A stretch of DNA of 64,000 bases. It comes from Mucilaginibacter oryzae. GTDB taxonomy: Bacteria > Bacteroidota > Bacteroidia > Sphingobacteriales > Sphingobacteriaceae. Below are positions 1-64,000 of the stretch, piece by piece. Position numbers and translations under genes: made by a program. Numbering within the stretch: position 1 is the stretch's first letter; each line of letters begins with the position of its first letter. Location: NCBI RefSeq assembly GCF_003148845.1, contig NZ_QGHA01000002.1:272572-336571 (forward strand), read 5' to 3'. A model generated the notes under the pieces. The model saw only the letters and a program-made list of their open reading frames with translations. It was not told where the DNA came from and made no database searches.

Positions 1-1685
1 TAAATAACCTGTTTAAAGATGCCGCCAGGCAGGGATATCATGTATGGTACACCCTCGAGCCATTAAAACGTGTTCATTTATATTCAACGGCTTCTGATAA
101 CCTTACGCCCCAGGGCAACATTAAGGCCCTTTATATTTTGGGGGTAGTAGCCATAATCATGCTGTTGCTTGCATGTGTTAATTTTTTAAACCTTGTTACA
201 GCAAAAGCCATTGAAAGAGGCCACGAAATAGGTGTTAGAAAAGTGATGGGTGCCGGAAGAATGCAGTTGTTTACGCAGTTTATGATAGAAGCCGCCATGA
301 TTACAACCGTATCAATTATTGTTGGCTTTTTAATGGCTCAGTCAAGTTTCGGCTGGTTTAGCAATTTTTCCGGGCAGCAGTTGAGTTTTAATACCTGGAA
401 TACCTCATGGCTGGTAATTGCTTCTGTTGTACTACTGGTAATAGTTACTTTTTTGGCTGGTACTTACCCGTCGTTGTACTTATCCTCATTTAATCCGGTG
501 GTTACGCTGAAGGGTAAAATGTCGGGTTCAAAAAGCAGCAGTTTTCTGCGCAAGTCGTTAGTTATTTTTCAGTTTGTGGTTTCGGTGTTTTTCATGATCT
601 GTACGGTTATTGCGGGCAGTCAGTTACACTATATTCAAAATTTAAACGTGGGCATTAACCGCGACCAGGTGATGGTGTTAAACAGCTGGCAATCCCTTGA
701 TGAAATGCGGTCGTTTAACAGTGAGGTTAGCCAGTTGCCGGGTGTACTAAACGTAACCGCGTCTTATGATTCGCCTTTAAATGTGGGCGGCGGATACAGC
801 ATCAATAAGGCCGACGGTAAAAGTAGTAATTACACGCTCTCTGTTACCGCGCTTCCCGTTGAACGTAATTTTATAAAAACGCTGGGCATTCAGCTGATAC
901 AGGGACACGACTTTACACTGGCAGATGAACAGCAACTGGCTGTGAAAGATGAAAATCAGCGTGTTTACGGTTTTATTATTAACGAAAAAGCCGCCGCGGC
1001 TTTAGGATGGAAGCCCGAAGAGGCCGTCGGTAAGCGTATAAGCCTTAACGGCAGGAATGGTGAGATTCGCGCGGTTGCACATAATTTTAATTTTGCATCC
1101 ATCCGCCAAGAAATTACACCAATAGTAATATTTACAGATTCTTATTTCGGGAAGATATTGATCAAAACTTCCGGGCAAAATATTACCAAAACCATTGAAG
1201 CTATCAAGCAAAAATGGGCCGACTTTAAACCCTCGGCGCCCTTTGAATACCATTTCCTCGACCAGGAATTTGATGAGATGTATAAATCCGAACAGCGTAC
1301 AGGTTCTATCCTTACCGCGTTTACTTTGGTTACCATATTCATCTCCTGCCTCGGCCTGTTTGGCCTCGCGGTATTCTCAACAAAACAACGGGTGAAAGAG
1401 GTTGGTGTGCGCAAAGTATTGGGTGCAAGTGTGTTCAGTATTGTAAGATTGGTTTCGGGCGATTTCCTCAAACTCGTGATCATATCGGTTATCATCGCTT
1501 CGCCAATTGCCTGGTACGCCATGCACCGCTGGCTGCAGGATTTTGCCTACAAAATCAGTATTCAGATCTGGGTTTTTATCGCGGCAGGTACCACGGCTTT
1601 GCTGGTAGCGTTTGTTACGGTTAGTGTGCAATCGCTAAAAGCGGCATTGGCCAACCCGGTAAAGAGCCTGCGGTCGGGAGACTGA
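1..1685 (+). CDS. ABC transporter permease, FtsX/MacB-like (5' end outside the window)
   Basis: This is the C-terminal part of an inner-membrane permease of the MacB/FtsX type, which couples cytoplasmic ATP hydrolysis to export of a lipoprotein, peptide or drug across the envelope. The reading frame is open from base 3, so the gene starts upstream of the window. Two FtsX domains are visible, each with the diagnostic post-membrane motif: EIGVRKVMGA near base 225 and EVGVRKVLGA near base 1400. A large periplasmic segment lies between them and several hydrophobic helices surround them. The ATPase and the TolC-like protein that follow in the same direction fit a tripartite exporter. The substrate cannot be read from the sequence. 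Confidence 0.9.
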   Translation, partial: NNLFKDAARQGYHVWYTLEPLKRVHLYSTASDNLTPQGNIKALYILGVVAIIMLLLACVNFLNLVTAKAIERGHEIGVRKVMGAGRMQLFTQFMIEAAMITTVSIIVGFLMAQSSFGWFSNFSGQQLSFNTWNTSWLVIASVVLLVIVTFLAGTYPSLYLSSFNPVVTLKGKMSGSKSSSFLRKSLVIFQFVVSVFFMICTVIAGSQLHYIQNLNVGINRDQVMVLNSWQSLDEMRSFNSEVSQLPGVLNVTASYDSPLNVGGGYSINKADGKSSNYTLSVTALPVERNFIKTLGIQLIQGHDFTLADEQQLAVKDENQRVYGFIINEKAAAALGWKPEEAVGKRISLNGRNGEIRAVAHNFNFASIRQEITPIVIFTDSYFGKILIKTSGQNITKTIEAIKQKWADFKPSAPFEYHFLDQEFDEMYKSEQRTGSILTAFTLVTIFISCLGLFGLAVFSTKQRVKEVGVRKVLGASVFSIVRLVSGDFLKLVIISVIIASPIAWYAMHRWLQDFAYKISIQIWVFIAAGTTALLVAFVTVSVQSLKAALANPVKSLRSGD

Positions 1686-1692
1686 TTTTATA

Positions 1693-1830
1693 AGGTTAAA
1701 GGTAAAAGGTGAAAGCTGAAAGGTAGCTCAAAAATGCAAATTGTTGGGATGCTTTCGGCTTTCGCTGTTTAAATGCTTTTATTAAGCCACTACAGACCTT
1801 TCAACGTTCTCCCTTCGCCTTTCGCCTCAC
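1693..1830. repeat. Short-word long-hairpin repeat (locus a)
   Basis: The 332-bp gap 1686-2017 holds a purine-rich left arm built from GGT(A/G)AAAG-like words (1693-1725) and a roughly complementary right arm, 1796-1830 (CTTCGCCTTTCGCCTCAC). The fold is imperfect. It is one of nine loci in the window with this architecture. The rest of the gap, 1831-2017, is AT-rich and carries only a promoter box. Confidence 0.45.
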
Positions 1831-1923
1831 AAAGCACTGTATCATAACCGTACGCATTCTGTTACATAAGCGAACAGTAATAATTTGATAAGATCATTTA
1901 ATGTGTTGATTTTTAATGTTATA

Positions 1924-1931
1924 TAACTTTG
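1924..1931 (+). promoter_or_regulatory. Bacteroidota -7 promoter box before the ABC ATPase
   Basis: TAACTTTG fits the Bacteroidota -7 consensus TAnnTTTG, 86 bases before the ATPase start. No well-spaced -33 TTG is present; the nearest is only 15 bases away. It suggests the ATPase has its own promoter and does not depend only on readthrough from the permease. Confidence 0.4.
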
Positions 1932-2017
1932 GTATGTTATTGATATGTTAATCGCCAAATGATGAGTATTATTGTTTAACTCATTTATTTACGAACAAAC
2001 TAATTCAATAATTAAAA

Positions 2018-2695
2018 ATGTTATCACTGCAGCATATTTCAAAGTATTTCCAGGTAGGGGGCAACAAAAATATCATCCTGAATGATTTGAGCCTTGAGGT
2101 TGATGAAGGCGAATTCATATCAATTATGGGGCCTTCAGGCTCGGGTAAATCAACCCTGCTCAATATCATCGGAATGCTCGACGAACCGTCTGACGGTTAT
2201 CATTACTTTGAGGGCCATGCGGTGCATCAGCTTAAAGAAAAGCAGCGTTCGGCATTATATAAGCAATATATCGGTTTCGTTTTTCAGGCTTACCATTTAA
2301 TTGATGAGCTTACCGTTTATGAAAACATCGAAACGCCGCTTATTTACCAGGACTTTAAAAGCGCGGAACGTAAAGCCATGGTGGCCGATATGCTCGACCG
2401 CTTTAATATTGTTGGTAAAAAGGATCTTTTTCCCGCGCAATTATCCGGCGGACAGCAACAACTGGTGGGTATAGCCCGTGCCCTGATCGCCAGGCCTAAA
2501 TTATTACTTGCCGACGAACCTACCGGTAACCTCAACTCCAAACAAGGGGAAGAGATTATGGAATTGTTCCGCAAGCTGAATAAAGAGGATGGCGTAACCA
2601 TTATACAGGTTACCCACTCCGAAAAAAATGCCGAATACGGTTCGCGCATTATCGATTTGCTGGACGGCAGGATCGAATCATCAAGAAATCTCTGA
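2018..2695 (+). CDS. ABC transporter ATP-binding protein, LolD/MacB type
   Basis: This cytoplasmic ATPase powers an FtsX-type permease, most simply the one encoded just upstream. At 225 residues it has the usual length of LolD/MacB ATPases. All nucleotide-binding motifs are present: Walker A GPSGSGKS (38-45), Q-loop Gln90, signature LSGGQ (142-146), Walker B KLLLADEP with Glu167, and the switch His200. The next gene encodes a TolC-like protein 13 bases downstream, so the two are probably cotranscribed. The substrate is unknown; the family moves lipoproteins, macrolides, peptides or adhesins. Confidence 0.93.
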   Translation: MLSLQHISKYFQVGGNKNIILNDLSLEVDEGEFISIMGPSGSGKSTLLNIIGMLDEPSDGYHYFEGHAVHQLKEKQRSALYKQYIGFVFQAYHLIDELTVYENIETPLIYQDFKSAERKAMVADMLDRFNIVGKKDLFPAQLSGGQQQLVGIARALIARPKLLLADEPTGNLNSKQGEEIMELFRKLNKEDGVTIIQVTHSEKNAEYGSRIIDLLDGRIESSRNL

Positions 2696-2708
2696 ACTTA
2701 TTAATAAA

Positions 2709-4139
2709 ATGCGATACTATAAATTTATATTCTTTGGTTTGGTTGCGCTATCCTCGGCAAAGGCTTACGCGCAGTCAGATTCTACATACACACTGCAAAA
2801 ATGCATCGACATCGCCATAAAAAACAACCTCGATGTTAAGCAAAGCGAACTGAAAGCGCAAAGCGCACGAATTGATTTTAACCAGGCTAAAGAAAATTTG
2901 CTGCCTACTTTAAATGGTACCGTTAACCATGGTATTAATAACGGGCGTAACATTAACCCATTTACCAATACCTATGTAAATCAATCGTTAACCTACGGTA
3001 ATTACAGTCTCGAATCAAACCTTACGTTATTTGGCGGCTTGCAGAATGTAAATGCCATTAAACAAGCCTCGCTGGCTTACCAGGCCGGTAAAATGGACCT
3101 GCAACAGGCAAAAGATCTGGTTACTATTAACGTAATTACCGCTTACCTGCTGGTGCTGGATAATACTGAATTGCTGGCAGCGGTTAAAAACCAGGTAGAT
3201 GTATCGGCAAAACAGGTAGAACGTTTAACTATATTGGAGAAAGATGGCGCCAATAAACTGCCGTCAGACCTATACGATTTGCAGGGTACCCTGGGCGATA
3301 ACAAGCTGAACGTAGTTAACGCCAACAGCGCTTTAGAAAATGCCAAACTAAGCCTGATGCAGATTTTAAACATACCTTACAGCAAAAATTTTGTATTGCA
3401 GCCCATTAACGCCCAGGATGTAGCGAAGCAAAGCGTCTTATCGTCTAATCAGATTTACGAAACAGCCCTGCAGGAACTTGCCCTGGTAAAAGCTGCCACA
3501 CTTCGCCGGGAAAGCGCCGAAAAAGCCGTGAGCGTTGCCAAAGGCGCTTTATTGCCAAGCATCAACCTATATGGCGGTTTATACACCAATTATTCGAGCG
3601 CGGCGCAAACTTCGGTTTTTAAAGATTCGTCAACCGTCAGTACCGGGGGATATATCAATACTCCCGGCGGCAGGCAATCTGTTTTAACTACGCAAGCCAA
3701 CTATATAAATAAAGACATAGGCTACTACGATCAGTTTAAAAACAACTACAGTACCCAGTTTGGTGTAAGCCTCAGGATCCCGATTTTAAATTATTTCCAA
3801 AATCATAACAAAGTTGCCAAAGCGAAAATTGATCTGCTGAATTACAAATACATAGAAGAGAATACCAAAATTAAGCTGAAGCAAAATGTTGAAACGGCTT
3901 ACCTGAACATGACATCGGCTTATGAAAGGTTGGGTGTGCTGGTTGAGCAGGTTAAATCGTACGCTGAGTCGTTCCGCACTGCCGAGATCCGTTTTAACGC
4001 GGGCGTGTTAACTTCGGTTGATTATGTGGTGGCTAAAAATAACCTCGACCGGGCGCGAATTAATCTTATCAATGCCCGTTACGACTGTTATATTTACAAC
4101 AAAATTTTAGATTACTACCAGGGTAAATTAGCCTTGTAA
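2709..4139 (+). CDS. TolC family outer-membrane efflux protein
   Basis: This outer-membrane channel would complete the tripartite exporter with the permease and ATPase upstream. I place the start at 2709, 13 bases after the ATPase stop, because this gives a clean signal peptide (MRYYKFIFFGLVALSSAKAYAQ); an earlier in-frame ATG at 2628 lies inside the ATPase gene. The mature protein opens with the typical TolC segment TLQKCIDIAIKNN and has the long heptad-like helices and internal duplication of the OEP family. It has 476 residues. No membrane-fusion protein is seen in the window; one may be encoded upstream of the left edge. Confidence 0.92.
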   Translation: MRYYKFIFFGLVALSSAKAYAQSDSTYTLQKCIDIAIKNNLDVKQSELKAQSARIDFNQAKENLLPTLNGTVNHGINNGRNINPFTNTYVNQSLTYGNYSLESNLTLFGGLQNVNAIKQASLAYQAGKMDLQQAKDLVTINVITAYLLVLDNTELLAAVKNQVDVSAKQVERLTILEKDGANKLPSDLYDLQGTLGDNKLNVVNANSALENAKLSLMQILNIPYSKNFVLQPINAQDVAKQSVLSSNQIYETALQELALVKAATLRRESAEKAVSVAKGALLPSINLYGGLYTNYSSAAQTSVFKDSSTVSTGGYINTPGGRQSVLTTQANYINKDIGYYDQFKNNYSTQFGVSLRIPILNYFQNHNKVAKAKIDLLNYKYIEENTKIKLKQNVETAYLNMTSAYERLGVLVEQVKSYAESFRTAEIRFNAGVLTSVDYVVAKNNLDRARINLINARYDCYIYNKILDYYQGKLAL

Positions 4140-4294
4140 CATTGAGAGAACGGTAAAAAGTTATATTTTTATTATAGACAATCCGTTGATTTATCCGGTT
4201 GAAACTTTATTCACTCATAGTGGTTATTGTTTTAACCGGATAATTCTAATTTTAACCAGGGCTTAAAAAGTCCATATATCAACCACTAATCGTA

Positions 4295-4906
4295 ATGAAA
4301 ATGAAAAAAGTAGTTTTACTCTCATTCGTTATTTTTTTATTCACTATAGACATTAGCAAAGCGCAGGTTATCCCCAGCTTTTCTTTTGGCCTTAAGGGCG
4401 GTTTAAATTATACAACCTTCCCTTCTAACGGTATTTTTAATAATGACAATAAAGCAGGTTACCAGGCCGGTGCATGGGCCCGGATTGGCGGCTTAGGCTT
4501 TATTTTTCAGCCTGAATTATATGTAACCGGTAAAAACGTAACTGTTAATACTAACGATGGTACAGGTACCGCGAAAGCTAATTTTACCAGTGTTGACGTA
4601 CCTTTGTTATTAGGCGGTAAAGTAGGGGCTTTAGGTTTGGGCGGCCGGTTTTACGGAGGGCCGGTAATGTCGTTCACTGTTAATAAAGATCAAAGCCTAT
4701 CCGGTGCCACAGCTGAAGCTGCCCGTTTGAAATATAAAGATGCCAACTACGCCATTCAGATAGGTGCAGGCGTCGATATAAGCAGCCTTTCTATTGACTT
4801 ACGTTATGAAGGCGGTTTAAACAAGATTGCATACGGTAATGATAATTCGCACACCCGCGTTAGCTTATTTAGTTTAGCAGTGGCTTATAAATTATTCTCG
4901 TTGTAA
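4295..4906 (+). CDS. Small outer-membrane beta-barrel protein (PorT/OMP_b-brl-like)
   Basis: A 203-residue secreted protein with a signal peptide ending ...SKAQ and a mature region of alternating polar and aromatic strands. Glycine-rich turns (SFGLKGGLNYTTF, YQAGAWARIGG) and a C-terminal aromatic strand (SLAVAYKLF) fit the 8-stranded barrels often called PorT-like in Bacteroidota. The function is unknown; such proteins often lack a defined substrate. The gene stands alone, 155 bases after the TolC gene, and ends in an intrinsic terminator at 4932-4957. Confidence 0.8.
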   Translation: MKMKKVVLLSFVIFLFTIDISKAQVIPSFSFGLKGGLNYTTFPSNGIFNNDNKAGYQAGAWARIGGLGFIFQPELYVTGKNVTVNTNDGTGTAKANFTSVDVPLLLGGKVGALGLGGRFYGGPVMSFTVNKDQSLSGATAEAARLKYKDANYAIQIGAGVDISSLSIDLRYEGGLNKIAYGNDNSHTRVSLFSLAVAYKLFSL

Positions 4907-4931
4907 GAATTGATTTTAAAACGATATTAAG

Positions 4932-4957
4932 CCCTGCCGTAAACGGCGGGGTTTTTT
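4932..4957 (+). terminator. Intrinsic terminator after the beta-barrel gene
   Basis: Stem CCCTGCCGT / ACGGCGGGG with a 2-base loop (one T-G wobble), followed by six T residues. Confidence 0.85.
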
Positions 4958-5042
4958 GTTTGAACAAAATCCGGGTGGCTTAGACATTCGTTTTTATTTC
5001 TACAAAATTTAATAAGCTATAGATATCCGTTTGGTTGTAATC

Positions 5043-5077
5043 GAGACTTACGAAGTTCTAAAAACTTCGTAAGTCTC
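5043..5077. repeat. Perfect 15-bp inverted repeat between convergent genes
   Basis: GAGACTTACGAAGTT, 5-base loop, AACTTCGTAAGTCTC. It lies 10 bases beyond the stop of the minus-strand macroglobulin gene. There is no T-run on either side, so it is not a standard terminator. It may be a dispersed extragenic palindrome that blocks 3' exonucleases or transcription. Confidence 0.75.
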
Positions 5078-5086
5078 CAAATGAGA

Positions 5087-8000
5087 TTACTTCAATACTT
5101 CAACCCATTGCCCTTTCAGTAACCCAGTGATTTGGTTATTGTACATGGCCTCGCAGTACACCGCCGGCAGGTAATATTTACCGGTGTAAGCGGCATTCAG
5201 CATTACGTAAAAGGTTGATTCCTGGCCTTCGTTTAAGCTGAAATAAGTGTTCACCCTATCGTCCCTAATGTCCCGGTAATCGGAGGCTGAAGATTTAAAG
5301 GCTTCAGCGTTAAGCATCCGGCTGTTCAGGATCTCCCATCCCGATGGGAAGATCTGGGTAAGCGCGAGGTTTTCGTACCTGCCGCGTTTGCCCGGATTTT
5401 TCACATTCACCTGCGCTACAAAATCGGTACCCTGTTTTAAGGCCGACGGATCTATAGGTTTGCCGTTCAGCGTAAAATAACCTACGCGCAGCTCCAACAC
5501 ATCCGGATTGATGCTGCTGGCAACATCCTGGCCTGATGAAGGCTGGCCTTTTTGTATTAAACGGATGTACAGTTTATTACTGCTGGTGTTTTTTAGATAT
5601 ATGTTGCCGCCGTTAGGGGCAAGGCCGCCCTGCCATACGTACGAGGTGGAACTGATATTGCCTTTGGCGCCGCCCGATTGATAACTGAACTGCATTTTAC
5701 CGGTAGGCTTATTTTGCCCGTAAAACTGTGCCAGCGCTATCAATGAATAGGCCGTAGTTTGTGTGCTGTACCAATCATCCTGCGATAGGCGTGCTGCAAC
5801 CGTATTGACCAGACTTGCCGCTTTTTGTTTCCGGCCAAGCAGGGTGAGGGTTTCCAGAATCATGCTTTGGTCCCTAAGGTCTGAACCGTAAGTGCCCCAC
5901 ATACTGTTATAAGGTTTTACAGTGGTTGATAAACCGGCTATCAGTTGCATTCCAACCTCGGGCTTGCCTGCAAGTTTGTAGGCCGCGGCCAGCCGCCATT
6001 TAGCGGCATCACTTAACAGCGGGAACTCGCGCAAACGGTTCATCGCACCCAACTCGGCCGAATTGGCTAAAGCGAGCAGGTACAGGCGGTAAGCCTGGGT
6101 CAAATCATCTTCGTAATAGTAAGGTTCTTTGCGTGGCGCCCAGTTTTGAGCCCGCTGTTTCTGAAATTTTTTCCAGCGGTCAATAAAGCCCAGCGGCAGG
6201 CTGTAGCCCCTGCTTTGCGCAACCAGCATAAAATGACCGGCATAATTAGTGCCCCATTCATCAGGCTCGCCTTCATCGGGCCAGTAGCTTAAGCCACCGC
6301 CTTGCACCTGGAAGCCATTCAACCTGTTAATAGTGGCCTTGATATTCCGGTCGGTTTCGGCCCGTTGCCTTGGCGACAGGTCGAGCAACTGGCCTAAATA
6401 CAACTGCGGAAATGCCGATGAGGTAGTTTGCTCTACACAGCCATGCGGGTATTCGATCAGGTAATCCAATCGTTTTGATAAGTTTAAAGGCGGGATATAG
6501 GCAACCTCTAAGGTGGCTTTATTGGTGCCGTTAATGCCTACCGGCTGGTAAGCGCTATTCCAGATCTCGCCCGGGGCCAGTTCTTTTTGAATAATGCGGG
6601 TTACCGGCGGGTTGGGGTTACGCACATTTAGTTCAACATCGTAAGCCGCCGTTTCCGATCCGCTTTTGGCAATGATTCTTACCTTGCCAACACCTACAAA
6701 ATCTTTCACGTTCAAATCAAACGTCACCATCTGGTCGCCGGGTTTGGCAAAGGTGAGTGTTTTTTGATTATTGCCGCCCAGGTTGCTGAAGGCATTGCTT
6801 TGTACCTGCACGTTCACGTTTTTAATGTTATTTTCCATCGCGAACACGGTAACCGGAAGCTGTATGCTCTCCGACGGGCCAAGTACCCGAGGAAGTGTAG
6901 CCAGGATCATTAAGGGCTTCTTGACCGCTACTGCTTTTTCGGCAATGCCGTAAGCGCCGTTATGGCCTGCTACTATCATCGCTTTAACCGAGCCAATGTA
7001 CTGCGGCAGGGTAAAGCGCAGCGTTTGTTTTTCACCGGCGTTAAGGTGAAACGGCCCCATGAATTTAACAACCGGCTTAAAGCGGTTTACCTGCACGTTT
7101 TTATTATTGCCCAGGCTGCCGTCGCCGCCAATGCTTAAAATGCGTTCCAGCCCGCCGCCAAAAGCCCCTATCACATAATCAAACAAATCCCAGGTTTTTA
7201 CCCCCAATGCTTCATGCGCGTAAAAGGTATCATGCGGATCGGGGGTTTTATAGTTGGTGAGGTCGAGCAGGCCTTCATCAACGATGGCAATGGTATAGGT
7301 CATTTCCTTGCCTGCCGCTTCGGATACGGTAATTGCCGATTGTGTTTCGGGCCTGATCTTATCAGGCATGGTGATCACCGGTTTCAGGATTGTTTCGGGG
7401 TTTTCTACCTTCAGCGGGATAGCGCCGTACATGCGGATGGGCAGGTCATTAATTGTTTGCGAATGGCGCTGCAGCAGCGTAACGTTCACAAAAACGTTGG
7501 GTGCCATCTGTTCATCAACCTTAAAGGAATACTGCGTTTGCCCTTTTTTGGTATCTATCCATACGGTTTTTAAAACTTTGCTGCCGTTTTCAAAGCTGAT
7601 CAGCGCGCGACCTTTTTCGCCGGTTGGTATTGTTAAAGTAGCTTCGTCGCCAACCTTATATGCTTGTTTATCCGAGGTAAATGATAGCATCGCCGCTTCG
7701 GTTGGGTTGCTTGATTGCAGCCTTTCCGACCAGTTAGGCCAGTCTGCATAAATAATTTTTCCGGTTGAGTGCCCTGTCTGTTCATCCTTTACCCTGATCA
7801 GGTAGCGGCCCCAGTTGGCTTTATCAATGTGCAGCTTCCATTTACCGGCGCCATTGCTGAGTTTAACGGTTTCGGTGCGGATCAACTTATTATATTTATC
7901 CTGTGTAAAGTTGCTGATCTCGTTGCCGGTCTGGTCCCACCACCAGCGCCATTGCACTTTGTACAGCTCAACCTGCACATCGCGGGTACCGGGAAGGGCC

Positions 8001-10699
8001 TTGCCGTTTACGTCAACATCGGCTATATCAATCAGGTGATCTTTATCGGTAACCAGCATGCCCGACAGATCACTGCCCTGCGGGGTTTTGATACCCACAT
8101 AGGCCGGGTAAACGTTGTACGGCATGCTTACCTGGTTGATGCTGAAGTTACCGCCTGGCTCAAATACTTTTACCAAAAAGTTGGCCCGTAATTGTCCGGG
8201 TGCCTGTTTCTCTACGTTTACATTTGCGTCTACATCGGCGGTGCCGGTTTCGCTCAGTTTGCCATCAAAAATGGTTTGTGTTTGCGTGTTAAAAGCAAGG
8301 GTAGGGTCATCAAAAACGTAACCCTCGTAATTTTTAAACGTGGTGTTTTGTGCCGATAAGAAGGCATCTACCTTAGCTTTCAGATTTTGCGCCGCCCCGC
8401 CAAACAACCATTGCGCGCTCAGTTTGCCATTGGCATTATTGCCTTTGGTTAATTCGGTAGACCCGCCAAACGATAGGTTAAGTTTTAACCTGTTGGGCAT
8501 AATGGTTTCTACCTTTATGTTTTTGCTGAAAGTTGCCCCGCCAACTTTTACCGTGGCCGTCCAGTTGCCGGTAGGCGATGAGGTTTCGGTACCGGTGTGA
8601 AAGCTATAAAAACCATCTAAAGCCTTGGTTTGCGTGATACGCCTGTAAAGTTTGCCGCTGGGATCAGTCAATTCAAATTCAACCGGATGGTCTGGTGGCA
8701 GTGTTTTGAGTTTATCCTCTAAAATAAATGAAGTATAAATAGAATCACCGGGGCGCCATACACCACGTTCTGCATAAAGAAAACCTTTCAATCCGTTTTG
8801 CACTTCTTCGCCGCCCACGTTAAAGCGCGATAGGGGAAGCGAACTGCCGTCGTCCAGTTTAAGATAGCCTCGCTGTGGTCCTTTTTTGGCCACCAGCAGG
8901 TAAGGCTTGCGTTTCAGGTCGAACTTGATCAACCCATCGCCATCGGTAGTGTTTTTGTAGATCACTTGTTTTTGGTAGTCCAGTATCTCCACGTCAACCT
9001 TATCCATCGGCTCGGCGGTTAAAATGTCGGTTACCGCTACCACCATACTGTTATCATTGCCGCGTTTGGCTATCAGGCCGATGTTTGAGGCGATGATGTT
9101 GCGGGTGGCCCAGCGTTGCTTATTGTAATAGGATGGGGTACAGGCATCATCGCGATCCTGCCAGTTAAAACCCTCGGTGTAGTAATTGTCGTATTTTCTC
9201 CAAAACTCATCGTCCTCGTCGCTCACCTTCGAATGGTTGTCGCTGTAATCGTAATCATAACCTCCTTCTTCCTCATCCGTTTCTTCGCCGTTATCCTTAC
9301 GCGCTTTCCCGCTGTGCAGCTTGCAGTTAAATAATGAATATGACTGTCTGAAACCGATAACCACTCTGTAGATGGCCCCCGGCTCTGTACGTACCATCTG
9401 GTCTATATCCAGCATAAAACGGTTCTTTTTGGTAAGGTCCAGGCCTTTATCCACATCCAGGCGGATGGTTTTTTGTGCTATTGGCCGGGCAACCTGCCTT
9501 AGTTCTGTATTGCCATCAAAGCCATTGTTTTGAAAGTATTGGGGTACGTTATTTTCAAATATCTTAATGATGGTAACATCCACCGCGTTCAGGTTAACGG
9601 CTTCAAACGGCATGGTGATCCGGCCTGAATCGGGGATAATTACCCCTTTGCCCGGAATAGTTACCGCAGGCAGGCGGTTTTCAAAAAATACGTTTCCTGT
9701 ATAGCCTTTGGCTAGGCGTTTTGATGATATGTTCTTTATACCTTCATGCACAAATACGCTGTAATTACCCTGCATGCGTTCGGCAGCATAAATCTTAACC
9801 AGGCTGCCATCTATGCTATAGGCAGGATCGGCAACGTCGTTAACGCCTATAAGGCCGTTAAGCTCCTGCCCAACCATGATATTATCTGAAAACTGCACCT
9901 CAACATATTGGTCGTTATCCTGCACGGCGCGGATGTTCAAAACCTTAAAATCGCCTATGGCGGGTACATCAAAGTTTTGTGTACCTTTTTTATCTACACC
10001 GATGCTGCCGCCATCCCAGTTTACGGTAAGCGGGTTGGCTTTGCCGGGTAGCCTGGTGAGGCCGGTAACGGTAAAATGGTGGTTTTTGTGGGCGGCATCA
10101 TGTTCCCAGTTAATTTTTACCGGCGATGGATAGTTGAGCGATATGATCTTATCTACTTCCGCCGGTGTTTCCCCGTCGGCAGTTTGTACATCGCCGGTTA
10201 GCTTCATTTCGGTGGTAGAAGTGCTGCTGGCTGTTTGCTGGCCGATAAATGACACTGTGAAATCGGGTCGGATTACCTGGAAATTAAACTTGAAATGTTC
10301 GAAATCCCCCGGTACGTCAATTAGTTTACTCAGCTTAAAATCGGCGGTATAATCTTCTCCTGCCTCAAGTTTCTCATCCGGGCGAAATTCGATGGTGCGC
10401 GTATCAACCCAGAATGCCTTCCCCTTTACTGAAGGCGAAAAACTAAAAACATCGCCGTTGATTTCTTCGTCCTGGCGGTGTGTTACCTGCACATCACCGG
10501 CGAGCTTGATAATTATGTTGCTGTGTTTGGAAATTACACCTGTGGTGTATGATTCGATATACTTGCCGAAAGCGGGATCGACAGCAGTTTTTTTATGTTT
10601 TGCAAATACGAGGTATGCTATAAGTGAGGCAAGTACGGCAGCGGTTATTACAATAATTAAAGTACGGCGCTTGCGGAAATGACTGTATCCGTTTTCCAT
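5087..10699 (-). CDS. Alpha-2-macroglobulin family protein, thioester-containing
   Basis: A very large (1870 residues) periplasmic or surface protease-trap protein anchored by one N-terminal membrane segment (about residues 12-34, LIIVITAAVLASLIAYLVFA). The thioester motif is intact: GCVEQTT with Cys1421 and Gln1424. The MG-domain motif RGVWRPGDSIYTSFIL marks the start of the macroglobulin core. Bacterial homologues (YfhM/MagD class) trap invading proteases; many sit beside the penicillin-binding protein gene pbpC, but none is here. A strongly acidic, Tyr/Asp/Glu-rich insertion occupies roughly residues 465-510. The neighbour upstream is a small conserved hypothetical gene, 65 bases away on the same strand. 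Confidence 0.93.
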   Translation of the reverse strand: MENGYSHFRKRRTLIIVITAAVLASLIAYLVFAKHKKTAVDPAFGKYIESYTTGVISKHSNIIIKLAGDVQVTHRQDEEINGDVFSFSPSVKGKAFWVDTRTIEFRPDEKLEAGEDYTADFKLSKLIDVPGDFEHFKFNFQVIRPDFTVSFIGQQTASSTSTTEMKLTGDVQTADGETPAEVDKIISLNYPSPVKINWEHDAAHKNHHFTVTGLTRLPGKANPLTVNWDGGSIGVDKKGTQNFDVPAIGDFKVLNIRAVQDNDQYVEVQFSDNIMVGQELNGLIGVNDVADPAYSIDGSLVKIYAAERMQGNYSVFVHEGIKNISSKRLAKGYTGNVFFENRLPAVTIPGKGVIIPDSGRITMPFEAVNLNAVDVTIIKIFENNVPQYFQNNGFDGNTELRQVARPIAQKTIRLDVDKGLDLTKKNRFMLDIDQMVRTEPGAIYRVVIGFRQSYSLFNCKLHSGKARKDNGEETDEEEGGYDYDYSDNHSKVSDEDDEFWRKYDNYYTEGFNWQDRDDACTPSYYNKQRWATRNIIASNIGLIAKRGNDNSMVVAVTDILTAEPMDKVDVEILDYQKQVIYKNTTDGDGLIKFDLKRKPYLLVAKKGPQRGYLKLDDGSSLPLSRFNVGGEEVQNGLKGFLYAERGVWRPGDSIYTSFILEDKLKTLPPDHPVEFELTDPSGKLYRRITQTKALDGFYSFHTGTETSSPTGNWTATVKVGGATFSKNIKVETIMPNRLKLNLSFGGSTELTKGNNANGKLSAQWLFGGAAQNLKAKVDAFLSAQNTTFKNYEGYVFDDPTLAFNTQTQTIFDGKLSETGTADVDANVNVEKQAPGQLRANFLVKVFEPGGNFSINQVSMPYNVYPAYVGIKTPQGSDLSGMLVTDKDHLIDIADVDVNGKALPGTRDVQVELYKVQWRWWWDQTGNEISNFTQDKYNKLIRTETVKLSNGAGKWKLHIDKANWGRYLIRVKDEQTGHSTGKIIYADWPNWSERLQSSNPTEAAMLSFTSDKQAYKVGDEATLTIPTGEKGRALISFENGSKVLKTVWIDTKKGQTQYSFKVDEQMAPNVFVNVTLLQRHSQTINDLPIRMYGAIPLKVENPETILKPVITMPDKIRPETQSAITVSEAAGKEMTYTIAIVDEGLLDLTNYKTPDPHDTFYAHEALGVKTWDLFDYVIGAFGGGLERILSIGGDGSLGNNKNVQVNRFKPVVKFMGPFHLNAGEKQTLRFTLPQYIGSVKAMIVAGHNGAYGIAEKAVAVKKPLMILATLPRVLGPSESIQLPVTVFAMENNIKNVNVQVQSNAFSNLGGNNQKTLTFAKPGDQMVTFDLNVKDFVGVGKVRIIAKSGSETAAYDVELNVRNPNPPVTRIIQKELAPGEIWNSAYQPVGINGTNKATLEVAYIPPLNLSKRLDYLIEYPHGCVEQTTSSAFPQLYLGQLLDLSPRQRAETDRNIKATINRLNGFQVQGGGLSYWPDEGEPDEWGTNYAGHFMLVAQSRGYSLPLGFIDRWKKFQKQRAQNWAPRKEPYYYEDDLTQAYRLYLLALANSAELGAMNRLREFPLLSDAAKWRLAAAYKLAGKPEVGMQLIAGLSTTVKPYNSMWGTYGSDLRDQSMILETLTLLGRKQKAASLVNTVAARLSQDDWYSTQTTAYSLIALAQFYGQNKPTGKMQFSYQSGGAKGNISSTSYVWQGGLAPNGGNIYLKNTSSNKLYIRLIQKGQPSSGQDVASSINPDVLELRVGYFTLNGKPIDPSALKQGTDFVAQVNVKNPGKRGRYENLALTQIFPSGWEILNSRMLNAEAFKSSASDYRDIRDDRVNTYFSLNEGQESTFYVMLNAAYTGKYYLPAVYCEAMYNNQITGLLKGQWVEVLK

Positions 10700-10764
10700 G
10701 GGTTAGGCTTATTTATTGCGATGAAATTAGACATTTTATGACAATAAATAAGCTTTGCCGAAAA

Positions 10765-11169
10765 TTATTTTATCATAACGCCGGGTTTATTGATAACGGG
10801 GAGTTTAATGAAATTCATCTCTACAATGCTCTCCGGAAGGAAAATGAATTTTTTATCGAAGATAGTTTTACCTATATAATAGCTTACCCAATATTCATTG
10901 TTAAGGCCAAAGGTTTGTTCATCTATAGGTTCTATAAGCTTATACGCCTTACCCTCAATAGCCGGGATCATATGCCTCAGTGTTGAGGTTTTTACCTGTT
11001 CGCCATCCTTTTCACCATAACCTTTCGAGGTGATGAGCACATTTTCAATAGGTTCATTTTTAAGGTTGATGAGGTACACATACCATACCTTACTTTCCAC
11101 ACTCTCACTCTCCAGCGCTACCGCTACCGCGATATCCTTTACATCATTTTCGGGCAGGTCTTTTTTCAT
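10765..11169 (-). CDS. Conserved hypothetical protein, 134 residues
   Basis: A small soluble protein with no signal peptide or membrane segment. It reads as a beta-rich domain (VWYVYLINLKNEPIENVLITSKGYG, then KTSTLRHMIP). I recall similar proteins in many Bacteroidota that carry the doubtful label 'phenylalanyl-tRNA synthetase subunit alpha'; nothing in the sequence supports a synthetase role. It lies 65 bases upstream of the macroglobulin gene on the same strand and could be cotranscribed with it. Function unknown. Confidence 0.75.
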   Translation of the reverse strand: MKKDLPENDVKDIAVAVALESESVESKVWYVYLINLKNEPIENVLITSKGYGEKDGEQVKTSTLRHMIPAIEGKAYKLIEPIDEQTFGLNNEYWVSYYIGKTIFDKKFIFLPESIVEMNFIKLPVINKPGVMIK

Positions 11170-11172
11170 TTT

Positions 11173-11398
11173 GTTAGTTGTTGTAAAGTTGGAAGGTTTT
11201 AAAGTTGGAATGTTGGAATGTTTTAAAGTTGGAATGTTTTAAAGCTGGAATGTTTTAAAGTTGGAATGTTGGAATGTTTTAAAATTGGAATGTTTCAACG
11301 TTTAAATGTTGAAACGTTGAAATCAGCAAACAAAGCTCATTTAACCTTCTAACTTTCCAACTTTAAAACATTCCAACATTCCAACATTTCAACCTTAC
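11173..11398. repeat. Short-word long-hairpin repeat (locus b)
   Basis: The left arm (11173-11310) is a run of the words GTTGGAATG and TTTTAAA repeated in varying order. The right arm (11341-11398) is their complement (CATTCCAACATTCCAAC). A centre of about 30 bases contains a second small inverted repeat around CAACGTTTAAATGTTGAAACG. It fills the gap after the topA stop codon. Confidence 0.8.
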
Positions 11399-11409
11399 AA
11401 AAAATTTAG

Positions 11410-13800
11410 TTATTTCTTCTTAGCCGGTGCTTTCTTTTTAGCCGGTGCTTTTGTAGCTGCTGGTTTGGCTGCTGCCGCAGTTTTACCAAAGCGGCCTTTT
11501 TTGGCATCTTTAGGTGTGGCATCGGCTAATGCCTTGCACTCTTCGTAGGTAAGGGTTTTAGGGTCTTTATCCTTCGGGATCTTAACGTTAAGCTTACCGA
11601 ACTCTATATAGGGCCCCCAACGGCCGTTTAATACCTTAACTTCCGGGTCTTCGTCAAACGCTTTGATCAGTTTTTCCGCATCTTTTTTACGTTTGGCGTT
11701 AATCAGTTCGATAGCCTGCTCTTCCGTAACATCATGCGGATCGATCTCTTTTGGCAAGGATACAAAAGCACTATTGTGGCTGATGTAGGGACCGAAGCGG
11801 CCAATAGCCACCTTCATCACTTTACCTTCGTACTCGCCTACAACTTTTGGCAGCTTGAATAGTTCCAAAGCTTCCTCAAGGCTGATCGTCTCGATGCTCT
11901 GCCCGCTGCGTAAACTCGCGTAAAGCGGCTTTTCATCGCTATCTTCACTTGTTTCGCCTATTTGTACAAATGGCCCGAAACGGCCAATGCGTACCGATAC
12001 TTTTTTGCCATTTTCCGGGTGGAAGCCTAATTCCCGCTCACCGGTGGCTTTGTCGGCTTTTTCGATGGTGTTTTCAACCTCTTTATGGAAAGGGTTGTAA
12101 AAATTGTGGAGCATATCGGTCCACTCTTTCAAACCCTGGGCTATCTCGTCAAATTGTTTCTCAACGCTGGCGGTAAAGTTGAAGTCTACAATATCCTTGA
12201 AGTATTGTACCAGGAAATCGTTTACCACAGCGCCAATATCGGTAGGGAAAAGTTTACCGCGTTCCGCACCGGTATTTTCTGTACGAGTTTCTTTTATAAT
12301 TTCACCTGCTTTAAGGGTCATTACCTTGAAGTTACGCTGCTTGCCTTCGCGTTCTTCTTTAACCACATAACCGCGGTTCTGTATGGTGGAGATGGTAGGG
12401 GCATAGGTAGAAGGGCGTCCGATCCCTAATTCCTCCAGTTTTTTAACCAGACTCGCCTCAGTGTATCGTGCGGGCGGACGTGAAAAACGCTCGGTAGCGG
12501 ATATTTCCTGTAAAGCAAGGCGCTGGCCCTGGGTTAGGGGAGGGAGCATGGTGTTTTCTCCATCCTGTTGCGTATCGTCCTCGTCATCGTTCGATTCGAG
12601 GTACACTTTCAGGAAACCGTCAAACTTCATCACTTCGCCGTTGGCAACTAAATCTTCGCTACGGGTTGAAATACTGATTTTTGCAGTGGTTTTCTCAAAC
12701 TGCGCTTCACTCATCTGCGAGGCGATGGCGCGTTTCCAGATCAGTTCGTACAGGCGTTTCTCAGCCGATTCGCCGTCGATGGTATGGTTGTTAAAATACG
12801 TTGGCCTGATGGCTTCGTGAGCCTCCTGGGCACTGGCATTTTTGGTTTTATATCTTCTTTGCTGATGATATTTTTCGCCGTAGGCTGATACGATCTCACT
12901 TGCTGCCGAGTTTAAAGCCAGCTCCGACAGGTTTACCGAGTCGGTACGCATGTAGGTGATATACCCTGATTCATACAGGCGCTGCGCTACCTGCATGGTA
13001 CGGGCAACCGAGTAGCCAAGCTTGCGGCTGGCCTCCTGCTGCAGGGTTGAGGTAGTGAATGGCGCAGCCGGCGAGCGTTTGGTTGGGCGCGTATCTAACG
13101 ATTTAACATCGAAATTGGCGGCGATGCAATCCTGTAAAAATTGCTCCGCATCCTCCTGTTTGGCGAAACGTTCGGGCAACTCGGCTTTAAAGGCTTCTTT
13201 GCCCTTACCAAATATGGCAACAACCTTAAAGGCCGCTTCAGATTTAAACTTGTTGATCTCGCGCTCCCTGTCAACTATCAAACGTACCGCTACTGATTGC
13301 ACGCGGCCTGCGGAGAGCGATGGCTTAACTTTTTTCCATAAAACGGGTGAAAGCTCGAAACCCACCAGCCTGTCTAACACACGGCGGGCCTGCTGGGCGT
13401 TAACCAGGTTATAATCTATTTTGCGCGGGGTATCTATCGCTTTTAAAATAGCCGGTTTGGTAATCTCGTGAAAAACTATGCGTTTGGTGCTTACCTCTTT
13501 CAGATCAAGGGTCTCATATAAATGCCACGAAATGGCCTCACCCTCGCGGTCCTCATCGGATGCGAGCCAAACCATCTCAGCCTCCTTAGCTAACTTCTTT
13601 AATTCGCTTACTACCTGCTTTTTATCTGCAGGTACCTCGTATTTTTGTTTAAAGTTGTTAGCGATGTCAATAGCGTCTTCCGATTTAACCAGGTCACGGA
13701 TATGACCGTAGCTCGACTTTACGGTAAAGTCCTTGCCAAGGTACCCTTCAATGGTCTTCGCTTTCGCCGGTGATTCAACTATAAGTAAGTTTTTGGCCAT
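11410..13800 (-). CDS. topA: DNA topoisomerase I
   Basis: Type IA topoisomerase that relaxes negative supercoils by single-strand passage. The N-terminal Toprim domain begins NLLIVESPAKAKTIEGYLG. The catalytic tyrosine is Tyr283 in ITYMRTDS. The C-terminal third carries repeated GRFGP(Y/F)(I/V) topoisomerase C-terminal repeats in place of zinc fingers, and ends in a Lys/Ala/Pro-rich basic tail. The length, 796 residues, fits Bacteroidota TopA. Word-type repeats flank the gene on both sides. Confidence 0.97.
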   Translation of the reverse strand: MAKNLLIVESPAKAKTIEGYLGKDFTVKSSYGHIRDLVKSEDAIDIANNFKQKYEVPADKKQVVSELKKLAKEAEMVWLASDEDREGEAISWHLYETLDLKEVSTKRIVFHEITKPAILKAIDTPRKIDYNLVNAQQARRVLDRLVGFELSPVLWKKVKPSLSAGRVQSVAVRLIVDREREINKFKSEAAFKVVAIFGKGKEAFKAELPERFAKQEDAEQFLQDCIAANFDVKSLDTRPTKRSPAAPFTTSTLQQEASRKLGYSVARTMQVAQRLYESGYITYMRTDSVNLSELALNSAASEIVSAYGEKYHQQRRYKTKNASAQEAHEAIRPTYFNNHTIDGESAEKRLYELIWKRAIASQMSEAQFEKTTAKISISTRSEDLVANGEVMKFDGFLKVYLESNDDEDDTQQDGENTMLPPLTQGQRLALQEISATERFSRPPARYTEASLVKKLEELGIGRPSTYAPTISTIQNRGYVVKEEREGKQRNFKVMTLKAGEIIKETRTENTGAERGKLFPTDIGAVVNDFLVQYFKDIVDFNFTASVEKQFDEIAQGLKEWTDMLHNFYNPFHKEVENTIEKADKATGERELGFHPENGKKVSVRIGRFGPFVQIGETSEDSDEKPLYASLRSGQSIETISLEEALELFKLPKVVGEYEGKVMKVAIGRFGPYISHNSAFVSLPKEIDPHDVTEEQAIELINAKRKKDAEKLIKAFDEDPEVKVLNGRWGPYIEFGKLNVKIPKDKDPKTLTYEECKALADATPKDAKKGRFGKTAAAAKPAATKAPAKKKAPAKKK

Positions 13801-13878
13801 TTAAGCAGTGTTAGTTTTTGCAAATAAAACATAAAGTAACCGAAACGCCAATTTGTTTTTTGCAAAGATGTTATAAAA

Positions 13879-14120
13879 GATGTTGTAAAGTTGAAAGGTT
13901 GGAAAGTTGAAATGTTACAAAGTTGGTTGTTTCACCGCGCTAAAAGTGAAAAAAATGTAATGTTTTGGAGAGGGGTTTTGATGTTGTAATGTTGTAATGT
14001 TGGAAGGTTGGAAAGTTGTAACGTTTCAAGGTTATTAAAGTTATAGCGTTGAAATTATGGAAGCCAATTTTCAACCTTCCAACCTTTCAACCTTCCAATA
14101 TTTCAACCTTCCAACACTCC
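13879..14120. repeat. Short-word long-hairpin repeat (locus c)
   Basis: In the 337-bp gap between topA and mnmA. Left words such as GTTGGAAAGTTGAAATG and GTTGTAATGTTGG run from 13879 to about 14065; the right arm (14080-14120) is the complement (CAACCTTCCAACCTTTC). The words resemble those of locus b. Nothing else is recognised in the gap. Confidence 0.75.
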
Positions 14121-14137
14121 CGCCTTCCGGCAAAAAA

Positions 14138-15226
14138 TCACATCAGGAAACCGCCGCCCAGCAGGTCATTCCCTTCGTAAAATACGGCCGATTGGCCCGG
14201 TGCAATGCCCGAAACATTATGATGAAAATCAACCTTCATATGCTCGCCCATTTGTAAGATAGTGCTTTGAGCGCCCGCGTCTTTATAGCGGATTTTGGTA
14301 ACGGCCTCAAGCGGTTCATTTATGGATGCATATTTAATGAGGTTGAGGTTTTTTACCCATGCTTGTTTACGTTCAAGCTCTTCGGCGGTGCCCAAAACTA
14401 CAGTGTTGGTTTGCGGATCGATCCGGGTTACAAACATCGGGTGCCCTAAAGCCACACCCAATCCTTTGCGCTGCCCTATTGTATAAAAAGGATATCCCTG
14501 GTGTTTGCCTACTACGCGGCCATCTGTAAGCACAAAGTTGCCGGGACCTATGCGTTCGTCCAGATCTTCTACCTTGTGCCTTAAAAAGGCGCGGTAGTCG
14601 TTATCCGGCACAAAGCAAATTTCGTAGCTTTCACTTTTGCCGGCAAGCTCAATCTGGCCCATATCCAAAGCCATCTGCCTTATTTCGGGTTTCGAGAAGC
14701 TGCCTAAAGGAAATTTGGTTCGGGCAAGGTTTTTTTGCGATACCCCCCAAAGTACATAAGATTGATCTTTATTTTCGTCTTTACCTTTCGAAATCACATA
14801 GCGGCCATTATCCTGCAAACGGATGTTGGCATAGTGTCCTGTAGCTATAAATTCGCAATCCAGTTTATCGGCGCGTTTGAGTAGTGCTTCCCATTTAATG
14901 TGGGTGTTACATAAAACGCACGGGTTGGGCGTACGGCCCGCCAGGTATTCATCAACAAAATTATCGATCACATAATCGCCAAATTCGTTACGGATATCCA
15001 GAATGTAGTGGGGAAAGCCATAACCTACCGCGAGCGCACGCGCATCATTGATGCTGTCAAGGCTGCAGCAACCTGTTTCCTTAGAACTACCGCCTGATGA
15101 GGCGTAATCCCAGGTTTTCATAGTAAGGCCGATAACTTCATAACCCTGCTCATGCAGCATCACTGCCGCTACCGAACTATCAACTCCGCCGCTCATGGCT
15201 ACTAATATCCTGCCGTGCTTACTCAT
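14138..15226 (-). CDS. mnmA: tRNA-specific 2-thiouridylase MnmA
   Basis: Installs the 2-thio group on U34 of tRNA-Lys, -Glu and -Gln, using a persulfide sulfur relay. The PP-loop SGGVDSS (12-18) binds ATP. The two catalytic cysteines are in NPCVLCN (Cys106; the extra Cys103 replaces the Asp seen in E. coli) and in SYEICFVPD. At 362 residues it has normal length. A TAnnTTTG box ends 7 bases before the ATG, so the mRNA is probably leaderless or nearly so. Confidence 0.96.
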   Translation of the reverse strand: MSKHGRILVAMSGGVDSSVAAVMLHEQGYEVIGLTMKTWDYASSGGSSKETGCCSLDSINDARALAVGYGFPHYILDIRNEFGDYVIDNFVDEYLAGRTPNPCVLCNTHIKWEALLKRADKLDCEFIATGHYANIRLQDNGRYVISKGKDENKDQSYVLWGVSQKNLARTKFPLGSFSKPEIRQMALDMGQIELAGKSESYEICFVPDNDYRAFLRHKVEDLDERIGPGNFVLTDGRVVGKHQGYPFYTIGQRKGLGVALGHPMFVTRIDPQTNTVVLGTAEELERKQAWVKNLNLIKYASINEPLEAVTKIRYKDAGAQSTILQMGEHMKVDFHHNVSGIAPGQSAVFYEGNDLLGGGFLM

Positions 15227-15233
15227 AATTTTG

Positions 15234-15241
15234 CAAAGATA
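15234..15241 (-). promoter_or_regulatory. -7 promoter box of mnmA, very close to the ATG
   Basis: On the minus strand TATCTTTG matches TAnnTTTG and ends 7 bases before the mnmA ATG. The same 7-base spacing is seen at dnaB, lepA and the DinB gene. Confidence 0.6.
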
Positions 15242-15703
15242 CCTATTTGATTTTTAAGTTAATGCATGCTTGGTCAGGTTTGGGTAAAATGTAACGGGTT
15301 GATTTTTGATTTAATCTAAAGTTAATAAAATTTGAAAATCAGAATTTTGTATAGGCTATATAAAGAAAAACTTATAGCTGTGGTAAATGTCAAATCCGGC
15401 TTTTAATGTTTTGCTAATATGTTTTAAACGATTAAGTCGAGATATGATTAACATTATATTAATATGCCTGATAACTACTTTAAAAAGCACCGAAACATCG
15501 GGAGGTTAGTGTAACGGGAACGGGAATTTAGTTTTTAAACGAGGTGGATTTTAAAAACAGAAAAATCGGCGCTCTGGCCGCGTTTTTAATAGAATTTTTG
15601 TACAGGAAATGGAGTGTAGAAGATACACGTTAATTAAAGAATGTGCGTTTTTTTTAACAAAAATTTAAATTATAAATGTACATGTGACTATTATAAAAAC
15701 GTG
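15242..15703. other. Long AT-rich intergenic stretch without a recognised gene
   Basis: About 460 bases between mnmA and the promoter region of the small membrane-peptide gene. I see no ORF with convincing coding character, no tRNA-like fold and no repeat of the word or stop-codon families. Confidence 0.5.
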
Positions 15704-15767
15704 TTACATTATTTATTAAAAATAATGTAAAAGTAAGCCAGCCTATTGTAACATACCCATTACATTA
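15704..15767. promoter_or_regulatory. Three TTACATTA sites around the small-peptide promoter
   Basis: A perfect 11-bp inverted repeat, TTACATTATTT - ATTAA - AAATAATGTAA, spans 15704-15730. A third TTACATTA copy at 15760-15767 sits directly against the -7 box. The arrangement resembles a set of regulator half-sites upstream of and inside a promoter. Confidence 0.5.
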
Positions 15768-15775
15768 TAAATTTG
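15746..15775 (+). promoter_or_regulatory. Near-consensus Bacteroidota promoter for the small-peptide gene
   Basis: TTG (15746-15748), 19-base spacer, TAAATTTG (15768-15775). Both elements and the spacing fit the Bacteroidota TTTG-N19-TAnnTTTG pattern. The predicted start point lies around 15780. Confidence 0.75.
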
Positions 15776-15797
15776 CTTTATCCTAATTAATAAAACG

Positions 15798-15890
15798 ATG
15801 TTAACTCAACTAACTTTAGAACAAAAATTACAGGGCGTGATTTTAGTGATTATTTGCTTTATTGCCGCAGCCAACTACTTGATAAAGTAA
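15798..15890 (+). CDS. Small membrane peptide, 30 residues
   Basis: ATG at 15798, TAA ending at 15890. The product has a polar amphipathic start (MLTQLTLEQKLQG) and one hydrophobic helix (VILVIICFIAAANYLI) ending in Lys. A near-consensus promoter about 20 bases upstream and a strong terminator 30 bases downstream define a compact transcript of about 170 bases with this as its only sizeable ORF. The size and topology recall small subunits or regulators of membrane complexes, but I recognise no family. The alternative is that the transcript acts as a small RNA. Confidence 0.6.
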   Translation: MLTQLTLEQKLQGVILVIICFIAAANYLIK

Positions 15891-15919
15891 CGCCAGACAA
15901 TATAGAATAACACGTTTCA

Positions 15920-15951
15920 GGTGCCTGCTATACGTAGCAGGCACCTTTTTT
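15920..15951 (+). terminator. Strong intrinsic terminator of the small-peptide gene
   Basis: Perfect 11-bp stem GGTGCCTGCTA / TAGCAGGCACC with loop TACG, followed by six T residues. It faces the end of proA on the other strand. Confidence 0.92.
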
Positions 15952-15977
15952 ATGCAGTAATTTTATAAGTAATTTTG

Positions 15978-17225
15978 TTATGGGGTGCGTGTTTGGCCAT
16001 TGCCCCTAACCAGCCATTTATAACTGGTAAGCTCTTCAAGCCCCATAGGGCCCCGGGCATGTAACTTTTGGGTGCTGATCCCGATTTCGGCGCCAAGCCC
16101 AAACTGCGCGCCATCTGTAAAAGCTGTTGATACATTGGCATAAACCGCAGCTGCATCCACTTCATTCAAAAACCGCGCGATATTTGTCTCATCTTCCGAA
16201 ATAATAGCCTCGCTGTGTTTTGAACTGTTTGCGGAAATGTACCCTAAGGCTTCCTGAAAAGAGGCGACGGTTTTAATGGCCATTTTCATGGATAAAAATT
16301 CTGTGCCGAAATGTTCGGGCCGGGCCTGGTATAGTAAGGTGGCGGGATAATGCGCTTCAAGGGCTTTGAAAGCTTTGTCATCGGCAAAAATCTCAACTTC
16401 TTTTTGTTTGAGAATATGCGCCAGGCGGGGCAGATCATTTAAACGCGACGAATGTATGATTAAACAATCCAGGGCGTTACAAACACTCACCCTGCGGGTT
16501 TTGGCGTTGGCGATGATTTGGGCGCCTTTTTCAAGATCCCCGCTTTTGTCAAAGTAGGTATGAACAATACCGGCCCCGGTTTCAATAACCGGAACCTTGC
16601 TGTTATCGCGAACAAAATCAATGAGCGATTGGCTGCCCCGTGGTATCAATACATCTATGTAACCTATGGCATTTAATAAAGCCGCGGTAGCCTCGCGTTC
16701 CGGCGGAAGCAATGTAACCACGTTAGTATCTATACCATGCTTTTTTAATATTTGATGAATCACCGATATAATGGCCCTGTTTGAAAAATCAGCGTCGCTG
16801 CCGCCTTTTAGTACACTGACATTGCCTGTTTTAAAGCAAAGCGCGAATACGTCAAAGGTAACGTTAGGCCGGGCCTCATAAATTACCCCCACAATGCCAA
16901 GCGGCACCCTGATCTTCGAGATTGATAACCCGTTAGGCATCTCGGTTGCGGAAAGCTGTTTGCCAAGGGGGCTATCCAGTCTGGATACGGCGATCATGTC
17001 GGCAGCTATACCCTTAATCCGCTCGGCGGTAAGTTTCAGTCGGTCATATTTAGGGTCGGCCGGGTCCATGCGGTCAAGGTCTTTTTGGTTCTCGGCCAGT
17101 ATGTATGCTGTTTGGGCTATGGCTTCGGCCGCCACATCTTCCAGTACCTCGTTTATCAAAGCAGTAGCAAGCGCGGGCTTGCGACCGGCTTCACGGGCTT
17201 TATCAAAATAACTGTTGTATTCCAT
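15978..17225 (-). CDS. proA: Glutamate-5-semialdehyde dehydrogenase (gamma-glutamyl phosphate reductase)
   Basis: Second step of proline synthesis: NADPH-dependent reduction of gamma-glutamyl phosphate. It is an aldehyde dehydrogenase-fold protein of 415 residues with the catalytic cysteine in [10 protein letters not shown] (Cys249) and the family C-terminal segment [20 protein letters not shown]. It follows proB by 6 bases, so the two form an operon. Confidence 0.97.
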
Positions 17226-17231
17226 GTTTTT

Positions 17232-18311
17232 TTAGCCTTGCAGGTAAAGATAATCATAATGTACCAGGGCCTTCTGGTTTTTATGGCCAATACGTTCCCG
17301 GGCTTTATCTGCCCCATATTCGGCAATACCCAGCCCTATCAGTTTATCGCTATCGTCAATAATCTTGATAACATCGCCCTTTTTAAAATCGGTAACTATG
17401 CCAACTATACCTATGGGCAACAGGCTGGTCGCTTTGTTGGAAAGCAGGGCCTCCCTCGCGCCGGCGTTGATCAAAACGCTGCCGGTGGCCGATTTTTCTG
17501 AATGTGCAATCCATTTCTTTCTGCCTGATGCGGTTTTGCTCGGTACAAAGCGGGTATGGATCACACTTTTATCTAAAAGATCAGTAAGTACATTCTCCCT
17601 TGTTCCGTTGGCTATATGTACATTGATGCCCAACTGAGCGGTTTTTTGCGCCATGGTTGATTTGGTGATCATGCCGCCGCGCCCAAACTGCGAGCGGCCA
17701 GAGGAAACAAAGGCAGAAAAATCAATTTCCTTGCCGCTTATCTCATCAATTACGGTTGACCCCTCGGCTTTGGGATCGCCGTTATAAATGCCATCAACAT
17801 TGGTTAAAATAACAAGCGCGTTGGCATTGAGCATGGAGGCCAGCAATCCTGCCAGTTCATCGTTATCAGTAAACATCAGTTCCGTTACCGATACCACGTC
17901 ATTTTCATTCACTACCGGAATCACCTCGTGCTGCAATAACGCTTCGAGACAGTTTTTCATATTGAGATAGTGCTTCCTGTCGCGAAAATCCTCGGCAGTA
18001 ACCAATACCTGCGAACACAGGATCTGATGCTTCTCAAATAGCTGCGAATAAGTATTGATTAGTTTTACCTGCCCTATGGATGCCAGTAACTGGCGTGCGG
18101 CCACGGCATCGGCCTTTTCAGATACGGTAATCAGGCTCCGGCCCGATGCCACAGCGCCCGACGAAACCAATATTACTTCTTTACCTTGTTTTTTGATGGC
18201 CGAGATCTGATCTACCAGGTGCGCTATCCGTTGCTGATCGGGGAGGCCGTTTTTTTGAGTTAATACGTTCGAGCCGATTTTAATAATAATACGCCGGTAA
18301 TTGAAAGCCAT
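17232..18311 (-). CDS. proB: Glutamate 5-kinase
   Basis: First, feedback-regulated step of proline synthesis, phosphorylating glutamate. The amino-acid-kinase domain starts RRIIIKIGSNVLT and contains the VNENDVVS and GRGGMITK substrate and nucleotide loops. A C-terminal PUA-like domain starts near SVLINAGAREALL. I choose the ATG at 18311 (MAFNYRR...), 9 codons inside the longest frame, because it sits at the usual distance from the kinase core. The product is 359 residues, and proA follows 6 bases later. Confidence 0.95.
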   Translation of the reverse strand: MAFNYRRIIIKIGSNVLTQKNGLPDQQRIAHLVDQISAIKKQGKEVILVSSGAVASGRSLITVSEKADAVAARQLLASIGQVKLINTYSQLFEKHQILCSQVLVTAEDFRDRKHYLNMKNCLEALLQHEVIPVVNENDVVSVTELMFTDNDELAGLLASMLNANALVILTNVDGIYNGDPKAEGSTVIDEISGKEIDFSAFVSSGRSQFGRGGMITKSTMAQKTAQLGINVHIANGTRENVLTDLLDKSVIHTRFVPSKTASGRKKWIAHSEKSATGSVLINAGAREALLSNKATSLLPIGIVGIVTDFKKGDVIKIIDDSDKLIGLGIAEYGADKARERIGHKNQKALVHYDYLYLQG

Positions 18312-18425
18312 TATAATTGCAGAAGGTTGAAGCCTCAATATTACAAATTTGGCGGCGAAATATGCCTGTTAAATTGAAATTAATAGAGTAAAATCATAGA
18401 TATTATAGATTTTTTGAAAAATGTA

Positions 18426-18455
18426 TTGACAGTCAGCTTTTAATTTATATTTTTG
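18426..18455 (+). promoter_or_regulatory. Near-consensus promoter of the TonB receptor transcript
   Basis: TTG (18426-18428), 19-base spacer, TATTTTTG (18448-18455). The predicted start point, around 18460, leaves a leader of about 160 bases before the receptor ATG. Confidence 0.75.
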
Positions 18456-18475
18456 TCTACTTATTCTATAGACAA
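18453..18475. promoter_or_regulatory. Operator-like palindrome over the -7 box and start point
   Basis: TTGTCTA - 9 bases - TAGACAA. It overlaps the end of the -7 box and the predicted transcription start, a typical repressor position. The regulator is unknown; the Rrf2 protein of this block is one candidate. Confidence 0.5.
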
Positions 18476-18549
18476 TGTATCGTATTAATGCAATTGCCAT
18501 TCAATCCATGTATCCAATGCAGCGCCTAACTGCCATGTGTTGTTGTTGA
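18475..18549 (+). CDS. Leader peptide ending in three cysteines (24 codons)
   Basis: ATG at 18475, about 15 bases after the predicted start point. The last codons read ATG TGT TGT TGT TGA, so the peptide ends Met-Cys-Cys-Cys. Four of its 24 codons are Met. A triple Cys run at the end of a leader ORF upstream of a transporter is the hallmark of a ribosome-stalling sensor for charged tRNA-Cys. The region after the stop is free of G and rich in C, which suggests Rho-dependent attenuation. The ORF and codons are seen; the control role is inferred. Confidence 0.6.
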   Translation: MYRINAIAIQSMYPMQRLTAMCCC

Positions 18550-18615
18550 AACCAACCCTCATCACACAATAACACAACAAACCACATCACTTTTTAAATA
18601 ACCACCACACTAACT
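18549..18615 (+). promoter_or_regulatory. G-free, C-rich leader segment (possible rut site)
   Basis: From the last base of the leader-ORF stop codon up to just before the receptor ATG there are 67 bases with no G and many CA/CC steps. Such unstructured C-over-G stretches are what Rho binds. No intrinsic terminator is visible here. It also carries ACAACA-type sequence able to pair with the TGT codons. Confidence 0.45.
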
Positions 18616-18621
18616 TGTTTC

Positions 18622-21567
18622 ATGAAGATTTTTACAAACTCAATTAAGATAATTGTGCTTTTCCTGGTACTGTTACCGGGCCTGGCTTACGCGCAATTAA
18701 ACGGCTCATACATTTTAAGCGGAAAGGTAAACGACGACCAGGGTAAGCCGCTGGTAGGGGCAACCGTATCCATTAAGGGTACTACCAATAAAACATCAAC
18801 CGATACAACGGGTAAATTCTCGTTAACCACCAGCGCCAAGTTGCCATATACTCTGGTTTTTAGCGCCATAGGCTATCAACCACAGGAATTTTATATTAAA
18901 AATGCTAACAGCGCGGTCAATATCACATTAACCACGCAATCATTACTGGTTAACGAGGTGGTGGTTACCGCCTCGCGCAAGGAGGAAAAGCTGCTCCGCT
19001 CGCCGGTAGCAATCGAAAAGCTGAGTATTACAGCGCTGAAGCAATCGCCCGGCCCGAGTTTTTATGATGCTTTGGAGAATGTGAAAGGCGTACAGATGAC
19101 CACCACCAGTATCACCCTCAAAGTGCCCAATACCCGTGGCTTCAACAGTCCCAACAACTTTAGGTTTATGCAATTGGTTGATGGCGTGGATATGCAGTCG
19201 GCAACCTTAGGTGTACCGCTGGGTAACGCCATTGGGCCAACCGAACTGGACATTGCCAGTTTGGAAATCACACCCGGTGCTGCCGCCGCCCTTTATGGTA
19301 CCAACGCTATCAACGGTTTATCAAATTTGTTTACTAAAGATCCTTTCAAATACCAGGGGCTAAGCGTTTACCATCGGCAGGGTTTAAACCACGTTGGTAA
19401 AGACAGGTTGGGTGCGAGCACGTTAACAGAGGATGCTTTCAGATATGCCAAAGCATTTAATGATAAGTTTGCCTTTAAAGTGAATTTCAGCTACATGCAA
19501 GGCCAGGACTGGCAGTCGGACACCCGTAACGATCAAAATCCAACCAATCTGAAATCGGCCAACCCTGCCTATCCTGAATTAACCGGAACAAGCAACGCGG
19601 CTTACGATGGCTGGAATAAGTACGGTGATGACGCTCTTGCAGGCAGTAATACCGTTACTATTAAAGGTATAACAGTTGATGGTAAAGCCCGCCCCAATTT
19701 ATTGGTGGCCCGCACAGGATATAACGAGGTTGACCTGGTTGATCCGCACGTAAAAAACCTGAAACTGGATGGTACTCTGGCTTATAAACTATCGCCAACC
19801 ACTACGCTATCATATACTTACCGTTATGGTAAGCTGGATGGCGTATTTCAGCGCGGTAATAAAATTTCGTTACAGGGCGCTACCGTACAAAACCATAAAG
19901 TAGAGTTGAAAGGGAAGGACTTCCTGGTGCGTGGATATGAATCGATAGAAAATACCGGCAATTCGTTCAACGTAAAACCACTGGCCGATAATCTCGACCT
20001 GAACCATGCGAGCAACTCGGCCTGGGCAACTTTATATGGCAATGCATTAAAAGCTTATAATGGTGGCGTTTTAACATCGGCCAACCTGGCTGCTGCCGAG
20101 CAAGCCGCCCGTGCAGCTGCTGATAAAGGCCGCGTGGAGCCGGGTACGCCTGAATTTGATGCCCTGCGCAAAAAGATTATCGGCATTAACAACTGGGATA
20201 TCAAATCGAGCCTGATCCCGAACGCGCCTGCAACCGGTGGTGCCGCTTTATGGCAAAAAAGCCATATGTACAATGGCGAAGCCCAATGGGATTTAAGTAA
20301 TAAAGTAAAAGTTGTCGACCTGTTGGTGGGTGCCGATGTACGCGTGTACAGCATCACGCCGGATGGTAACAACTTTGTTGATTTTACCCGCCCGATAGCC
20401 GACCGTAATACACCGCTTGCTGATGGTAGTTTTGGTAAAGACGTGATCTACAAAAAGTATGGCGCTTTTACGCAGGTTACCAAAACCTTTTTTGATGAAA
20501 AACTTAAACTATTCGGCTCTATCCGCTGGGACCGTAACCCATACTTCGATCCTAAGTTTACACCGCGTTTGGCTGCGGTTTATACTGTTAACCAAAACCA
20601 CAACTTCAGGTTTACCTTCCAGAATGGCTACCGTTTCCCGTCATTGTTCGAGGCGTTATCGTACGTAAATAACGGCAGGGTAAAACGTGTAGGCAGCCTG
20701 CCGTTTATTAACGAAGGTTTGGGTTACTTAGGCAACAGCTATACCCAAACATCCGTGGTAGCATTTAATGCCGCCGTAAATGCTGCAGGAGGTAGCGACC
20801 AGGCCGCGTTGGCTAACCGTAACCTGTTGCAGGTTGCTGATTTGCCTCCCGCCCGCCCGGAGCAGATCACCTCGTACGAGATCGGCTATAAAGGCATTGT
20901 TGCAGATAATAAGGTGTTTATTGATATTGATGCCTATACCAACCGGTACGATGGTTTCCTTGGCCAGGTTCAGGTGTTTGTACCTAATGGCGTTACCGTG
21001 GGGTCGGACGCCGCTGTATTGGCCATGCTTGATATTAACCGCGACCCGACAACCGGCACTTCCAGTAACGCGGCCAGCCAGGGCCAGAGCCGTTACCGTG
21101 TGTACACCAATGCCAAAAACATTTATCACAACTACGGCTCATCCGCGGGTATTACCTACAATTTTTACCAACACTACACCATTTCGGGCAACGTGAGTTT
21201 TAACAAGCTGAAAGCCCAAAAAGCTTCTGATATTTTCGTAACGGGCTTTAACACGCCGGAGTGGTCGGGCAACATATCATTCGGTAATCGCGAGGTGGTA
21301 AAAAACTTCGGCTTTAACGTAGTTTATAAATGGCAGCAATCGTATCTGTGGGAAAGTCCGCTGGTTACCGGTACCGTGCCGTCTATCAAAACGGTTGATG
21401 CGCAGGTTACTTACCGGGTACCGCAATACTACGCAACATTTAAGGTTGGCGCTACCGATATCTTTAACAAAAGATATTACCAGTATGCAGGCGGACCAAC
21501 CATCGGCGGCCTGTACTATGTATCGGTTACACTTGATGGGTTGTTAGCGGGCGATAACAATAAATAA
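18622..21567 (+). CDS. TonB-dependent outer-membrane receptor
   Basis: An outer-membrane active transporter of 981 residues. It has a signal peptide (ending ...GLAYAQ), a carboxypeptidase-regulatory-like domain (SGKVNDDQGKPLVGATVSIKGT, about residues 33-110), a plug domain (EVVVTASRKEEKLLRSPVAIEKL onward) and a 22-strand barrel ending YYVSVTLDGLL. No SusD partner follows, so it is not a classical SusCD glycan importer. The poly-Cys leader ORF, and its position next to the sulfate-assimilation operon, suggest uptake of a sulfur-containing nutrient. The substrate is not readable from the protein alone. Confidence 0.9.
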   Translation: MKIFTNSIKIIVLFLVLLPGLAYAQLNGSYILSGKVNDDQGKPLVGATVSIKGTTNKTSTDTTGKFSLTTSAKLPYTLVFSAIGYQPQEFYIKNANSAVNITLTTQSLLVNEVVVTASRKEEKLLRSPVAIEKLSITALKQSPGPSFYDALENVKGVQMTTTSITLKVPNTRGFNSPNNFRFMQLVDGVDMQSATLGVPLGNAIGPTELDIASLEITPGAAAALYGTNAINGLSNLFTKDPFKYQGLSVYHRQGLNHVGKDRLGASTLTEDAFRYAKAFNDKFAFKVNFSYMQGQDWQSDTRNDQNPTNLKSANPAYPELTGTSNAAYDGWNKYGDDALAGSNTVTIKGITVDGKARPNLLVARTGYNEVDLVDPHVKNLKLDGTLAYKLSPTTTLSYTYRYGKLDGVFQRGNKISLQGATVQNHKVELKGKDFLVRGYESIENTGNSFNVKPLADNLDLNHASNSAWATLYGNALKAYNGGVLTSANLAAAEQAARAAADKGRVEPGTPEFDALRKKIIGINNWDIKSSLIPNAPATGGAALWQKSHMYNGEAQWDLSNKVKVVDLLVGADVRVYSITPDGNNFVDFTRPIADRNTPLADGSFGKDVIYKKYGAFTQVTKTFFDEKLKLFGSIRWDRNPYFDPKFTPRLAAVYTVNQNHNFRFTFQNGYRFPSLFEALSYVNNGRVKRVGSLPFINEGLGYLGNSYTQTSVVAFNAAVNAAGGSDQAALANRNLLQVADLPPARPEQITSYEIGYKGIVADNKVFIDIDAYTNRYDGFLGQVQVFVPNGVTVGSDAAVLAMLDINRDPTTGTSSNAASQGQSRYRVYTNAKNIYHNYGSSAGITYNFYQHYTISGNVSFNKLKAQKASDIFVTGFNTPEWSGNISFGNREVVKNFGFNVVYKWQQSYLWESPLVTGTVPSIKTVDAQVTYRVPQYYATFKVGATDIFNKRYYQYAGGPTIGGLYYVSVTLDGLLAGDNNK

Positions 21568-21597
21568 GCGCTTTTATTACGTTTTATATTAGTTTGT

Positions 21598-21632
21598 AAA
21601 GGGATGCGGCGATATGCTTCATCCCTTTTTTT
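21598..21632 (+). terminator. Intrinsic terminator of the TonB receptor gene
   Basis: Stem AAAGGGATG / CATCCCTTT with a 13-base loop, followed by a run of seven T residues. Confidence 0.75.
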
Positions 21633-21638
21633 ATTTCC

Positions 21639-21862
21639 GGGATTACACGGTTTTTGATTACACCGATTTCGTTTTTTTGATTACACCGATTTATTTTAGA
21701 ATTACACTGATTATTTGATTACTCCGATTTTTTTATTTGTTTTTTGGGATTAATGGAAGTTAATTGAAATCAAATTGGCCGTACACGATTGACATTCTAT
21801 CAATTCTCATAATTCCCAAATTCGGGTTCAGACAAGAAAATCGGTGAAATCACTCTAATCAA
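21639..21862. repeat. Short-word long-hairpin repeat (locus d)
   Basis: Four copies of the word GATTACACCGATTT (with variants) between 21641 and 21735. A complementary version, AAATCGGTGAAATCACTC plus TAATC, ends at 21860. The inner right half (ATCAATTCTCATAATTCCC then TTCAGACAA) resembles the right arm of locus e. It fills the gap between the convergent receptor and cysH genes. Confidence 0.65.
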
Positions 21863-21875
21863 AAAAAACAACAAA

Positions 21876-21912
21876 ATAAAAAAGGCCAACCGATCTCTCA
21901 ACCAATTGACCT
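21876..21912 (-). terminator. Intrinsic terminator of the cysH operon
   Basis: On the minus strand: stem AGGTCAA / TTGGCCT (one wobble) with a 16-base loop, followed by a T-rich tract. It lies 24 bases past the cysH stop. Confidence 0.55.
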
Positions 21913-21936
21913 ACGTATAAAAAAAGCGTCTTTAAC

Positions 21937-22647
21937 TTACTTGGCGGTCACTTCGTGCAATCCGCATTCCTTTTTGGATTGATCTTCCCACCACCATCTT
22001 CCGGCCCTGAAATCTTCGCCTTCTGCTACGGCACGGGTGCAGGGCATACAGCCGATGCTCGGGAAACCTTTATCATGCAGCGAATTGTAGGGGATGTTAT
22101 ATTGTTTAATATAAGCTTTTACCTCATCTAAAGTCCAGCTAAAAATGGGGTGGAACTTTACCAGTTGATTTTGCTCATCCCATTCCGTATCGTGCATATC
22201 GTGGCGGTTGGCTGACTGTTCGGCACGGATACCGGTAATCCAGACCCTGTTGCCTTTTAAAGCGCGTTTAAGCGGTTCTATTTTGCGGATGCCACAGCAT
22301 TCCTTACGGTTCTCTACCGATTCATAAAAGCTGTTCGGGCCTTTTTTGCTTACCATTTCTTCCAGCAATTCGTTGTTAGGGTAGTAGGCATGGATAGGCT
22401 TTTGGTACCTGTTTAGGGTAGCGGCCCAAACCGAATAGGTTTCGCGGAAAAGACGGCCGGTTTCCAGCGTGAATACCTTAATCGGCAGGTTATTTGCGAA
22501 GATCATATGGCTGATCACCTGATCTTCCCAGCCAAAGCTGGTGGAGAAGATCACTTCTTTCGGATATAGTTCAGCGAGTTTGGCGAGTGCCTCAACGGGG
22601 CCAAGCCCGCCTATTTGTTGCTGTATATTTTCTAAAGCGAAACTCAT
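21937..22647 (-). CDS. cysH: Adenylylsulfate (APS)-type sulfate reductase CysH
   Basis: Reduces activated sulfate to sulfite in assimilation. The 236-residue protein has the PP-loop-like FSTSFGWEDQVI start. The Cys-Cys (KECCGIRK) and Cys-x-x-Cys (IGCMPCTR) motifs bind a 4Fe-4S cluster and mark the APS-reducing class, not the cluster-free PAPS class. The C-terminal KKECGLH carries the nucleophilic cysteine. It is the last gene of the sulfur operon, and its start overlaps the end of the fusion gene by 4 bases. The sulfate-activating genes cysD/cysN are not in this window. Confidence 0.93.
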   Translation of the reverse strand: MSFALENIQQQIGGLGPVEALAKLAELYPKEVIFSTSFGWEDQVISHMIFANNLPIKVFTLETGRLFRETYSVWAATLNRYQKPIHAYYPNNELLEEMVSKKGPNSFYESVENRKECCGIRKIEPLKRALKGNRVWITGIRAEQSANRHDMHDTEWDEQNQLVKFHPIFSWTLDEVKAYIKQYNIPYNSLHDKGFPSIGCMPCTRAVAEGEDFRAGRWWWEDQSKKECGLHEVTAK

Positions 22648-24152
22648 GGAATTTTAACGAAAAATTTAAGAATAGAACGGATGCTGATGAGGATCACAAT
22701 CACAGATACAGCAACCATAATAGTTTTAGCCGAGATTTTGTTAGAGATGCGCGCTGCGATAGGAGAGGCCAAAGCGCTGCCCAATACCAGGCCTGCCACA
22801 GAATGCCAGTTATGACCATTAACCATGGCCACAAAGGTTATAGAACCAACCATCGCCACAAAAAAACGGGATAGTTTAACTGTGCCCAGCGAGAAACGGG
22901 GACTACGGCCCCCGGCAATTAACGTTGATAACACGATTGATCCCCAACCGCCGCCACCAACAGCATCAATAAAACCGCCGCCTAAGCCAAGCAGTGAAAT
23001 GCGTTTTACTTTATCTGCCGATTTTTTCTTTTTGGTGTTGAATGCTTTTCTGAATATTACAATGCCCAGTATCAATGTATAAAGCGATACAACCGGTTTG
23101 GTATACATGGCATAATGTTCAAGTGATGAAAGGATGTAGGCTCCTAAAAATGCGCCAATGATGCCCGGTACAACCAAAAGCTTAAATAATTTCCAGTTGA
23201 TATTACCCATACGGTAGTGCATCCAGCCTGCTATACCGCAACTCATTACTTCAGACAGGTGTACACCCATACTTGCCGCTGCCGGAGGTACGCCCATTGT
23301 TAACGAAAATGAGGTTGAGGTTACGCCGTACGACATACCGATGGCCCCATCTATCATGGCAAACAAAAATCCCGCTCCTAAAAAGTAATAAAACATTGGG
23401 TCAATGCCGCTTACAAAGGCCTTAAAGTTTGGCTCTTTAAAGTACAGCGCCGTAATCCCGATGGCTAAGGATAAAACAATGGTTGACCAGATTAACCAGA
23501 TGAGGCCTTTTTTATTGGGGGCTTTGGGCTCAACCAGCACGGCGGTTACATTATTCAGTTTTTTTACCTTGTCGGCAAAGTCGCCTTCAAGGGTGTTTCT
23601 CAGTTCGCTCATTTGCTGTAGGGTAGTATCAAGTTCAGCAGGAAGGCTTTGATTCAGTACTTCTTTTAACCGTTTAGCTACGGTTGGCGATTTACCGTTG
23701 GTTGATATGGCCAGTTTCAGGTCGCCCTTTTGCACAATCGATCCTAAATAAAAATCGCACAGCGCGGGTTTATCGGCTACGTTAATCAGTAATTTGCGGT
23801 CGTGAGCCGCGTTGCGTATGTAGTTGTTCAGCTCACTATCGTTGGTAGCAGCGATAACGATATCTGCATCGTTCAGATCATCATCGGTAAATGATTTTTG
23901 CACAATGCGAATGCCGGGATATTGGGCCGCGAGGCTATGAACTTCGGGCAAAAACTCGCGCGAGATTACGGTTACCCTGGCATGGTGGCTGTTATTGAGC
24001 ACCGCGGTAAGTTTTTCCAAACCCACATTGCCGCCGCCAATAAGCACGGTGTGCAGGTTATTCAGCTTCAAAAAAACCGGGAAAAGCTGGTTGCCATCCC
24101 GTTTCTGGTCCTGAATATTGGTTAAACTATTATCCCTGGGTAACAACGTCAT
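22644..24152 (-). CDS. Fusion protein: siroheme synthase (precorrin-2 dehydrogenase) domain plus TSUP/TauE-SafE transporter
   Basis: A 502-residue two-part protein. Residues about 20-205 match the CysG N-terminal domain, which oxidises precorrin-2 and inserts iron to make siroheme: NAD-binding VLIGGGNVGLEKL, then DADIVIAATND and VADKPALCDF. Residues about 215-502 are a TSUP-family membrane transporter with about eight helices and the motifs AMIDGAIGMSYGV and GFIDAVGGGGWGS, a family that moves sulfite, sulfate or sulfonates. The reading frame is continuous, so this is a real fusion. It overlaps cobA by 23 bases and cysH by 4. It plausibly links cofactor supply and sulfur-anion transport in one polypeptide; the transport direction is unknown. 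Confidence 0.9.
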   Translation of the reverse strand: MTLLPRDNSLTNIQDQKRDGNQLFPVFLKLNNLHTVLIGGGNVGLEKLTAVLNNSHHARVTVISREFLPEVHSLAAQYPGIRIVQKSFTDDDLNDADIVIAATNDSELNNYIRNAAHDRKLLINVADKPALCDFYLGSIVQKGDLKLAISTNGKSPTVAKRLKEVLNQSLPAELDTTLQQMSELRNTLEGDFADKVKKLNNVTAVLVEPKAPNKKGLIWLIWSTIVLSLAIGITALYFKEPNFKAFVSGIDPMFYYFLGAGFLFAMIDGAIGMSYGVTSTSFSLTMGVPPAAASMGVHLSEVMSCGIAGWMHYRMGNINWKLFKLLVVPGIIGAFLGAYILSSLEHYAMYTKPVVSLYTLILGIVIFRKAFNTKKKKSADKVKRISLLGLGGGFIDAVGGGGWGSIVLSTLIAGGRSPRFSLGTVKLSRFFVAMVGSITFVAMVNGHNWHSVAGLVLGSALASPIAARISNKISAKTIMVAVSVIVILISIRSILKFFVKIP

Positions 24153-24915
24153 AAACCTCTTTTATCAGTTGAAATTTAGGGTGTAACGATACCACTTCAC
24201 CCAAAACAATAATGGCTGGTGATGAGATATTGTGTTCTTGAGCAGCGCTGACGATGGTATCAACGGTACCGACAGCAACTTTTTCGTTCTCGGTCGACCC
24301 GCTTTGAATTACGGCTACGGGCAGTTTATTTTTGCCTTGCAACTTATATACTTCGGCAATCGCGGCAAGTTTATGGATCCCCATCAGCACTACCACGGTA
24401 GCGTTTGAACGCGAGGCTTCGATCAGGTCGTCAGAGATCTTACCGCTGGCAGTAGTGCCCGTTACTACCCAAAAGCTTTCGCTTAAGCCCCTGTGGGTAA
24501 GCGGGATCTGCTGCAATTCGGCGACGGCTATGGAGCTTGAAATGCCCGGAACAACACACGCCGGGATATTATATTCGGCAGCAACAATCAGCTCCTCATA
24601 TCCCCGACCGAATACAAAGGGATCGCCGCCTTTTAACCTCACTACATGCCCGTAGTTCAGGGCGTAATCAACCATCAGGTTGTTGATAGCTGCCTGCGAA
24701 AAAGAATGGTCGCCCGAACGTTTGCCTACGTAAACCTTGGTAGCTGTTTCGGGAGCATAATCCAATATTTCTTCATTAACCAGGGCATCATATAAAACTA
24801 CATCGGCCGTTTTTAATGCTTTAATGGCTTTTACAGTGATCAGGTCGGCATCGCCCGGGCCTGCGCCTACTAAGGTTATGCGTGGTTCTTTTATGTTTTT
24901 ATTAGTATCTGTCAT
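24130..24915 (-). CDS. cobA: Uroporphyrinogen-III C-methyltransferase
   Basis: SAM-dependent methyltransferase that makes precorrin-2, the first committed step to siroheme, the cofactor of the reductase encoded next to it. At 261 residues it has the length of the single-domain (CobA/SUMT) form. Motifs are LVGAGPGDADLITVKA near the N terminus, DALVNEEIL, and RLKGGDPFVFGRG in the middle. Its start overlaps the reductase stop by one base, and its end overlaps the fusion gene by 23 bases, so translation is probably coupled. Confidence 0.96.
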   Translation of the reverse strand: MTDTNKNIKEPRITLVGAGPGDADLITVKAIKALKTADVVLYDALVNEEILDYAPETATKVYVGKRSGDHSFSQAAINNLMVDYALNYGHVVRLKGGDPFVFGRGYEELIVAAEYNIPACVVPGISSSIAVAELQQIPLTHRGLSESFWVVTGTTASGKISDDLIEASRSNATVVVLMGIHKLAAIAEVYKLQGKNKLPVAVIQSGSTENEKVAVGTVDTIVSAAQEHNISSPAIIVLGEVVSLHPKFQLIKEVYDVVTQG

Positions 24916-27005
24916 TATTGTACAAGCGCCTCTCTCTTATTCTTACTTCTGCTTAAAAAATCTGTGGCCTGCGCCAGGTATGTTGTGGCAAATTCCTGCG
25001 AGGGCTCGTTTTGGTTGATCTGTAGTACCAGGTCGTTAAATGTACCCGCCAGTTCAAATTCGCCTTTTTCAACGTATTGGGCATCAAATTCGCGAATCAC
25101 ACCGATCTGTGTGCTGCTGTTTACCCCTTTATCCAGCAGCAATGCTTTGGCCGAGCTTACAAATACGTTGTAGGCATGGTAAATTGCATCAGCCCACCGG
25201 CCGTCAGCAAAGGCGTCATTGGCCCAACCCATTTTCTCTTCAGATTCGAAGAGCAGCGTAGCAACCAGGTCTATCACAACGCCGGCGCACTCGCCAACGC
25301 CGATAGCGGTAACAAAGGTTTCCTGGTGGCCCCAGTCAATATATTCATCGTCGGTCAGGGTGGTCAGATCAGCAAGCGGTTTCAGCAGGCGGTAAAAATA
25401 ATCTTTACCTTGCCTGTCGTAATATTGGTGGTAAGTTTCACCCTCCGGCGAAAACGCTTTGTAATCATTTAATAACAAACGAAGCACATCAGTAGCACGT
25501 TTGGTAGGCACTTTAATTACCCGCTCGGCAGCACGGCCAACACCATCGCCTACGGTTCCGCCGCCCAGCATTACCTGTACAGAGGGCAATACTTTGGTGC
25601 CGGCTTTTAATGAACTTCCGTGGAAACCGATATGGGCCAAACCATGCTGCCCGCACGAGTTCATACAGCCGCTGATTTTGATCTTGATCTCGCGGTTGTA
25701 TATAAAATCTTCATATTCGTTGTAAATCAGGTCTTCCAGCACACGGGCCATGGTCATGCTGTTCGAGATCCCGAGGTTACAGGTATCTGTACCCGGGCAA
25801 GTGGTAACGTCGGCAATGCTGTCAAAGCCTGGCGCGGCCAACTCTAATTTGGCCAAACCTTCGTACAAAGCAGGCAACGCTTCTTTACGAACATATTTTA
25901 ACAGCAAGCCCTGGTTTTGGGTAATGCGGATTTCGTTACCAACCAATGGCTCCAATGTTTTAACTAAAGCGCGGGCGGTGTCTGATGAGATATCACCTAC
26001 AGGCACTTTAATATATACGCCGTAAAAATCTTTTTGCTTTTGCTCAAACACGTTGGTAGCCAACCATTGCTCGTAGCGCAGCGGGTTGCCTATAGTTACT
26101 TCCGGATAGGTATCGGTAGGTGGCAGGGCAGGGGCATCAACGGCATCGCGGTTAATAGGGTAAGATTTTACTTTGTTGGCGGTGCGTTCAATCCGGGTTA
26201 AGCGCAATACCTCTTCCAACCCAAGTTTTTGGATCAGGTATTTCATCCGGGCCTTGTTACGGTTGTTGCGTTCGCCGTACCGGTCAAAAACACGGATCAC
26301 CGATTCGATGTAAGGGATCAGTTGATCCTCGGGCAAAAACTCCTCAACAATATTGGCCAGGATAGGCTGCGCGCCTAAACCGCCGCCCAGCATAATTTTA
26401 AAGCCCCGCTCCCCTGCAGCATTTACCTTAGGGATGGCGCCAATATCATGAATATAAGAGAAAGCGGTATCCTCATCGCTTGATGAAAAGGCTATTTTAA
26501 ACTTACGGCCCATTTCCTGGCAAATAGGGTTGCGCAAAAAATAATCGAACGTAGCATAGGCGTAAGGCGAAACATCAAATGGTTCTTTTGGGTCGATGCC
26601 GGCGGTTGGTGAAGCTGTTACGTTACGTACGGTATTGCCGCAGGCTTCGCGTAGGGTAATATCATCCTGCTCAAGTTTTGCCCAAAGTTGGGGCGTACGG
26701 TCAAGACTAACATAATGGATCTGGATATCCTGGCGGGTTGTAAGGTGCAGGTTGCTGCTGCCAAACTCGTCAGATATTTCTGCTATTTTGAGCAATTGCT
26801 TAAAGCTAACCTTACCAAACGGGAGTTTAATACGCACCATTTGTACGCCCGGCTGGCGCTGCCCGTATACGCCGCGCGCCAAACGCAGGCTCCTGAACTT
26901 TTCATCATGTATTTTGCCTTCACGAAAAGCACGGATCTTTTTTTCAAGATCGATGATATCCTTCTCAACAATGGGGTTCTCCAGTTCGGTTCTGAAGCTT
27001 TGCAT
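24915..27005 (-). CDS. Siroheme sulfite/nitrite reductase with C-terminal HEPN-like domain
   Basis: Reduces sulfite to sulfide (six electrons) with a siroheme-4Fe4S centre. The cluster ligands are Cys403 and Cys409 (TCPGTDTCN) and Cys447 and Cys451 (GCMNSCG). The two reductase half-domains fill about 1-530. The remaining 160 residues, including AIYHAYNVFVSSAKALLLDKG, look like the HEPN domain found on many Bacteroidota reductases of about 700 residues. The CysH and siroheme context favours sulfite over nitrite. It is the first gene of the operon, after a leader with a poly-Cys ORF and a terminator. Confidence 0.93.
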   Translation of the reverse strand: MQSFRTELENPIVEKDIIDLEKKIRAFREGKIHDEKFRSLRLARGVYGQRQPGVQMVRIKLPFGKVSFKQLLKIAEISDEFGSSNLHLTTRQDIQIHYVSLDRTPQLWAKLEQDDITLREACGNTVRNVTASPTAGIDPKEPFDVSPYAYATFDYFLRNPICQEMGRKFKIAFSSSDEDTAFSYIHDIGAIPKVNAAGERGFKIMLGGGLGAQPILANIVEEFLPEDQLIPYIESVIRVFDRYGERNNRNKARMKYLIQKLGLEEVLRLTRIERTANKVKSYPINRDAVDAPALPPTDTYPEVTIGNPLRYEQWLATNVFEQKQKDFYGVYIKVPVGDISSDTARALVKTLEPLVGNEIRITQNQGLLLKYVRKEALPALYEGLAKLELAAPGFDSIADVTTCPGTDTCNLGISNSMTMARVLEDLIYNEYEDFIYNREIKIKISGCMNSCGQHGLAHIGFHGSSLKAGTKVLPSVQVMLGGGTVGDGVGRAAERVIKVPTKRATDVLRLLLNDYKAFSPEGETYHQYYDRQGKDYFYRLLKPLADLTTLTDDEYIDWGHQETFVTAIGVGECAGVVIDLVATLLFESEEKMGWANDAFADGRWADAIYHAYNVFVSSAKALLLDKGVNSSTQIGVIREFDAQYVEKGEFELAGTFNDLVLQINQNEPSQEFATTYLAQATDFLSRSKNKREALVQ

Positions 27006-27027
27006 ACTGAATGTATTAATATTTTAT

Positions 27028-27059
27028 AAAAAAGCCCCTTTGGCAATAGCTAAAGAGGC
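27028..27059 (-). terminator. Attenuator terminator in the sulfite reductase leader
   Basis: On the minus strand: stem GCCTCTTT (27059-27052), 10-base loop, AAAGGGGC (27041-27034), then TTTTTT. It ends 23 bases before the reductase ATG, so it would abort the operon unless prevented. The upstream leader repeats the 3' arm (AGGGGC at 27091-27086), which can pair with GCCTCT and block the stem. Confidence 0.8.
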
Positions 27060-27080
27060 GTATATGGTTAAAAGTTACGT

Positions 27081-27161
27081 TTATAGCCCCTGAGTTTTGT
27101 TGCACATGCAGCAACAGATCAACAGGTTAACGTAAATTTGATGAATTCTCTCACTATTCAT
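27081..27161 (-). CDS. Cysteine-rich leader peptide of the sulfite reductase operon (26 codons)
   Basis: ATG at 27161-27159, TAA at 27083-27081. Codons 16-20 read Cys-Cys-Cys-Met-Cys (TGT TGC TGC ATG TGC); the peptide ends NKTQGL. The ATG is only 4 bases after the -7 box, so the transcript is probably leaderless. A ribosome stalled at the first Cys codons would leave AGGGGC (27091-27086, codons 24-26) free to pair with the terminator's 5' arm. A ribosome that reaches the stop would cover it and let the terminator form. The codons and complementarities are seen; cysteine-responsive attenuation is inferred. Confidence 0.75.
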   Translation of the reverse strand: MNSERIHQIYVNLLICCCMCNKTQGL

Positions 27162-27192
27162 TTCCCAAATATATATATAGTATACGGAAATG
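27159..27192 (-). promoter_or_regulatory. Promoter and palindromic operator of the sulfite reductase operon
   Basis: The -7 box TATATTTG (minus strand, 27173-27166) lies between the arms of CATTTCC - 20 bases - GGAAATG (27159-27165 and 27186-27192). No good -33 TTG is seen, which fits an activator-dependent or weak promoter. The palindrome overlapping the start region could bind the Rrf2 regulator encoded upstream. Confidence 0.5.
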
Positions 27193-27246
27193 GTAGCATT
27201 TTATTAAAAAAAACTGCGTTATGACAGTTTGCTGAAGTTTTGAAAT

Positions 27247-27681
27247 TTAAACGCTGATGAGGGTACTTTCTCGTTTGATGATATCGGCGATGCTGGTTTC
27301 GCTTAATATTTTGAGTGTGGCATCCCTTACATCAACAAATACATCCCTTATGCCGCAAGTGCTTTCCTGGTGGCACTCATCACATTTATGGTAAAAATTT
27401 AAGCTCGCACAGGGAACCATGGCTATTGGCCCATCGGTAATACGCATAATACTTACCAGGAATATTTCTTTTGGGTCGCGGTTTAGGCTGTAGCCGCCAC
27501 CCGCGCCTTTTTTACTGTACAAAAAACCGGCGTTACGAAGATCAAGCAGGATCTGTTCGAGGAATTTTTTAGGGATGCGCTCTAACTCGGCGATCCTGGA
27601 TATTTGCATAGGCGGCTGATCCATGTTTTTACCCAATACCACAAGCGCCTTTATTGCATACTTAGTTTTTTTCGAAAGCAT
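27247..27681 (-). CDS. Rrf2 family transcriptional regulator
   Basis: A 144-residue winged-helix regulator of the IscR/CymR/NsrR family. The N-terminal DNA-binding domain begins MLSKKTKYAIKALVVLG and includes the recognition region ISRIAELERIPKKFLEQIL and the wing KKGAGGGYSL. The C-terminal half has four cysteines (CASLNFYHKCDECHQES, then CGI) that could hold an Fe-S cluster or sense thiols. It lies directly upstream of the sulfite reductase operon on the same strand, so it is the best local candidate regulator of sulfur assimilation. CymR-type members do that job in Firmicutes; here it is inference. Confidence 0.92.
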   Translation of the reverse strand: MLSKKTKYAIKALVVLGKNMDQPPMQISRIAELERIPKKFLEQILLDLRNAGFLYSKKGAGGGYSLNRDPKEIFLVSIMRITDGPIAMVPCASLNFYHKCDECHQESTCGIRDVFVDVRDATLKILSETSIADIIKRESTLISV

Positions 27682-27699
27682 TTTCTATAATAAAACTTA

Positions 27700-27707
27700 C
27701 AAAGTTA
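27700..27707 (-). promoter_or_regulatory. -7 promoter box of the Rrf2 gene
   Basis: Minus-strand TAACTTTG fits TAnnTTTG, 18 bases before the ATG. No clear -33 element. Confidence 0.45.
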
Positions 27708-27805
27708 AATAAAGATATTACTAAACTAACGATTTTTTCGAGTAATATTATAGATTATATAGAAAGCATATTTTATACAGACTTAATTTTATCAAAATGA
27801 TAAAA

Positions 27806-28081
27806 TTAACGGTCGGAATGGCCAATACTTTTGCCCGGTGCAACCTTATCCCTAACGGCCTGTTTTAACGCTTTTATTTCGGGAAAATACCCGTCGCGCT
27901 TCCTGTCGAACAAGATCTCATGATCAACGCTGATGGTATATCTGCCGCTTACTTCGCTGGGTACAAGCGTTACGCCATGCACATCATCAGTAAAGGTAGT
28001 AAGCAATTCCTGCGCCATATAGGCAGCCCGCATCATCCAGTTGCACTTAGGGCAGTATTCTATGGTGATGTTTGGTTTCAC
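27806..28081 (-). CDS. SelT/SelW/SelH-like (Rdx) thioredoxin-fold protein
   Basis: A 91-residue cytoplasmic protein with the family CxxC redox motif near the N terminus (ITIEYCPKCNW, Cys10 and Cys13) and the GRYTISVDHEILFDRKRDGYFPE core typical of the Rdx fold. Bacterial members use cysteine in place of selenocysteine, as here. The function is probably thiol redox, but the partner is unknown. It sits between the MOSC gene (18 bases upstream) and the Rrf2 gene, on the same strand. Confidence 0.88.
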   Translation of the reverse strand: MKPNITIEYCPKCNWMMRAAYMAQELLTTFTDDVHGVTLVPSEVSGRYTISVDHEILFDRKRDGYFPEIKALKQAVRDKVAPGKSIGHSDR

Positions 28082-28099
28082 GCTGTTTTGGCTGGTTTT

Positions 28100-28924
28100 T
28101 TATTTAATGATAAACCGCTCTTCGGTATGTTGACTCAGTACCTTAAGTTCATCGCCTACCGAGATTGTTCCGGTATTTTCATGCACCAGGTTTTGCCCGA
28201 ACATGATCTTGTTGTTCTTCATCCGGTAGGAGGCAAGGGTTTTTAAAGGTTCTTTAGCTTTTGCCGCCGTTTGCTGATCAATAGTGGTCAGCACGCAGCG
28301 TGCGCAAAGCTTGGTTCCGTAAAAGGTAATGCCTGCTATTTCTATCCGGTTCATTAAATCTTCGCTGTATGCCCCGCCGCCGGTAAAAACTATATTGGGG
28401 CGAAAGCGATCCATCGGCAGGGGCAACGCCATGCGTTTGTTCAGGTCGTTTAAGGATGCCTGGCCTATCAGTAAAAAAGGGTAAGCATCAGCAAAAGAGG
28501 TGATCATGCCGGGTTGGGCATAGCGCTGATCCACTTCGCGCTCGCTGTCATCGGGCATATAAACCAGTCGGCATTTGATTCCGAGGGTTTCGGTGAACCA
28601 ATCATCAATCTCGTCATTAACATATTGACCCATACAGATATCATCCCAAACAGCAAATTGATGGAGGGGCTTTTTCTCGATATCAAAAGGAACTAACACA
28701 TTATTGCCACTTTGAGCGATAACCCGAATACCTGCTTCTTCAATAGCCGTTTTAAGCAAAGCCATGTTGGCAAATTCGCGCTGGGTCATGAAATGGCCGT
28801 GTTCATTCACCAGCATCCAGCGCCTGTCGTATTGTAAACCGCGGGTGGTGACTTCTGCACTTTGCAGGGATATACCCCCGAGGGATTTGATGGGATAGAT
28901 GAAGAGTTGGCTGATCTGGAGCAT
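28100..28924 (-). CDS. MOSC domain protein, YcbX-like
   Basis: Molybdenum-cofactor sulfurase C-terminal domain protein. The MOSC beta-barrel N-terminal domain begins LQISQLFIYPIKSLGGISL and the MOSC core contains the conserved cysteine segment TKLCARCVLTTID. YcbX-type proteins carry Moco and reduce N-hydroxylated compounds with an electron donor; no ferredoxin domain is fused here. I place the start at 28924 (MLQIS...), because the 33 codons of the longer frame are out of character and extend into a repeat. The product is 274 residues. Confidence 0.88.
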   Translation of the reverse strand: MLQISQLFIYPIKSLGGISLQSAEVTTRGLQYDRRWMLVNEHGHFMTQREFANMALLKTAIEEAGIRVIAQSGNNVLVPFDIEKKPLHQFAVWDDICMGQYVNDEIDDWFTETLGIKCRLVYMPDDSEREVDQRYAQPGMITSFADAYPFLLIGQASLNDLNKRMALPLPMDRFRPNIVFTGGGAYSEDLMNRIEIAGITFYGTKLCARCVLTTIDQQTAAKAKEPLKTLASYRMKNNKIMFGQNLVHENTGTISVGDELKVLSQHTEERFIIK

Positions 28925-28949
28925 GTGCAAAAATATGATTTGTGGTTTG

Positions 28950-29048
28950 TTGTCTGAATCAGAATTTACAGAATTATGGAATTTTAGAATACCCGAACAT
29001 CCATCAATTCTGTTAATTTTCAAATTCTATAAATTCGAGTTCAGACAA
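28950..29048. repeat. Short-word long-hairpin repeat (locus e)
   Basis: The ends are perfect: TTGTCTGAA (28950-28958) and TTCAGACAA (29040-29048). Inside, both arms use the words GAATTTA and AGAATT. Mismatches recur at regular positions. It lies in the divergent gap between the MOSC and GMC genes, so it cannot be a terminator for either. Confidence 0.8.
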
Positions 29049-29164
29049 AATGATGGATTTGTTAATTTTCTCAATCGATTGCAATAATTAATTTAAATTG
29101 ATATACTTGTTTTAACCAATTCCTACAAACCGATCTTTTTAATTAAATAACCTAAAGTAATATT

Positions 29165-30874
29165 ATGCCATCAACCAATATAAACGGCAAGGCTAAAGAA
29201 AACAACACGTACGACGCGATTGTGATAGGCTCGGGCATCAGCGGGGGCTGGGCTGCCAAAGAACTCACCGAACTGGGCCTTAAAACCATTATGCTTGAAC
29301 GCGGGCGAAATTTTGAGCATATTAAAGACTACAAAACTGCCAGCCAGGATCCGTGGGACCGCCATCATGCGGGTTCGCCAACGCAGGCCCAGCGTAAAGA
29401 GCGCCCCGTGATATCACGTAACTGGGGCGCCTACGAGCCTATTATGGATTACTGGACAGACGAGCAGGCGGCTCCTTATACCGAGATCAAACCTTTTAAC
29501 TGGTGGCGATCGTACCAGTTAGGAGGCCGTTCCATTTTATGGGGAAGGCAAAGTTACCGCTGGAGCGATTTTGATTTTGAAGCCAACGCCAAGGACGGGT
29601 GGGCGATAGATTGGCCTATCCGCTATAAAGACCTCGCGCCATGGTATGACCATGTGGAGAAGTTCGCGGGCATCAGCGGTTCGCTGGAGGGGTTGCCCCA
29701 ACTGCCCGATGGCCATTACCTGCCGCCCATGGATATGAATGTGGTAGAAAAAGATGTGGCTGCCCGCATCAGGAAAAATTACAACGGCACAAGGCACATG
29801 ATCATTGGTCGTACGGCTAATTTAACGGCGGCTATCCCGGGCCGTACGGCTTGCCAGTTCAGGAACCGGTGTTGGGAGGGGTGCCCGTTTGGCGGGTATT
29901 TCAGTACACAATCTTCAACTTTACCTGCCGCTGTGGCTACAGGTAATTTGACGGTAAGGCCATATTCCATCGTTACGAAAATCTTGTATGATAAAGATAC
30001 GAAGAAGGCAAAAGGAGTGGAGGTGCTGGATGCCGAAACCAATCATACCTATGAGTTTTATTCAAAAATTGTGTTTGTAAATGCTTCGGCCTTAAACAGT
30101 GCCTGGGTGCTGATGAACTCGGCTACCGACATCTGGCCCGATGGTTTGGGCAGCAGCAGCGGCGAGTTGGGTCATAACATTATGGATCATCACTATAACC
30201 TTGGTGCAAGCGGCCTGGTTGAAGGCTTTGAGGATAAATACTATTATGGCCGAAGGGCTAACGGTATTTATATACCGCGTTTCACCAACTTGTTTGGCGA
30301 TAAGCGAGATTACCTGCGTGGCTTTGGCTACCAGGGCGCGGCAAGCCGTATGGGCTGGAGCCGGGAAATTGCCGAATTAAATATAGGGGCTCAATATAAA
30401 GAAGCGCTAACGGAACCCGGTCCATGGACTATCGGCATCGGCGGTTTCGGGGAACTGTTACCTTACCACGAAAATAAGATCACGCTTGATAAAACCCGTA
30501 AAGACAAATGGGGCTTGCCCATTTTGGCCATGGATGCCGAAATCAAGGAAAACGAAAAGAAAATGCGTTTTGACATTGTTCGCGAGGCTAAAGCGATGCT
30601 GGAAAGCGCCGGGGTTAAAAATGTTGAAACACATGATCGCGGACATAACGTTGGCGACGGCATTCACGAAATGGGAACCGCGCGCATGGGCCGCGACCCT
30701 AAAACTTCGGTGCTAAACGGCAATAACCAGGTTTGGGATGCCAAAAACGTTTTTGTTACCGATGGCGCCGCTATGACTTCATCGGCCTGTCAAAACCCGT
30801 CATTAACTTATATGGCCATGACCGCGCGCGCTGCACATTTCGCTGTAGATGAATTAAAAAAAGGGAATATATAG
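29165..30874 (+). CDS. GMC family FAD-dependent oxidoreductase
   Basis: A 569-residue flavoenzyme of the glucose-methanol-choline family, the group that oxidises sugars or alcohols at a C-OH. FAD-binding motif IVIGSGISGGWAAKEL near residue 20, substrate and FAD loop GGRSILWGRQSYRW, and the C-terminal catalytic region with EMGTARMGRDP followed by VFVTDGAAMTSSACQNPSLTYMAMT. No signal peptide or TAT motif is visible. It is followed, after a repeat, by a ThuA protein; GMC and ThuA pairs are common in Bacteroidota sugar-catabolism loci. Substrate unknown. Confidence 0.92.
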   Translation: MPSTNINGKAKENNTYDAIVIGSGISGGWAAKELTELGLKTIMLERGRNFEHIKDYKTASQDPWDRHHAGSPTQAQRKERPVISRNWGAYEPIMDYWTDEQAAPYTEIKPFNWWRSYQLGGRSILWGRQSYRWSDFDFEANAKDGWAIDWPIRYKDLAPWYDHVEKFAGISGSLEGLPQLPDGHYLPPMDMNVVEKDVAARIRKNYNGTRHMIIGRTANLTAAIPGRTACQFRNRCWEGCPFGGYFSTQSSTLPAAVATGNLTVRPYSIVTKILYDKDTKKAKGVEVLDAETNHTYEFYSKIVFVNASALNSAWVLMNSATDIWPDGLGSSSGELGHNIMDHHYNLGASGLVEGFEDKYYYGRRANGIYIPRFTNLFGDKRDYLRGFGYQGAASRMGWSREIAELNIGAQYKEALTEPGPWTIGIGGFGELLPYHENKITLDKTRKDKWGLPILAMDAEIKENEKKMRFDIVREAKAMLESAGVKNVETHDRGHNVGDGIHEMGTARMGRDPKTSVLNGNNQVWDAKNVFVTDGAAMTSSACQNPSLTYMAMTARAAHFAVDELKKGNI

Positions 30875-30875
30875 A

Positions 30876-30968
30876 TGAGTTGATTAGGTGAGTGGTTGAT
30901 TGAGTGAGTGGTTCAGTTCCATTTGCCCGACAACGACTCACTTATTAACCCAAGCAGCCACTCACTAC
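30876..30968. repeat. Short-word long-hairpin repeat (locus f)
   Basis: Starts one base after the GMC stop codon. Left words GAGTTGATTAGGTGAGTGG and GATTGAGTGAGTGG; right arm CACTTATTAACCC, then CCACTCAC. It shares the words GTGAGTGG and GTTGATTA with locus i, 17 kb away. Confidence 0.75.
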
Positions 30969-30981
30969 AAAATAATTAACC

Positions 30982-31701
30982 ATGAAAAAACTACTAACCA
31001 TATGCCTTTTAATAGGCACAGCTTTAAGCCAGGCAATGGCTAAAGATAAAGTACTGATATTTTACAAAACAGCTGGATTTAAGCACGCTTCAATACAGGT
31101 GGGCATACCAGCCATTATAAAAATGGGCCAGGAGAACAATTTTGATGTTGATACTACAGCTAATGCTGAGAAATTTACTGCCGATAATTTGAAGCAATAC
31201 AAAGCCGTAATATTTTTAAGTACAACCGGCGACGTATTGAACGATACCCAGCAAACAGCGTTTGAACAATACATTAAACACGGCGGCGGATTTGTAGGTG
31301 TACACTCGGCAACCGATACTGAATACGGCTGGCCCTGGTATGGCAAACTGGTAGGGGCTTATTTTAAAAGCCATCCTAAGCAACAACAGGAAGCCGTGTT
31401 GAATGTTGTTGATAAAAATTTTATTGCCACCAAACACTTGCCCGAAACCTGGAAACGCCTCGACGAATGGTACAACTACAAATGGATTGGCGATGACCTG
31501 CACGTACTCATCAAAATAGATGAGAAAAGCTATGAAGGAGGCGAAAACGGCGAAAATCATCCCATGAGCTGGTATCACAATTTTGATGGTGGCCGGGCTT
31601 TTTATACCGCGCTTGGACATACTGATGCATCTTACTCAGAACCGCTGTATTTGGAGCATTTGTTAGGCGGGATCAAATACGCTATGGGACGAAAAAGGTA
31701 A
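30982..31701 (+). CDS. ThuA domain-containing secreted protein
   Basis: A 239-residue protein with an N-terminal signal peptide (MKKLLTICLLIGTALSQAMA). The core is a ThuA/glutamine-amidotransferase-like Rossmann domain: VLIFYKTAGFKHASI, then GGGFVGVHSATDTEYGWPWY and the C-terminal GRAFYTALGHTDASY. ThuA proteins are linked to trehalose and other sugar use, and often sit with GMC or Gfo/Idh oxidoreductases, as here. It is probably periplasmic. A terminator at 31749-31786 ends the transcript. Confidence 0.92.
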   Translation: MKKLLTICLLIGTALSQAMAKDKVLIFYKTAGFKHASIQVGIPAIIKMGQENNFDVDTTANAEKFTADNLKQYKAVIFLSTTGDVLNDTQQTAFEQYIKHGGGFVGVHSATDTEYGWPWYGKLVGAYFKSHPKQQQEAVLNVVDKNFIATKHLPETWKRLDEWYNYKWIGDDLHVLIKIDEKSYEGGENGENHPMSWYHNFDGGRAFYTALGHTDASYSEPLYLEHLLGGIKYAMGRKR

Positions 31702-31748
31702 TGAGAACCAGGATTTTGGTTTAGGTACCGGATTTTTGTAAAAAATAA

Positions 31749-31786
31749 AAAAGAGGGCTTCGATATTTCGAAAGCCCTCTTTTTTA
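31749..31786. terminator. Bidirectional intrinsic terminator between ThuA and MFS genes
   Basis: Stem around AGAGGGCTTCGA / TCGAAAGCCCTCT (one bulge), with an A-run before it and a T-run after it, so it can serve both convergent genes. Confidence 0.85.
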
Positions 31787-31844
31787 TGTCATGGGGTTAA
31801 AAGAATCCAACTATTCCAAAAATCTCCCAAAAATCCAGGTTCAG

Positions 31845-33104
31845 CTATGCATGCCTGATAGCCTCTTCCAAGGCTTTATTATGTTTATATTTAAATACAA
31901 ATGGGAAAACAATAGCGATAGCCAAAGCATAGGCCGCGAAGGTTAACCAGATGCCATGCCAGTCTTTACTTCCATCGGCATGGATAAAGAACTTATCAAT
32001 AATAAAACCGCTGGCAATGCTTCCGAAAAGGGCGCCGAAACCGTTTACCATCATCATAAACAAGCCCTGCGCGCTGCCCCTTATTTCGGGCGTGGTTTGC
32101 GTTTCAACAAACAGCGAACCCGAAATATTGAAAAAATCGAAGGCCATGCCGTAAACAATGCAGGATAAAATAATCATCCACAAACTATTGTCGGGATTGC
32201 CGAATGCAAATAAGCCAAAACGCAGCACCCAGGCAATCATACTAAATAACATCACATTCTTGATACCAAATTTGCGCAAAAAGAAAGGGATCGCTAAAAT
32301 AAAAAGGGTTTCTGATACCTGCGAGATGGAGATAATGGCACCCGAATGCTCAACCGCGAACAGGCCTTTGTAAGCCGGGTTTTTAGCGAAATCTAAAATA
32401 TAGGTGGTTCCGTAAGCGTTGGTAAGCTGAAGGGCCGCACCCAAAAGCAACGAAAACGCAAAGAAAATAGCAAATTTAGATGTTTTGAATAATTCGAACG
32501 CGTTAAGGCCAAGGGCGTCTTTTAATGTTTTTGTGCCGCCTTTACCCAACAGCGGAGGGCATTTGGGCAGCGTAAACGAAAATAAGCCTAAAGCCAAAGC
32601 TACACCAGAGGCAATATAAAATTGATTTGGACTTGTTTCGCTTTTTGTAACATCAACCACCAGCAAGGCGGCTATAAAACCAACCGTACCCCAAACACGT
32701 ATGGGCGGGTATACCTTAACTACATCTTTGCCCTGCTCTTTCAATGCCGAATACGCAACTTTTATAGATAGGGATAGGGTTGGCATGTAGAAGATCATGT
32801 TTAGCAATATCACCCAAAAAAATACACCCGGGCTTGTTACCAATGGCACGCAAAATAATACAATGGAACCTAAAATGTGTAAGGTGCCGTATAGCTTTTC
32901 GGCATGTACCCATCTGTCAGATACTATACCCGCTATGGCAGGCATAAAGATAGATGATATACCCATTGTAGAGAATATGATCCCGAATTGAGCGCCCGAC
33001 CAGCCTTTGTTTTGAAACCAGTAAGCACCCACGGTTAACAACCAGGCCCCCCAGATAAAAAACTGCATAAAATTCATTAGTATTAAGCGGAACTTAATAT
33101 TCAT
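31845..33104 (-). CDS. MFS transporter, nucleoside:H+ symporter (NupG) type
   Basis: An inner-membrane permease of 419 residues with 12 predicted helices. The start MNIKFRLILMNFMQFFIWGAWLLTVGAYW is typical of the nucleoside:H+ symporter group (NupG/XapB), which also includes many uncharacterised Bacteroidota sugar permeases. Given the GMC and ThuA neighbours, a sugar or sugar derivative is as likely as a nucleoside. It is alone on its strand, and the 214 bases upstream hold no recognised site. Confidence 0.85.
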   Translation of the reverse strand: MNIKFRLILMNFMQFFIWGAWLLTVGAYWFQNKGWSGAQFGIIFSTMGISSIFMPAIAGIVSDRWVHAEKLYGTLHILGSIVLFCVPLVTSPGVFFWVILLNMIFYMPTLSLSIKVAYSALKEQGKDVVKVYPPIRVWGTVGFIAALLVVDVTKSETSPNQFYIASGVALALGLFSFTLPKCPPLLGKGGTKTLKDALGLNAFELFKTSKFAIFFAFSLLLGAALQLTNAYGTTYILDFAKNPAYKGLFAVEHSGAIISISQVSETLFILAIPFFLRKFGIKNVMLFSMIAWVLRFGLFAFGNPDNSLWMIILSCIVYGMAFDFFNISGSLFVETQTTPEIRGSAQGLFMMMVNGFGALFGSIASGFIIDKFFIHADGSKDWHGIWLTFAAYALAIAIVFPFVFKYKHNKALEEAIRHA

Positions 33105-33318
33105 ATGGTACCCGGTTTAAAAATTCAGATCAGTGTTAAATTAAAAGCGGAAAGTAGTGAAATAAATGTAAATGAGAAAACTACACTTACAGAAATTACA
33201 CCCGATAAATAGAAACCTGTCCACAGATTCTGTTATTTTATTTAATTGAGAATACTAAATAATAAATTTTAATAAAAAGGAGATTCAAAATCCGACGTCC
33301 CAAATGCAATAGCTGAAA

Positions 33319-33918
33319 TCAGGATGCCTTCCTTCTGTTCAGTTCATCGCGGATTTTAGCGGCTTTCTCGTACGATTCTTCGGCTAAAGCTTCCTGTAAT
33401 TTGGTTTTCAGCTCGTCGGTACTGATGGATGAATATCCGCTTACCGATGAAGTTGCTGTTTTTTCTTCCGGGGTATCGTTAATGTTTTCAAGATAAACAA
33501 AATCGTTGCCCTCAATTACAATACCCGCTGTTGAAAGAATAAACTCGTAGGTGAAAATAGGGCAATCAAAACGTACAGCTACGGCAATAGCGTCAGATGT
33601 CCTGGCATCAATCTCTACATTGCGTTTACCGTCGCTGCAAATCAACTTGGCGTAAAATATGCCGTCAACAAGGTTGTAAATGATCACTTCCTGCACCTCG
33701 ATGTGGTAAGCCTGCGCAAAGCTTTTAAAAAGATCGTGCGTAAGCGGACGGCTTGGTGTCATTTTTTCTATCTCGATAGCTATCGCCTGGGCTTCGAAGC
33801 TACCGATAATAATAGGCAACCGCCGCCTGCCGCTAACCTCGCCTAATACAAGCGCGTACGCGCCGGACTGCGTTTGGCTGTACGATAATCCAACAATATC
33901 CAGCTTAATTTTTTTCAT
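33319..33918 (-). CDS. Bifunctional nuclease (BFN/DUF151) family protein with UvrB/UvrC motif
   Basis: The DUF151 domain (KIKLDIVGLSYSQTQSGAYALVLGEV, then DARTSDAIAVAVRF) fills about residues 1-140; family members have DNase/RNase activity or act in stress responses. The C-terminal tail (STDELKTKLQEALAEESYEKAA) is a UvrB/UvrC-type helical motif, often found with protein-interaction roles. I choose the ATG at 33918 (MKKIKL...) over 33933, which would place five odd residues in front. It lies 21 bases after etfA and is probably cotranscribed with it. Confidence 0.88.
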   Translation of the reverse strand: MKKIKLDIVGLSYSQTQSGAYALVLGEVSGRRRLPIIIGSFEAQAIAIEIEKMTPSRPLTHDLFKSFAQAYHIEVQEVIIYNLVDGIFYAKLICSDGKRNVEIDARTSDAIAVAVRFDCPIFTYEFILSTAGIVIEGNDFVYLENINDTPEEKTATSSVSGYSSISTDELKTKLQEALAEESYEKAAKIRDELNRRKAS

Positions 33919-33939
33919 GTTATTCCCCATCACCAGTAT

Positions 33940-34917
33940 TTATGCCGAAGCTTTATATTGTTTAACGGCTGCAATTAGTTGTGGCAATACTTCAAACGCA
34001 TCGCCCACTATCCCATAGTCCGCTACCTTGAAAAACGGCGCTTCGGGATCTTTGTTTATCACTACAATAACTTTTGATGAACTTACCCCGGCCAGGTGCT
34101 GGATAGCGCCCGAAATTCCGACTGCAATATACAAATTTGGGCTTACAGCTATGCCGGTTTGTCCAACGTGTTCGCTATGCGGTCGCCAGCCGGCGTCTGA
34201 TACAGGTTTTGAACAGGCCGTAGCCGCACCTAAAATTGATGCCAGTTCTTCAATCAATCCCCAGTTTTCCGGGCCTTTCATGCCCCGGCCGCCCGAAACC
34301 ACGATTTCCGCATCCGGTAAAGAAACCTTGTCACTTGCACGAACAATATCTTTGATCATCGCCTTAAAGTCCGAATCTTTAGTTTCTGCTTTAAAGTCAA
34401 CAACCTCGGCTATTTCGCCGGTTTCAACAACTTTGTAGGAGTTAGGCACAAGCGAGATCACTTTAATTGCCGAAGTAAGTTCGACTGTGGCGAAAGCCTT
34501 GCCCGAAAAGGCGGTTTTTTTTACTTTGAATGTGCCGCCATCCTGTACCGGGAGCGCCACCGAGCTATCTGCAACACCTGCCTCGAGCTTAACACCAACG
34601 CGGGGCGCTAAACCGCGGCCCGAAAAGGTATTGGACAATACAACAATGTCCGAGCCTTCGCTTTTGGCAGCTTCGGCAATAACCGAAGCATAGGCCTGGT
34701 TTACAAAATTTTTCAGCTTATCACCCGATACATTCAATACTTTGTTGGCCCCGTATTTTCCCAATGCGGCAAGTTCGGCGGTATCAACGTTGCCTATCGA
34801 AACGGCGGTAAGGGTAGTGTTATTTTGATCGGCAATGGCGCGGGCATAAGAAACGGCTTCGAAAACCGATTTTTTGAATTTGCCCCCGGCATTTTCCGCA
34901 TATATTAAAACTGACAT
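33940..34917 (-). CDS. etfA: Electron transfer flavoprotein alpha subunit
   Basis: FAD-binding subunit of ETF, which takes electrons from acyl-CoA dehydrogenases and passes them to the respiratory chain. At 325 residues it has normal length. The C-terminal FAD domain shows VVSGGRGMKGPENWGLIEELA, then SEHVGQTGIAVSPNLYIAVG and SGAIQHLAGV, all diagnostic. It follows etfB by 29 bases, in the usual order. Confidence 0.97.
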   Translation of the reverse strand: MSVLIYAENAGGKFKKSVFEAVSYARAIADQNNTTLTAVSIGNVDTAELAALGKYGANKVLNVSGDKLKNFVNQAYASVIAEAAKSEGSDIVVLSNTFSGRGLAPRVGVKLEAGVADSSVALPVQDGGTFKVKKTAFSGKAFATVELTSAIKVISLVPNSYKVVETGEIAEVVDFKAETKDSDFKAMIKDIVRASDKVSLPDAEIVVSGGRGMKGPENWGLIEELASILGAATACSKPVSDAGWRPHSEHVGQTGIAVSPNLYIAVGISGAIQHLAGVSSSKVIVVINKDPEAPFFKVADYGIVGDAFEVLPQLIAAVKQYKASA

Positions 34918-34946
34918 ATTATCTGTTTATTTTTAAGTAGATGAGA

Positions 34947-35684
34947 TTATATAACCCGCGCTTCGGCATGCAACAACTCTACCAGTTTTGCAGTATCGGT
35001 AGCCGACACTAACGTAACCTGGCCGCGAGGGGCAGGAGTTTCGTAGCTCACAATTTCCGAAAGGGTTTTTACTTCGGCCGGTTCAATAACGGTTAGCGGT
35101 TTGGTACGGGCTGCCATAATACCGCGCATATTGGGGATTTTTGGTTCGGCAACACCCTCGGCAGCGCCTGCCACAAAAGGATAGGGGATAGTTAATACTT
35201 CTTTGCCGCCCTCTATCTCACGTTCAACCGTAGCTTCACTGTCACCCGCTTCTAATTTTTTGATGATGGATACCGATGGAAGATCAAGCAATTCGCCAAG
35301 CATACCGGCAACTTTCGAACCGTTATAATCGATAGATTCACGCCCGGTGAGGATGAGATCAAAAGGATTAGCTTTTACGTATTGGGCAATCTGGTAAGCT
35401 ACAAACCAGGCATCGTGCGGTTTAGCGTTAACGCGTACAGCATCGGTAGCGCCAATAGCCAGTGCCTTGCGGATTGTAGCATCGGTATTAGCCTCGCCAA
35501 CATTAATTACAGTTACCGTACCTTTACCGCCATCGGTTAATTCGATGGCCCGGGCAAGAGCTATTTCATCATAAGGGTTAAGGATAAATTGAACCCCGTT
35601 TGTATTAAATTGCGTGTTATTATCGGTAAAAGTTATTTTTGTGGTGGTATCAGGAACATTACTTACACATACCAAAATCTTCAT
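34947..35684 (-). CDS. etfB: Electron transfer flavoprotein beta subunit
   Basis: AMP-binding subunit of ETF. It starts MKILVCVSNVPDT and carries the family segments NPYDEIALARAIEL, LTGRESIDYNGSKVAGMLGELL and GGKEVLTIPYPFV. I use the ATG at 35684, not 35702, because the upstream codons overlap the promoter box TAAATTTG (35707-35700). The product is 245 residues. First gene of the etfB-etfA-BFN unit; the divergent TPR gene starts only 45 bases away. Confidence 0.96.
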   Translation of the reverse strand: MKILVCVSNVPDTTTKITFTDNNTQFNTNGVQFILNPYDEIALARAIELTDGGKGTVTVINVGEANTDATIRKALAIGATDAVRVNAKPHDAWFVAYQIAQYVKANPFDLILTGRESIDYNGSKVAGMLGELLDLPSVSIIKKLEAGDSEATVEREIEGGKEVLTIPYPFVAGAAEGVAEPKIPNMRGIMAARTKPLTVIEPAEVKTLSEIVSYETPAPRGQVTLVSATDTAKLVELLHAEARVI

Positions 35685-35699
35685 ATCAATAGGTTTTTG

Positions 35700-35707
35700 C
35701 AAATTTA
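35700..35707 (-). promoter_or_regulatory. -7 promoter box of etfB
   Basis: Minus-strand TAAATTTG fits TAnnTTTG and ends 15 bases before the chosen etfB ATG; this supports that start. Confidence 0.55.
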
Positions 35708-35729
35708 GTTAAAAAAGAGAGAGTTTAAA

Positions 35730-36071
35730 ATGGAGTTAAGCAGATTGGATAAGCTGTTGGAGTTTATAAAAAATGAACCGGATGATGAGTTTCTGAAATA
35801 CGCGCTGGCAACGGAGTATCTGCGTTTAAATGAGACAGATAAGGCACTGGCCTATTATGAAGACCTGGTAAACAATCACCCCAATTATGTGGGTACCTAT
35901 TATCACCTCGGCAAACTTTATGAAGCCCTGAACCGTAAAGACGATGCCATTAAAACCTACGAAACAGGCATGAAGATCACTAAAGAGAAACGCGATAATC
36001 ACGCGTTTTCAGAACTTTTGGCAGTTTACCGCCAGGCCGTTGGTTTTGAAGACGATGATGACGATTATTGA
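35730..36071 (+). CDS. TPR-repeat protein, 113 residues
   Basis: A small cytoplasmic all-helical protein with about two to three tetratricopeptide repeats (YALATEYLRLNETDKALAYY, YHLGKLYEALNRKDDAIKTY) and an acidic tail ending DDDDDY. It is a likely adaptor for protein-protein contact; no enzymatic domain is present. It is divergent from etfB and followed by a word-type repeat. No partner is evident. Confidence 0.85.
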   Translation: MELSRLDKLLEFIKNEPDDEFLKYALATEYLRLNETDKALAYYEDLVNNHPNYVGTYYHLGKLYEALNRKDDAIKTYETGMKITKEKRDNHAFSELLAVYRQAVGFEDDDDDY

Positions 36072-36080
36072 TCTTTTGTT

Positions 36081-36212
36081 CATAGTTGATGGTTCTTAGT
36101 TCATGGTATCTGCGGAGTAGCTTTTTCGGCTTTTAGCTTTATAAGCACTATCTGTTATAATCTATCAACTATGAACCATGATCTATGAACTATCAACCAT
36201 GATCCATGAACC
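36081..36212. repeat. Short-word long-hairpin repeat (locus g)
   Basis: Left words CATAGTTGATGG and TTAGTTCATGG (36081-36106); right arm ATCAACTATGAACCATG, TGAACTATCAACCATGATCC and ATGAACC (36164-36212). It fills the gap between the TPR gene and chrA. Confidence 0.8.
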
Positions 36213-36222
36213 TTTTTAGCAA

Positions 36223-37422
36223 ATGAAAAAACGGCAGCTCCTGTTCCTTAGGGATGTTTTGATCTATACTTTCACGGCTTTTGGCGGGCCGCAGGCCCAT
36301 ATTGCCGTTTTGTTGCGCGAATTTGTAGAAAAACGCGGATACATCACAGAGAATGAACTGATGGAACTCAATGCCTTGTCGCAGGTGTTGCCGGGGCCAT
36401 CATCAACACAAACACTGGTTGGTATAGCCTGGAAGGTTGGTGGGCTTAGGTTAGCGATCATTACTTTTTTGATCTGGATTTTGCCATCGGCGGCTATCAT
36501 GTGTGCGGCTGCTATCAGCTATAACATGTTTGCCAACAAAGCCAAATTTGCCCACGTTATCAGTTATGTGCAGCCGATGGCAGTAGGTATAGTTGCTTAT
36601 GCTACCTATAATTTTGCCAATAAATTTTTAAAAACCAGGGTAAGCCGGATGCTGGCCATCGGCTCGTTGCTGGTTACGCTGATTTTGCATAATGCCTATG
36701 CTTTCCCGATATTGATATTGCTTGGCGGCATCATATCATCGGCAATGGAAACCCATCAGCAGGAAAACGAGTTGCGCGTAAAGCTTTATGCCAATGTTAA
36801 CCCTAATAAGGTTGCCTATTTTATCGGTATCCTGCTGTTTTTTGCCGCTTTAGGCGCGGTAGTGAATCAAACCTCGCCATTTAGTTTACCTATCCGTTTG
36901 TTTGAGAATTTTTACCGCAACGGTATCCTGATCTTTGGAGGCGGACAGGTTTTGGTTCCGCTGATGTATACCGAGTTTGTGGAAGTGAAGCACTATTTGG
37001 GCAGGTCAGAATTTCTTTCCGGATACGCCTTACAGCAGGCTTTACCCGGGCCTACATTTTCTTTTACCTCTTTTTTAGGAGGAATAACACTCGGTAATAA
37101 AGGCTATAATGTTTGGGGGCAGATAATCGGGAGTCTGGTAGCGGTTATTGGTATCAATACGCCGGGTTTGATCCTGATCCTGTTTATAGTGCCGTTTTGG
37201 GAAGATTTGAAAAAGATTACCCGGATAAAAAATTCCCTGAGCGGTATAAACGCCGTAGCGGTAGGTTTTATGGCAACGGCGCTCATTTTATTGGTGCGCC
37301 CTTTTGGATTAAACTGGACAGACTATTTACTAATGGCCGCAACTTTTTTGCTACTGCATTTTACCAAAATAAAAACACCGATAGTGATTATTATCGGTGT
37401 GGTGCTGGGAATGATTTTTTAG
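36223..37422 (+). CDS. chrA: Chromate transporter (CHR family, two-domain form)
   Basis: An inner-membrane protein of 399 residues with two homologous halves, each opening with a CHR signature: FTAFGGPQAHIAVLLREF and, in the second, ILIFGGGQVLVPLMYTEFV, each followed by LPGP (VLPGPSS, ALPGPTF). The two-domain (long-chain) form exports chromate in proteobacteria; Bacteroidota members are mostly untested, so anion specificity is inference. The stop codon TAG is directly followed by a GC-rich element of the stop-codon family. Confidence 0.9.
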   Translation: MKKRQLLFLRDVLIYTFTAFGGPQAHIAVLLREFVEKRGYITENELMELNALSQVLPGPSSTQTLVGIAWKVGGLRLAIITFLIWILPSAAIMCAAAISYNMFANKAKFAHVISYVQPMAVGIVAYATYNFANKFLKTRVSRMLAIGSLLVTLILHNAYAFPILILLGGIISSAMETHQQENELRVKLYANVNPNKVAYFIGILLFFAALGAVVNQTSPFSLPIRLFENFYRNGILIFGGGQVLVPLMYTEFVEVKHYLGRSEFLSGYALQQALPGPTFSFTSFLGGITLGNKGYNVWGQIIGSLVAVIGINTPGLILILFIVPFWEDLKKITRIKNSLSGINAVAVGFMATALILLVRPFGLNWTDYLLMAATFLLLHFTKIKTPIVIIIGVVLGMIF

Positions 37423-37447
37423 CCCCCCGGCCCCCTGAAGGGGGAGC
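37421..37447 (+). repeat. Stop-codon-abutting GC-rich element, copy 1
   Basis: Directly after the chrA TAG stop: C6GG then CCCCCTGAAGGGGGAGC, which contains a 5-bp stem with loop TGAA. The facing dnaB gene ends in the same element in inverted orientation. Confidence 0.75.
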
Positions 37448-37472
37448 TTAACCGAATACTTCAACTGAAAAA

Positions 37473-37577
37473 CTTGCGCTCGTTTTCAACGAGTGCTTAA
37501 CCCGGCTTCGCGTTTGTAACGCGACTGGCGATGCAATCGCCAAACCATATTAAGCACTCGTTGAAAACGAGCGCAAG
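37473..37577. repeat. REP/BIME-like 105-bp cruciform
   Basis: Perfect 28-bp inverted arms at 37473-37500 and 37550-37577. The unit contains four regular hairpins, each a 6-bp stem with a 3-base loop: CTCGTT-TTC-AACGAG, CGCGTT-TGT-AACGCG, GGCGAT-GCA-ATCGCC and CTCGTT-GAA-AACGAG. Such dense palindromes are typical of REP elements moved by RAYT (TnpA-REP) transposases; no such gene is in the window. Confidence 0.85.
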
Positions 37578-37618
37578 GATTGTACTTTCTGACCGCATAG
37601 GTCCCCATGTATATAAAC

Positions 37619-37644
37619 ACCCCCTTTAGGGAGCCGGGGGGCTA
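37619..37644 (-). repeat. Stop-codon-abutting GC-rich element, copy 2
   Basis: On the minus strand the dnaB stop TAG is followed by C6GG, then CTCCCTAAAGGGGGTG, which matches copy 1 closely. Confidence 0.75.
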
Positions 37645-39207
37645 AAACGGCGCTTCATCATCTATATCATCCATCCTTGATGGGCGGATAATAAAATTAC
37701 TTTGCTTATCAAAATCCTGGGATGGGGCGAGGCCAGAAAAGGCGTTACCTGCCAGCGGCGGGAAGCCGCTCATGTCTTCTTCCAGGTTGGTGAATTTTAC
37801 ATATTTGCCAACAAATTTTAACCGGACGGTACCTGTTTCGCCGTTACGGTGTTTGGCTATAATAACTTCACCTACACCTTGCGTTGGGTTGCCTTCCTCA
37901 TCTTCGGTTAAACCATAATATTCCGGACGGTACAGGAACAATACCATATCCGCGTCCTGCTCAATAGCGCCCGATTCACGTAAATCTGAAAGCATTGGCC
38001 GTTTTGAGTTGCCCGGCCTGCTCTCAACGGCACGGCTTAACTGCGAAAGCGCGATCACCGGCACGTTCAACTCCTTAGCAACCGATTTAAGCGCACGCGA
38101 GATACTGCTGATCTCCTGCTCACGGTTACCTCCGCCTCCTTTACCTTCGGCCTTTCCATGCATCAGCTGCAGGTAGTCGATAATGATGAGCTGGATGTCA
38201 TATTGTGATTTTAAGCGGCGGCACTTCGCCCTGAATTCAAAAATGTTAAGGGCCGGGGTATCGTCAATAATAAATGTGGCTTTTTCTAACCGGCCAATTT
38301 TTGAGTGAACCTGCTGCCATTCCCACTCTTCTAAAGTGCCTTTACGAATCTTTTCCTGCTCAATTTCGGCCTCGCCGGCAATCAAACGATTAACCAGTTG
38401 TACAGACGACATCTCGAGCGAGAACACCACAACAGGCTTGTCGAAATCAACCGCCGCGTTACGCGCGCAACTCAATACGAATGCCGTTTTACCCATCGCA
38501 GGGCGGGCGGCGATGATCACCAGGTCGGATTTTTGCCAGCCCGAGGTCATCCGGTCAAGGTTGGTAAACCCGGATGCGACACCCGTTAAACCATCCTTTT
38601 TATCCTTCAGCGCCTCAATATCACGCAGGGCCTCGCGCACAAGATCGTCCATATTGCGGGCATCGCGGCGCAGGTTACTTTGCGCTATCTCAAAGAGGTT
38701 TTTCTCGGCCATATCCAACAGGTCGAATACGTCGCTGGTTTCTTCGTAGGCATTATTGATCACCTCGGTAGAAATGCGGATAAGTTCGCGCTGGATAAAT
38801 TTCTGGATAATGATACGCGAGTGGAATTCGATATTGGCAGCCGACGCCACACGGCTGGTAAGCTCGGTAATATAATAAGCGCCGCCAACCATCTCCAGTT
38901 CGCCCTGCCTGCGTAATTCGGCAGTAACGGTAAGGATATCTACCGGCTGTGTTTTTTCAAAAAGTATTTTTATGGCAGAGAAGATCTTCTGGTGGTTGGT
39001 TTGATAAAAAACCTCCGGCTTTAAAACATCAATAACTGATGAAAGGGCATCCTTTTCCAGCATCAGCGCACCCAAAACGGCTTCTTCCAGATCGGTAGCC
39101 TGCGGCGGGAGCTTGGCGCCTGCCGGGAAAGGACTTGGATTAGCTATCCGGCCCCGGCGTTCAAAAGTGTTAGGCTTGTTGTACTGGTTGTTATTATCAA
39201 AACTCAT
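37642..39207 (-). CDS. dnaB: Replicative DNA helicase DnaB
   Basis: Hexameric fork helicase. The N-terminal primase-interaction domain starts at PPQATDLEEAVLGALMLEKDA. The RecA-like domain has Walker A ARPAMGKTAF, Walker B LIIIDYLQLM and the arginine-finger region SDLRESGAIEQDADMVLFLYRP. At 521 residues it has normal length for Bacteroidota. No intein is present. The -7 box ends 7 bases before the ATG. The stop codon abuts copy 2 of the GC-rich element. Confidence 0.97.
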   Translation of the reverse strand: MSFDNNNQYNKPNTFERRGRIANPSPFPAGAKLPPQATDLEEAVLGALMLEKDALSSVIDVLKPEVFYQTNHQKIFSAIKILFEKTQPVDILTVTAELRRQGELEMVGGAYYITELTSRVASAANIEFHSRIIIQKFIQRELIRISTEVINNAYEETSDVFDLLDMAEKNLFEIAQSNLRRDARNMDDLVREALRDIEALKDKKDGLTGVASGFTNLDRMTSGWQKSDLVIIAARPAMGKTAFVLSCARNAAVDFDKPVVVFSLEMSSVQLVNRLIAGEAEIEQEKIRKGTLEEWEWQQVHSKIGRLEKATFIIDDTPALNIFEFRAKCRRLKSQYDIQLIIIDYLQLMHGKAEGKGGGGNREQEISSISRALKSVAKELNVPVIALSQLSRAVESRPGNSKRPMLSDLRESGAIEQDADMVLFLYRPEYYGLTEDEEGNPTQGVGEVIIAKHRNGETGTVRLKFVGKYVKFTNLEEDMSGFPPLAGNAFSGLAPSQDFDKQSNFIIRPSRMDDIDDEAPF

Positions 39208-39214
39208 AAGGGTA

Positions 39215-39222
39215 CAAAAATA
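39215..39222 (-). promoter_or_regulatory. -7 promoter box of dnaB, very close to the ATG
   Basis: Minus-strand TATTTTTG ends 7 bases before the dnaB ATG, which predicts a leaderless or nearly leaderless mRNA. The rest of the 306-bp divergent gap (39208-39513) is AT-rich and holds only this box and the rlmB box. Confidence 0.55.
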
Positions 39223-39486
39223 TACAAAAAATGTTTTAAGGGGCGAAGTAAACCATCAACATAGTGTATCGATAATTTAAAATAATCATACACAGCACAA
39301 TAATTTGAAGCTTTTTAATTAACACCTTGATGTGGAAAATATGTTAATTTAACTTTTTTTAAGCTGATTTACAATATTTTAAACCTTTGTTAATAAAGTT
39401 TTGCAATGTTAATAGTGCAGATGGGTAATAGCCGGTAAACCGATTAGGGTTACCAGTTCAATAAGTGCTTAATCGATTAATATAGC

Positions 39487-39494
39487 TACTTTTG
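39487..39494 (+). promoter_or_regulatory. -7 promoter box of rlmB
   Basis: TACTTTTG fits TAnnTTTG, 19 bases before the ATG; no clear -33. Confidence 0.45.
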
Positions 39495-39513
39495 CTAAAA
39501 TTCAGTTAATAAA

Positions 39514-40284
39514 ATGGCATTTAATTCAAGACCTCAGCGCGAAAGCAACCAGATGGTTTTTGGTATCAGGGCGGTAGTGGAGGCTATTCGCTCCGGAAAA
39601 GAGATTGAGGCATTATTTATCCAACGGGGCATAAGCGGCGGGTTGATCCAGGAGCTTAAAGAACTGATGGCCGAATACCAGATCACGGCCCAGCAGGTAC
39701 CGGTTGAAAAATTAAATCGGATCACCCAGAAAAATCACCAGGGAGTAATCGGGGTGATTTCGCCCATAGTGTACCAGAAAATAGAGAACATCATTCCGGA
39801 TGTATTTGAAAAAGGCGAAACCCCGCTGGTATTGGTTTTGGATAGCATTACCGATGTACGTAACATGGGCGCTATTGCCCGCACAGCCGAGTGCGCGGGT
39901 GTACACGCTATTGTGATCCCGGCAAAAGGTTCGGCGCAGATTAACCCGGATGCTATTAAAACGTCGGCCGGCGCGTTATATAAAATCCCGGTTTGCCGTC
40001 ATGATAACTTTATGCAAACGGTAAGATTTTTACAGGAATCGGGCCTGCAACTGGTTTGCTGTACCGAAAAAACCCGCGATAATATTTATAAACCCGATTA
40101 CACCGTACCAACTGCAATAGTAATGGGCTCAGAAGAGGACGGCATCCGCAACGAAATTATCCGCATTTCGGATCACCTGGCTAAAATTCCTATGTTCGGC
40201 GAGATCGAATCGTTGAACGTATCGGTATCCACGGGGATTATTTTGTATGAGGCAGTGAGGCAAAGAACCCCTCCCACCACCTGA
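39514..40284 (+). CDS. rlmB: TrmH/SpoU family rRNA 2'-O-methyltransferase, RlmB-like
   Basis: SAM-dependent ribose methylation of 23S rRNA G2251 is the expected reaction. The N-terminal substrate-binding domain begins QMVFGIRAVVEAIRSGKEIE. The knotted SPOUT domain shows NMGAIARTAECAGVHAIV, IVMGSEEDGI and SLNVSVSTGIILYE, the three SpoU motifs. It has 256 residues. The last five codons (Thr-Pro-Pro-Thr-Thr) and the stop codon TGA lie inside a GC-rich repeat element, so the repeat has set the C terminus. Confidence 0.92.
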   Translation: MAFNSRPQRESNQMVFGIRAVVEAIRSGKEIEALFIQRGISGGLIQELKELMAEYQITAQQVPVEKLNRITQKNHQGVIGVISPIVYQKIENIIPDVFEKGETPLVLVLDSITDVRNMGAIARTAECAGVHAIVIPAKGSAQINPDAIKTSAGALYKIPVCRHDNFMQTVRFLQESGLQLVCCTEKTRDNIYKPDYTVPTAIVMGSEEDGIRNEIIRISDHLAKIPMFGEIESLNVSVSTGIILYEAVRQRTPPTT

Positions 40285-40298
40285 AGGTGGGGCTGAAG
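40268..40298 (+). repeat. Stop-codon GC-rich element, copy 3 (supplies the rlmB stop)
   Basis: CCCCTCCCACC, then ACCTGAAGGTGGGGCTGAAG. The TGA of the element's loop is the rlmB stop codon. Confidence 0.65.
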
Positions 40299-40306
40299 CG
40301 CATCAA

Positions 40307-40342
40307 AATCATAAAGCATTGCCTTGGCAATGCTTTATGATT
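40307..40342. terminator. Perfect 17-bp hairpin between convergent rlmB and manC
   Basis: AATCATAAAGCATTGCC - TT - GGCAATGCTTTATGATT. It lies at the centre of a larger composite inverted repeat whose flanks are copies 3 and 4 of the GC-rich element. No T-run follows, but the stem is very stable and could stop transcription from either side or protect 3' ends. Confidence 0.6.
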
Positions 40343-40360
40343 AAATATCTTCCGCTTAAA

Positions 40361-40386
40361 CTCCCCCTTCAGGGGCCGGGGGGTTA
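40361..40386 (-). repeat. Stop-codon-abutting GC-rich element, copy 4
   Basis: On the minus strand the manC stop TAA is followed directly by C6GG, then CCCCTGAAGGGGGAG. Confidence 0.75.
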
Positions 40387-41469
40387 AATGTATTTAGCCC
40401 CAAACCTGCTCTTTACATCATTTACTATTTGCTTAACATTCTGCTCCTGGTCGCGGGGGCAAATAAGCAGCGAGTTGTTGGATTCTACTACGATAAAATC
40501 GTGCAGGCCCTGCAGTATCACCAGTTTTTCGCCGGGTACGTTTACCATGCAGTTTGATGAATCGTACATGATCACTTTTTCGGCAGGGATAACGGCGTTT
40601 CCCACATAGTCTTTTTCGGCCAGGTCATATATTGAAGCCCAGGTGCCGAGATCGCTCCAGCCAAAATCAGACGGTAAAACGTATACATTATCCGCTTTTT
40701 CCATAATGCCGTAATCAATCGAAATGTTAATGCATTGCTGGTAAGCGGTATGGATATGCGCTTTTTCGTTATCGGAGTTATATACCGATCTGGCATCAGC
40801 AAAAATTTCGTGCATATCGGGCAAATACTGACCAAAAGCCTTTACAATAGCTTGTGCCGACCATACAAAAATCCCCGCGTTCCATAAAAAATCACCGCTT
40901 TGAATAAAGGTTGTGGCTATCTCCAGCGTTGGTTTCTCGGTAAAGGTTTTTACTTTATGAAACTCATCATTAATCACATCATCCGTATATTGAATGTAAC
41001 CGTAGCCGGTATCCGGGCGCGATGGTTTTATGCCAAGGGTAATCAGGTAATTGTTAGCGGCAGCTGTGGCCAATGATTTTTTGATAGACGAGATAAAGGC
41101 GTCTTCGTCAAGGATCTGCTGGTCTGACGGTGCAACTACAATGGCGGCATCAGGGTTAAGGCTTTCAATTTTAAAACAGCCATAAGCTACGCAAGGCGCG
41201 GTGTTGCGCATTACGGGTTCGGTCAGGATTTGCTGATCGGCCATGTCAGGCAGTTGCTGTTTAACCAGCTTTGTATAATTTTCGTTGGTAACAACGTAAA
41301 TATTCTCTTTAGGGCAAACTTTCAGGAAGCGTTCGTACGTATTTTGAATGAGTGTTTTACCTGTTCCAAGTATATCGATAAACTGTTTTGGATGGGATGT
41401 GCGGCTTATCGGCCAAAAACGGCTTCCGATCCCGCCAGCCATAATTATAGCATAATAGTTTTCATTCAT
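40384..41469 (-). CDS. manC: Mannose-1-phosphate guanylyltransferase
   Basis: Makes GDP-mannose, the donor for mannosylated and fucosylated glycans, from GTP and mannose-1-phosphate. The nucleotidyltransferase signature MAGGIGSRFWPISRTSHPKQ is at the N terminus, with FTEKPTLEIA and WNAGIFVWSA downstream. At 361 residues it is the short form without the phosphomannose isomerase domain. No glycan genes are next to it. Confidence 0.93.
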   Translation of the reverse strand: MNENYYAIIMAGGIGSRFWPISRTSHPKQFIDILGTGKTLIQNTYERFLKVCPKENIYVVTNENYTKLVKQQLPDMADQQILTEPVMRNTAPCVAYGCFKIESLNPDAAIVVAPSDQQILDEDAFISSIKKSLATAAANNYLITLGIKPSRPDTGYGYIQYTDDVINDEFHKVKTFTEKPTLEIATTFIQSGDFLWNAGIFVWSAQAIVKAFGQYLPDMHEIFADARSVYNSDNEKAHIHTAYQQCINISIDYGIMEKADNVYVLPSDFGWSDLGTWASIYDLAEKDYVGNAVIPAEKVIMYDSSNCMVNVPGEKLVILQGLHDFIVVESNNSLLICPRDQEQNVKQIVNDVKSRFGAKYI

Positions 41470-41722
41470 GTGGCTATAAAGAATTTAATTGGTATCAACT
41501 ATGTAAAAGTGAACAATTATCTGTTAAAAATCCATTAAATAAAACTAAATTATTTAGCGGAGAAGTTTAAGCAGGTTCACCGGGTTTATAAATGACTATG
41601 CTTTAAAATTGTTTTTCATTTAATAATCATTTTTGTATAAAATTTAAAAGTAAATCCATCGTTTATTCTTAAAATTTTGTTACTTTAAACTTTTAAATAC
41701 AATTTAAGAATTTGTTAAAATA

Positions 41723-43918
41723 ATGATAGAAGCAAAGAAATCGCTATTTGACAATCTCCAGAATTTTTTCGGGTTTGATAACTTTAAGGGGGAGCAGGAA
41801 GCGATAATAACCAACATCCTGGCGGGCAATGATACTTTCGTTATTATGCCTACCGGTGGCGGCAAATCAATGTGTTATCAGTTACCGGCTTTAATGAGCG
41901 ATGGCACAGCTATAGTAATTTCACCACTGATAGCCCTGATGAAAAACCAGGTAGATCAGTTAAGGGCTTTCGGCGGGTCTGACAGTATAGCCCACTTTTT
42001 AAATTCATCTCTTACAAAATCAGAAATAGCCAGGGTTAAGGAAGATGTGCTGGGCGGCAAAACCAAATTATTATACGTTGCGCCCGAGTCGCTTACCAAA
42101 CAGGAAAATATTGATTTTCTGCGCCTCAATCATGTATCGTTTGTAGCGGTTGACGAAGCGCACTGTATCTCGGAGTGGGGGCACGATTTCAGGCCCGAAT
42201 ACCGGAAAATACGCCAGGTGATCAGCAATATCGGCGAAAATATACCCATTATCGCTTTAACAGCCACGGCTACCCCTAAAGTTCAGCAGGATATCCAAAA
42301 AAACCTGCAGATGAATAACGCTACAGTTTACAAATCATCATTTAACCGCGCTAACCTTTTTTACGAAGTAAGGGCCAAGCGTAATGTAATTAAGGAGATT
42401 GTAAAGTTTGTAAAGCAAAACCAGGGGAAATCGGGCATTGTGTATTGCCTTAGCCGCAAAAAGGTTGAGGAGGTTGCCGAAGCGCTTAACCTTAATGGGG
42501 TAAAGGCGTTGCCTTATCACGCCGGTTTAGACCCTAAGGTACGGGCAGAAACACAGGATAAGTTCCTGATGGAAGATGTTGACGTAATTGTGGCTACCAT
42601 AGCCTTTGGTATGGGTATTGACAAGCCTGATGTACGTTACGTAATACACCATGATGTGCCTAAAAGCATGGAGGGTTATTACCAGGAAACCGGAAGGGCA
42701 GGGCGCGATGGCGGCGAAGGTGTTTGCGTAGCTTTTTACTCGGAAAAGGATATTGATAAGCTGCAAAAATTTATGAAAGATAAGCCTGTTTCTGAAAGGG
42801 AAATAGGTACGCAGATATTGAAGGAAGTTATCGACTACTGCGAATCGTCGGTTTGCCGTCGTAAACAGCTTTTGCATTACTTTGGCGAAAACTTTAACGA
42901 AGCAGGCTGCAACAACATGTGCGATAACTGCTGCGCGCATAAAGAGCATTTTGACGGTGAAGAGCACCTGCATAAAGTTTTAAGCCTGATCAAACACACC
43001 GGCGAAAAGTTTGACGATCACCATATCATCAGTATTTTGATGGGTGAGGAAAACGCTCAGATCAAAAATTATGAGCACGATCAGCTGGATTACTACGGAT
43101 CGGGTAAGGAGCAGGGTAAAAACCTCTGGAACTCGCTTTTACGCCAGGCATTGCTCAATAATTATATTTCGAAAGATATTGACCAGTATGGCCTGTTGCG
43201 CTTAACAAAATCCGGAAATTCATTTATCGATAATCCGCACAGTATCCGCTTTATCCTGAACAGGGTAATGGAAGCTACTGACGAGGATAACGACGACGAA
43301 GGTCCAAAACAAAGCGGAGGCGCATTGGATACCCAGTTATTACAAATGCTGAAGGAGCTGCGTAAAAAGCTGGCCAAACAAAAAGGCCTGCCGCCGTTTG
43401 TCATATTTCAAGACCCATCGTTAGAAGAAATGTGTACGCATTACCCGATCAATACCGAGGAACTGAAACAAATTTCGGGTGTTGGTGCCGGTAAGGCTTT
43501 GAAGTTCGGCAAACCGTTTACGGATCTGATCCAGAAATACGTAGAGGATAACGATATTGATCGCCCCATTGATATGGTGATCAGGAGCGCGGCCAATAAA
43601 TCGGCGTTGAAAGTTTTCATTATCCAGAACATCGACAGGCACCTTAACCTGGAGGATATAGCAGCTTCAAAAGGGCTCACTTACGAAGAGATATTGAAAG
43701 AGGTGGAAACCATAGTTAATTCCGGTACAAAGCTTAACCTTAACTATTATATTGACGAGGTTATTGACGAAGATAAACAGGAGGAGGTTTTTGATTACTT
43801 CCGCACTGCCGAAGCCGATTCGATAGATGAGGCGCTGGCCGAACTGGGAAGCGATGACTATACCCGCGAAGAAGTGCAGTTAATGCGCATCAAATTTATG
43901 TCGGAATTAGGCAACTAA
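41723..43918 (+). CDS. recQ: ATP-dependent DNA helicase RecQ
   Basis: A 3'-5' helicase of recombination and fork repair. Walker A PTGGGKS (43-49), DEAH box VDEAHCISEWGHDFRPEY, and motif VI QETGRAGRDG are intact. The RQC zinc ligands appear in CRRKQLLHYFG and CNNMCDNCCAH. An HRDC domain starts near ALDTQLLQMLKELR. At 731 residues it is longer than E. coli RecQ. The last 110 residues (HLNLEDIAASKGLTYEEIL) are a helix-turn-helix-like extension common in Bacteroidota. A terminator follows at 43940. Confidence 0.96.
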   Translation: MIEAKKSLFDNLQNFFGFDNFKGEQEAIITNILAGNDTFVIMPTGGGKSMCYQLPALMSDGTAIVISPLIALMKNQVDQLRAFGGSDSIAHFLNSSLTKSEIARVKEDVLGGKTKLLYVAPESLTKQENIDFLRLNHVSFVAVDEAHCISEWGHDFRPEYRKIRQVISNIGENIPIIALTATATPKVQQDIQKNLQMNNATVYKSSFNRANLFYEVRAKRNVIKEIVKFVKQNQGKSGIVYCLSRKKVEEVAEALNLNGVKALPYHAGLDPKVRAETQDKFLMEDVDVIVATIAFGMGIDKPDVRYVIHHDVPKSMEGYYQETGRAGRDGGEGVCVAFYSEKDIDKLQKFMKDKPVSEREIGTQILKEVIDYCESSVCRRKQLLHYFGENFNEAGCNNMCDNCCAHKEHFDGEEHLHKVLSLIKHTGEKFDDHHIISILMGEENAQIKNYEHDQLDYYGSGKEQGKNLWNSLLRQALLNNYISKDIDQYGLLRLTKSGNSFIDNPHSIRFILNRVMEATDEDNDDEGPKQSGGALDTQLLQMLKELRKKLAKQKGLPPFVIFQDPSLEEMCTHYPINTEELKQISGVGAGKALKFGKPFTDLIQKYVEDNDIDRPIDMVIRSAANKSALKVFIIQNIDRHLNLEDIAASKGLTYEEILKEVETIVNSGTKLNLNYYIDEVIDEDKQEEVFDYFRTAEADSIDEALAELGSDDYTREEVQLMRIKFMSELGN

Positions 43919-43939
43919 AAAAGCTTAACCGTTGTACAA

Positions 43940-43969
43940 GCCTCCGGACCAAATACCGGAGGCTTTTTT
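43940..43969 (+). terminator. Intrinsic terminator of recQ
   Basis: Stem GCCTCCGG / CCGGAGGC, 8-base loop, six T residues. Confidence 0.9.
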
Positions 43970-44004
43970 ATTGCCGTTGCCTTTTAAAGTTTAGTTTGTT
44001 TCAG

Positions 44005-45906
44005 TTACTTGTTTATAATCATGAACTCCGTGCGCCTGTTTCGGGCGCGGTCGTCGTCAGTAGTGTTGGGCACTATGGGCTGAGTTTCGCCATATCCTTT
44101 ATAAACCAGGCGTCCGGCCGCTATACCATGTCCCACCAGGTATTGGTAAACTGATTTAGCCCTGTTTTGAGATAGCAACAGGTTTGCCTGGTGCTGCCCC
44201 ACGTTATCGGTATGGCCCGATATTTCAATACGCACATGCGTATTCATCTGTAAAAAATCAATCAGTTTTAATAACTCCGCTTTAGATTCAGCTTCGAGAT
44301 CGAATTTATTGGTATCAAAAAAAATGTTTTTCAGGATCACCTTGTTGCCAACCTCAATTGGCGAAAGGAATACGGCGATATCAAAGGGCTTGTTGGCCTT
44401 ATAATTTCGCAGTGAAAAGTTTTCGGAGTAAAACAGGTAGCCGCTTTTTGAAATGTTAAGTCCGTAGTTTTTGCCGGAAGTGAGCGTGGCCAGGAAATCG
44501 CCCAATTCCTCGCCGCTGTAATCCTGGTAAACGGCAGTGTTGCTTTGCAGGTCGATGATCTCGACGGCGGCCTCAAGCGGTAGTTTGGTTTTGGCGTCTT
44601 TTACAAGTCCCTTAACGTAGGTAACCCTGTGCGGCCGCACATTAACCGGCAATTCGAATTTATAAATATCGTAGCCGCCAAAACCGTTCAGGTTATTCGA
44701 CGAAAAAAATGCGTAGTCGCCGGCAGCGGTCAAAGAAAGGCCTCCCTCATCGCCATTGCTGTTAATGGGATAACCCAGGTTTTCGGCTTTTTGCCATTTA
44801 CCGTCTTTACCCAACCGGCTTACAAACAAATCTTTATTGCCCATACCCGGCCAGCCGTTGCTGCTAAAATACAAGGTGCTATCATCCGGGTGTATAAACG
44901 GCGATTGCTCGTTGTAGGCCGTGTTGATATTAGGCCCCAGGTTTTCAGGCTCGCTCCACCCTTTATCACTTAACGTGCTTTTCCATATATCGTAGCCGCC
45001 ATAGCCGCCTTTGCGGTTACTTACAAAATAAAGCGTACGCCCGTCGTAATTTACAGATGGCTGCGATTCCCAGCCCGCCGTATTTACCGGGCCGCCAATG
45101 TTAAAGGGCTTTGCCCAATCGTCGCCTTTTTTCTGTGCTATAAAAATGTCACACCGGCCTAAGCCGTCCGGGCGGTTACAGCCGGTAAAAAATAGGTATT
45201 TACCATCCTGCGATATTGACTGTGCTCCCTCGTTATAGGTGTCGGTATTGATCTGGTTGCTTAAATAAGTGGCTGTACCCCATTTGCCGCCAGTTTTGTC
45301 GCTTTTATAAAAATCTTCGTTGTTATTAATTTTACGGGTAAAAATTAAGGTACGCTCGTCCGCGGTAGCTACGGGCAGGTACTCATCATTCGCGGTATTT
45401 ATTTCGGCGCCAATATTAACCGGTTTAAAGGGTACGGGGTGCTGCATTGCCTGGATGCTGAATTTAGCATCAGCTAAAAGTTTTTGCGCATAGGTGCTGT
45501 TTTCGGTGGCGAGGCCGGGATAGTTCAGATACTTTTCGAGGTGTTGTTTTGACTGGGGATAGAGTGCCTCGTTTATTTCAATTTCGCCAAGTTTTAAATA
45601 AACGGCCCGGTTAAATTCAGGGTTTTGCGCAATCACTTTTCCGTATTGTTCTATGGCTTCTTTGTACAGGCGTTTCATCCGGTATAAATCGCCAAGCAGG
45701 GCACGGGCATCTATAAAATTGGGGTCTTCTTTAAGGGCTTTCCGGATGTTGTCGATAGCCTCATCGTAAAGATGATCGTCGATGTTCTTATTAGCCAGCA
45801 AAATAAACTTAAGCGCCTCTTTGTTGCTGCTGGAGTACGTTTTTTGTTGCGCCCACACCGTGGCCGACAAAAAGAACGTTAACAGCAACAGTAAAGCAGC
45901 CCTCAT
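44005..45906 (-). CDS. OmpA-family protein with TPR and PD40 propeller domains
   Basis: A cell-envelope protein of 633 residues. Signal peptide (ending ...ATVWAQQ), TPR repeats (about 30-130: DEAIDNIRKALKEDPNFIDA), then WD40-like PD40 repeats (about 185-400) with the pattern LYFVSNRKGGYGGYDIW. A carboxypeptidase-like stretch follows, and a C-terminal OmpA domain (ISGHTDNVGQHQANLLLSQN, RARNRRTEF) that binds peptidoglycan. This architecture resembles PorE-like proteins of type IX secretion and gliding systems, but related copies outside T9SS are common. It shares only a 40-base gap with queE upstream. Confidence 0.9.
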   Translation of the reverse strand: MRAALLLLLTFFLSATVWAQQKTYSSSNKEALKFILLANKNIDDHLYDEAIDNIRKALKEDPNFIDARALLGDLYRMKRLYKEAIEQYGKVIAQNPEFNRAVYLKLGEIEINEALYPQSKQHLEKYLNYPGLATENSTYAQKLLADAKFSIQAMQHPVPFKPVNIGAEINTANDEYLPVATADERTLIFTRKINNNEDFYKSDKTGGKWGTATYLSNQINTDTYNEGAQSISQDGKYLFFTGCNRPDGLGRCDIFIAQKKGDDWAKPFNIGGPVNTAGWESQPSVNYDGRTLYFVSNRKGGYGGYDIWKSTLSDKGWSEPENLGPNINTAYNEQSPFIHPDDSTLYFSSNGWPGMGNKDLFVSRLGKDGKWQKAENLGYPINSNGDEGGLSLTAAGDYAFFSSNNLNGFGGYDIYKFELPVNVRPHRVTYVKGLVKDAKTKLPLEAAVEIIDLQSNTAVYQDYSGEELGDFLATLTSGKNYGLNISKSGYLFYSENFSLRNYKANKPFDIAVFLSPIEVGNKVILKNIFFDTNKFDLEAESKAELLKLIDFLQMNTHVRIEISGHTDNVGQHQANLLLSQNRAKSVYQYLVGHGIAAGRLVYKGYGETQPIVPNTTDDDRARNRRTEFMIINK

Positions 45907-45911
45907 TTGTT

Positions 45912-45936
45912 TTACGGTAAATTAATAATACCGTAA
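45912..45936. promoter_or_regulatory. Inverted repeat just upstream of the OmpA gene
   Basis: TTACGGTA - 9 bases - TACCGTAA. It begins 5 bases before the OmpA ATG, in the 40-base gap to queE. It may be a 5'-leader hairpin or an operator; there is no T-run. Confidence 0.5.
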
Positions 45937-45946
45937 GTTACAAATA

Positions 45947-46570
45947 TTATGGAATATTAAGGTACTTGTGCGTTTGTAAAGAAATTTCCCATTGCGGGTT
46001 TTCTTTTACATAATCAACGATAAGGGGCGTCATGTCCTTAGCTTTCGACCATTCCGGTTGCAGATAAAGTTTGCAATCCGGGGATACCATTTTGGCATGA
46101 TACTCGGCCCATTCAAAATCTGATTTGTTAAAAACAATCACCTTAAGTTCGTGCGCACATTCAGCCACATGTGGTACAGGCGCTTTAAACTTTTTGGGTG
46201 AAAGGCAAATCCAGTCCCAATCGCCCGAAAGCGGGTAAGCCCCCGAAGTTTCGATAAAGGTTTTAATACCCTTTTCGTGAAGCTGGTGGGTGAGGTAGTC
46301 TAAGTTATAAATAAGCGGTTCGCCGCCGGTAACCACCACCGCTTTAGCAGGGTGCAGGTTCGCGTTGGCTACAATGGTATCGGCCGCGGTAAGCGCGTGC
46401 AGTTCGGCATCCCAACTCTCCTTAACATCGCACCAATGGCACCCAACGTCGCACCCACCGAGGCGGATAAAATAAGCCGCTTTGCCGGTATTGTATCCCT
46501 CGCCCTGTATGGTGTAAAATTCTTCCATTAAGGGAAGCAGGGTGCCGTCGTCTGGTATCTGGTGTGCCAT
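45947..46570 (-). CDS. queE: 7-carboxy-7-deazaguanine synthase QueE
   Basis: A radical-SAM enzyme of queuosine and 7-deazapurine synthesis; it turns 6-carboxytetrahydropterin into CDG. The cluster motif is CDVGCHWC (CxxxCxxC), followed by the QueE-type VVVTGGEPLIYNLDYL. At 207 residues it has normal length. No queC, queD or queF lie in the window. A -7 box is 15 bases before the ATG. Confidence 0.95.
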   Translation of the reverse strand: MAHQIPDDGTLLPLMEEFYTIQGEGYNTGKAAYFIRLGGCDVGCHWCDVKESWDAELHALTAADTIVANANLHPAKAVVVTGGEPLIYNLDYLTHQLHEKGIKTFIETSGAYPLSGDWDWICLSPKKFKAPVPHVAECAHELKVIVFNKSDFEWAEYHAKMVSPDCKLYLQPEWSKAKDMTPLIVDYVKENPQWEISLQTHKYLNIP

Positions 46571-46585
46571 AAATATTTAAGGGTG

Positions 46586-46593
46586 CAAAGGTA
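46586..46593 (-). promoter_or_regulatory. -7 promoter box of queE
   Basis: Minus-strand TACCTTTG fits TAnnTTTG, 15 bases before the ATG. Confidence 0.5.
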
Positions 46594-46600
46594 GTTATTT

Positions 46601-46726
46601 AAGCTGAAAGCCTAAAGCATATGGCTGAAAGCTTTACTTTTAGGTTGCTATAATGACATTGTATTGATTTACTAATCCTTGATCTTTTTGCTTTTAGCCT
46701 TTTGCTTTCGGCTTTTAGCCTTTTTT
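46601..46726. repeat. Short-word long-hairpin repeat (locus h)
   Basis: Left words GCTGAAAGCCTAAAGC and GGCTGAAAGC; right arm GCTTTTAGCC, TTTTGCTTTCGGC and TTTTAGCC. It lies in a divergent gap between queE and the lipoprotein gene. Confidence 0.75.
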
Positions 46727-46807
46727 ATCTAATTTTAAAGAAAACCAATTAATCAGTAATTCGTAAAAATGCTTTAGGAATCCGTATCTTCAAATTGACG
46801 TGTGCTT

Positions 46808-47572
46808 ATGAAAAAACTTTACCTTTCTTTCGTTTTCCTGGTAGTGCTTTGCTGCAGTTCGTGCGTGGATATTGAGGAGCGTTATGATTTTAATGCTGAT
46901 GGCAGTTGTAAGGTTGTTTACGGATTTGATATGAGCCGTGCCGTATCGGTATTGGTTAACCTCATGGCCGATTCGGTTAAGCAAACGCCGCAGTTTAGTT
47001 TGGTTAAGGATACTACCCTTAATTTTTACAGCGCCATCCCGGATAGTTCGCAGCAAAAATTAAGCGCGGGCGAAGTGGAAATGGCTAAAACCAGCGAACT
47101 TTCGGTTAATATGAACCTGAAAAAAAGTATAATGAGGGTGACCTTAAACCATACTGCTAAAAACGCTGCCGATTTGCAGTACTACCTGCAAAGTGTATCG
47201 AAAATAGCATTAAACGGCCAGCTTAATACCGTTACAACTAACGATAAAGCAAACAAGGTTTTGGATGCGCGGCAAATGGTGGCGGGGCAGGACTATTACC
47301 AGTACGACATAACTCCGCATAAATTCTACCGCATTATTGATAAGGTTAAGTTCAATGCCTTTCTCAAAAAAACGAAGAACACTTTTATGATGGCTAAAGC
47401 TATGCTGATAGATATGCCTTATAAGTTAGTATTGAAGTTTGCCCATCCCGTTAAAAAAATTGATAACTCAAAAGCCGTACTATCGGCGGACAGGACTGAG
47501 GTTACTCTTGTTACCAGCATGGATGAGGTGATCAGTAATCCCAATGTAATGAACCTCAAAATAGATTTTTGA
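46808..47572 (+). CDS. Predicted lipoprotein of unknown function, 254 residues
   Basis: It starts with a lipoprotein signal (MKKLYLSFVFLVVLCCSSC) whose lipobox is LCCSSC. The mature part is soluble and beta-rich with no recognised domain; phrases such as EERYDFNADGSCKVVYGFDMS occur in several Bacteroidota envelope lipoproteins of unknown role. I use the ATG at 46808; a GTG two codons upstream is less likely. The Rieske gene follows after 11 bases, so the two may be an operon. Confidence 0.8.
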   Translation: MKKLYLSFVFLVVLCCSSCVDIEERYDFNADGSCKVVYGFDMSRAVSVLVNLMADSVKQTPQFSLVKDTTLNFYSAIPDSSQQKLSAGEVEMAKTSELSVNMNLKKSIMRVTLNHTAKNAADLQYYLQSVSKIALNGQLNTVTTNDKANKVLDARQMVAGQDYYQYDITPHKFYRIIDKVKFNAFLKKTKNTFMMAKAMLIDMPYKLVLKFAHPVKKIDNSKAVLSADRTEVTLVTSMDEVISNPNVMNLKIDF

Positions 47573-47583
47573 TCTTATTGTAA

Positions 47584-47916
47584 ATGAAATGGTTCAAAAT
47601 TGATGAGGTACCTGCCGGGGATAAACCCTTTATAAAAAAAGTTAAAGCCGGGAGCAAAAGTATATGCCTGGTTAGCTTTGAAAGTAAACTTTATGCCACA
47701 GCGGCCAGATGCCCGCATGCCGGCGCTGATATGAGCGAGGGGTTATGCGTACGAAGAATGATTGTATGCCCTTATCATCGTTACACCTACAACCTGGAAA
47801 CAGGTAAAGGCGGCGAAGGCCAAAATGATTTTATTGCAACTTACCCGGTTGAGGTACGGGATGACGGGGTTTATATCGGTGTGCCCTCGTTTTGGGATAA
47901 GATAGTAGGAAAGTGA
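47584..47916 (+). CDS. Rieske [2Fe-2S] ferredoxin-like protein
   Basis: A 110-residue soluble electron carrier with the Rieske ligands CPHAG and CPYHRY (Cys-x-His ... Cys-x-x-His). It is a stand-alone form like the ferredoxin or small subunit of nitrite reductase or aromatic dioxygenases; its partner enzyme is not obvious here. It follows the lipoprotein gene by 11 bases. The TGA stop codon lies inside the GTGAGTGG word that opens repeat locus i. Confidence 0.92.
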   Translation: MKWFKIDEVPAGDKPFIKKVKAGSKSICLVSFESKLYATAARCPHAGADMSEGLCVRRMIVCPYHRYTYNLETGKGGEGQNDFIATYPVEVRDDGVYIGVPSFWDKIVGK

Positions 47917-47992
47917 GTGGTGAGCAGTTGATTAAGTGAAGGGGGAATTTAATCAACCATTCACTTAATCAACCCAATAAACCACTCACTTA
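47913..47992. repeat. Short-word long-hairpin repeat (locus i)
   Basis: Left arm GTGAGTGGTGAGCAG, then TTGATTAAGTGAA; right arm TTCACTTAATCAACC, then CCACTCAC. Outer 9 and inner 13 bases match well. The stop codons of the two convergent genes (Rieske TGA, folD TAA) sit in or directly against the outer words. Confidence 0.85.
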
Positions 47993-48871
47993 CAAATAAA
48001 CTTCCTTATTAGCCGAGGCCAGCGTGTTTTTAAGCAAACCGACAATGGTCATCAAACCTACGCCACCCGGTACCGGAGTTATCCATGATGATTTTGGCGC
48101 TACGTTTTCAAAGTCAACATCGCCGTAAAGCTTGAAACCCGATTTGGTTAGCTCGGATGTTTCGCGGTTCATACCAACGTCAACAACTACTACGCCTTCT
48201 TTTACCATATCGGCAGTAATGAAATTCTTTTTGCCGATGGCAACAATCAGGATATCGGCGTCCAGTGTGAATTTTTTAATATCGGGTGTGCGGCTATGGC
48301 AAATAGTTACGGTACAATTGCCCGGTTTAGTATTGCGCGCCATCAAAATGCTCATGGGCGAGCCTACAATGTTGCTTCGGCCAACAACCACGCAATGCTT
48401 GCCGGCTGTTTCAATACCGTACTCCTTAAGCATTAAGGTGATGCCATAAGGCGTAGCCGGGATAAACGATGGCAGGTTGCGCTGCATACGGCCCAGGTTA
48501 ACGGGGTGGAAGCCATCCACATCTTTACGGTGATCAATTCGTTCGGTTACTTTTTCAGGATCGATATGTTTGGGCAGCGGAAGCTGAACAATAATGCCGT
48601 CGATATCCGGATCGGCATTTAGTTCCTCTACTTTTGTCAGCAATTCATCTTCAGTAACGTCATCTTCATAACGTACTAACGATGATTTGAAACCAACCTT
48701 TTCGCAGTTTTTCATTTTGCTGGCCACATAGGTTTCGCTGCCACCGTCATGGCCAACCAGCACCGCAACCAAGTGCGGTTTTCGGCCTGTTTTTTCTAAT
48801 ATTTTAGCTGCTTCTTCAGCTATTTCAACCTTAAGTTTTTCCGATACGTATTTTCCGTCTAAAAGCTGCAT
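47990..48871 (-). CDS. folD: Methylenetetrahydrofolate dehydrogenase/cyclohydrolase
   Basis: Interconverts 5,10-methylene-THF and 10-formyl-THF for one-carbon metabolism. Motifs are present: [10 protein letters not shown] with the catalytic lysine region, [11 protein letters not shown], the NADP-binding [14 protein letters not shown] and the terminal [11 protein letters not shown]. It has 293 residues. Its ATG comes 1 base after the stop of the hypothetical gene upstream, so translation is likely coupled. Confidence 0.97.
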
Positions 48872-48872
48872 G

Positions 48873-49217
48873 TTATAAGTTTTTAACGAAGTGATCAGGT
48901 ATGGGTGGCAGGTTTAAATCTGCCGTTTCCGATCGCAATCGCAGTCGTATAAAAGGCCTGTTATTCAGGGATAATTTGAGCCCGTGGTTTTTATTTATTT
49001 TATCGATGATCGTTTTAATGGTTTCGTTTTTATTATTCAGCAGCAAATCATTTATAATGAGATCTGAATTTGCCCTCTGTTTGAAAACGTTAATGTGATA
49101 CCTGGCTTCTTCATCCTGGTACACAATCCATTCCCCGTAAACAAAGTCTCCTAAGTGAACACTTTTAACAAGCCCTCTGAAGGTATAATATGTAACTACC
49201 CGATACTTAATCTCCAA
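48873..49217 (-). CDS. Hypothetical protein, 114 residues, TTG start
   Basis: The open frame contains no ATG before its interior; the first usable start is TTG at 49217, and an in-frame stop lies 15 bases further up. The product is soluble and mixed alpha/beta ([39 protein letters not shown]). I recognise no family. It is followed by folD after 1 base. Immediately upstream is the GC-rich element after lepA, so its original start may have been displaced by that insertion. Confidence 0.55.
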
Positions 49218-49230
49218 TATATTTTTTGCC

Positions 49231-49263
49231 CTTTAACGCATCCTTCAGGGAGCCGGGGGCTTA
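49231..49263 (-). repeat. Stop-codon-abutting GC-rich element, copy 5 (shortened)
   Basis: On the minus strand the lepA stop TAA is followed by GCCCCCGGCTCCCTGAAGG and then diverged sequence. It lacks the second GC arm of copies 1, 2 and 4. Confidence 0.7.
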
Positions 49264-51048
49264 ATCCAACTTCAAAACTGCCATAAACGCCGATTGCGGG
49301 ATCTCTACGTTACCCACCTGGCGCATGCGTTTTTTACCTTGTTTCTGTTTCTCTAATAATTTACGTTTACGCGAGATATCACCGCCGTAACATTTGGCGG
49401 TAACGTCTTTACGTAAGGCTTTAACGGTTTCGCGGGCAATGATCTTGGCGCCGATAGAGGCCTGGATAATGATCTCGAATTGCTGGCGGGGCAAAAGCTC
49501 CTTCAGTTTTTCGCAGATCTTTTTACCGAAATCGTATGAATTGCCGCGGAAGATCAATGATGATAAAGCGTCCACAGGCTCGCTGTTCAGCCGGATATCC
49601 AGCTTTACCAAATCCGACTGGCGGTAACCAATCTGGTGATAATCAAACGAGGCGTAACCCTTTGAAATGGTTTTCAGCTTATCGTAAAAATCAAATACAA
49701 TTTCGCCCATCGGCATCTCGAATATTAATTCAACACGCTCGGATGTGAGGTACGATTGATTGGTGATGGTGCCGCGTTTCTGGATACAAAGCGACATAAC
49801 CGGACCAACAAACTCTGATTTGGTAATGATGGTGGCCTTAATGTAAGGTTCTTCCACATAATCTATCTTCGATGGATCCGGTAAATCTGAAGGGTTATTT
49901 ACAATCAGTGCATCGCCCTTGGTGGTATGCGCCATGTATGATACGTTGGGAACCGTGGTAATTACCGTCATGTTAAACTCACGCTCCAAACGCTCCTGGA
50001 TAATTTCCATATGCAGCATGCCCAGGAAACCGCAACGGAAACCGAAGCCCAAAGCAGCCGACGATTCCGGTTCAAAAACCAGCGACGCGTCGTTTAGCTG
50101 TAGTTTAGCCATCGATTCGCGCAATTCTTCAAAGTCTTCGGTATCAACAGGATAAATACCGGCAAATACCATCGGTTTTACCTCTTCAAAACCCTGGATG
50201 CCTTCTTCGCAAGGGCGATCAACTTTGGTAATAGTATCACCTACCTTTACCTCTTTGGCTTCTTTAATGCCCGAGATAATATAACCAACATCGCCGGTTT
50301 TAATTACGTCCTTAGCCTGCGGGCGAAGTTTCAGCGTACCCACCTCATCAGCGAGATACTGCTTTTCGGTTGCCACGAATTTTACCTTATCGCCTTTGCG
50401 GATCTCGCCGTTAACCACTTTAAAGTAGGCTATAATGCCACGGAAGGAGTTGAAAACCGAATCGAAGATCAGTGCTTGCAGCGGCGCTTCCGGATCGCCA
50501 ACCGGTGCGGGTACACGTTCAACAATGGCACGTAATATATCATGTACGCCCATGCCCGTTTTACCCGATGCGGCAATAATTTCATCACGCTTGCAGCCAA
50601 TCAGGTCAACAATCTGGTCTTTTACTTCCTCGGGCATAGCGCCGGGAAGGTCCATTTTATTGAGGATCGGGATAATTTCAAGGTCGTTTTCCAGGGCGAG
50701 GTACAAATTGGAGATGGTTTGAGCCTGGATGCCCTGTGCAGCATCAACAATCAATAAAGCCCCTTCGCAGGCAGCTATCGAGCGTGATACCTCGTACGAA
50801 AAATCTACGTGTCCGGGCGTATCGATCAGGTTGAGCACGTATTTTTGTCCGTCCAGCTCATAATCCATCTGGATGGCATGACTTTTTATGGTAATACCGC
50901 GCTCGCGCTCCAAATCCATATCGTCAAGCAACTGCGCCTGCGATTCGCGCTGGGTAATGGTGTTGGTATATTCTAATAACCTGTCGGCAAGTGTGCTTTT
51001 ACCGTGGTCAATATGTGCTATGATACAAAAATTACGAATGTGCTCCAT
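49261..51048 (-). CDS. lepA: Elongation factor 4 (LepA)
   Basis: A ribosome-associated GTPase of 595 residues. G1 [10 protein letters not shown]3 DTPGH, G4 NKMDLPGA. The C-terminal LepA-specific domain, ending [20 protein letters not shown], separates it from EF-G. The -7 box ends 7 bases before the ATG. The 3' end abuts GC-rich element copy 5. Confidence 0.97.
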
Positions 51049-51055
51049 TGAACCG

Positions 51056-51063
51056 CAAAAATA
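51056..51063 (-). promoter_or_regulatory. -7 promoter box of lepA, very close to the ATG
   Basis: Minus-strand TATTTTTG, 7 bases before the ATG; same spacing as dnaB, mnmA and the DinB gene. Confidence 0.55.
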
Positions 51064-51141
51064 GGTTTTTAAACTGATAATTTGCAGGAGCTAATAAATT
51101 AACTATTTTGAAATATCTATTTTAAAACCTACTATTTTAAA

Positions 51142-52008
51142 ATGTCAGTATCTGCCGGTGTTATTAATGCTGTAAAACGAAAATTAAACGTAGATATCAA
51201 CGCGGTTCACCAGGTTAGTGGCGGCGATATTAACGAGGTTTATCGTTTACAAGCTTCCGATAGGGATTATCTCATCAAAATAAATAACAGGTATAAATAT
51301 CCGGAAATGTTTAAACGCGAAGCAGAAGGCTTAGCTGCTATCAAGGCTACTGAAACCATCGCTGTACCTGATGTTTTTTGGGGCGGAGAAACAGAAGATG
51401 AGAGCTTCCTGTTGATGGAATGGATTAACACCGTGCAACCTTCAAAGCATTCATCCACGGACTTAGGAATACAACTTGCACAAATGCATCGCTGCACTGC
51501 TGCCATGTTTGGATTTGATACCGACAATTACATGGGCTCATTGCATCAAAGCAATAAGCGCCACCATACCTGGAGCAAATTTTTTATTGAAGAGCGCCTG
51601 CAGCCCATGGTTAAAATTGGGTTTGATAAGCAAGAGCTTACTAAAGCCGATGTGCATCTGTTTGACGAACTTTATAAAAAATTGCCTTCTCTTTTTGATG
51701 AAGAGCTCCCGTCACTTATTCATGGCGACCTTTGGGGCGGTAACTATATGATCAGCGTTGGGGGTAAGCCATATCTCATAGATCCGGCGGTGAGTTATGG
51801 TAACCGCGAGTTTGATATAGCAATGACTACGCTGTTCGGCGGTTTTGATAACGCTTTTTACCTGGCCTATCATGAAGCGTTTCCACTACAAGCAGGGTGG
51901 CGCCAGCGACTTAAACTTTGGAACCTCTATCCTTTATTGGTACATGTAACCCTGTTTGGCGGCGGGTATGCCCGGCAGGTAAGGGAAAACCTCGCAGGTT
52001 TTATTTAG
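51142..52008 (+). CDS. Fructosamine kinase family protein
   Basis: A small-molecule kinase of the FN3K/APH fold that phosphorylates sugar adducts (Amadori products) so that they can be removed. The nucleotide-binding start is SGGDINEVYRLQ, the catalytic loop is LIHGDLWGGN, and YLIDPAVSYGNREFDIAM carries the metal-binding Asp. It has 288 residues. Its TAG stop overlaps the TAA stop of the facing hydrolase gene. Confidence 0.92.
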   Translation: MSVSAGVINAVKRKLNVDINAVHQVSGGDINEVYRLQASDRDYLIKINNRYKYPEMFKREAEGLAAIKATETIAVPDVFWGGETEDESFLLMEWINTVQPSKHSSTDLGIQLAQMHRCTAAMFGFDTDNYMGSLHQSNKRHHTWSKFFIEERLQPMVKIGFDKQELTKADVHLFDELYKKLPSLFDEELPSLIHGDLWGGNYMISVGGKPYLIDPAVSYGNREFDIAMTTLFGGFDNAFYLAYHEAFPLQAGWRQRLKLWNLYPLLVHVTLFGGGYARQVRENLAGFI

Positions 52009-53630
52009 TTAAGGGGTTCAACAATAAGGGGTGTTTCAGACACCTTTACGCTTAGCTTGCCGCTATTTGTAACAACGGTTTGTTTGGCCGCGTTGTCGGC
52101 CCCTGTTGTTAAGGTATAAATGTTTGCCCTGGATTTACCCAAATTAAGCACATAAACGGCAGTTCGCGCCTTTTGATCGGGTATGGTCAAAATGTACATG
52201 GTTTTTGAACCTGATACGTATCGGTCAACCAGCGGATCGGCATTGATTGTACCCGAGTATTTATAATCCCCCAGCAATTTATTTACCTGTAATATGTAAT
52301 CGAGAGCCGGGCGGCGCTTCCCGTTTTCAGCAAGACCCGATGTGGCGTATTGTACATCAGCATTAGGCGTATCATCAAAAAGCTGGTAAAAAAACAGGCG
52401 CTGCACACCATGGCGCATGTATAGTAACGAGGTTCGTAAAATCCAGTCGCCCTGCGTTTCAAGGGGCGTTTTGTTGCCTATGTACTGTGCTTTCTGGTAG
52501 CTACCCTGGTTAATATCGTATCCGGCTTCGGTTACCCAAACCGGCACCGGTTTTTTTAACGATTTTGCAAGTGTCACAAACTCGTCGGCAATATCGCCCG
52601 CCATAGATAACTCCGGCGCCATGCCCGTGGTTGGTTTAGTGTGGCTTAAAATATTGCCGTTATTGCTATAGTAATGATAGTTTATTACGTCGAAGCACAA
52701 ATTAATGCTTCCGTCAGGCCGGTAACCTCTGTTCTTTCTGCACCATTCTATCATCTTTTTTACAAAATTCACATCATCAGTAGCTAAGCCCCCCATTACT
52801 ACCTGCATGGACGGGTCGGCTTGTTTTATGCCTGCTCCTTTACCTAATTTACCCATGTGCCCATCATAAAATGCCGACATGTTAGCGGCAAATTCTTCTG
52901 CGGTTTGTTTTGTCGCGGGGCCTTTCCACCACTTGTCCTGTTCGTTTCCGCATTCAACATATTTTATAAGTTCCAACCCTATCTTCACCTCATTGCGCGG
53001 ATCGGCCGGCCAGCGTTTACTTGTATCTACCCTAACCAGTTCGGGACTTATATTTTTATTATAGCCGTAACGTGCCGCAAACTGAAAGGCCAATTTAGCC
53101 TGTGCTATGTAACTTGCCGGATCGGCCTTGTTAGCCTCGTAAATAATCGGTGTATTATCCTGATCCTGCATGTTTTTAGGATATGTATCTACCAACCAAC
53201 GCGGAATATTTTTAATATCGGCCAAAACTAAAATACCGTCACGTTTACAGCGCGTGTAAATTAAATCATAGTTCCAGCCGCCCTCGTGCGTTGGGTTAAA
53301 TGTATAGTTGCCTTCCTCTCGTTCCATGCGCGCCCAATTAAGGTAATGCCTCACGCCGCTGAATGATTTAATAAGCGACATGTTGGTTTCGTAAATGGTG
53401 TTTTTAAGATTTGGATTAGCGGGATCCTGCAAAAAGTTCCATTCGTAAGCGTTTACGCCGAACATGTTTTTGAGGGGCACTACAGAGGGAGCCGATGAAA
53501 GAACATTGTTATTTGGAATAGTGTGGCCGTTTGGTTGAAGGCTATCTGCAGGCGATGTGTGGCAACGGTTAAGCGATAAGCTAAATAATGATAAGGTTGC
53601 CAGGATTTTATAATGGAATAAGATAGCCAT
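52005..53630 (-). CDS. Clan GH-A-like glycoside hydrolase, predicted lipoprotein
   Basis: A 541-residue secreted protein with an N-terminal hydrophobic stretch and a possible lipobox (LSLNRC). The TIM-barrel core has a likely acid/base Glu230 in CGNEQDKWW and a likely nucleophile Glu368 in VWVTEAGYD, as in clan A enzymes (GH5/GH39-like). The C-terminal 110 residues are beta-rich. The substrate is unknown. It is convergent with the fructosamine kinase gene; the stop codons overlap (52005-52008). Confidence 0.75.
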   Translation of the reverse strand: MAILFHYKILATLSLFSLSLNRCHTSPADSLQPNGHTIPNNNVLSSAPSVVPLKNMFGVNAYEWNFLQDPANPNLKNTIYETNMSLIKSFSGVRHYLNWARMEREEGNYTFNPTHEGGWNYDLIYTRCKRDGILVLADIKNIPRWLVDTYPKNMQDQDNTPIIYEANKADPASYIAQAKLAFQFAARYGYNKNISPELVRVDTSKRWPADPRNEVKIGLELIKYVECGNEQDKWWKGPATKQTAEEFAANMSAFYDGHMGKLGKGAGIKQADPSMQVVMGGLATDDVNFVKKMIEWCRKNRGYRPDGSINLCFDVINYHYYSNNGNILSHTKPTTGMAPELSMAGDIADEFVTLAKSLKKPVPVWVTEAGYDINQGSYQKAQYIGNKTPLETQGDWILRTSLLYMRHGVQRLFFYQLFDDTPNADVQYATSGLAENGKRRPALDYILQVNKLLGDYKYSGTINADPLVDRYVSGSKTMYILTIPDQKARTAVYVLNLGKSRANIYTLTTGADNAAKQTVVTNSGKLSVKVSETPLIVEPLN

Positions 53631-53776
53631 GCCTCGTATTTATTTTTGCCGATAAGCTACAATTTAATTAAGATTATTAAAAGCAAAAAACTGCAACGAG
53701 ATGGTATTGGTCAAGACACATCGTGCCCTAAGGCGATTTCCGTTCTCAAATAAAGGGCGACTTATTTAAAAACATT

Positions 53777-54253
53777 TCAATCGCGTTTATTTATCTTAAC
53801 ATAAGTCTCAATGATTTCACGGTCAACTTTAAGGCTGTCAATTTTTTCAATGCCTTTTTGCACCAGGGTATCATTACTAACGGTAAGTTTAAATTTAAAA
53901 TCGCGGTTTTCCCAGCTGCGGGCATCACAGTAGGCGAGGTGCTCGGTATAGTCATCGCCATTAAGGGTATAGGTACCTGCCCCTGAAGAATAAAAGGGTT
54001 TAGCTGTTTGGCCATGCATCAGATCGTGCGTGAAAAAAGCGAAGTTAGTAGCGTTAAACATTTTAAGCATCTCCTGGTCTTTGGGGGGAGTGGTTATGGT
54101 TGTATCCCCTTTCTGAATGCTTTTGCTGGAAATGAGGTGCCAGGTACCGTCGAGCGTTTTGGTTTTTTTGGGTGCTTCTGTAACTTGCTTGGACGGGTTG
54201 CTGCAGGCCGCCGAAAGCAACATTAAAAATGATGCTAAGTAATAGGTTTTCAT
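53777..54253 (-). CDS. Small lipoprotein, lipocalin-like, 158 residues
   Basis: A signal peptide with lipobox LSAAC (Cys17) is followed by a Lys/Pro/Thr linker, then a compact domain starting TLDGTWHLISSKSIQ, which resembles the start of small lipocalin-like beta-barrels in Bacteroidota. No catalytic motif is seen. It is monocistronic. Confidence 0.75.
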   Translation of the reverse strand: MKTYYLASFLMLLSAACSNPSKQVTEAPKKTKTLDGTWHLISSKSIQKGDTTITTPPKDQEMLKMFNATNFAFFTHDLMHGQTAKPFYSSGAGTYTLNGDDYTEHLAYCDARSWENRDFKFKLTVSNDTLVQKGIEKIDSLKVDREIIETYVKINKRD

Positions 54254-54292
54254 GCTGTTAATAAAGGTTATTGGATATACAATGATAGCATA

Positions 54293-54330
54293 AAAAAAAG
54301 CATGAACAAGTATTTTTGCCCATGCTTTTT
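54293..54330 (-). terminator. Intrinsic terminator after the response-regulator gene
   Basis: On the minus strand: AAAAAGCATG, 16-base loop, CATGCTTTTT followed by more T residues. Confidence 0.75.
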
Positions 54331-54352
54331 AAAATAATTTCAAAAGTTACTT

Positions 54353-55738
54353 TTACTCCCCGCGTTTCAATCCAAATTTTTCTATTTTACTATAGAGGTG
54401 GCTTCGCTGAATATCGATATCATCAGCCGTTTTGGATACGTTCCAGTTGTTTTTTTCAAGTTTAAACTTGATATACTCACGCTCGGCATAATCTTTATAT
54501 TCCTGGAAGTTATTGAACTTGTCAAAATCCGTTTGGGGGGCGGCAGCCGATGCTTCGCCGGCAGTAACGGCCACAGGGGCCGAGGGGTTGGCAAAGGCTT
54601 TAACATCGCTGTCGGTAATGATCTTATCGCTCAAAATAATTAAGCGCTCAACCATATTGCGTAACTCGCGGATGTTCCCCGTCCATGGTAATGCTTTTAA
54701 CGCTTCAAGCGCGGCATCCGAGATTTTTTTAACCGGCATGCCGTATTCACTGCATATTTCATTAAGAAAGGCCTGTGTTAACAGCGGTATATCATCTTTT
54801 CGCTCAACCAGCGGTGGTACGTGGATCAGGATCACGCTCAGGCGGTGGTATAAGTCCATCCTGAAGTTGCCGGCCTCAATTTCTTTAAGCAGATCTTTAT
54901 TAGTTGCCGCCACAACGCGCACGTCTACATCTATTTCTTTTTCGCCGCCCACGCGGGTGATTTTATTTTCCTGCAGCGCACGTAAAACTTTGGCTTGTGC
55001 CGATTGGCTCATGTCGCCAATCTCATCCAAAAATAAGGTGCCGCCATTTGCCGATTCAAATTTGCCTATCCTTTGTTTGATTGCCGACGTAAACGATCCC
55101 TTTTCGTGACCGAACAATTCGCTTTCAATAAGTTCTGAAGGTATAGCGGCGCAGTTTACCTCGATAATAGGAGCCCCGGAACGGTGCGATTTTTCATGCA
55201 GCCAACGGGCCACCAACTCTTTTCCGCTGCCGTTAGCGCCGGTTACCAGCACACGGGCATCGGTAGGGGCCACCCTGTCTATCGTTTCTTTTATTTTAAT
55301 AATAGCCTGCGATTCGCCTAAAATGGGACGAACTTTAGAAACCTTGCGTTTTAAAACTTTGGCTTCAACAACCAGACTTCCTCTGTCCAGCGCATTGCGG
55401 ACAGTGATGAGCAGGCGGTTCAGATCAGGTGGTTTCGATATGAAATCGAAGGCGCCCTTTTTACTGGCTTCAACGGCTGTTTCAACAGTGCCGTGGCCGG
55501 ATATCATGATAAATGGCAAATCGGGTTTAATGGCAAGGCCTTCGGTTAATACCTCCATGCCATCCATGCGGTTCATTTTGATATCGCAAAGTACCAGATC
55601 GTAATCCTTTTTTTCAATAAGCTGTAAACCGTCAACGCCGTTATCTACATCTTCAACTTCATAATCCTCATACTCCAATATTTCGCGAAGCGTGTTACGG
55701 ATGGACCGCTCATCATCTATTATTAAAATTTTAGCCAT
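54353..55738 (-). CDS. NtrC-family sigma-54-type response regulator
   Basis: A DNA-binding response regulator of 461 residues. Receiver domain with Asp52 as phospho-acceptor (VLCDIKM) and Lys102; AAA+ domain with Walker A GANGSGKE (167-174) and Walker B GGTLFLDEIGDM; C-terminal Fis-type helix-turn-helix (WNVSKTADDIDIQRSHLYSK). The sigma-54 contact loop reads GSFTSA (214-219), not GAFTGA, and Walker A is GANGSGKE in place of GESGTGKE. Such loop variants can weaken or change sigma-54 contact, so the mode of activation is open. No partner histidine kinase adjoins it. Confidence 0.93.
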   Translation of the reverse strand: MAKILIIDDERSIRNTLREILEYEDYEVEDVDNGVDGLQLIEKKDYDLVLCDIKMNRMDGMEVLTEGLAIKPDLPFIMISGHGTVETAVEASKKGAFDFISKPPDLNRLLITVRNALDRGSLVVEAKVLKRKVSKVRPILGESQAIIKIKETIDRVAPTDARVLVTGANGSGKELVARWLHEKSHRSGAPIIEVNCAAIPSELIESELFGHEKGSFTSAIKQRIGKFESANGGTLFLDEIGDMSQSAQAKVLRALQENKITRVGGEKEIDVDVRVVAATNKDLLKEIEAGNFRMDLYHRLSVILIHVPPLVERKDDIPLLTQAFLNEICSEYGMPVKKISDAALEALKALPWTGNIRELRNMVERLIILSDKIITDSDVKAFANPSAPVAVTAGEASAAAPQTDFDKFNNFQEYKDYAEREYIKFKLEKNNWNVSKTADDIDIQRSHLYSKIEKFGLKRGE

Positions 55739-55884
55739 GTTTTATATTTAAATCCAGGTAGTTGTGTTAACCGCTAATATATAGGTTTTGTATAGAAAAA
55801 CAAACACTTTTAATGTGCTTTAAAAGGTTTGAAAGGCGTAAATGTTTGCATGTTTTTTCATTTTTTTTCAATATCGCCATGTAA

Positions 55885-55914
55885 CAAAAAAACCCCTTGC
55901 TTTACAGCAAGGGG
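55885..55914 (-). terminator. Intrinsic terminator of the RNase P RNA gene
   Basis: Minus strand: CCCCTTGC - 6-base loop - GCAAGGGG followed by eight T residues. Confidence 0.9.
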
Positions 55915-55919
55915 TAATA

Positions 55920-56297
55920 CAGCAGCAAACCTGTAAGCCGGGTTCTGTATTGCCCCAAAAGGCAACTTCTATCATTTATCTGGCCCTGTTATCACTAACA
56001 GGTTTAAACAACCTACCCATCCCAACGATTAACCTTGCGGCCAATACGGGAGCGAGCAACTCCGCTTTCGGGACCTATTTGGTTTTTCAACTCCTGAGGT
56101 TTACCGTCATAGCCGGTCGCCCGGTTATGCCGTGAGCTCTTACCTCACGTTTTCACCCTTACCCACCTAAGCGGGCGGTATTTTCTCTGTGGCACTTTGC
56201 TGTCGCCGGCTGCCGGCGCCTTCCCGTTAGGAAGCAGGATGCTCTATGTTGCCCGGACTTTCCTCCGCCATACAAGCTGGCAGCGATAGAACGTTTT
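55920..56297 (-). ncRNA. rnpB: RNase P RNA, bacterial class A
   Basis: The catalytic RNA that removes 5' leaders from tRNA precursors. Conserved strings on the minus strand are diagnostic: GGAGGAAAGTCCGGGC near 56260 (start of the P4/J3-4 core) and ACAGAACCCGGCTTACAGG near 55940 (3' side of P4), with the usual paired stems between. The 5' end is set by a promoter-like TATCTTTA at 56311-56304, the 3' end by the terminator. End positions are good to about 5 bases. Confidence 0.95.
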
Positions 56298-56303
56298 GCG
56301 GGG

Positions 56304-56311
56304 TAAAGATA
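56304..56311 (-). promoter_or_regulatory. -7-like box of rnpB
   Basis: Minus-strand TATCTTTA, one mismatch from TAnnTTTG; the RNA would start about 7 bases downstream. Confidence 0.4.
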
Positions 56312-56333
56312 GGGAATAATTAAAGAATAGCCA

Positions 56334-56786
56334 TTATGAAAGCGACATCAGGTATCGTTCGGTTTTTAAAGCGAGCCGCTGTTCCTGGAATCTGTATACT
56401 AACCAAAACCAAATTATAGCTATCGGGAACAGTGCAGCTATCCAATGCGGTACTTGTGTTGAATTGTTTAGAATGCTCCAGATTGCAAATGGTGTTATTA
56501 TTGAAATGATAATCAACTCCGGGCGCAGAGAGCTTTCTAACGTAATTTCGGTTGTTGTGTCGTTAATAGCTTTTAGTTGTAATTGAAGGTTTATGCCTTC
56601 AAGCCTTTTTGCTCCCATTTTTCCAACTCCAAACGAAAAGTGCGACAGTAATTTATATTCACTATTGCCTGTTTTTTCAATGTTGAATTCACTTTTATTA
56701 TAAGATAATAAAGCCATTGTTGCAACATCAAAAGAAACAGGAATATTGAAACTTTTGTATAATAAAATGCTATTATAAGTACCCAT
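56334..56786 (-). CDS. Hypothetical membrane protein, 150 residues
   Basis: The N-terminal two thirds is a soluble beta-rich domain (ISFDVA-type start, KLLSHFSFGVGKMGAKRLEG). The C-terminal third has two helices (PELIIISIITPFAIWSI and WIAALFPIAIIWFWLVY). I recognise no family. It is 2 bases after the cytochrome gene on the same strand, so it is probably the last gene of the SCO operon. Role unknown. Confidence 0.7.
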   Translation of the reverse strand: MGTYNSILLYKSFNIPVSFDVATMALLSYNKSEFNIEKTGNSEYKLLSHFSFGVGKMGAKRLEGINLQLQLKAINDTTTEITLESSLRPELIIISIITPFAIWSILNNSTQVPHWIAALFPIAIIWFWLVYRFQEQRLALKTERYLMSLS

Positions 56787-56788
56787 AC

Positions 56789-57205
56789 TTATTCGCAGGT
56801 TTTTAAATCATTCTGCACCTGCTGCAGAGTAATAGTGCCCAACTTATTGCCATACGAATTGGCTATGTAAGTAAGCACCTTGGCGATTTCGAGCGGTGAG
56901 AGGTCATCGCCCTGCATCTGATCGTCAAAAACGCGGCCGTTAATGGTAATTTTCCCTTCCAGGCCGTTTTTAACAAAGCAGGCCAGTTTGGTTTTGTTGT
57001 TTTTTAAAAAAACGGAGTCGGTAAGCGGCGGGATAAGAATTTGCAGCCCCTGGCCTTTATCGCCGTGACAGTTTTGGCAATGCTGCTGGTAAACCAGGCT
57101 CCCGGCCGAGTAATAACGGGCAAATTCCATTTCCTGCTCGCTTTGGCAGGATGCCGCTAAAATGAGCACGGCGCCTGCAATTAAGCCGATAATCCTTAAT
57201 TTCAT
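56789..57205 (-). CDS. Class I c-type cytochrome, membrane-anchored lipoprotein
   Basis: A 138-residue haem protein with one CxxCH haem site (HCQNCHGDKGQG). The N terminus carries a lipobox (LAASC), so it is likely tethered to the membrane facing the periplasm. The SCO gene directly upstream overlaps it by 4 bases. Such pairs serve electron flow to copper-containing oxidases or nitrous oxide reductase, or act in copper handling; no oxidase genes are in the window. Confidence 0.9.
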   Translation of the reverse strand: MKLRIIGLIAGAVLILAASCQSEQEMEFARYYSAGSLVYQQHCQNCHGDKGQGLQILIPPLTDSVFLKNNKTKLACFVKNGLEGKITINGRVFDDQMQGDDLSPLEIAKVLTYIANSYGNKLGTITLQQVQNDLKTCE

Positions 57206-57855
57206 TTAAAATTGATTTGATCAGGTTCTGCTTTAAGGGTTTTAATATCGGCTATGAGTTTGGTAACCTCGGCAGGGTCGGTACCTTCATAGCTACCGCG
57301 GATGCGTTTTTGCTTATCAATCAGGATAAAAAAGCCATCATGGATGTACTCGCCTTTCGGGTTTTTTTCGGATACGCTTTGCAGATAGCTTTTGGATATT
57401 TTATAGGTATCGCCTTTTTCGCCGTGCAGCAGCCACCAGGTGTTACCTGTAATGCCAAGCTTATCGGCATAACGTTTTAAAACCGGCACGGTATCGTATT
57501 TAGGATCGATGGTGTGCGATATGATCCTGAAGTTGGCATCGGCCTTAAACTCCTTATATACATTCAGCATATTGGCATGCATTTTTGGGCAAATGGAAGG
57601 GCAGGTGGTAAAAAAGAAATCGGCAACGTAAATTTTGCCATCAAGGCTCTTCTGCGTAATGGTGTCGCCATATTGATTTACAAATTTAAATGCCGGTATA
57701 GTGGCATACTCGGTGTCGGTTACGGCTTTACCATTAACCTTTTTGGTAACGGTTGCTTTATTGCCTAATATCGGTAGCGCGGTACCCCCGCCATTGTTTG
57801 ATTTACAGCCGTTAAAAATAATTAAGGCTATAAAGCCTGTCCATAATTTATTCAT
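57202..57855 (-). CDS. SCO1/SenC family copper/thiol protein
   Basis: A periplasmic thioredoxin-fold protein of 217 residues that delivers copper to the CuA centre of cytochrome oxidases or keeps its cysteines reduced. The metal site is TTCPSICPKM (CxxxC), with the ligand-type His in ISHTIDPKYDTV. A lipobox (IIFNGC) anchors it. It overlaps the cytochrome gene by 4 bases and starts where the preceding gene ends. Confidence 0.93.
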   Translation of the reverse strand: MNKLWTGFIALIIFNGCKSNNGGGTALPILGNKATVTKKVNGKAVTDTEYATIPAFKFVNQYGDTITQKSLDGKIYVADFFFTTCPSICPKMHANMLNVYKEFKADANFRIISHTIDPKYDTVPVLKRYADKLGITGNTWWLLHGEKGDTYKISKSYLQSVSEKNPKGEYIHDGFFILIDKQKRIRGSYEGTDPAEVTKLIADIKTLKAEPDQINFK

Positions 57856-58265
57856 TATTTTGCCGGTATTTGGGTAATATATTTAGTTGAACCAGCCACC
57901 GCGGCGGCAATTTGCGTATCAATTTTAATGATGAGTTTTTTTTGCTCATCCAGGTAGTTCATGATCTCCTGGTGAGATTTGCCTTTGTTTTCAGCATCAA
58001 AATGATGCATCCAGTCGCTCATGGCATTGTCGGCATCGTTAATTTGTTTGAGGTAGGCTTTGGCGGTATCCTGGTTAATTTTAGGCGAAGGATGTTTAAC
58101 AAGGCTATCCAGCAGCATTTTATTTTTCATCAGTTCTTCGTCGCCGGCCATTACCTTATCGTGTATGGTAATTACCTGGTTTAAAAGTTCTTTTTCTTGT
58201 TTTTTTGTATCGTTGCAGGCGGTTAAAGCCACGGCGGCAAAAAGTGCCAAAAGTATTTTTTTCAT
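57855..58265 (-). CDS. Small coiled-coil lipoprotein ('viral A-type inclusion' label in databases)
   Basis: A 136-residue protein with a lipobox (VALTAC) and a strongly helical, charged mature part (KEKELL, EELMKNKMLLDSLV, DAENKGKSHQEIMNYL). I start it at 58265, not 58298. Similar proteins are found next to SCO and cytochrome genes in other Bacteroidota, from memory, under a poor name. Function unknown. The SCO gene starts at its stop (1-base overlap), so this is the first gene of a four-gene operon. Confidence 0.8.
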   Translation of the reverse strand: MKKILLALFAAVALTACNDTKKQEKELLNQVITIHDKVMAGDEELMKNKMLLDSLVKHPSPKINQDTAKAYLKQINDADNAMSDWMHHFDAENKGKSHQEIMNYLDEQKKLIIKIDTQIAAAVAGSTKYITQIPAK

Positions 58266-58311
58266 ATTTTTAACGGTAGGTTGGGATGTACCCTGCAAAT
58301 ATGCTAAATGT

Positions 58312-58779
58312 TTAGTTGTTTAACAGGCGTAAGTAATAACTATAATCAGTTAAGGGCAAAGTTTCGGCACCTTCAAATTTAAGCTGCTGCCCAATTTGCG
58401 CCCTGGTATGTGTACCGTGGTTAATTACGTGGGTGATAATTTCGCTCAGCAGGTTTTCATGTTTAACACCGCTGAATGTTTCATACGGAATAACATGATC
58501 AAAATCCTCCGTCCTTAAGCCGTTCAGAAATTCAAGCCATGCCTTATGCCGAGTCTCTGCCGTTTGTCTGCATTGCTCCAGGGATAAGGGCGCGGGCCAT
58601 GGTGTTGTCATGGTAGGGGCAATAAGTTGGCACCTTTCCAGCCAAATCAGTTCGGCAGCGAGCAAATGCGTCATGAGTTTCAGCGTGGCGCCGGGTGCGC
58701 CATTGGCGGCCATGGTCTCCAATATCTGGTTGGTGGCAAATTGGTTATAGCCAAACAGTTTAACAAAATAGGCTTTCAT
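58312..58779 (-). CDS. DinB family protein
   Basis: A 155-residue four-helix protein of the DinB/YfiT fold, which often binds a metal with three histidines: HLLAAELIWLERC, then HVINHGTHTRAQIGQQLK gives the usual spacing. Members include bacillithiol transferases and DNA-damage-induced proteins of unknown role. It is monocistronic; its -7 box lies 7 bases before the ATG. Confidence 0.88.
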   Translation of the reverse strand: MKAYFVKLFGYNQFATNQILETMAANGAPGATLKLMTHLLAAELIWLERCQLIAPTMTTPWPAPLSLEQCRQTAETRHKAWLEFLNGLRTEDFDHVIPYETFSGVKHENLLSEIITHVINHGTHTRAQIGQQLKFEGAETLPLTDYSYYLRLLNN

Positions 58780-58786
58780 ATATCAG

Positions 58787-58794
58787 CAAAAATA
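58787..58794 (-). promoter_or_regulatory. -7 promoter box of the DinB gene, very close to the ATG
   Basis: Minus-strand TATTTTTG, 7 bases before the ATG, like mnmA, dnaB and lepA. Confidence 0.55.
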
Positions 58795-58855
58795 GCAAAG
58801 ATCCTTTAATAACGGTTTTGCAATAGGATGGATGAAATAGCGTGGTTAACAATTA

Positions 58856-58873
58856 TATAACATGTTTGTTATA
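58856..58873. promoter_or_regulatory. Palindrome upstream of the beta-glucosidase gene
   Basis: TATAACA - TGTT - TGTTATA, perfect 7-bp arms. It lies in the divergent gap between the DinB and GH1 genes and could be an operator for a sugar-responsive regulator. Confidence 0.45.
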
Positions 58874-58921
58874 TTTAGCAAACATCCGCTGGTTACCTTT
58901 ATATATCTAAAAGGCAATGTT

Positions 58922-59011
58922 ATGAAATTCATCTTCAATATTTCAAAATTGATCACCGGCTTCCGTCAGTGGATGATGCTTAAAAGTATGCGATCTTCGT
59001 TCATACATTAA
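58922..59011 (+). CDS. Possible small ORF, 29 codons, upstream of the GH1 gene
   Basis: ATG at 58922, TAA ending at 59011. It encodes a basic, Met- and Ile/Phe-rich peptide (MKFIFNISKLITGFRQWMML...). An AAAAGG stretch precedes it. There is no terminator between it and the GH1 gene 60 bases later, so it may be a leader ORF or a chance frame. Confidence 0.25.
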   Translation: MKFIFNISKLITGFRQWMMLKSMRSSFIH

Positions 59012-59071
59012 TCATTTATAGTTTTTCATTTATAAATATAATTGCACTTTTGGGCTTTTTAGCTCAAATTG

Positions 59072-60436
59072 ATGGAACTGACTGACGCGGAAATAAAATT
59101 AAGTAAACAACTTTTTGGCAGCGACTTTGAATGGGGGGTATCCACCGCGGCATTCCAGGTTGAAGGCGCGCACGACGCTGATGGTAAAGGATTATCTGTA
59201 TGGGATGTATTTACTGCTAAAAAAGGCAAAATCCTTAACGGCGATCATGCCATTGAAGCCTGCGATTTTTACAACAGGTACGAGCAGGATATCGACCTCA
59301 TCAAACAACTTAATATCCCTAACTTTCGTTTTTCTATATCCTGGACACGGATTTTACCCGACGGTACGGGCCGCATAAATCAGGCCGGAATTGATTATTA
59401 TAACCGGGTTATCAATTACTGCATCAAGCAGGGAATTGAGCCCTGGCTTACCGTTTATCACTGGGATTTACCCCATGTGCTTGATTTAAAGGGCGGTTGG
59501 ACAAACCGCGAATCTGTAAGCTGGTTTAGTGAGTTTATTGCCATTTGCGCCCAAAACTTTGGCGATAGGGTAAAACATTGGATGGTGATGAATGAGCCGG
59601 TTGTTTTTACCGGTGCGGGCTATTTTTTCGGCATCCATGCGCCAGGTCGCAGTGGCATGAAAAACTTTACACCTGCCATACACCATGTTACGCTGAGCAT
59701 TGCCGAGGGGGGCAGGATTTTACGCCGGTTACTGCCTGCATCGGCACAAATAGGCACCACTTTTTCATGCTCGCAAATTGAACCTTATACCAACAAGCCA
59801 CGCGACGTTGCCGCAGCCGTAAGGGCCGATGCCCTGATTAACCGCCTGTATATTGAGCCTTTACTGGGCATGGGTTACCCTATAGCCGATTTACCCGCGC
59901 TCCGCGACCTGAAAAAATATTTTCACCCGGGAGATGAGGATAAATTGCAATTTGATTTTGATTTTATAGGCATCCAGAACTATACCCGCGAAATAGTAAA
60001 ACATTCGTTTTTTACACCTTATATACAGGCCAGCATGGTAAAGGCCGAAAAAAGGGGAGTAGAACTCACCGCCATGCGATGGGAGGTTTATCCGCCTTCT
60101 ATTTATCATATGATCAAGAAATACGATGCTTATCCGGGTGTAAAAAAAATCATCATAACCGAAAATGGTTCCGCTTTTCCGGATAGTGTTATTGATGGAG
60201 AAGTGAACGATCCTCAAAGGCTTCAATATCTTCAAAGCTACCTTGCGCAGGTTTTAAAAGCTAAAGAGGAAGGCAGCAAGGTTAAAGGCTATTTTGTTTG
60301 GACTCTCACCGATAATTTTGAATGGGCAGAAGGTTATCACCCACGGTTTGGGCTGATCCATGTTGATCATCGTACGCAAAAGCGAACCGTTAAAGCTTCG
60401 GGCCGCTGGTATGGGGAGTTTTTAAGCGGGCGATAG
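59072..60436 (+). CDS. GH1 beta-glucosidase
   Basis: A retaining family 1 glycosidase that releases glucose from beta-glucosides. Acid/base Glu175 in MNEPVVFTG, nucleophile Glu364 in IIITENGSAF. Other family strings are FEWGVSTAAFQVEGA, TVYHWDLPH and WTLTDNFEWAEGY. There is no signal peptide, so it is cytoplasmic. I use the ATG at 59072; the TTG one codon earlier is unlikely. It has 454 residues. Specificity could also be beta-galactoside or -fucoside. Confidence 0.96.
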   Translation: MELTDAEIKLSKQLFGSDFEWGVSTAAFQVEGAHDADGKGLSVWDVFTAKKGKILNGDHAIEACDFYNRYEQDIDLIKQLNIPNFRFSISWTRILPDGTGRINQAGIDYYNRVINYCIKQGIEPWLTVYHWDLPHVLDLKGGWTNRESVSWFSEFIAICAQNFGDRVKHWMVMNEPVVFTGAGYFFGIHAPGRSGMKNFTPAIHHVTLSIAEGGRILRRLLPASAQIGTTFSCSQIEPYTNKPRDVAAAVRADALINRLYIEPLLGMGYPIADLPALRDLKKYFHPGDEDKLQFDFDFIGIQNYTREIVKHSFFTPYIQASMVKAEKRGVELTAMRWEVYPPSIYHMIKKYDAYPGVKKIIITENGSAFPDSVIDGEVNDPQRLQYLQSYLAQVLKAKEEGSKVKGYFVWTLTDNFEWAEGYHPRFGLIHVDHRTQKRTVKASGRWYGEFLSGR

Positions 60437-60472
60437 GGGATAAACCTTACAGCCGGCACATTTGATTTGCCG

Positions 60473-62554
60473 CTATTGTTTAGGCAGGGTAAAATAAAAA
60501 GTAGTACCATTTTCGGTGTCACTATCAAACCAGATGCGACCGCCGTGCTTCTCTACAATTTGCTGGCTGATGGATAAACCGAGGCCAAATGATTTTTCGC
60601 CGGATGTGCCGGGGCGTTTAGCATCGGTAAACATGTTAAAAACCTGGTTTTTAAGTTTATCAGGAATGCCAATCCCGTTATCTTTCACTGATATTTTAAC
60701 TTCCTGTTCGGTTTCTTCGGCCTTAACCAAAATAGCAGAGCCCTCCGGACTGAATTTGATAGCATTACTGATGAGGTTGCTGATAACCCGCCATATTTTT
60801 TCGCGGCTGATACAGATCTGCAGTGGCCGGGGTAGGGTGATCAGGCTAATGACCTGGTGTTTTTCAGCCGCTTTAAAACGAAGCAGTTCGGTACTATTAC
60901 TGAGCAGCGCGTTAATTTCAACAGGCTCCTTGTTTAATAATACAGATGTTGAATTGGTTGCTTCCAATATTTCATTGATCAGCTCCATCGAATTAATTGA
61001 TGTTTCCCTGATCAGGTTGATCAGCTCCTGCTGTTCAGGATTAAAGTTTTCGTCGGCCATAACGCCGGTAAGCGAGGCTATACCGCCTATGGGGTTACGT
61101 AAATCATGCGCTACAGCACGTAATATGCGGTCTTTTTCCTGGCTGTTAACCTGTAACTCGGCCAGGGCTTTTTCCATTTCGCGATTCTGGTTATAAATCC
61201 GGCTGTTAAGCTGATCCAGCACTTTAATGTTATTTTTTGATTTTTGCCAGTTGAAAAAAAACAACGAAATAATTATGATAAGCATGATTGCAAACACGCC
61301 GGTTACATTTAAGTACAGGTGCTGCAACTCATTATTCTTTTTCAGGTTGTTAAATTCGTTGTCTTTTTCAAGGCTCCTAACCTCCTCGGCAACATCGTCT
61401 TCTTTTAATTTACGGTTGTTGTTTCTGATGCTGTCTTTAAACTTATCATACAGTTTAAAATGCATCAAAGCCTGGGCATAATTATTTTGCTTTGAAAAAT
61501 AATGTGACATGAACAGGTTCCAGTCCTGCTCGGCATAAAGGCTCTTAACGCTGTCAAACTGAAGCTGAATCGTATTAAGAATATTTAATAACGAGTCGTT
61601 GGCATTTTGGTTATCGTATATCGCGGCAAGTTTTAGTTCAGCGTATTGCGCGTCAGTGTTATCATTCCCTTCGCGAAGATTAATGGATATACTTTTTTTA
61701 AGTAGCTCCTTTGCTTTATCGAAATCTGATTGCCTGATGTAAACATCAGCCATATTACCGTAAACAACCCCCTGCGCAACTTCACCCATTTGCGGTTTAT
61801 CTTTAAACCGGTTTTTGTTTTTTTCTAAATAGCTAAGCGTTTCCCGGTAAAAGTACATGGCGCTATCGTTCATTTTGTTTTTACTGTAACAGAGGGCAAT
61901 GTTGTTCAGTAATTCCTGGCGCCGGTAAAAATAGTTGAAGTCGGCATCGCAGGATGTTGTTTCATCAAAGCTTTTTTTGAAAAAGCCCGCGGCGCGGCCG
62001 TAATGCTCCTGTTTGTATAGGATCATGCCGAGGCGGTAACTGTAATCGCCGAGGGTACAATTATCAAGGTTATTGGCGGCAATTACTTTGCCGCTGTAAA
62101 AATTGCTGTATGCTTCGTTGTAACGGTGCAACTCAAACAAAACATCGCCTTTGGATAGGTGCGCCTGTCCGTATTCGGTGGTGAATTTTAATTTTTTTTC
62201 GGGAGTATCAAAAATACTGAGCATGCTGTCGGCATACAGCATAGCCATTTCATGATCATTTTTTACATAAAGCGCGTAGTTGTAAACAAAAAAATAGTAA
62301 TCATAAACCTGTTTGAAGCCAAGCCCGGTTGAACGGTGAAAGGCCGAATCAAGGTAGCGCACCGCTTGTTGCTTGCGCCCGGCATAGTACATTTTATTGG
62401 CTGTATCGGCCACGCGGTTATAGGCGGATGAAGATAAATGGCCCTTATGCTGTTTTTGGCAGCCGGTTATGCATAAAAACAAAGAGGCAGCGAATAGGCA
62501 TATCCATAAATTACTGAATATACATTTCGATACGAAGCCTCTGTTTATCAGCAT
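60473..62554 (-). CDS. Sensor histidine kinase with TPR sensor domain, predicted lipoprotein
   Basis: A 693-residue membrane kinase. The N terminus has a lipobox (LCITGC); about residues 40-400 are TPR-like repeats facing the periplasm; one transmembrane helix follows (LYLNVTGVFAIMLIIIISLF). A coiled coil then leads to a HisKA domain with phospho-acceptor His483 (AVAHDLRNPIGGI) and an HATPase_c domain with DNGIGIP and FGLGLSI. No receiver or output domain is fused, and no response-regulator gene adjoins. It is a close paralogue of the next kinase. Confidence 0.93.
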   Translation of the reverse strand: MLINRGFVSKCIFSNLWICLFAASLFLCITGCQKQHKGHLSSSAYNRVADTANKMYYAGRKQQAVRYLDSAFHRSTGLGFKQVYDYYFFVYNYALYVKNDHEMAMLYADSMLSIFDTPEKKLKFTTEYGQAHLSKGDVLFELHRYNEAYSNFYSGKVIAANNLDNCTLGDYSYRLGMILYKQEHYGRAAGFFKKSFDETTSCDADFNYFYRRQELLNNIALCYSKNKMNDSAMYFYRETLSYLEKNKNRFKDKPQMGEVAQGVVYGNMADVYIRQSDFDKAKELLKKSISINLREGNDNTDAQYAELKLAAIYDNQNANDSLLNILNTIQLQFDSVKSLYAEQDWNLFMSHYFSKQNNYAQALMHFKLYDKFKDSIRNNNRKLKEDDVAEEVRSLEKDNEFNNLKKNNELQHLYLNVTGVFAIMLIIIISLFFFNWQKSKNNIKVLDQLNSRIYNQNREMEKALAELQVNSQEKDRILRAVAHDLRNPIGGIASLTGVMADENFNPEQQELINLIRETSINSMELINEILEATNSTSVLLNKEPVEINALLSNSTELLRFKAAEKHQVISLITLPRPLQICISREKIWRVISNLISNAIKFSPEGSAILVKAEETEQEVKISVKDNGIGIPDKLKNQVFNMFTDAKRPGTSGEKSFGLGLSISQQIVEKHGGRIWFDSDTENGTTFYFTLPKQ

Positions 62555-62703
62555 TGAAAAAAATAAATTAGGGCAGGGATAGCGGCGTGTTAAAACAGTG
62601 TCAAGCTAAAGATAATTTTAAAAATTTCACGGACTTTTCTGATAATATTGTTAATTTATTTTCTTTAGTGAAATTTTTTTTCGATTTGCCGCTTCGAATC
62701 AAT

Positions 62704-64000
62704 TTAAGTTTCGCGGGGAAGATAAATATGAAAGCTCGAACCTTTATTTTCGTCGCTTTTTAGCCAGATTTTTCCATTATGTTTTTCAACTATCTGCCTG
62801 CAAATAGACAAACCCAAGCCAAAGGATTTTTCACCGTCTGTACCTGAACGCCTGGCATCGGTAAACATATTGAACACCTGCTTTTGTAAACCATTCGGAA
62901 TGCCTATGCCGTGGTCTTCAACGCATATTTCAATACCATCGCCATTTGAGGTAACACGCACATTGATCACTGAACCTTTGGGGCTAAACTTGATGGCGTT
63001 ACTGATTAGGTTACTCATTACCCGCCATATTTTTTCGCGATTGATATAGAGCTCTGCAGGGGTTAGGAGTGGCAATAGTATAATTTCCTGCTTTTTTTCG
63101 GCCGCTTTAAACCGTAAAAGTTCAATACTGTTGCTTACCAGGCTGTTAATTTCAACCCACTCTTTGTTAAAGGTTGATGTAGCGGTGTTGGCGGCCTCTA
63201 AAATTTCATTAATCAACTCCAGCGAGTTAAATGATGTATCTCTAACAAGGTTAATCAGGTTCTTTTGCTCCTCTGTATTCCCAGGGTCGGCCATCGCTGT
63301 TGATAATGAGGCTATTCCACCTAAAGGATTTCGCAGGTCGTGAGCAACCGCGCGTAAAATACGGTCTTTTTCGCGGCTTCCCTCGTTTAATTCCTCAAGC
63401 GTATTTTCAAGCTCTTTTTGTTGCATCCTGATCTGGTCGTTCAATTTCTTTACAGCGATAACGTCCTGTTTTGAACGTTTAAGGTTTCGGAATACCAGGA
63501 AGATAATAATGACAGCCATTACCGAGAATAAAACAGCCAGGTAAATATAAATGAGTTGCAAGGTATTATGATCGCGTAGGTTTTCGATCTGGTCCTGCTT
63601 ATCAAGGCTGGCCTGTTGCTGGTTAATGTCTGTCCGTTTTAATGATAATGTTCTTTTTGCCAGCGAATCTTTTAAAGCCGAGTAGTTTTTTAAATAATAA
63701 AGCGCGTTCTGATTGTCATTTTGATGAATGTAGTAGCTGCTCATCAATTTGTTCCAATTCGTTTCCGCTTCTTCGTTTTTAAGTGTATCGAGCTGGTTAC
63801 GCAGGGCTTGTAATATTTTGAAGAGGTCGTTTATGCGGTTGTTTTTCAGATAAAGGCGGGCAAGCTTTATTTCTGTTAATTGCGCGTCGCTGTTATCGTT
63901 ATGGGGGCGGAGGTTGATAGCTATACTTTTCTTTAATAACTGTTCGGCCCTGGGGTAATCATTGATATTAAAGGCCAGGTCGCCCATGTTTCCATAAACA
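62704..64000 (-). CDS. Sensor histidine kinase, paralogue of the previous one (5' end outside the window)
   Basis: The frame is open to the right edge, so the N terminus is missing. The visible part holds TPR units (VYGNMGDLAF, then AEQLLKKSIAINLRPHNDNSDAQ), a transmembrane helix (LIYIYLAVLFSVMAVIIIFLVF), HisKA (AVAHDLRNPLGGI) and HATPase_c (DHGIGIP, FGLGLSI). The word order and motifs match the 693-residue kinase 149 bases away, so the two arose by tandem duplication. Sensory ligand and partner regulator are unknown. Confidence 0.93.
   Translation of the reverse strand, partial: VYGNMGDLAFNINDYPRAEQLLKKSIAINLRPHNDNSDAQLTEIKLARLYLKNNRINDLFKILQALRNQLDTLKNEEAETNWNKLMSSYYIHQNDNQNALYYLKNYSALKDSLAKRTLSLKRTDINQQQASLDKQDQIENLRDHNTLQLIYIYLAVLFSVMAVIIIFLVFRNLKRSKQDVIAVKKLNDQIRMQQKELENTLEELNEGSREKDRILRAVAHDLRNPLGGIASLSTAMADPGNTEEQKNLINLVRDTSFNSLELINEILEAANTATSTFNKEWVEINSLVSNSIELLRFKAAEKKQEIILLPLLTPAELYINREKIWRVMSNLISNAIKFSPKGSVINVRVTSNGDGIEICVEDHGIGIPNGLQKQVFNMFTDARRSGTDGEKSFGLGLSICRQIVEKHNGKIWLKSDENKGSSFHIYLPRET

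Follow-up and report, generated by a model that had tools for sequence, protein, structure and literature searches.

In the stretch of Mucilaginibacter oryzae DNA analysed here (64,000 nucleotides, hereafter the window, from a genome of 5.94 Mb), the operon for assimilatory sulfite reduction is very probably governed by a trp/his-type transcription attenuator that is mediated by the ribosome and responds to cysteine, a reading to which a probability of about 0.88 is assigned from the sequence and its comparison with relatives. Ahead of the first operon gene lie a short ORF carrying a run of cysteine codons, an intrinsic terminator and segments that can form 1:2 and 2:3 pairings; the arrangement recurs among relatives, and its ORF and terminator tend to be lost together.

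The sulfite-reduction operon and its leader

The operon comprises the following genes:

24915..27005, minus strand: NirA/Sir-type siroheme reductase, first gene of the operon, under the cut-off of every NCBIfam model matched
24130..24915, minus strand: uroporphyrinogen-III C-methyltransferase (TIGR01469, 276.9 bits, cut-off 185)
22644..24152, minus strand: siroheme-synthase N-terminal domain at residues about 24-194 (TIGR01470, 122.9 bits, cut-off 62.3)
21937..22647, minus strand: APS/PAPS reductase, cysH (NF002537, 263.9 bits, cut-off 154; TIGR02055, 248.6 bits, cut-off 235.3)

Sulfite is inferred as the substrate of the reductase because cysH belongs to the same operon; the closest named match to the reductase is that of Mucilaginibacter endophyticus (96%). 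The C-terminal half of the siroheme-synthase fusion (22644..24152) appears by eye to be membrane-protein-like. The leader and its promoter region have the following parts:

27166..27198, minus strand: conserved promoter stretch with the -7 box at its downstream end (sequence, and consensus over 137 leaders)
27173-27166, minus strand: -7 box TATATTTG (direct reading)
27165-27162, minus strand: GGAA between the -7 box and the start of the ORF (direct reading)
27081..27161, minus strand: leader ORF MNSERIHQIYVNLLICCCMCNKTQGL, 26 codons, from ATG 27161-27159 to TAA 27083-27081 (sequence; similarly placed Cys-rich ORFs in relatives)
27102..27116, minus strand: control codons TGT TGC TGC ATG TGC, Cys-Cys-Cys-Met-Cys, codons 16-20 (direct reading)
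27123..27135, minus strand: segment 1, UUACGUU (27135-27129) and CCUG (27126-27123) (lowest-energy fold; permutation test)
27082..27091, minus strand: segment 2, the decoy AGGGGC (27091-27086) and UAUA (27085-27082) (sequence, fold, permutation test)
27049..27064, minus strand: segment 3, UAUAC followed by GCCUCUUUAGC, terminator 5' arm and partner of the antiterminator (folding)
27059-27049, minus strand: terminator 5' arm GCCTCTTTAGC (direct reading)
27034..27044, minus strand: segment 4, GCCAAAGGGGC, terminator 3' arm (folding)
27028..27033, minus strand: U-tract of the intrinsic terminator, six T (direct reading)

The decoy is contained in codons 24-26 of the leader ORF, and TATT forms the terminator loop between GCCTCTTTAGC and GCCAAAGGGGC. 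The -7 box, the 26-codon ORF, its cysteine run and the AGGGGC motif were all found where a first-pass annotation of this DNA had placed them, as was a terminator with six T before the reductase; the spacing of 23 bases given there is corrected to the 22 that separate the last T from the reductase ATG (beginning at 27005).

Predicted transcription start and mode of action

The promoter consensus over the 137 leaders is ttctacnattTccnTATAntaTnTATATATTTG, the last 17 bases of which also served to place the box. In Flavobacterium psychrophilum, the box TAnnTTTG is described as spanning -12 to -5 (PMC9723704), which would set the AUG of the window at +1; on this geometric placement, the leader AUG is predicted to coincide with the transcription start, that is, to be leaderless. 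The same source puts leaderless mRNAs at only 5.5% in that species (PMC9723704). Among the 92 Cys ORFs, the start codon stands exactly 4 nt past TTTG in 37 and 0-25 nt past it in the remainder. Were the sensing AUG indeed the first codon, the ribosome could load once the 5' end emerges, with no Shine-Dalgarno site.

The trp/his scheme combines control codons with alternative 1:2, 2:3 and 3:4 pairings. For the window, we infer a start of transcription at the ORF, its translation, coupling of the two processes, stalling, kinetic pre-emption of the terminator and a response to cysteine. RNA polymerase would start at about 27161, and a ribosome would begin at the AUG on or beside the 5' end. With ample Cys-tRNA, the ribosome would pass Cys-Cys-Cys-Met-Cys and run to the stop codon, covering the decoy; after its release, the 1:2 stem would sequester the decoy and the 3:4 terminator would form. 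With scarce Cys-tRNA, stalling at codons 16-20 would cover segment 1 and disrupt the 1:2 stem, and the decoy thus freed would pair with segment 3 before segment 4 is made, so that the terminator would be pre-empted and the operon transcribed. As two hairpins, one "off" and one "on", are open to the leader RNA, the cysteine-making genes would be expected to be read mainly under cysteine scarcity.

Conservation among relatives

Alignment of the leaders of relatives had been proposed beforehand as a test of the attenuator, and its result mostly favours it. The leaders compared came from 80 of 94 genus-mate loci, 80 named loci (24 of them repeats) and, from elsewhere in the class, 40 of 54 non-genus loci, giving 177 distinct leaders with the window included. 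A terminator was found no more than 110 nt from the gene in 126 of the 177, and 100 of these 126 also carried a short ORF with CC or CxC, compared with 9.4 expected from dinucleotide shuffles of the pre-terminator segment searched with the same picker, a comparison in which the leaders, being related, do not amount to independent trials.

The genus and its nearest named relatives supplied 137 leaders, which were examined under a looser terminator rule. Terminator and CC/CxC ORF occurred together in 90, the terminator alone in 23, the ORF alone in 2 and neither in 22. Some cysteine persists in the ORF of 17 of the 23 terminator-only leaders (for example, MYCHMYGN), the other six (L025, L074, L077, L079, L108, and L119) having no Cys ORF. 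When any Cys ORF is accepted beside the terminator, 107 of the 137 leaders bear an attenuator and 30 do not; the former figure includes L132, probably a false positive that qualified on one Cys and a weak terminator. L108 (65 nt) and L119 (60 nt) are short leaders that have kept a hairpin with its U-tract, as if an attenuator were decaying there.

On the best tree of the 137 reductases, the attenuator changes at least 15 times, 11 of these changes being forced by well-supported branches. Across 11 independent pairs, terminator and CC/CxC ORF were concordant in 6.0, opposite in 0.1 and without difference in 4.9 (median p 0.03, range 0.008-0.45); with any Cys accepted, the corresponding values were 5.1, 0.0 and 5.9 (median p 0.06). 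The earlier expectation that the cysteine run and the terminator would be conserved among orthologous leaders is thus borne out by the comparison of 137 leaders and by the tree, with a tendency towards joint loss. Fifteen of the 24 terminator-less leaders are only 35-99 nt long and all 24 retain the promoter-like box (scores 14-19), as would be expected if the insert separating promoter from gene had been lost.

The cysteine codons themselves bear on the nature of the signal. That the Cys-rich ORF senses a metal, the redox state or the nascent peptide itself, and not charged tRNA-Cys, is very improbable, albeit with some points in its favour. A copper-responsive leader with a CC motif occurs in Bordetella, and vicinal Cys residues, such as those that this leader would encode, are able to bind metals. 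Between leader and reductase, an aldo/keto-reductase-like ORF (L168 and L169) or a peroxiredoxin-like ORF (L173) was recognised by eye, so that at these three loci leader and reductase would presumably share a transcript across another ORF. Redox has also been raised for the Cys leaders of mycobacteria (PMC4633059). Against a signal of this kind, only the Cys positions are common between clades (by eye), neither spacing nor peptide sequence being fixed; both codons are used at these positions (TGC 179 and TGT 167 times in the leader ORFs of relatives); and the leaders examined precede sulfite-reductase, cysE-cysK or cysC-cysD genes.

Alternative RNA structures

Folded alone, the terminator hairpin reached -12.9 kcal/mol (3 of 200 shuffles equally good), and the antiterminator, formed by the stretch 27095-27048 on its own, reached -8.4 kcal/mol (13 of 200 equally good). 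When the leader was folded entire, its minimum-energy structure, equalled by 12 of 200 shuffles, contained the terminator together with a 1:2 stem tying up the decoy, an element absent from the first-pass annotation, in which UUACGUU (27135-27129) pairs with AACGUAA (27081-27075) and CCUG (27126-27123) with CAGG (27092-27089). The antiterminator folds when segment 4 is missing or shortened; upon removal of segment 1, 27095-27026 and 27104-27026 still fold as the terminator. Since equilibrium favours the terminator (-12.9 versus -8.4 kcal/mol), the 2:3 pairing must form kinetically, before segment 4, and this excess of the terminator over the antiterminator at equilibrium counts slightly against the attenuator model.

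The weaker antiterminator would also suit control at the level of translation or by Rho, the hairpin being incidental, as in the poly-Cys leaders of mycobacteria, which are without conserved terminators (PMC1262725) and are called translation attenuation (PMC13236596) in the passages cited. Such control is very improbable for the leaders considered here, given that the hairpin and its U-tract are present in 113 of the 137 leaders (looser threshold) and tend to vanish together with the ORF.

Returning to the attenuator, the pairing of the decoy with the terminator side was examined by permutation of partners. Best pairings averaged -14.4 kcal/mol when a decoy was set against the terminator side of its own leader, compared with -11.4 kcal/mol for permuted partners, giving z -9.6 over 74 clusters (0/2000 as good), -5.4 in the 45 of Mucilaginibacter, -6.3 in the 29 from elsewhere and -4.2 in a CTTCAG subgroup of 17 (1/2000). 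Reversed decoys gave z -3.3 (0/2000), -1.5, -3.3 (2/2000) and +0.5 in the same order of sets, and reverse-complement decoys -0.2, -0.4, +0.7 and -0.2. The proposed pairing of decoy and terminator side therefore holds in that decoys match the terminator side of their own leader better than that of permuted ones, with part of the signal ascribed to shared composition because reversed decoys beat permutation too. Segments 1 and 2 also matched better within a leader than after permutation: z was -6.8 (85 clusters; 0/2000 as good), with further values of -3.7 and -5.5, and the reversed controls gave, in the same order, -2.5 (23/2000), -2.4 and -0.4, so that part of this signal is likewise shared composition. 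When single decoys were dinucleotide-shuffled, no signal emerged: p<=0.05 was reached by 10 of 100 leaders and the median z was -0.5, this being a weak test because the shuffles retain GG and GC steps.

The covariation check proposed earlier for the alternative stems had a mixed outcome. In one Mucilaginibacter clade of 17, 93% of the antiterminator cells were paired and a two-sided change was seen in 4 of 17 at one pair, a slight degree of compensatory change column by column; the pair counts were modest, the observed values being reached by 31 and 29 of 500 shuffles, and sliding the partner by +3 columns gave an equal covariation score with just 66% of cells paired. The pair counts of the 1:2 stem in this clade were not above those of shuffles. 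In a Pedobacter clade, where the counts are without control, the terminator paired in 17-19 of 19 leaders per position and an AGAGG/CTTCT decoy in 15-19 of 19, with mostly one-sided changes; a 1:2 pairing tried there was poor in its inner part (1-16 of 19 per position) and reached 12-18 of 19 in its outer part. The partner of the decoy also varies, being the outer arm in the clade of the window; in the CTTCAG clade it is CAGCCRC, which belongs to the inner arm and the loop.

The footprint of a ribosome is assumed to extend about 12-15 nt ahead of its decoding site. In 67 of the 68 leaders with a good helix, the decoy starts at a median of 24 nt (quartiles 22-27) past the first Cys nucleotide; its centre lies at a median of 4 nt past the start of the stop codon, and in 56 of the 67 the decoy is located between -12 and +15 nt relative to the stop. 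Well-conserved columns in the Mucilaginibacter alignments comprise the start codon, parts of the Cys codons, the decoy and the terminator, and the absence of any further conserved block there, along with an Rfam search of 20000-30000 that returned no family at its gathering threshold, leaves next to no likelihood for a riboswitch, T-box or protein-bound attenuator working the terminator with the ORF as a by-product, even if a terminator with a competing structure suits any attenuator and a CymR-like Rrf2 gene (below cut-off) adjoins the leader. The sub-threshold Rfam matches were poor and far below gathering scores, the best having E 1.1 on the strand of the leader and E 0.22 on the opposite one, and the riboswitch reading was dropped. 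Overall, the comparison supports the attenuator originally proposed, as refined by a possible 1:2 stem, a clade-specific decoy partner, an AUG at the predicted start and a kinetic antiterminator.

Specificity and spread

A strict rule, specific rather than sensitive, called for closely clustered Cys codons within an ORF of 8-45 codons and a terminator 5-75 nt after its stop. Run over both strands of the 177 loci, 1.96 Mb in total, it returned 45 matches, all upstream of the reductase and on its strand, and none elsewhere; 41 lay at most 420 nt upstream and four (L168, L169, L173, and L184) farther upstream. Outside the family, the attenuator was found at 18 of 35 loci sampled, spanning 11 families, and two ORF-plus-terminator modules stand in series before the reductase at 5 of 40 non-genus loci (L171, L175, L177, L178, and L185).

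Cys leaders with terminators were also seen before cysE-cysK at 3 of 30 cysE-model loci (L276, L284, and L288; cysK named by eye, and none of the 30 at the model cut-off) and before cysC-cysD at 1 of 30 cysD loci (L261; cysC named by eye). Next to the cysDN and cysE-cysK of the host genome itself, neither inspection nor the strict scan of L232-L240 revealed a Cys leader. A covariance model built for the leader, whose final structure consists of 10 terminator pairs only, recovered 7 reductase leaders at E < 1e-5 in 21 genomes; 12 weaker matches were inspected and set aside, one being a Thr leader and the rest not resembling Cys leaders. In the host genome, the reductase leader scored E 2e-17 and the next match 0.74, with further copies possible because just 150 of 3557 first-look candidates were scored.

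These occurrences raise a broader proposition, namely that the cysteine regulon of the class Bacteroidia is run by leaderless poly-Cys transcription attenuators, in which the sensing AUG is the first codon and which stand in tandem in some lineages; the case for and against it appears evenly balanced. If it is true, tandem attenuators before one operon may give a steeper or two-step response, and the Bacteroidia leaders would form a convergent counterpart, acting on transcription, of the leaderless poly-Cys leaders of mycobacteria.

Relation to known systems

Cys-run leaders without terminators have been predicted in Actinobacteria (PMC1262725), ribosome occupancy was found on those of mycobacteria (PMC4633059), and the mycobacterial poly-Cys leaders are cysteine-responsive according to Canestrari et al. 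2020, as cited in PMC9031893 and PMC13236596. They share with the present leader a short ORF with a Cys run, a leaderless start (predicted here), a position before cysteine-related operons and cysteine-responsive attenuation (proposed here); they differ, as far as the cited passages describe them, in phylum, in having no conserved terminator (PMC1262725) and in acting by translation attenuation (PMC13236596), whereas the window has an intrinsic terminator with alternative stems.

The uORFC-8-2 motif, which was predicted as a terminator-bearing Cys-Cys leader ahead of cysS in Rhodobacterales (PMC8632094), resembles the window leader in its described features: two tandem Cys codons (usually 14-15 there), stems, a U-run terminator and the same proposed logic. 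It belongs to Alphaproteobacteria and to a cysteinyl-tRNA synthetase gene, in contrast to the reductase that follows the leader of the window and, more widely, to Bacteroidota sulfur assimilation, cysE-cysK and cysC-cysD. Leaderless leader peptides feeding intrinsic, Rho-independent terminators have been described in Streptomyces lividans (for example, trpL1, leuL2, and ilvL; PMC8079986), an actinobacterium, with no cysteine leader among those described in the part of that source cited.

The trp/his attenuators of Proteobacteria have in common with the present leader the control codons and the 1:2, 2:3 and 3:4 pairings, and differ in starting from a Shine-Dalgarno sequence, in contrast to the AUG at the predicted +1 and the cysteine signal proposed here.

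For Bacteroidota, the passages cited offer clues for attenuation before amino-acid biosynthesis operons in Flavobacterium psychrophilum (PMC9723704) and short ORFs in long 5' UTRs (PMC7366714), neither naming a cysteine leader; a 2010 paper regarded leader-peptide systems outside Proteobacteria and Actinobacteria as not known before its own Firmicutes case (PMC2965389). In the open literature searched, subscription papers and supplements lying outside its scope, no cysteine attenuator in Bacteroidota was found, in agreement with the first-pass annotation, which knew of no established case. Each ingredient thus has a precedent, and the phylum, gene set, class-wide spread and tandem form appear to be new in that literature, where leader-peptide attenuation in Bacteroidota has so far been a matter of clues in the parts cited. 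If the attenuator reading is true, it would provide Bacteroidota with an attenuator that is defined, can be tested and answers to a clear signal, and would extend leaderless leader peptides feeding a terminator beyond Actinobacteria. Its tandem, decayed and different-decoy clades would furnish natural variants for studying how ribosome position leads to the termination decision where translation initiation is reported to dispense with Shine-Dalgarno sequences, as in these bacteria.

Neighbouring regulator and a further leader

The Rrf2 regulator gene lies upstream of the leader at 27247-27681 on the same strand, its best specific match being CymR, below cut-off. An Rrf2 gene is present upstream on the same strand within 2.5 kb at 79 of 137 loci, comprising 54 of the 107 attenuator-bearing loci and 25 of the 30 loci without an attenuator. 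The bases ahead of the -7 box are conserved, as ttctacnattTccnTATA... over the 137 leaders and nncnacnattTccnTATA... over the 24 terminator-less leaders, and may possibly constitute an operator for the Rrf2 protein.

At positions 26-91 of L222 (contig 35 of the genus-mate genome G006), a Thr/Ile-rich ORF, MTINNTTIITIITTGINFGGR (hand-translated), is followed by a terminator and precedes an ORF that is aspartokinase-like by eye, the arrangement of a thrL-like attenuator in Mucilaginibacter.
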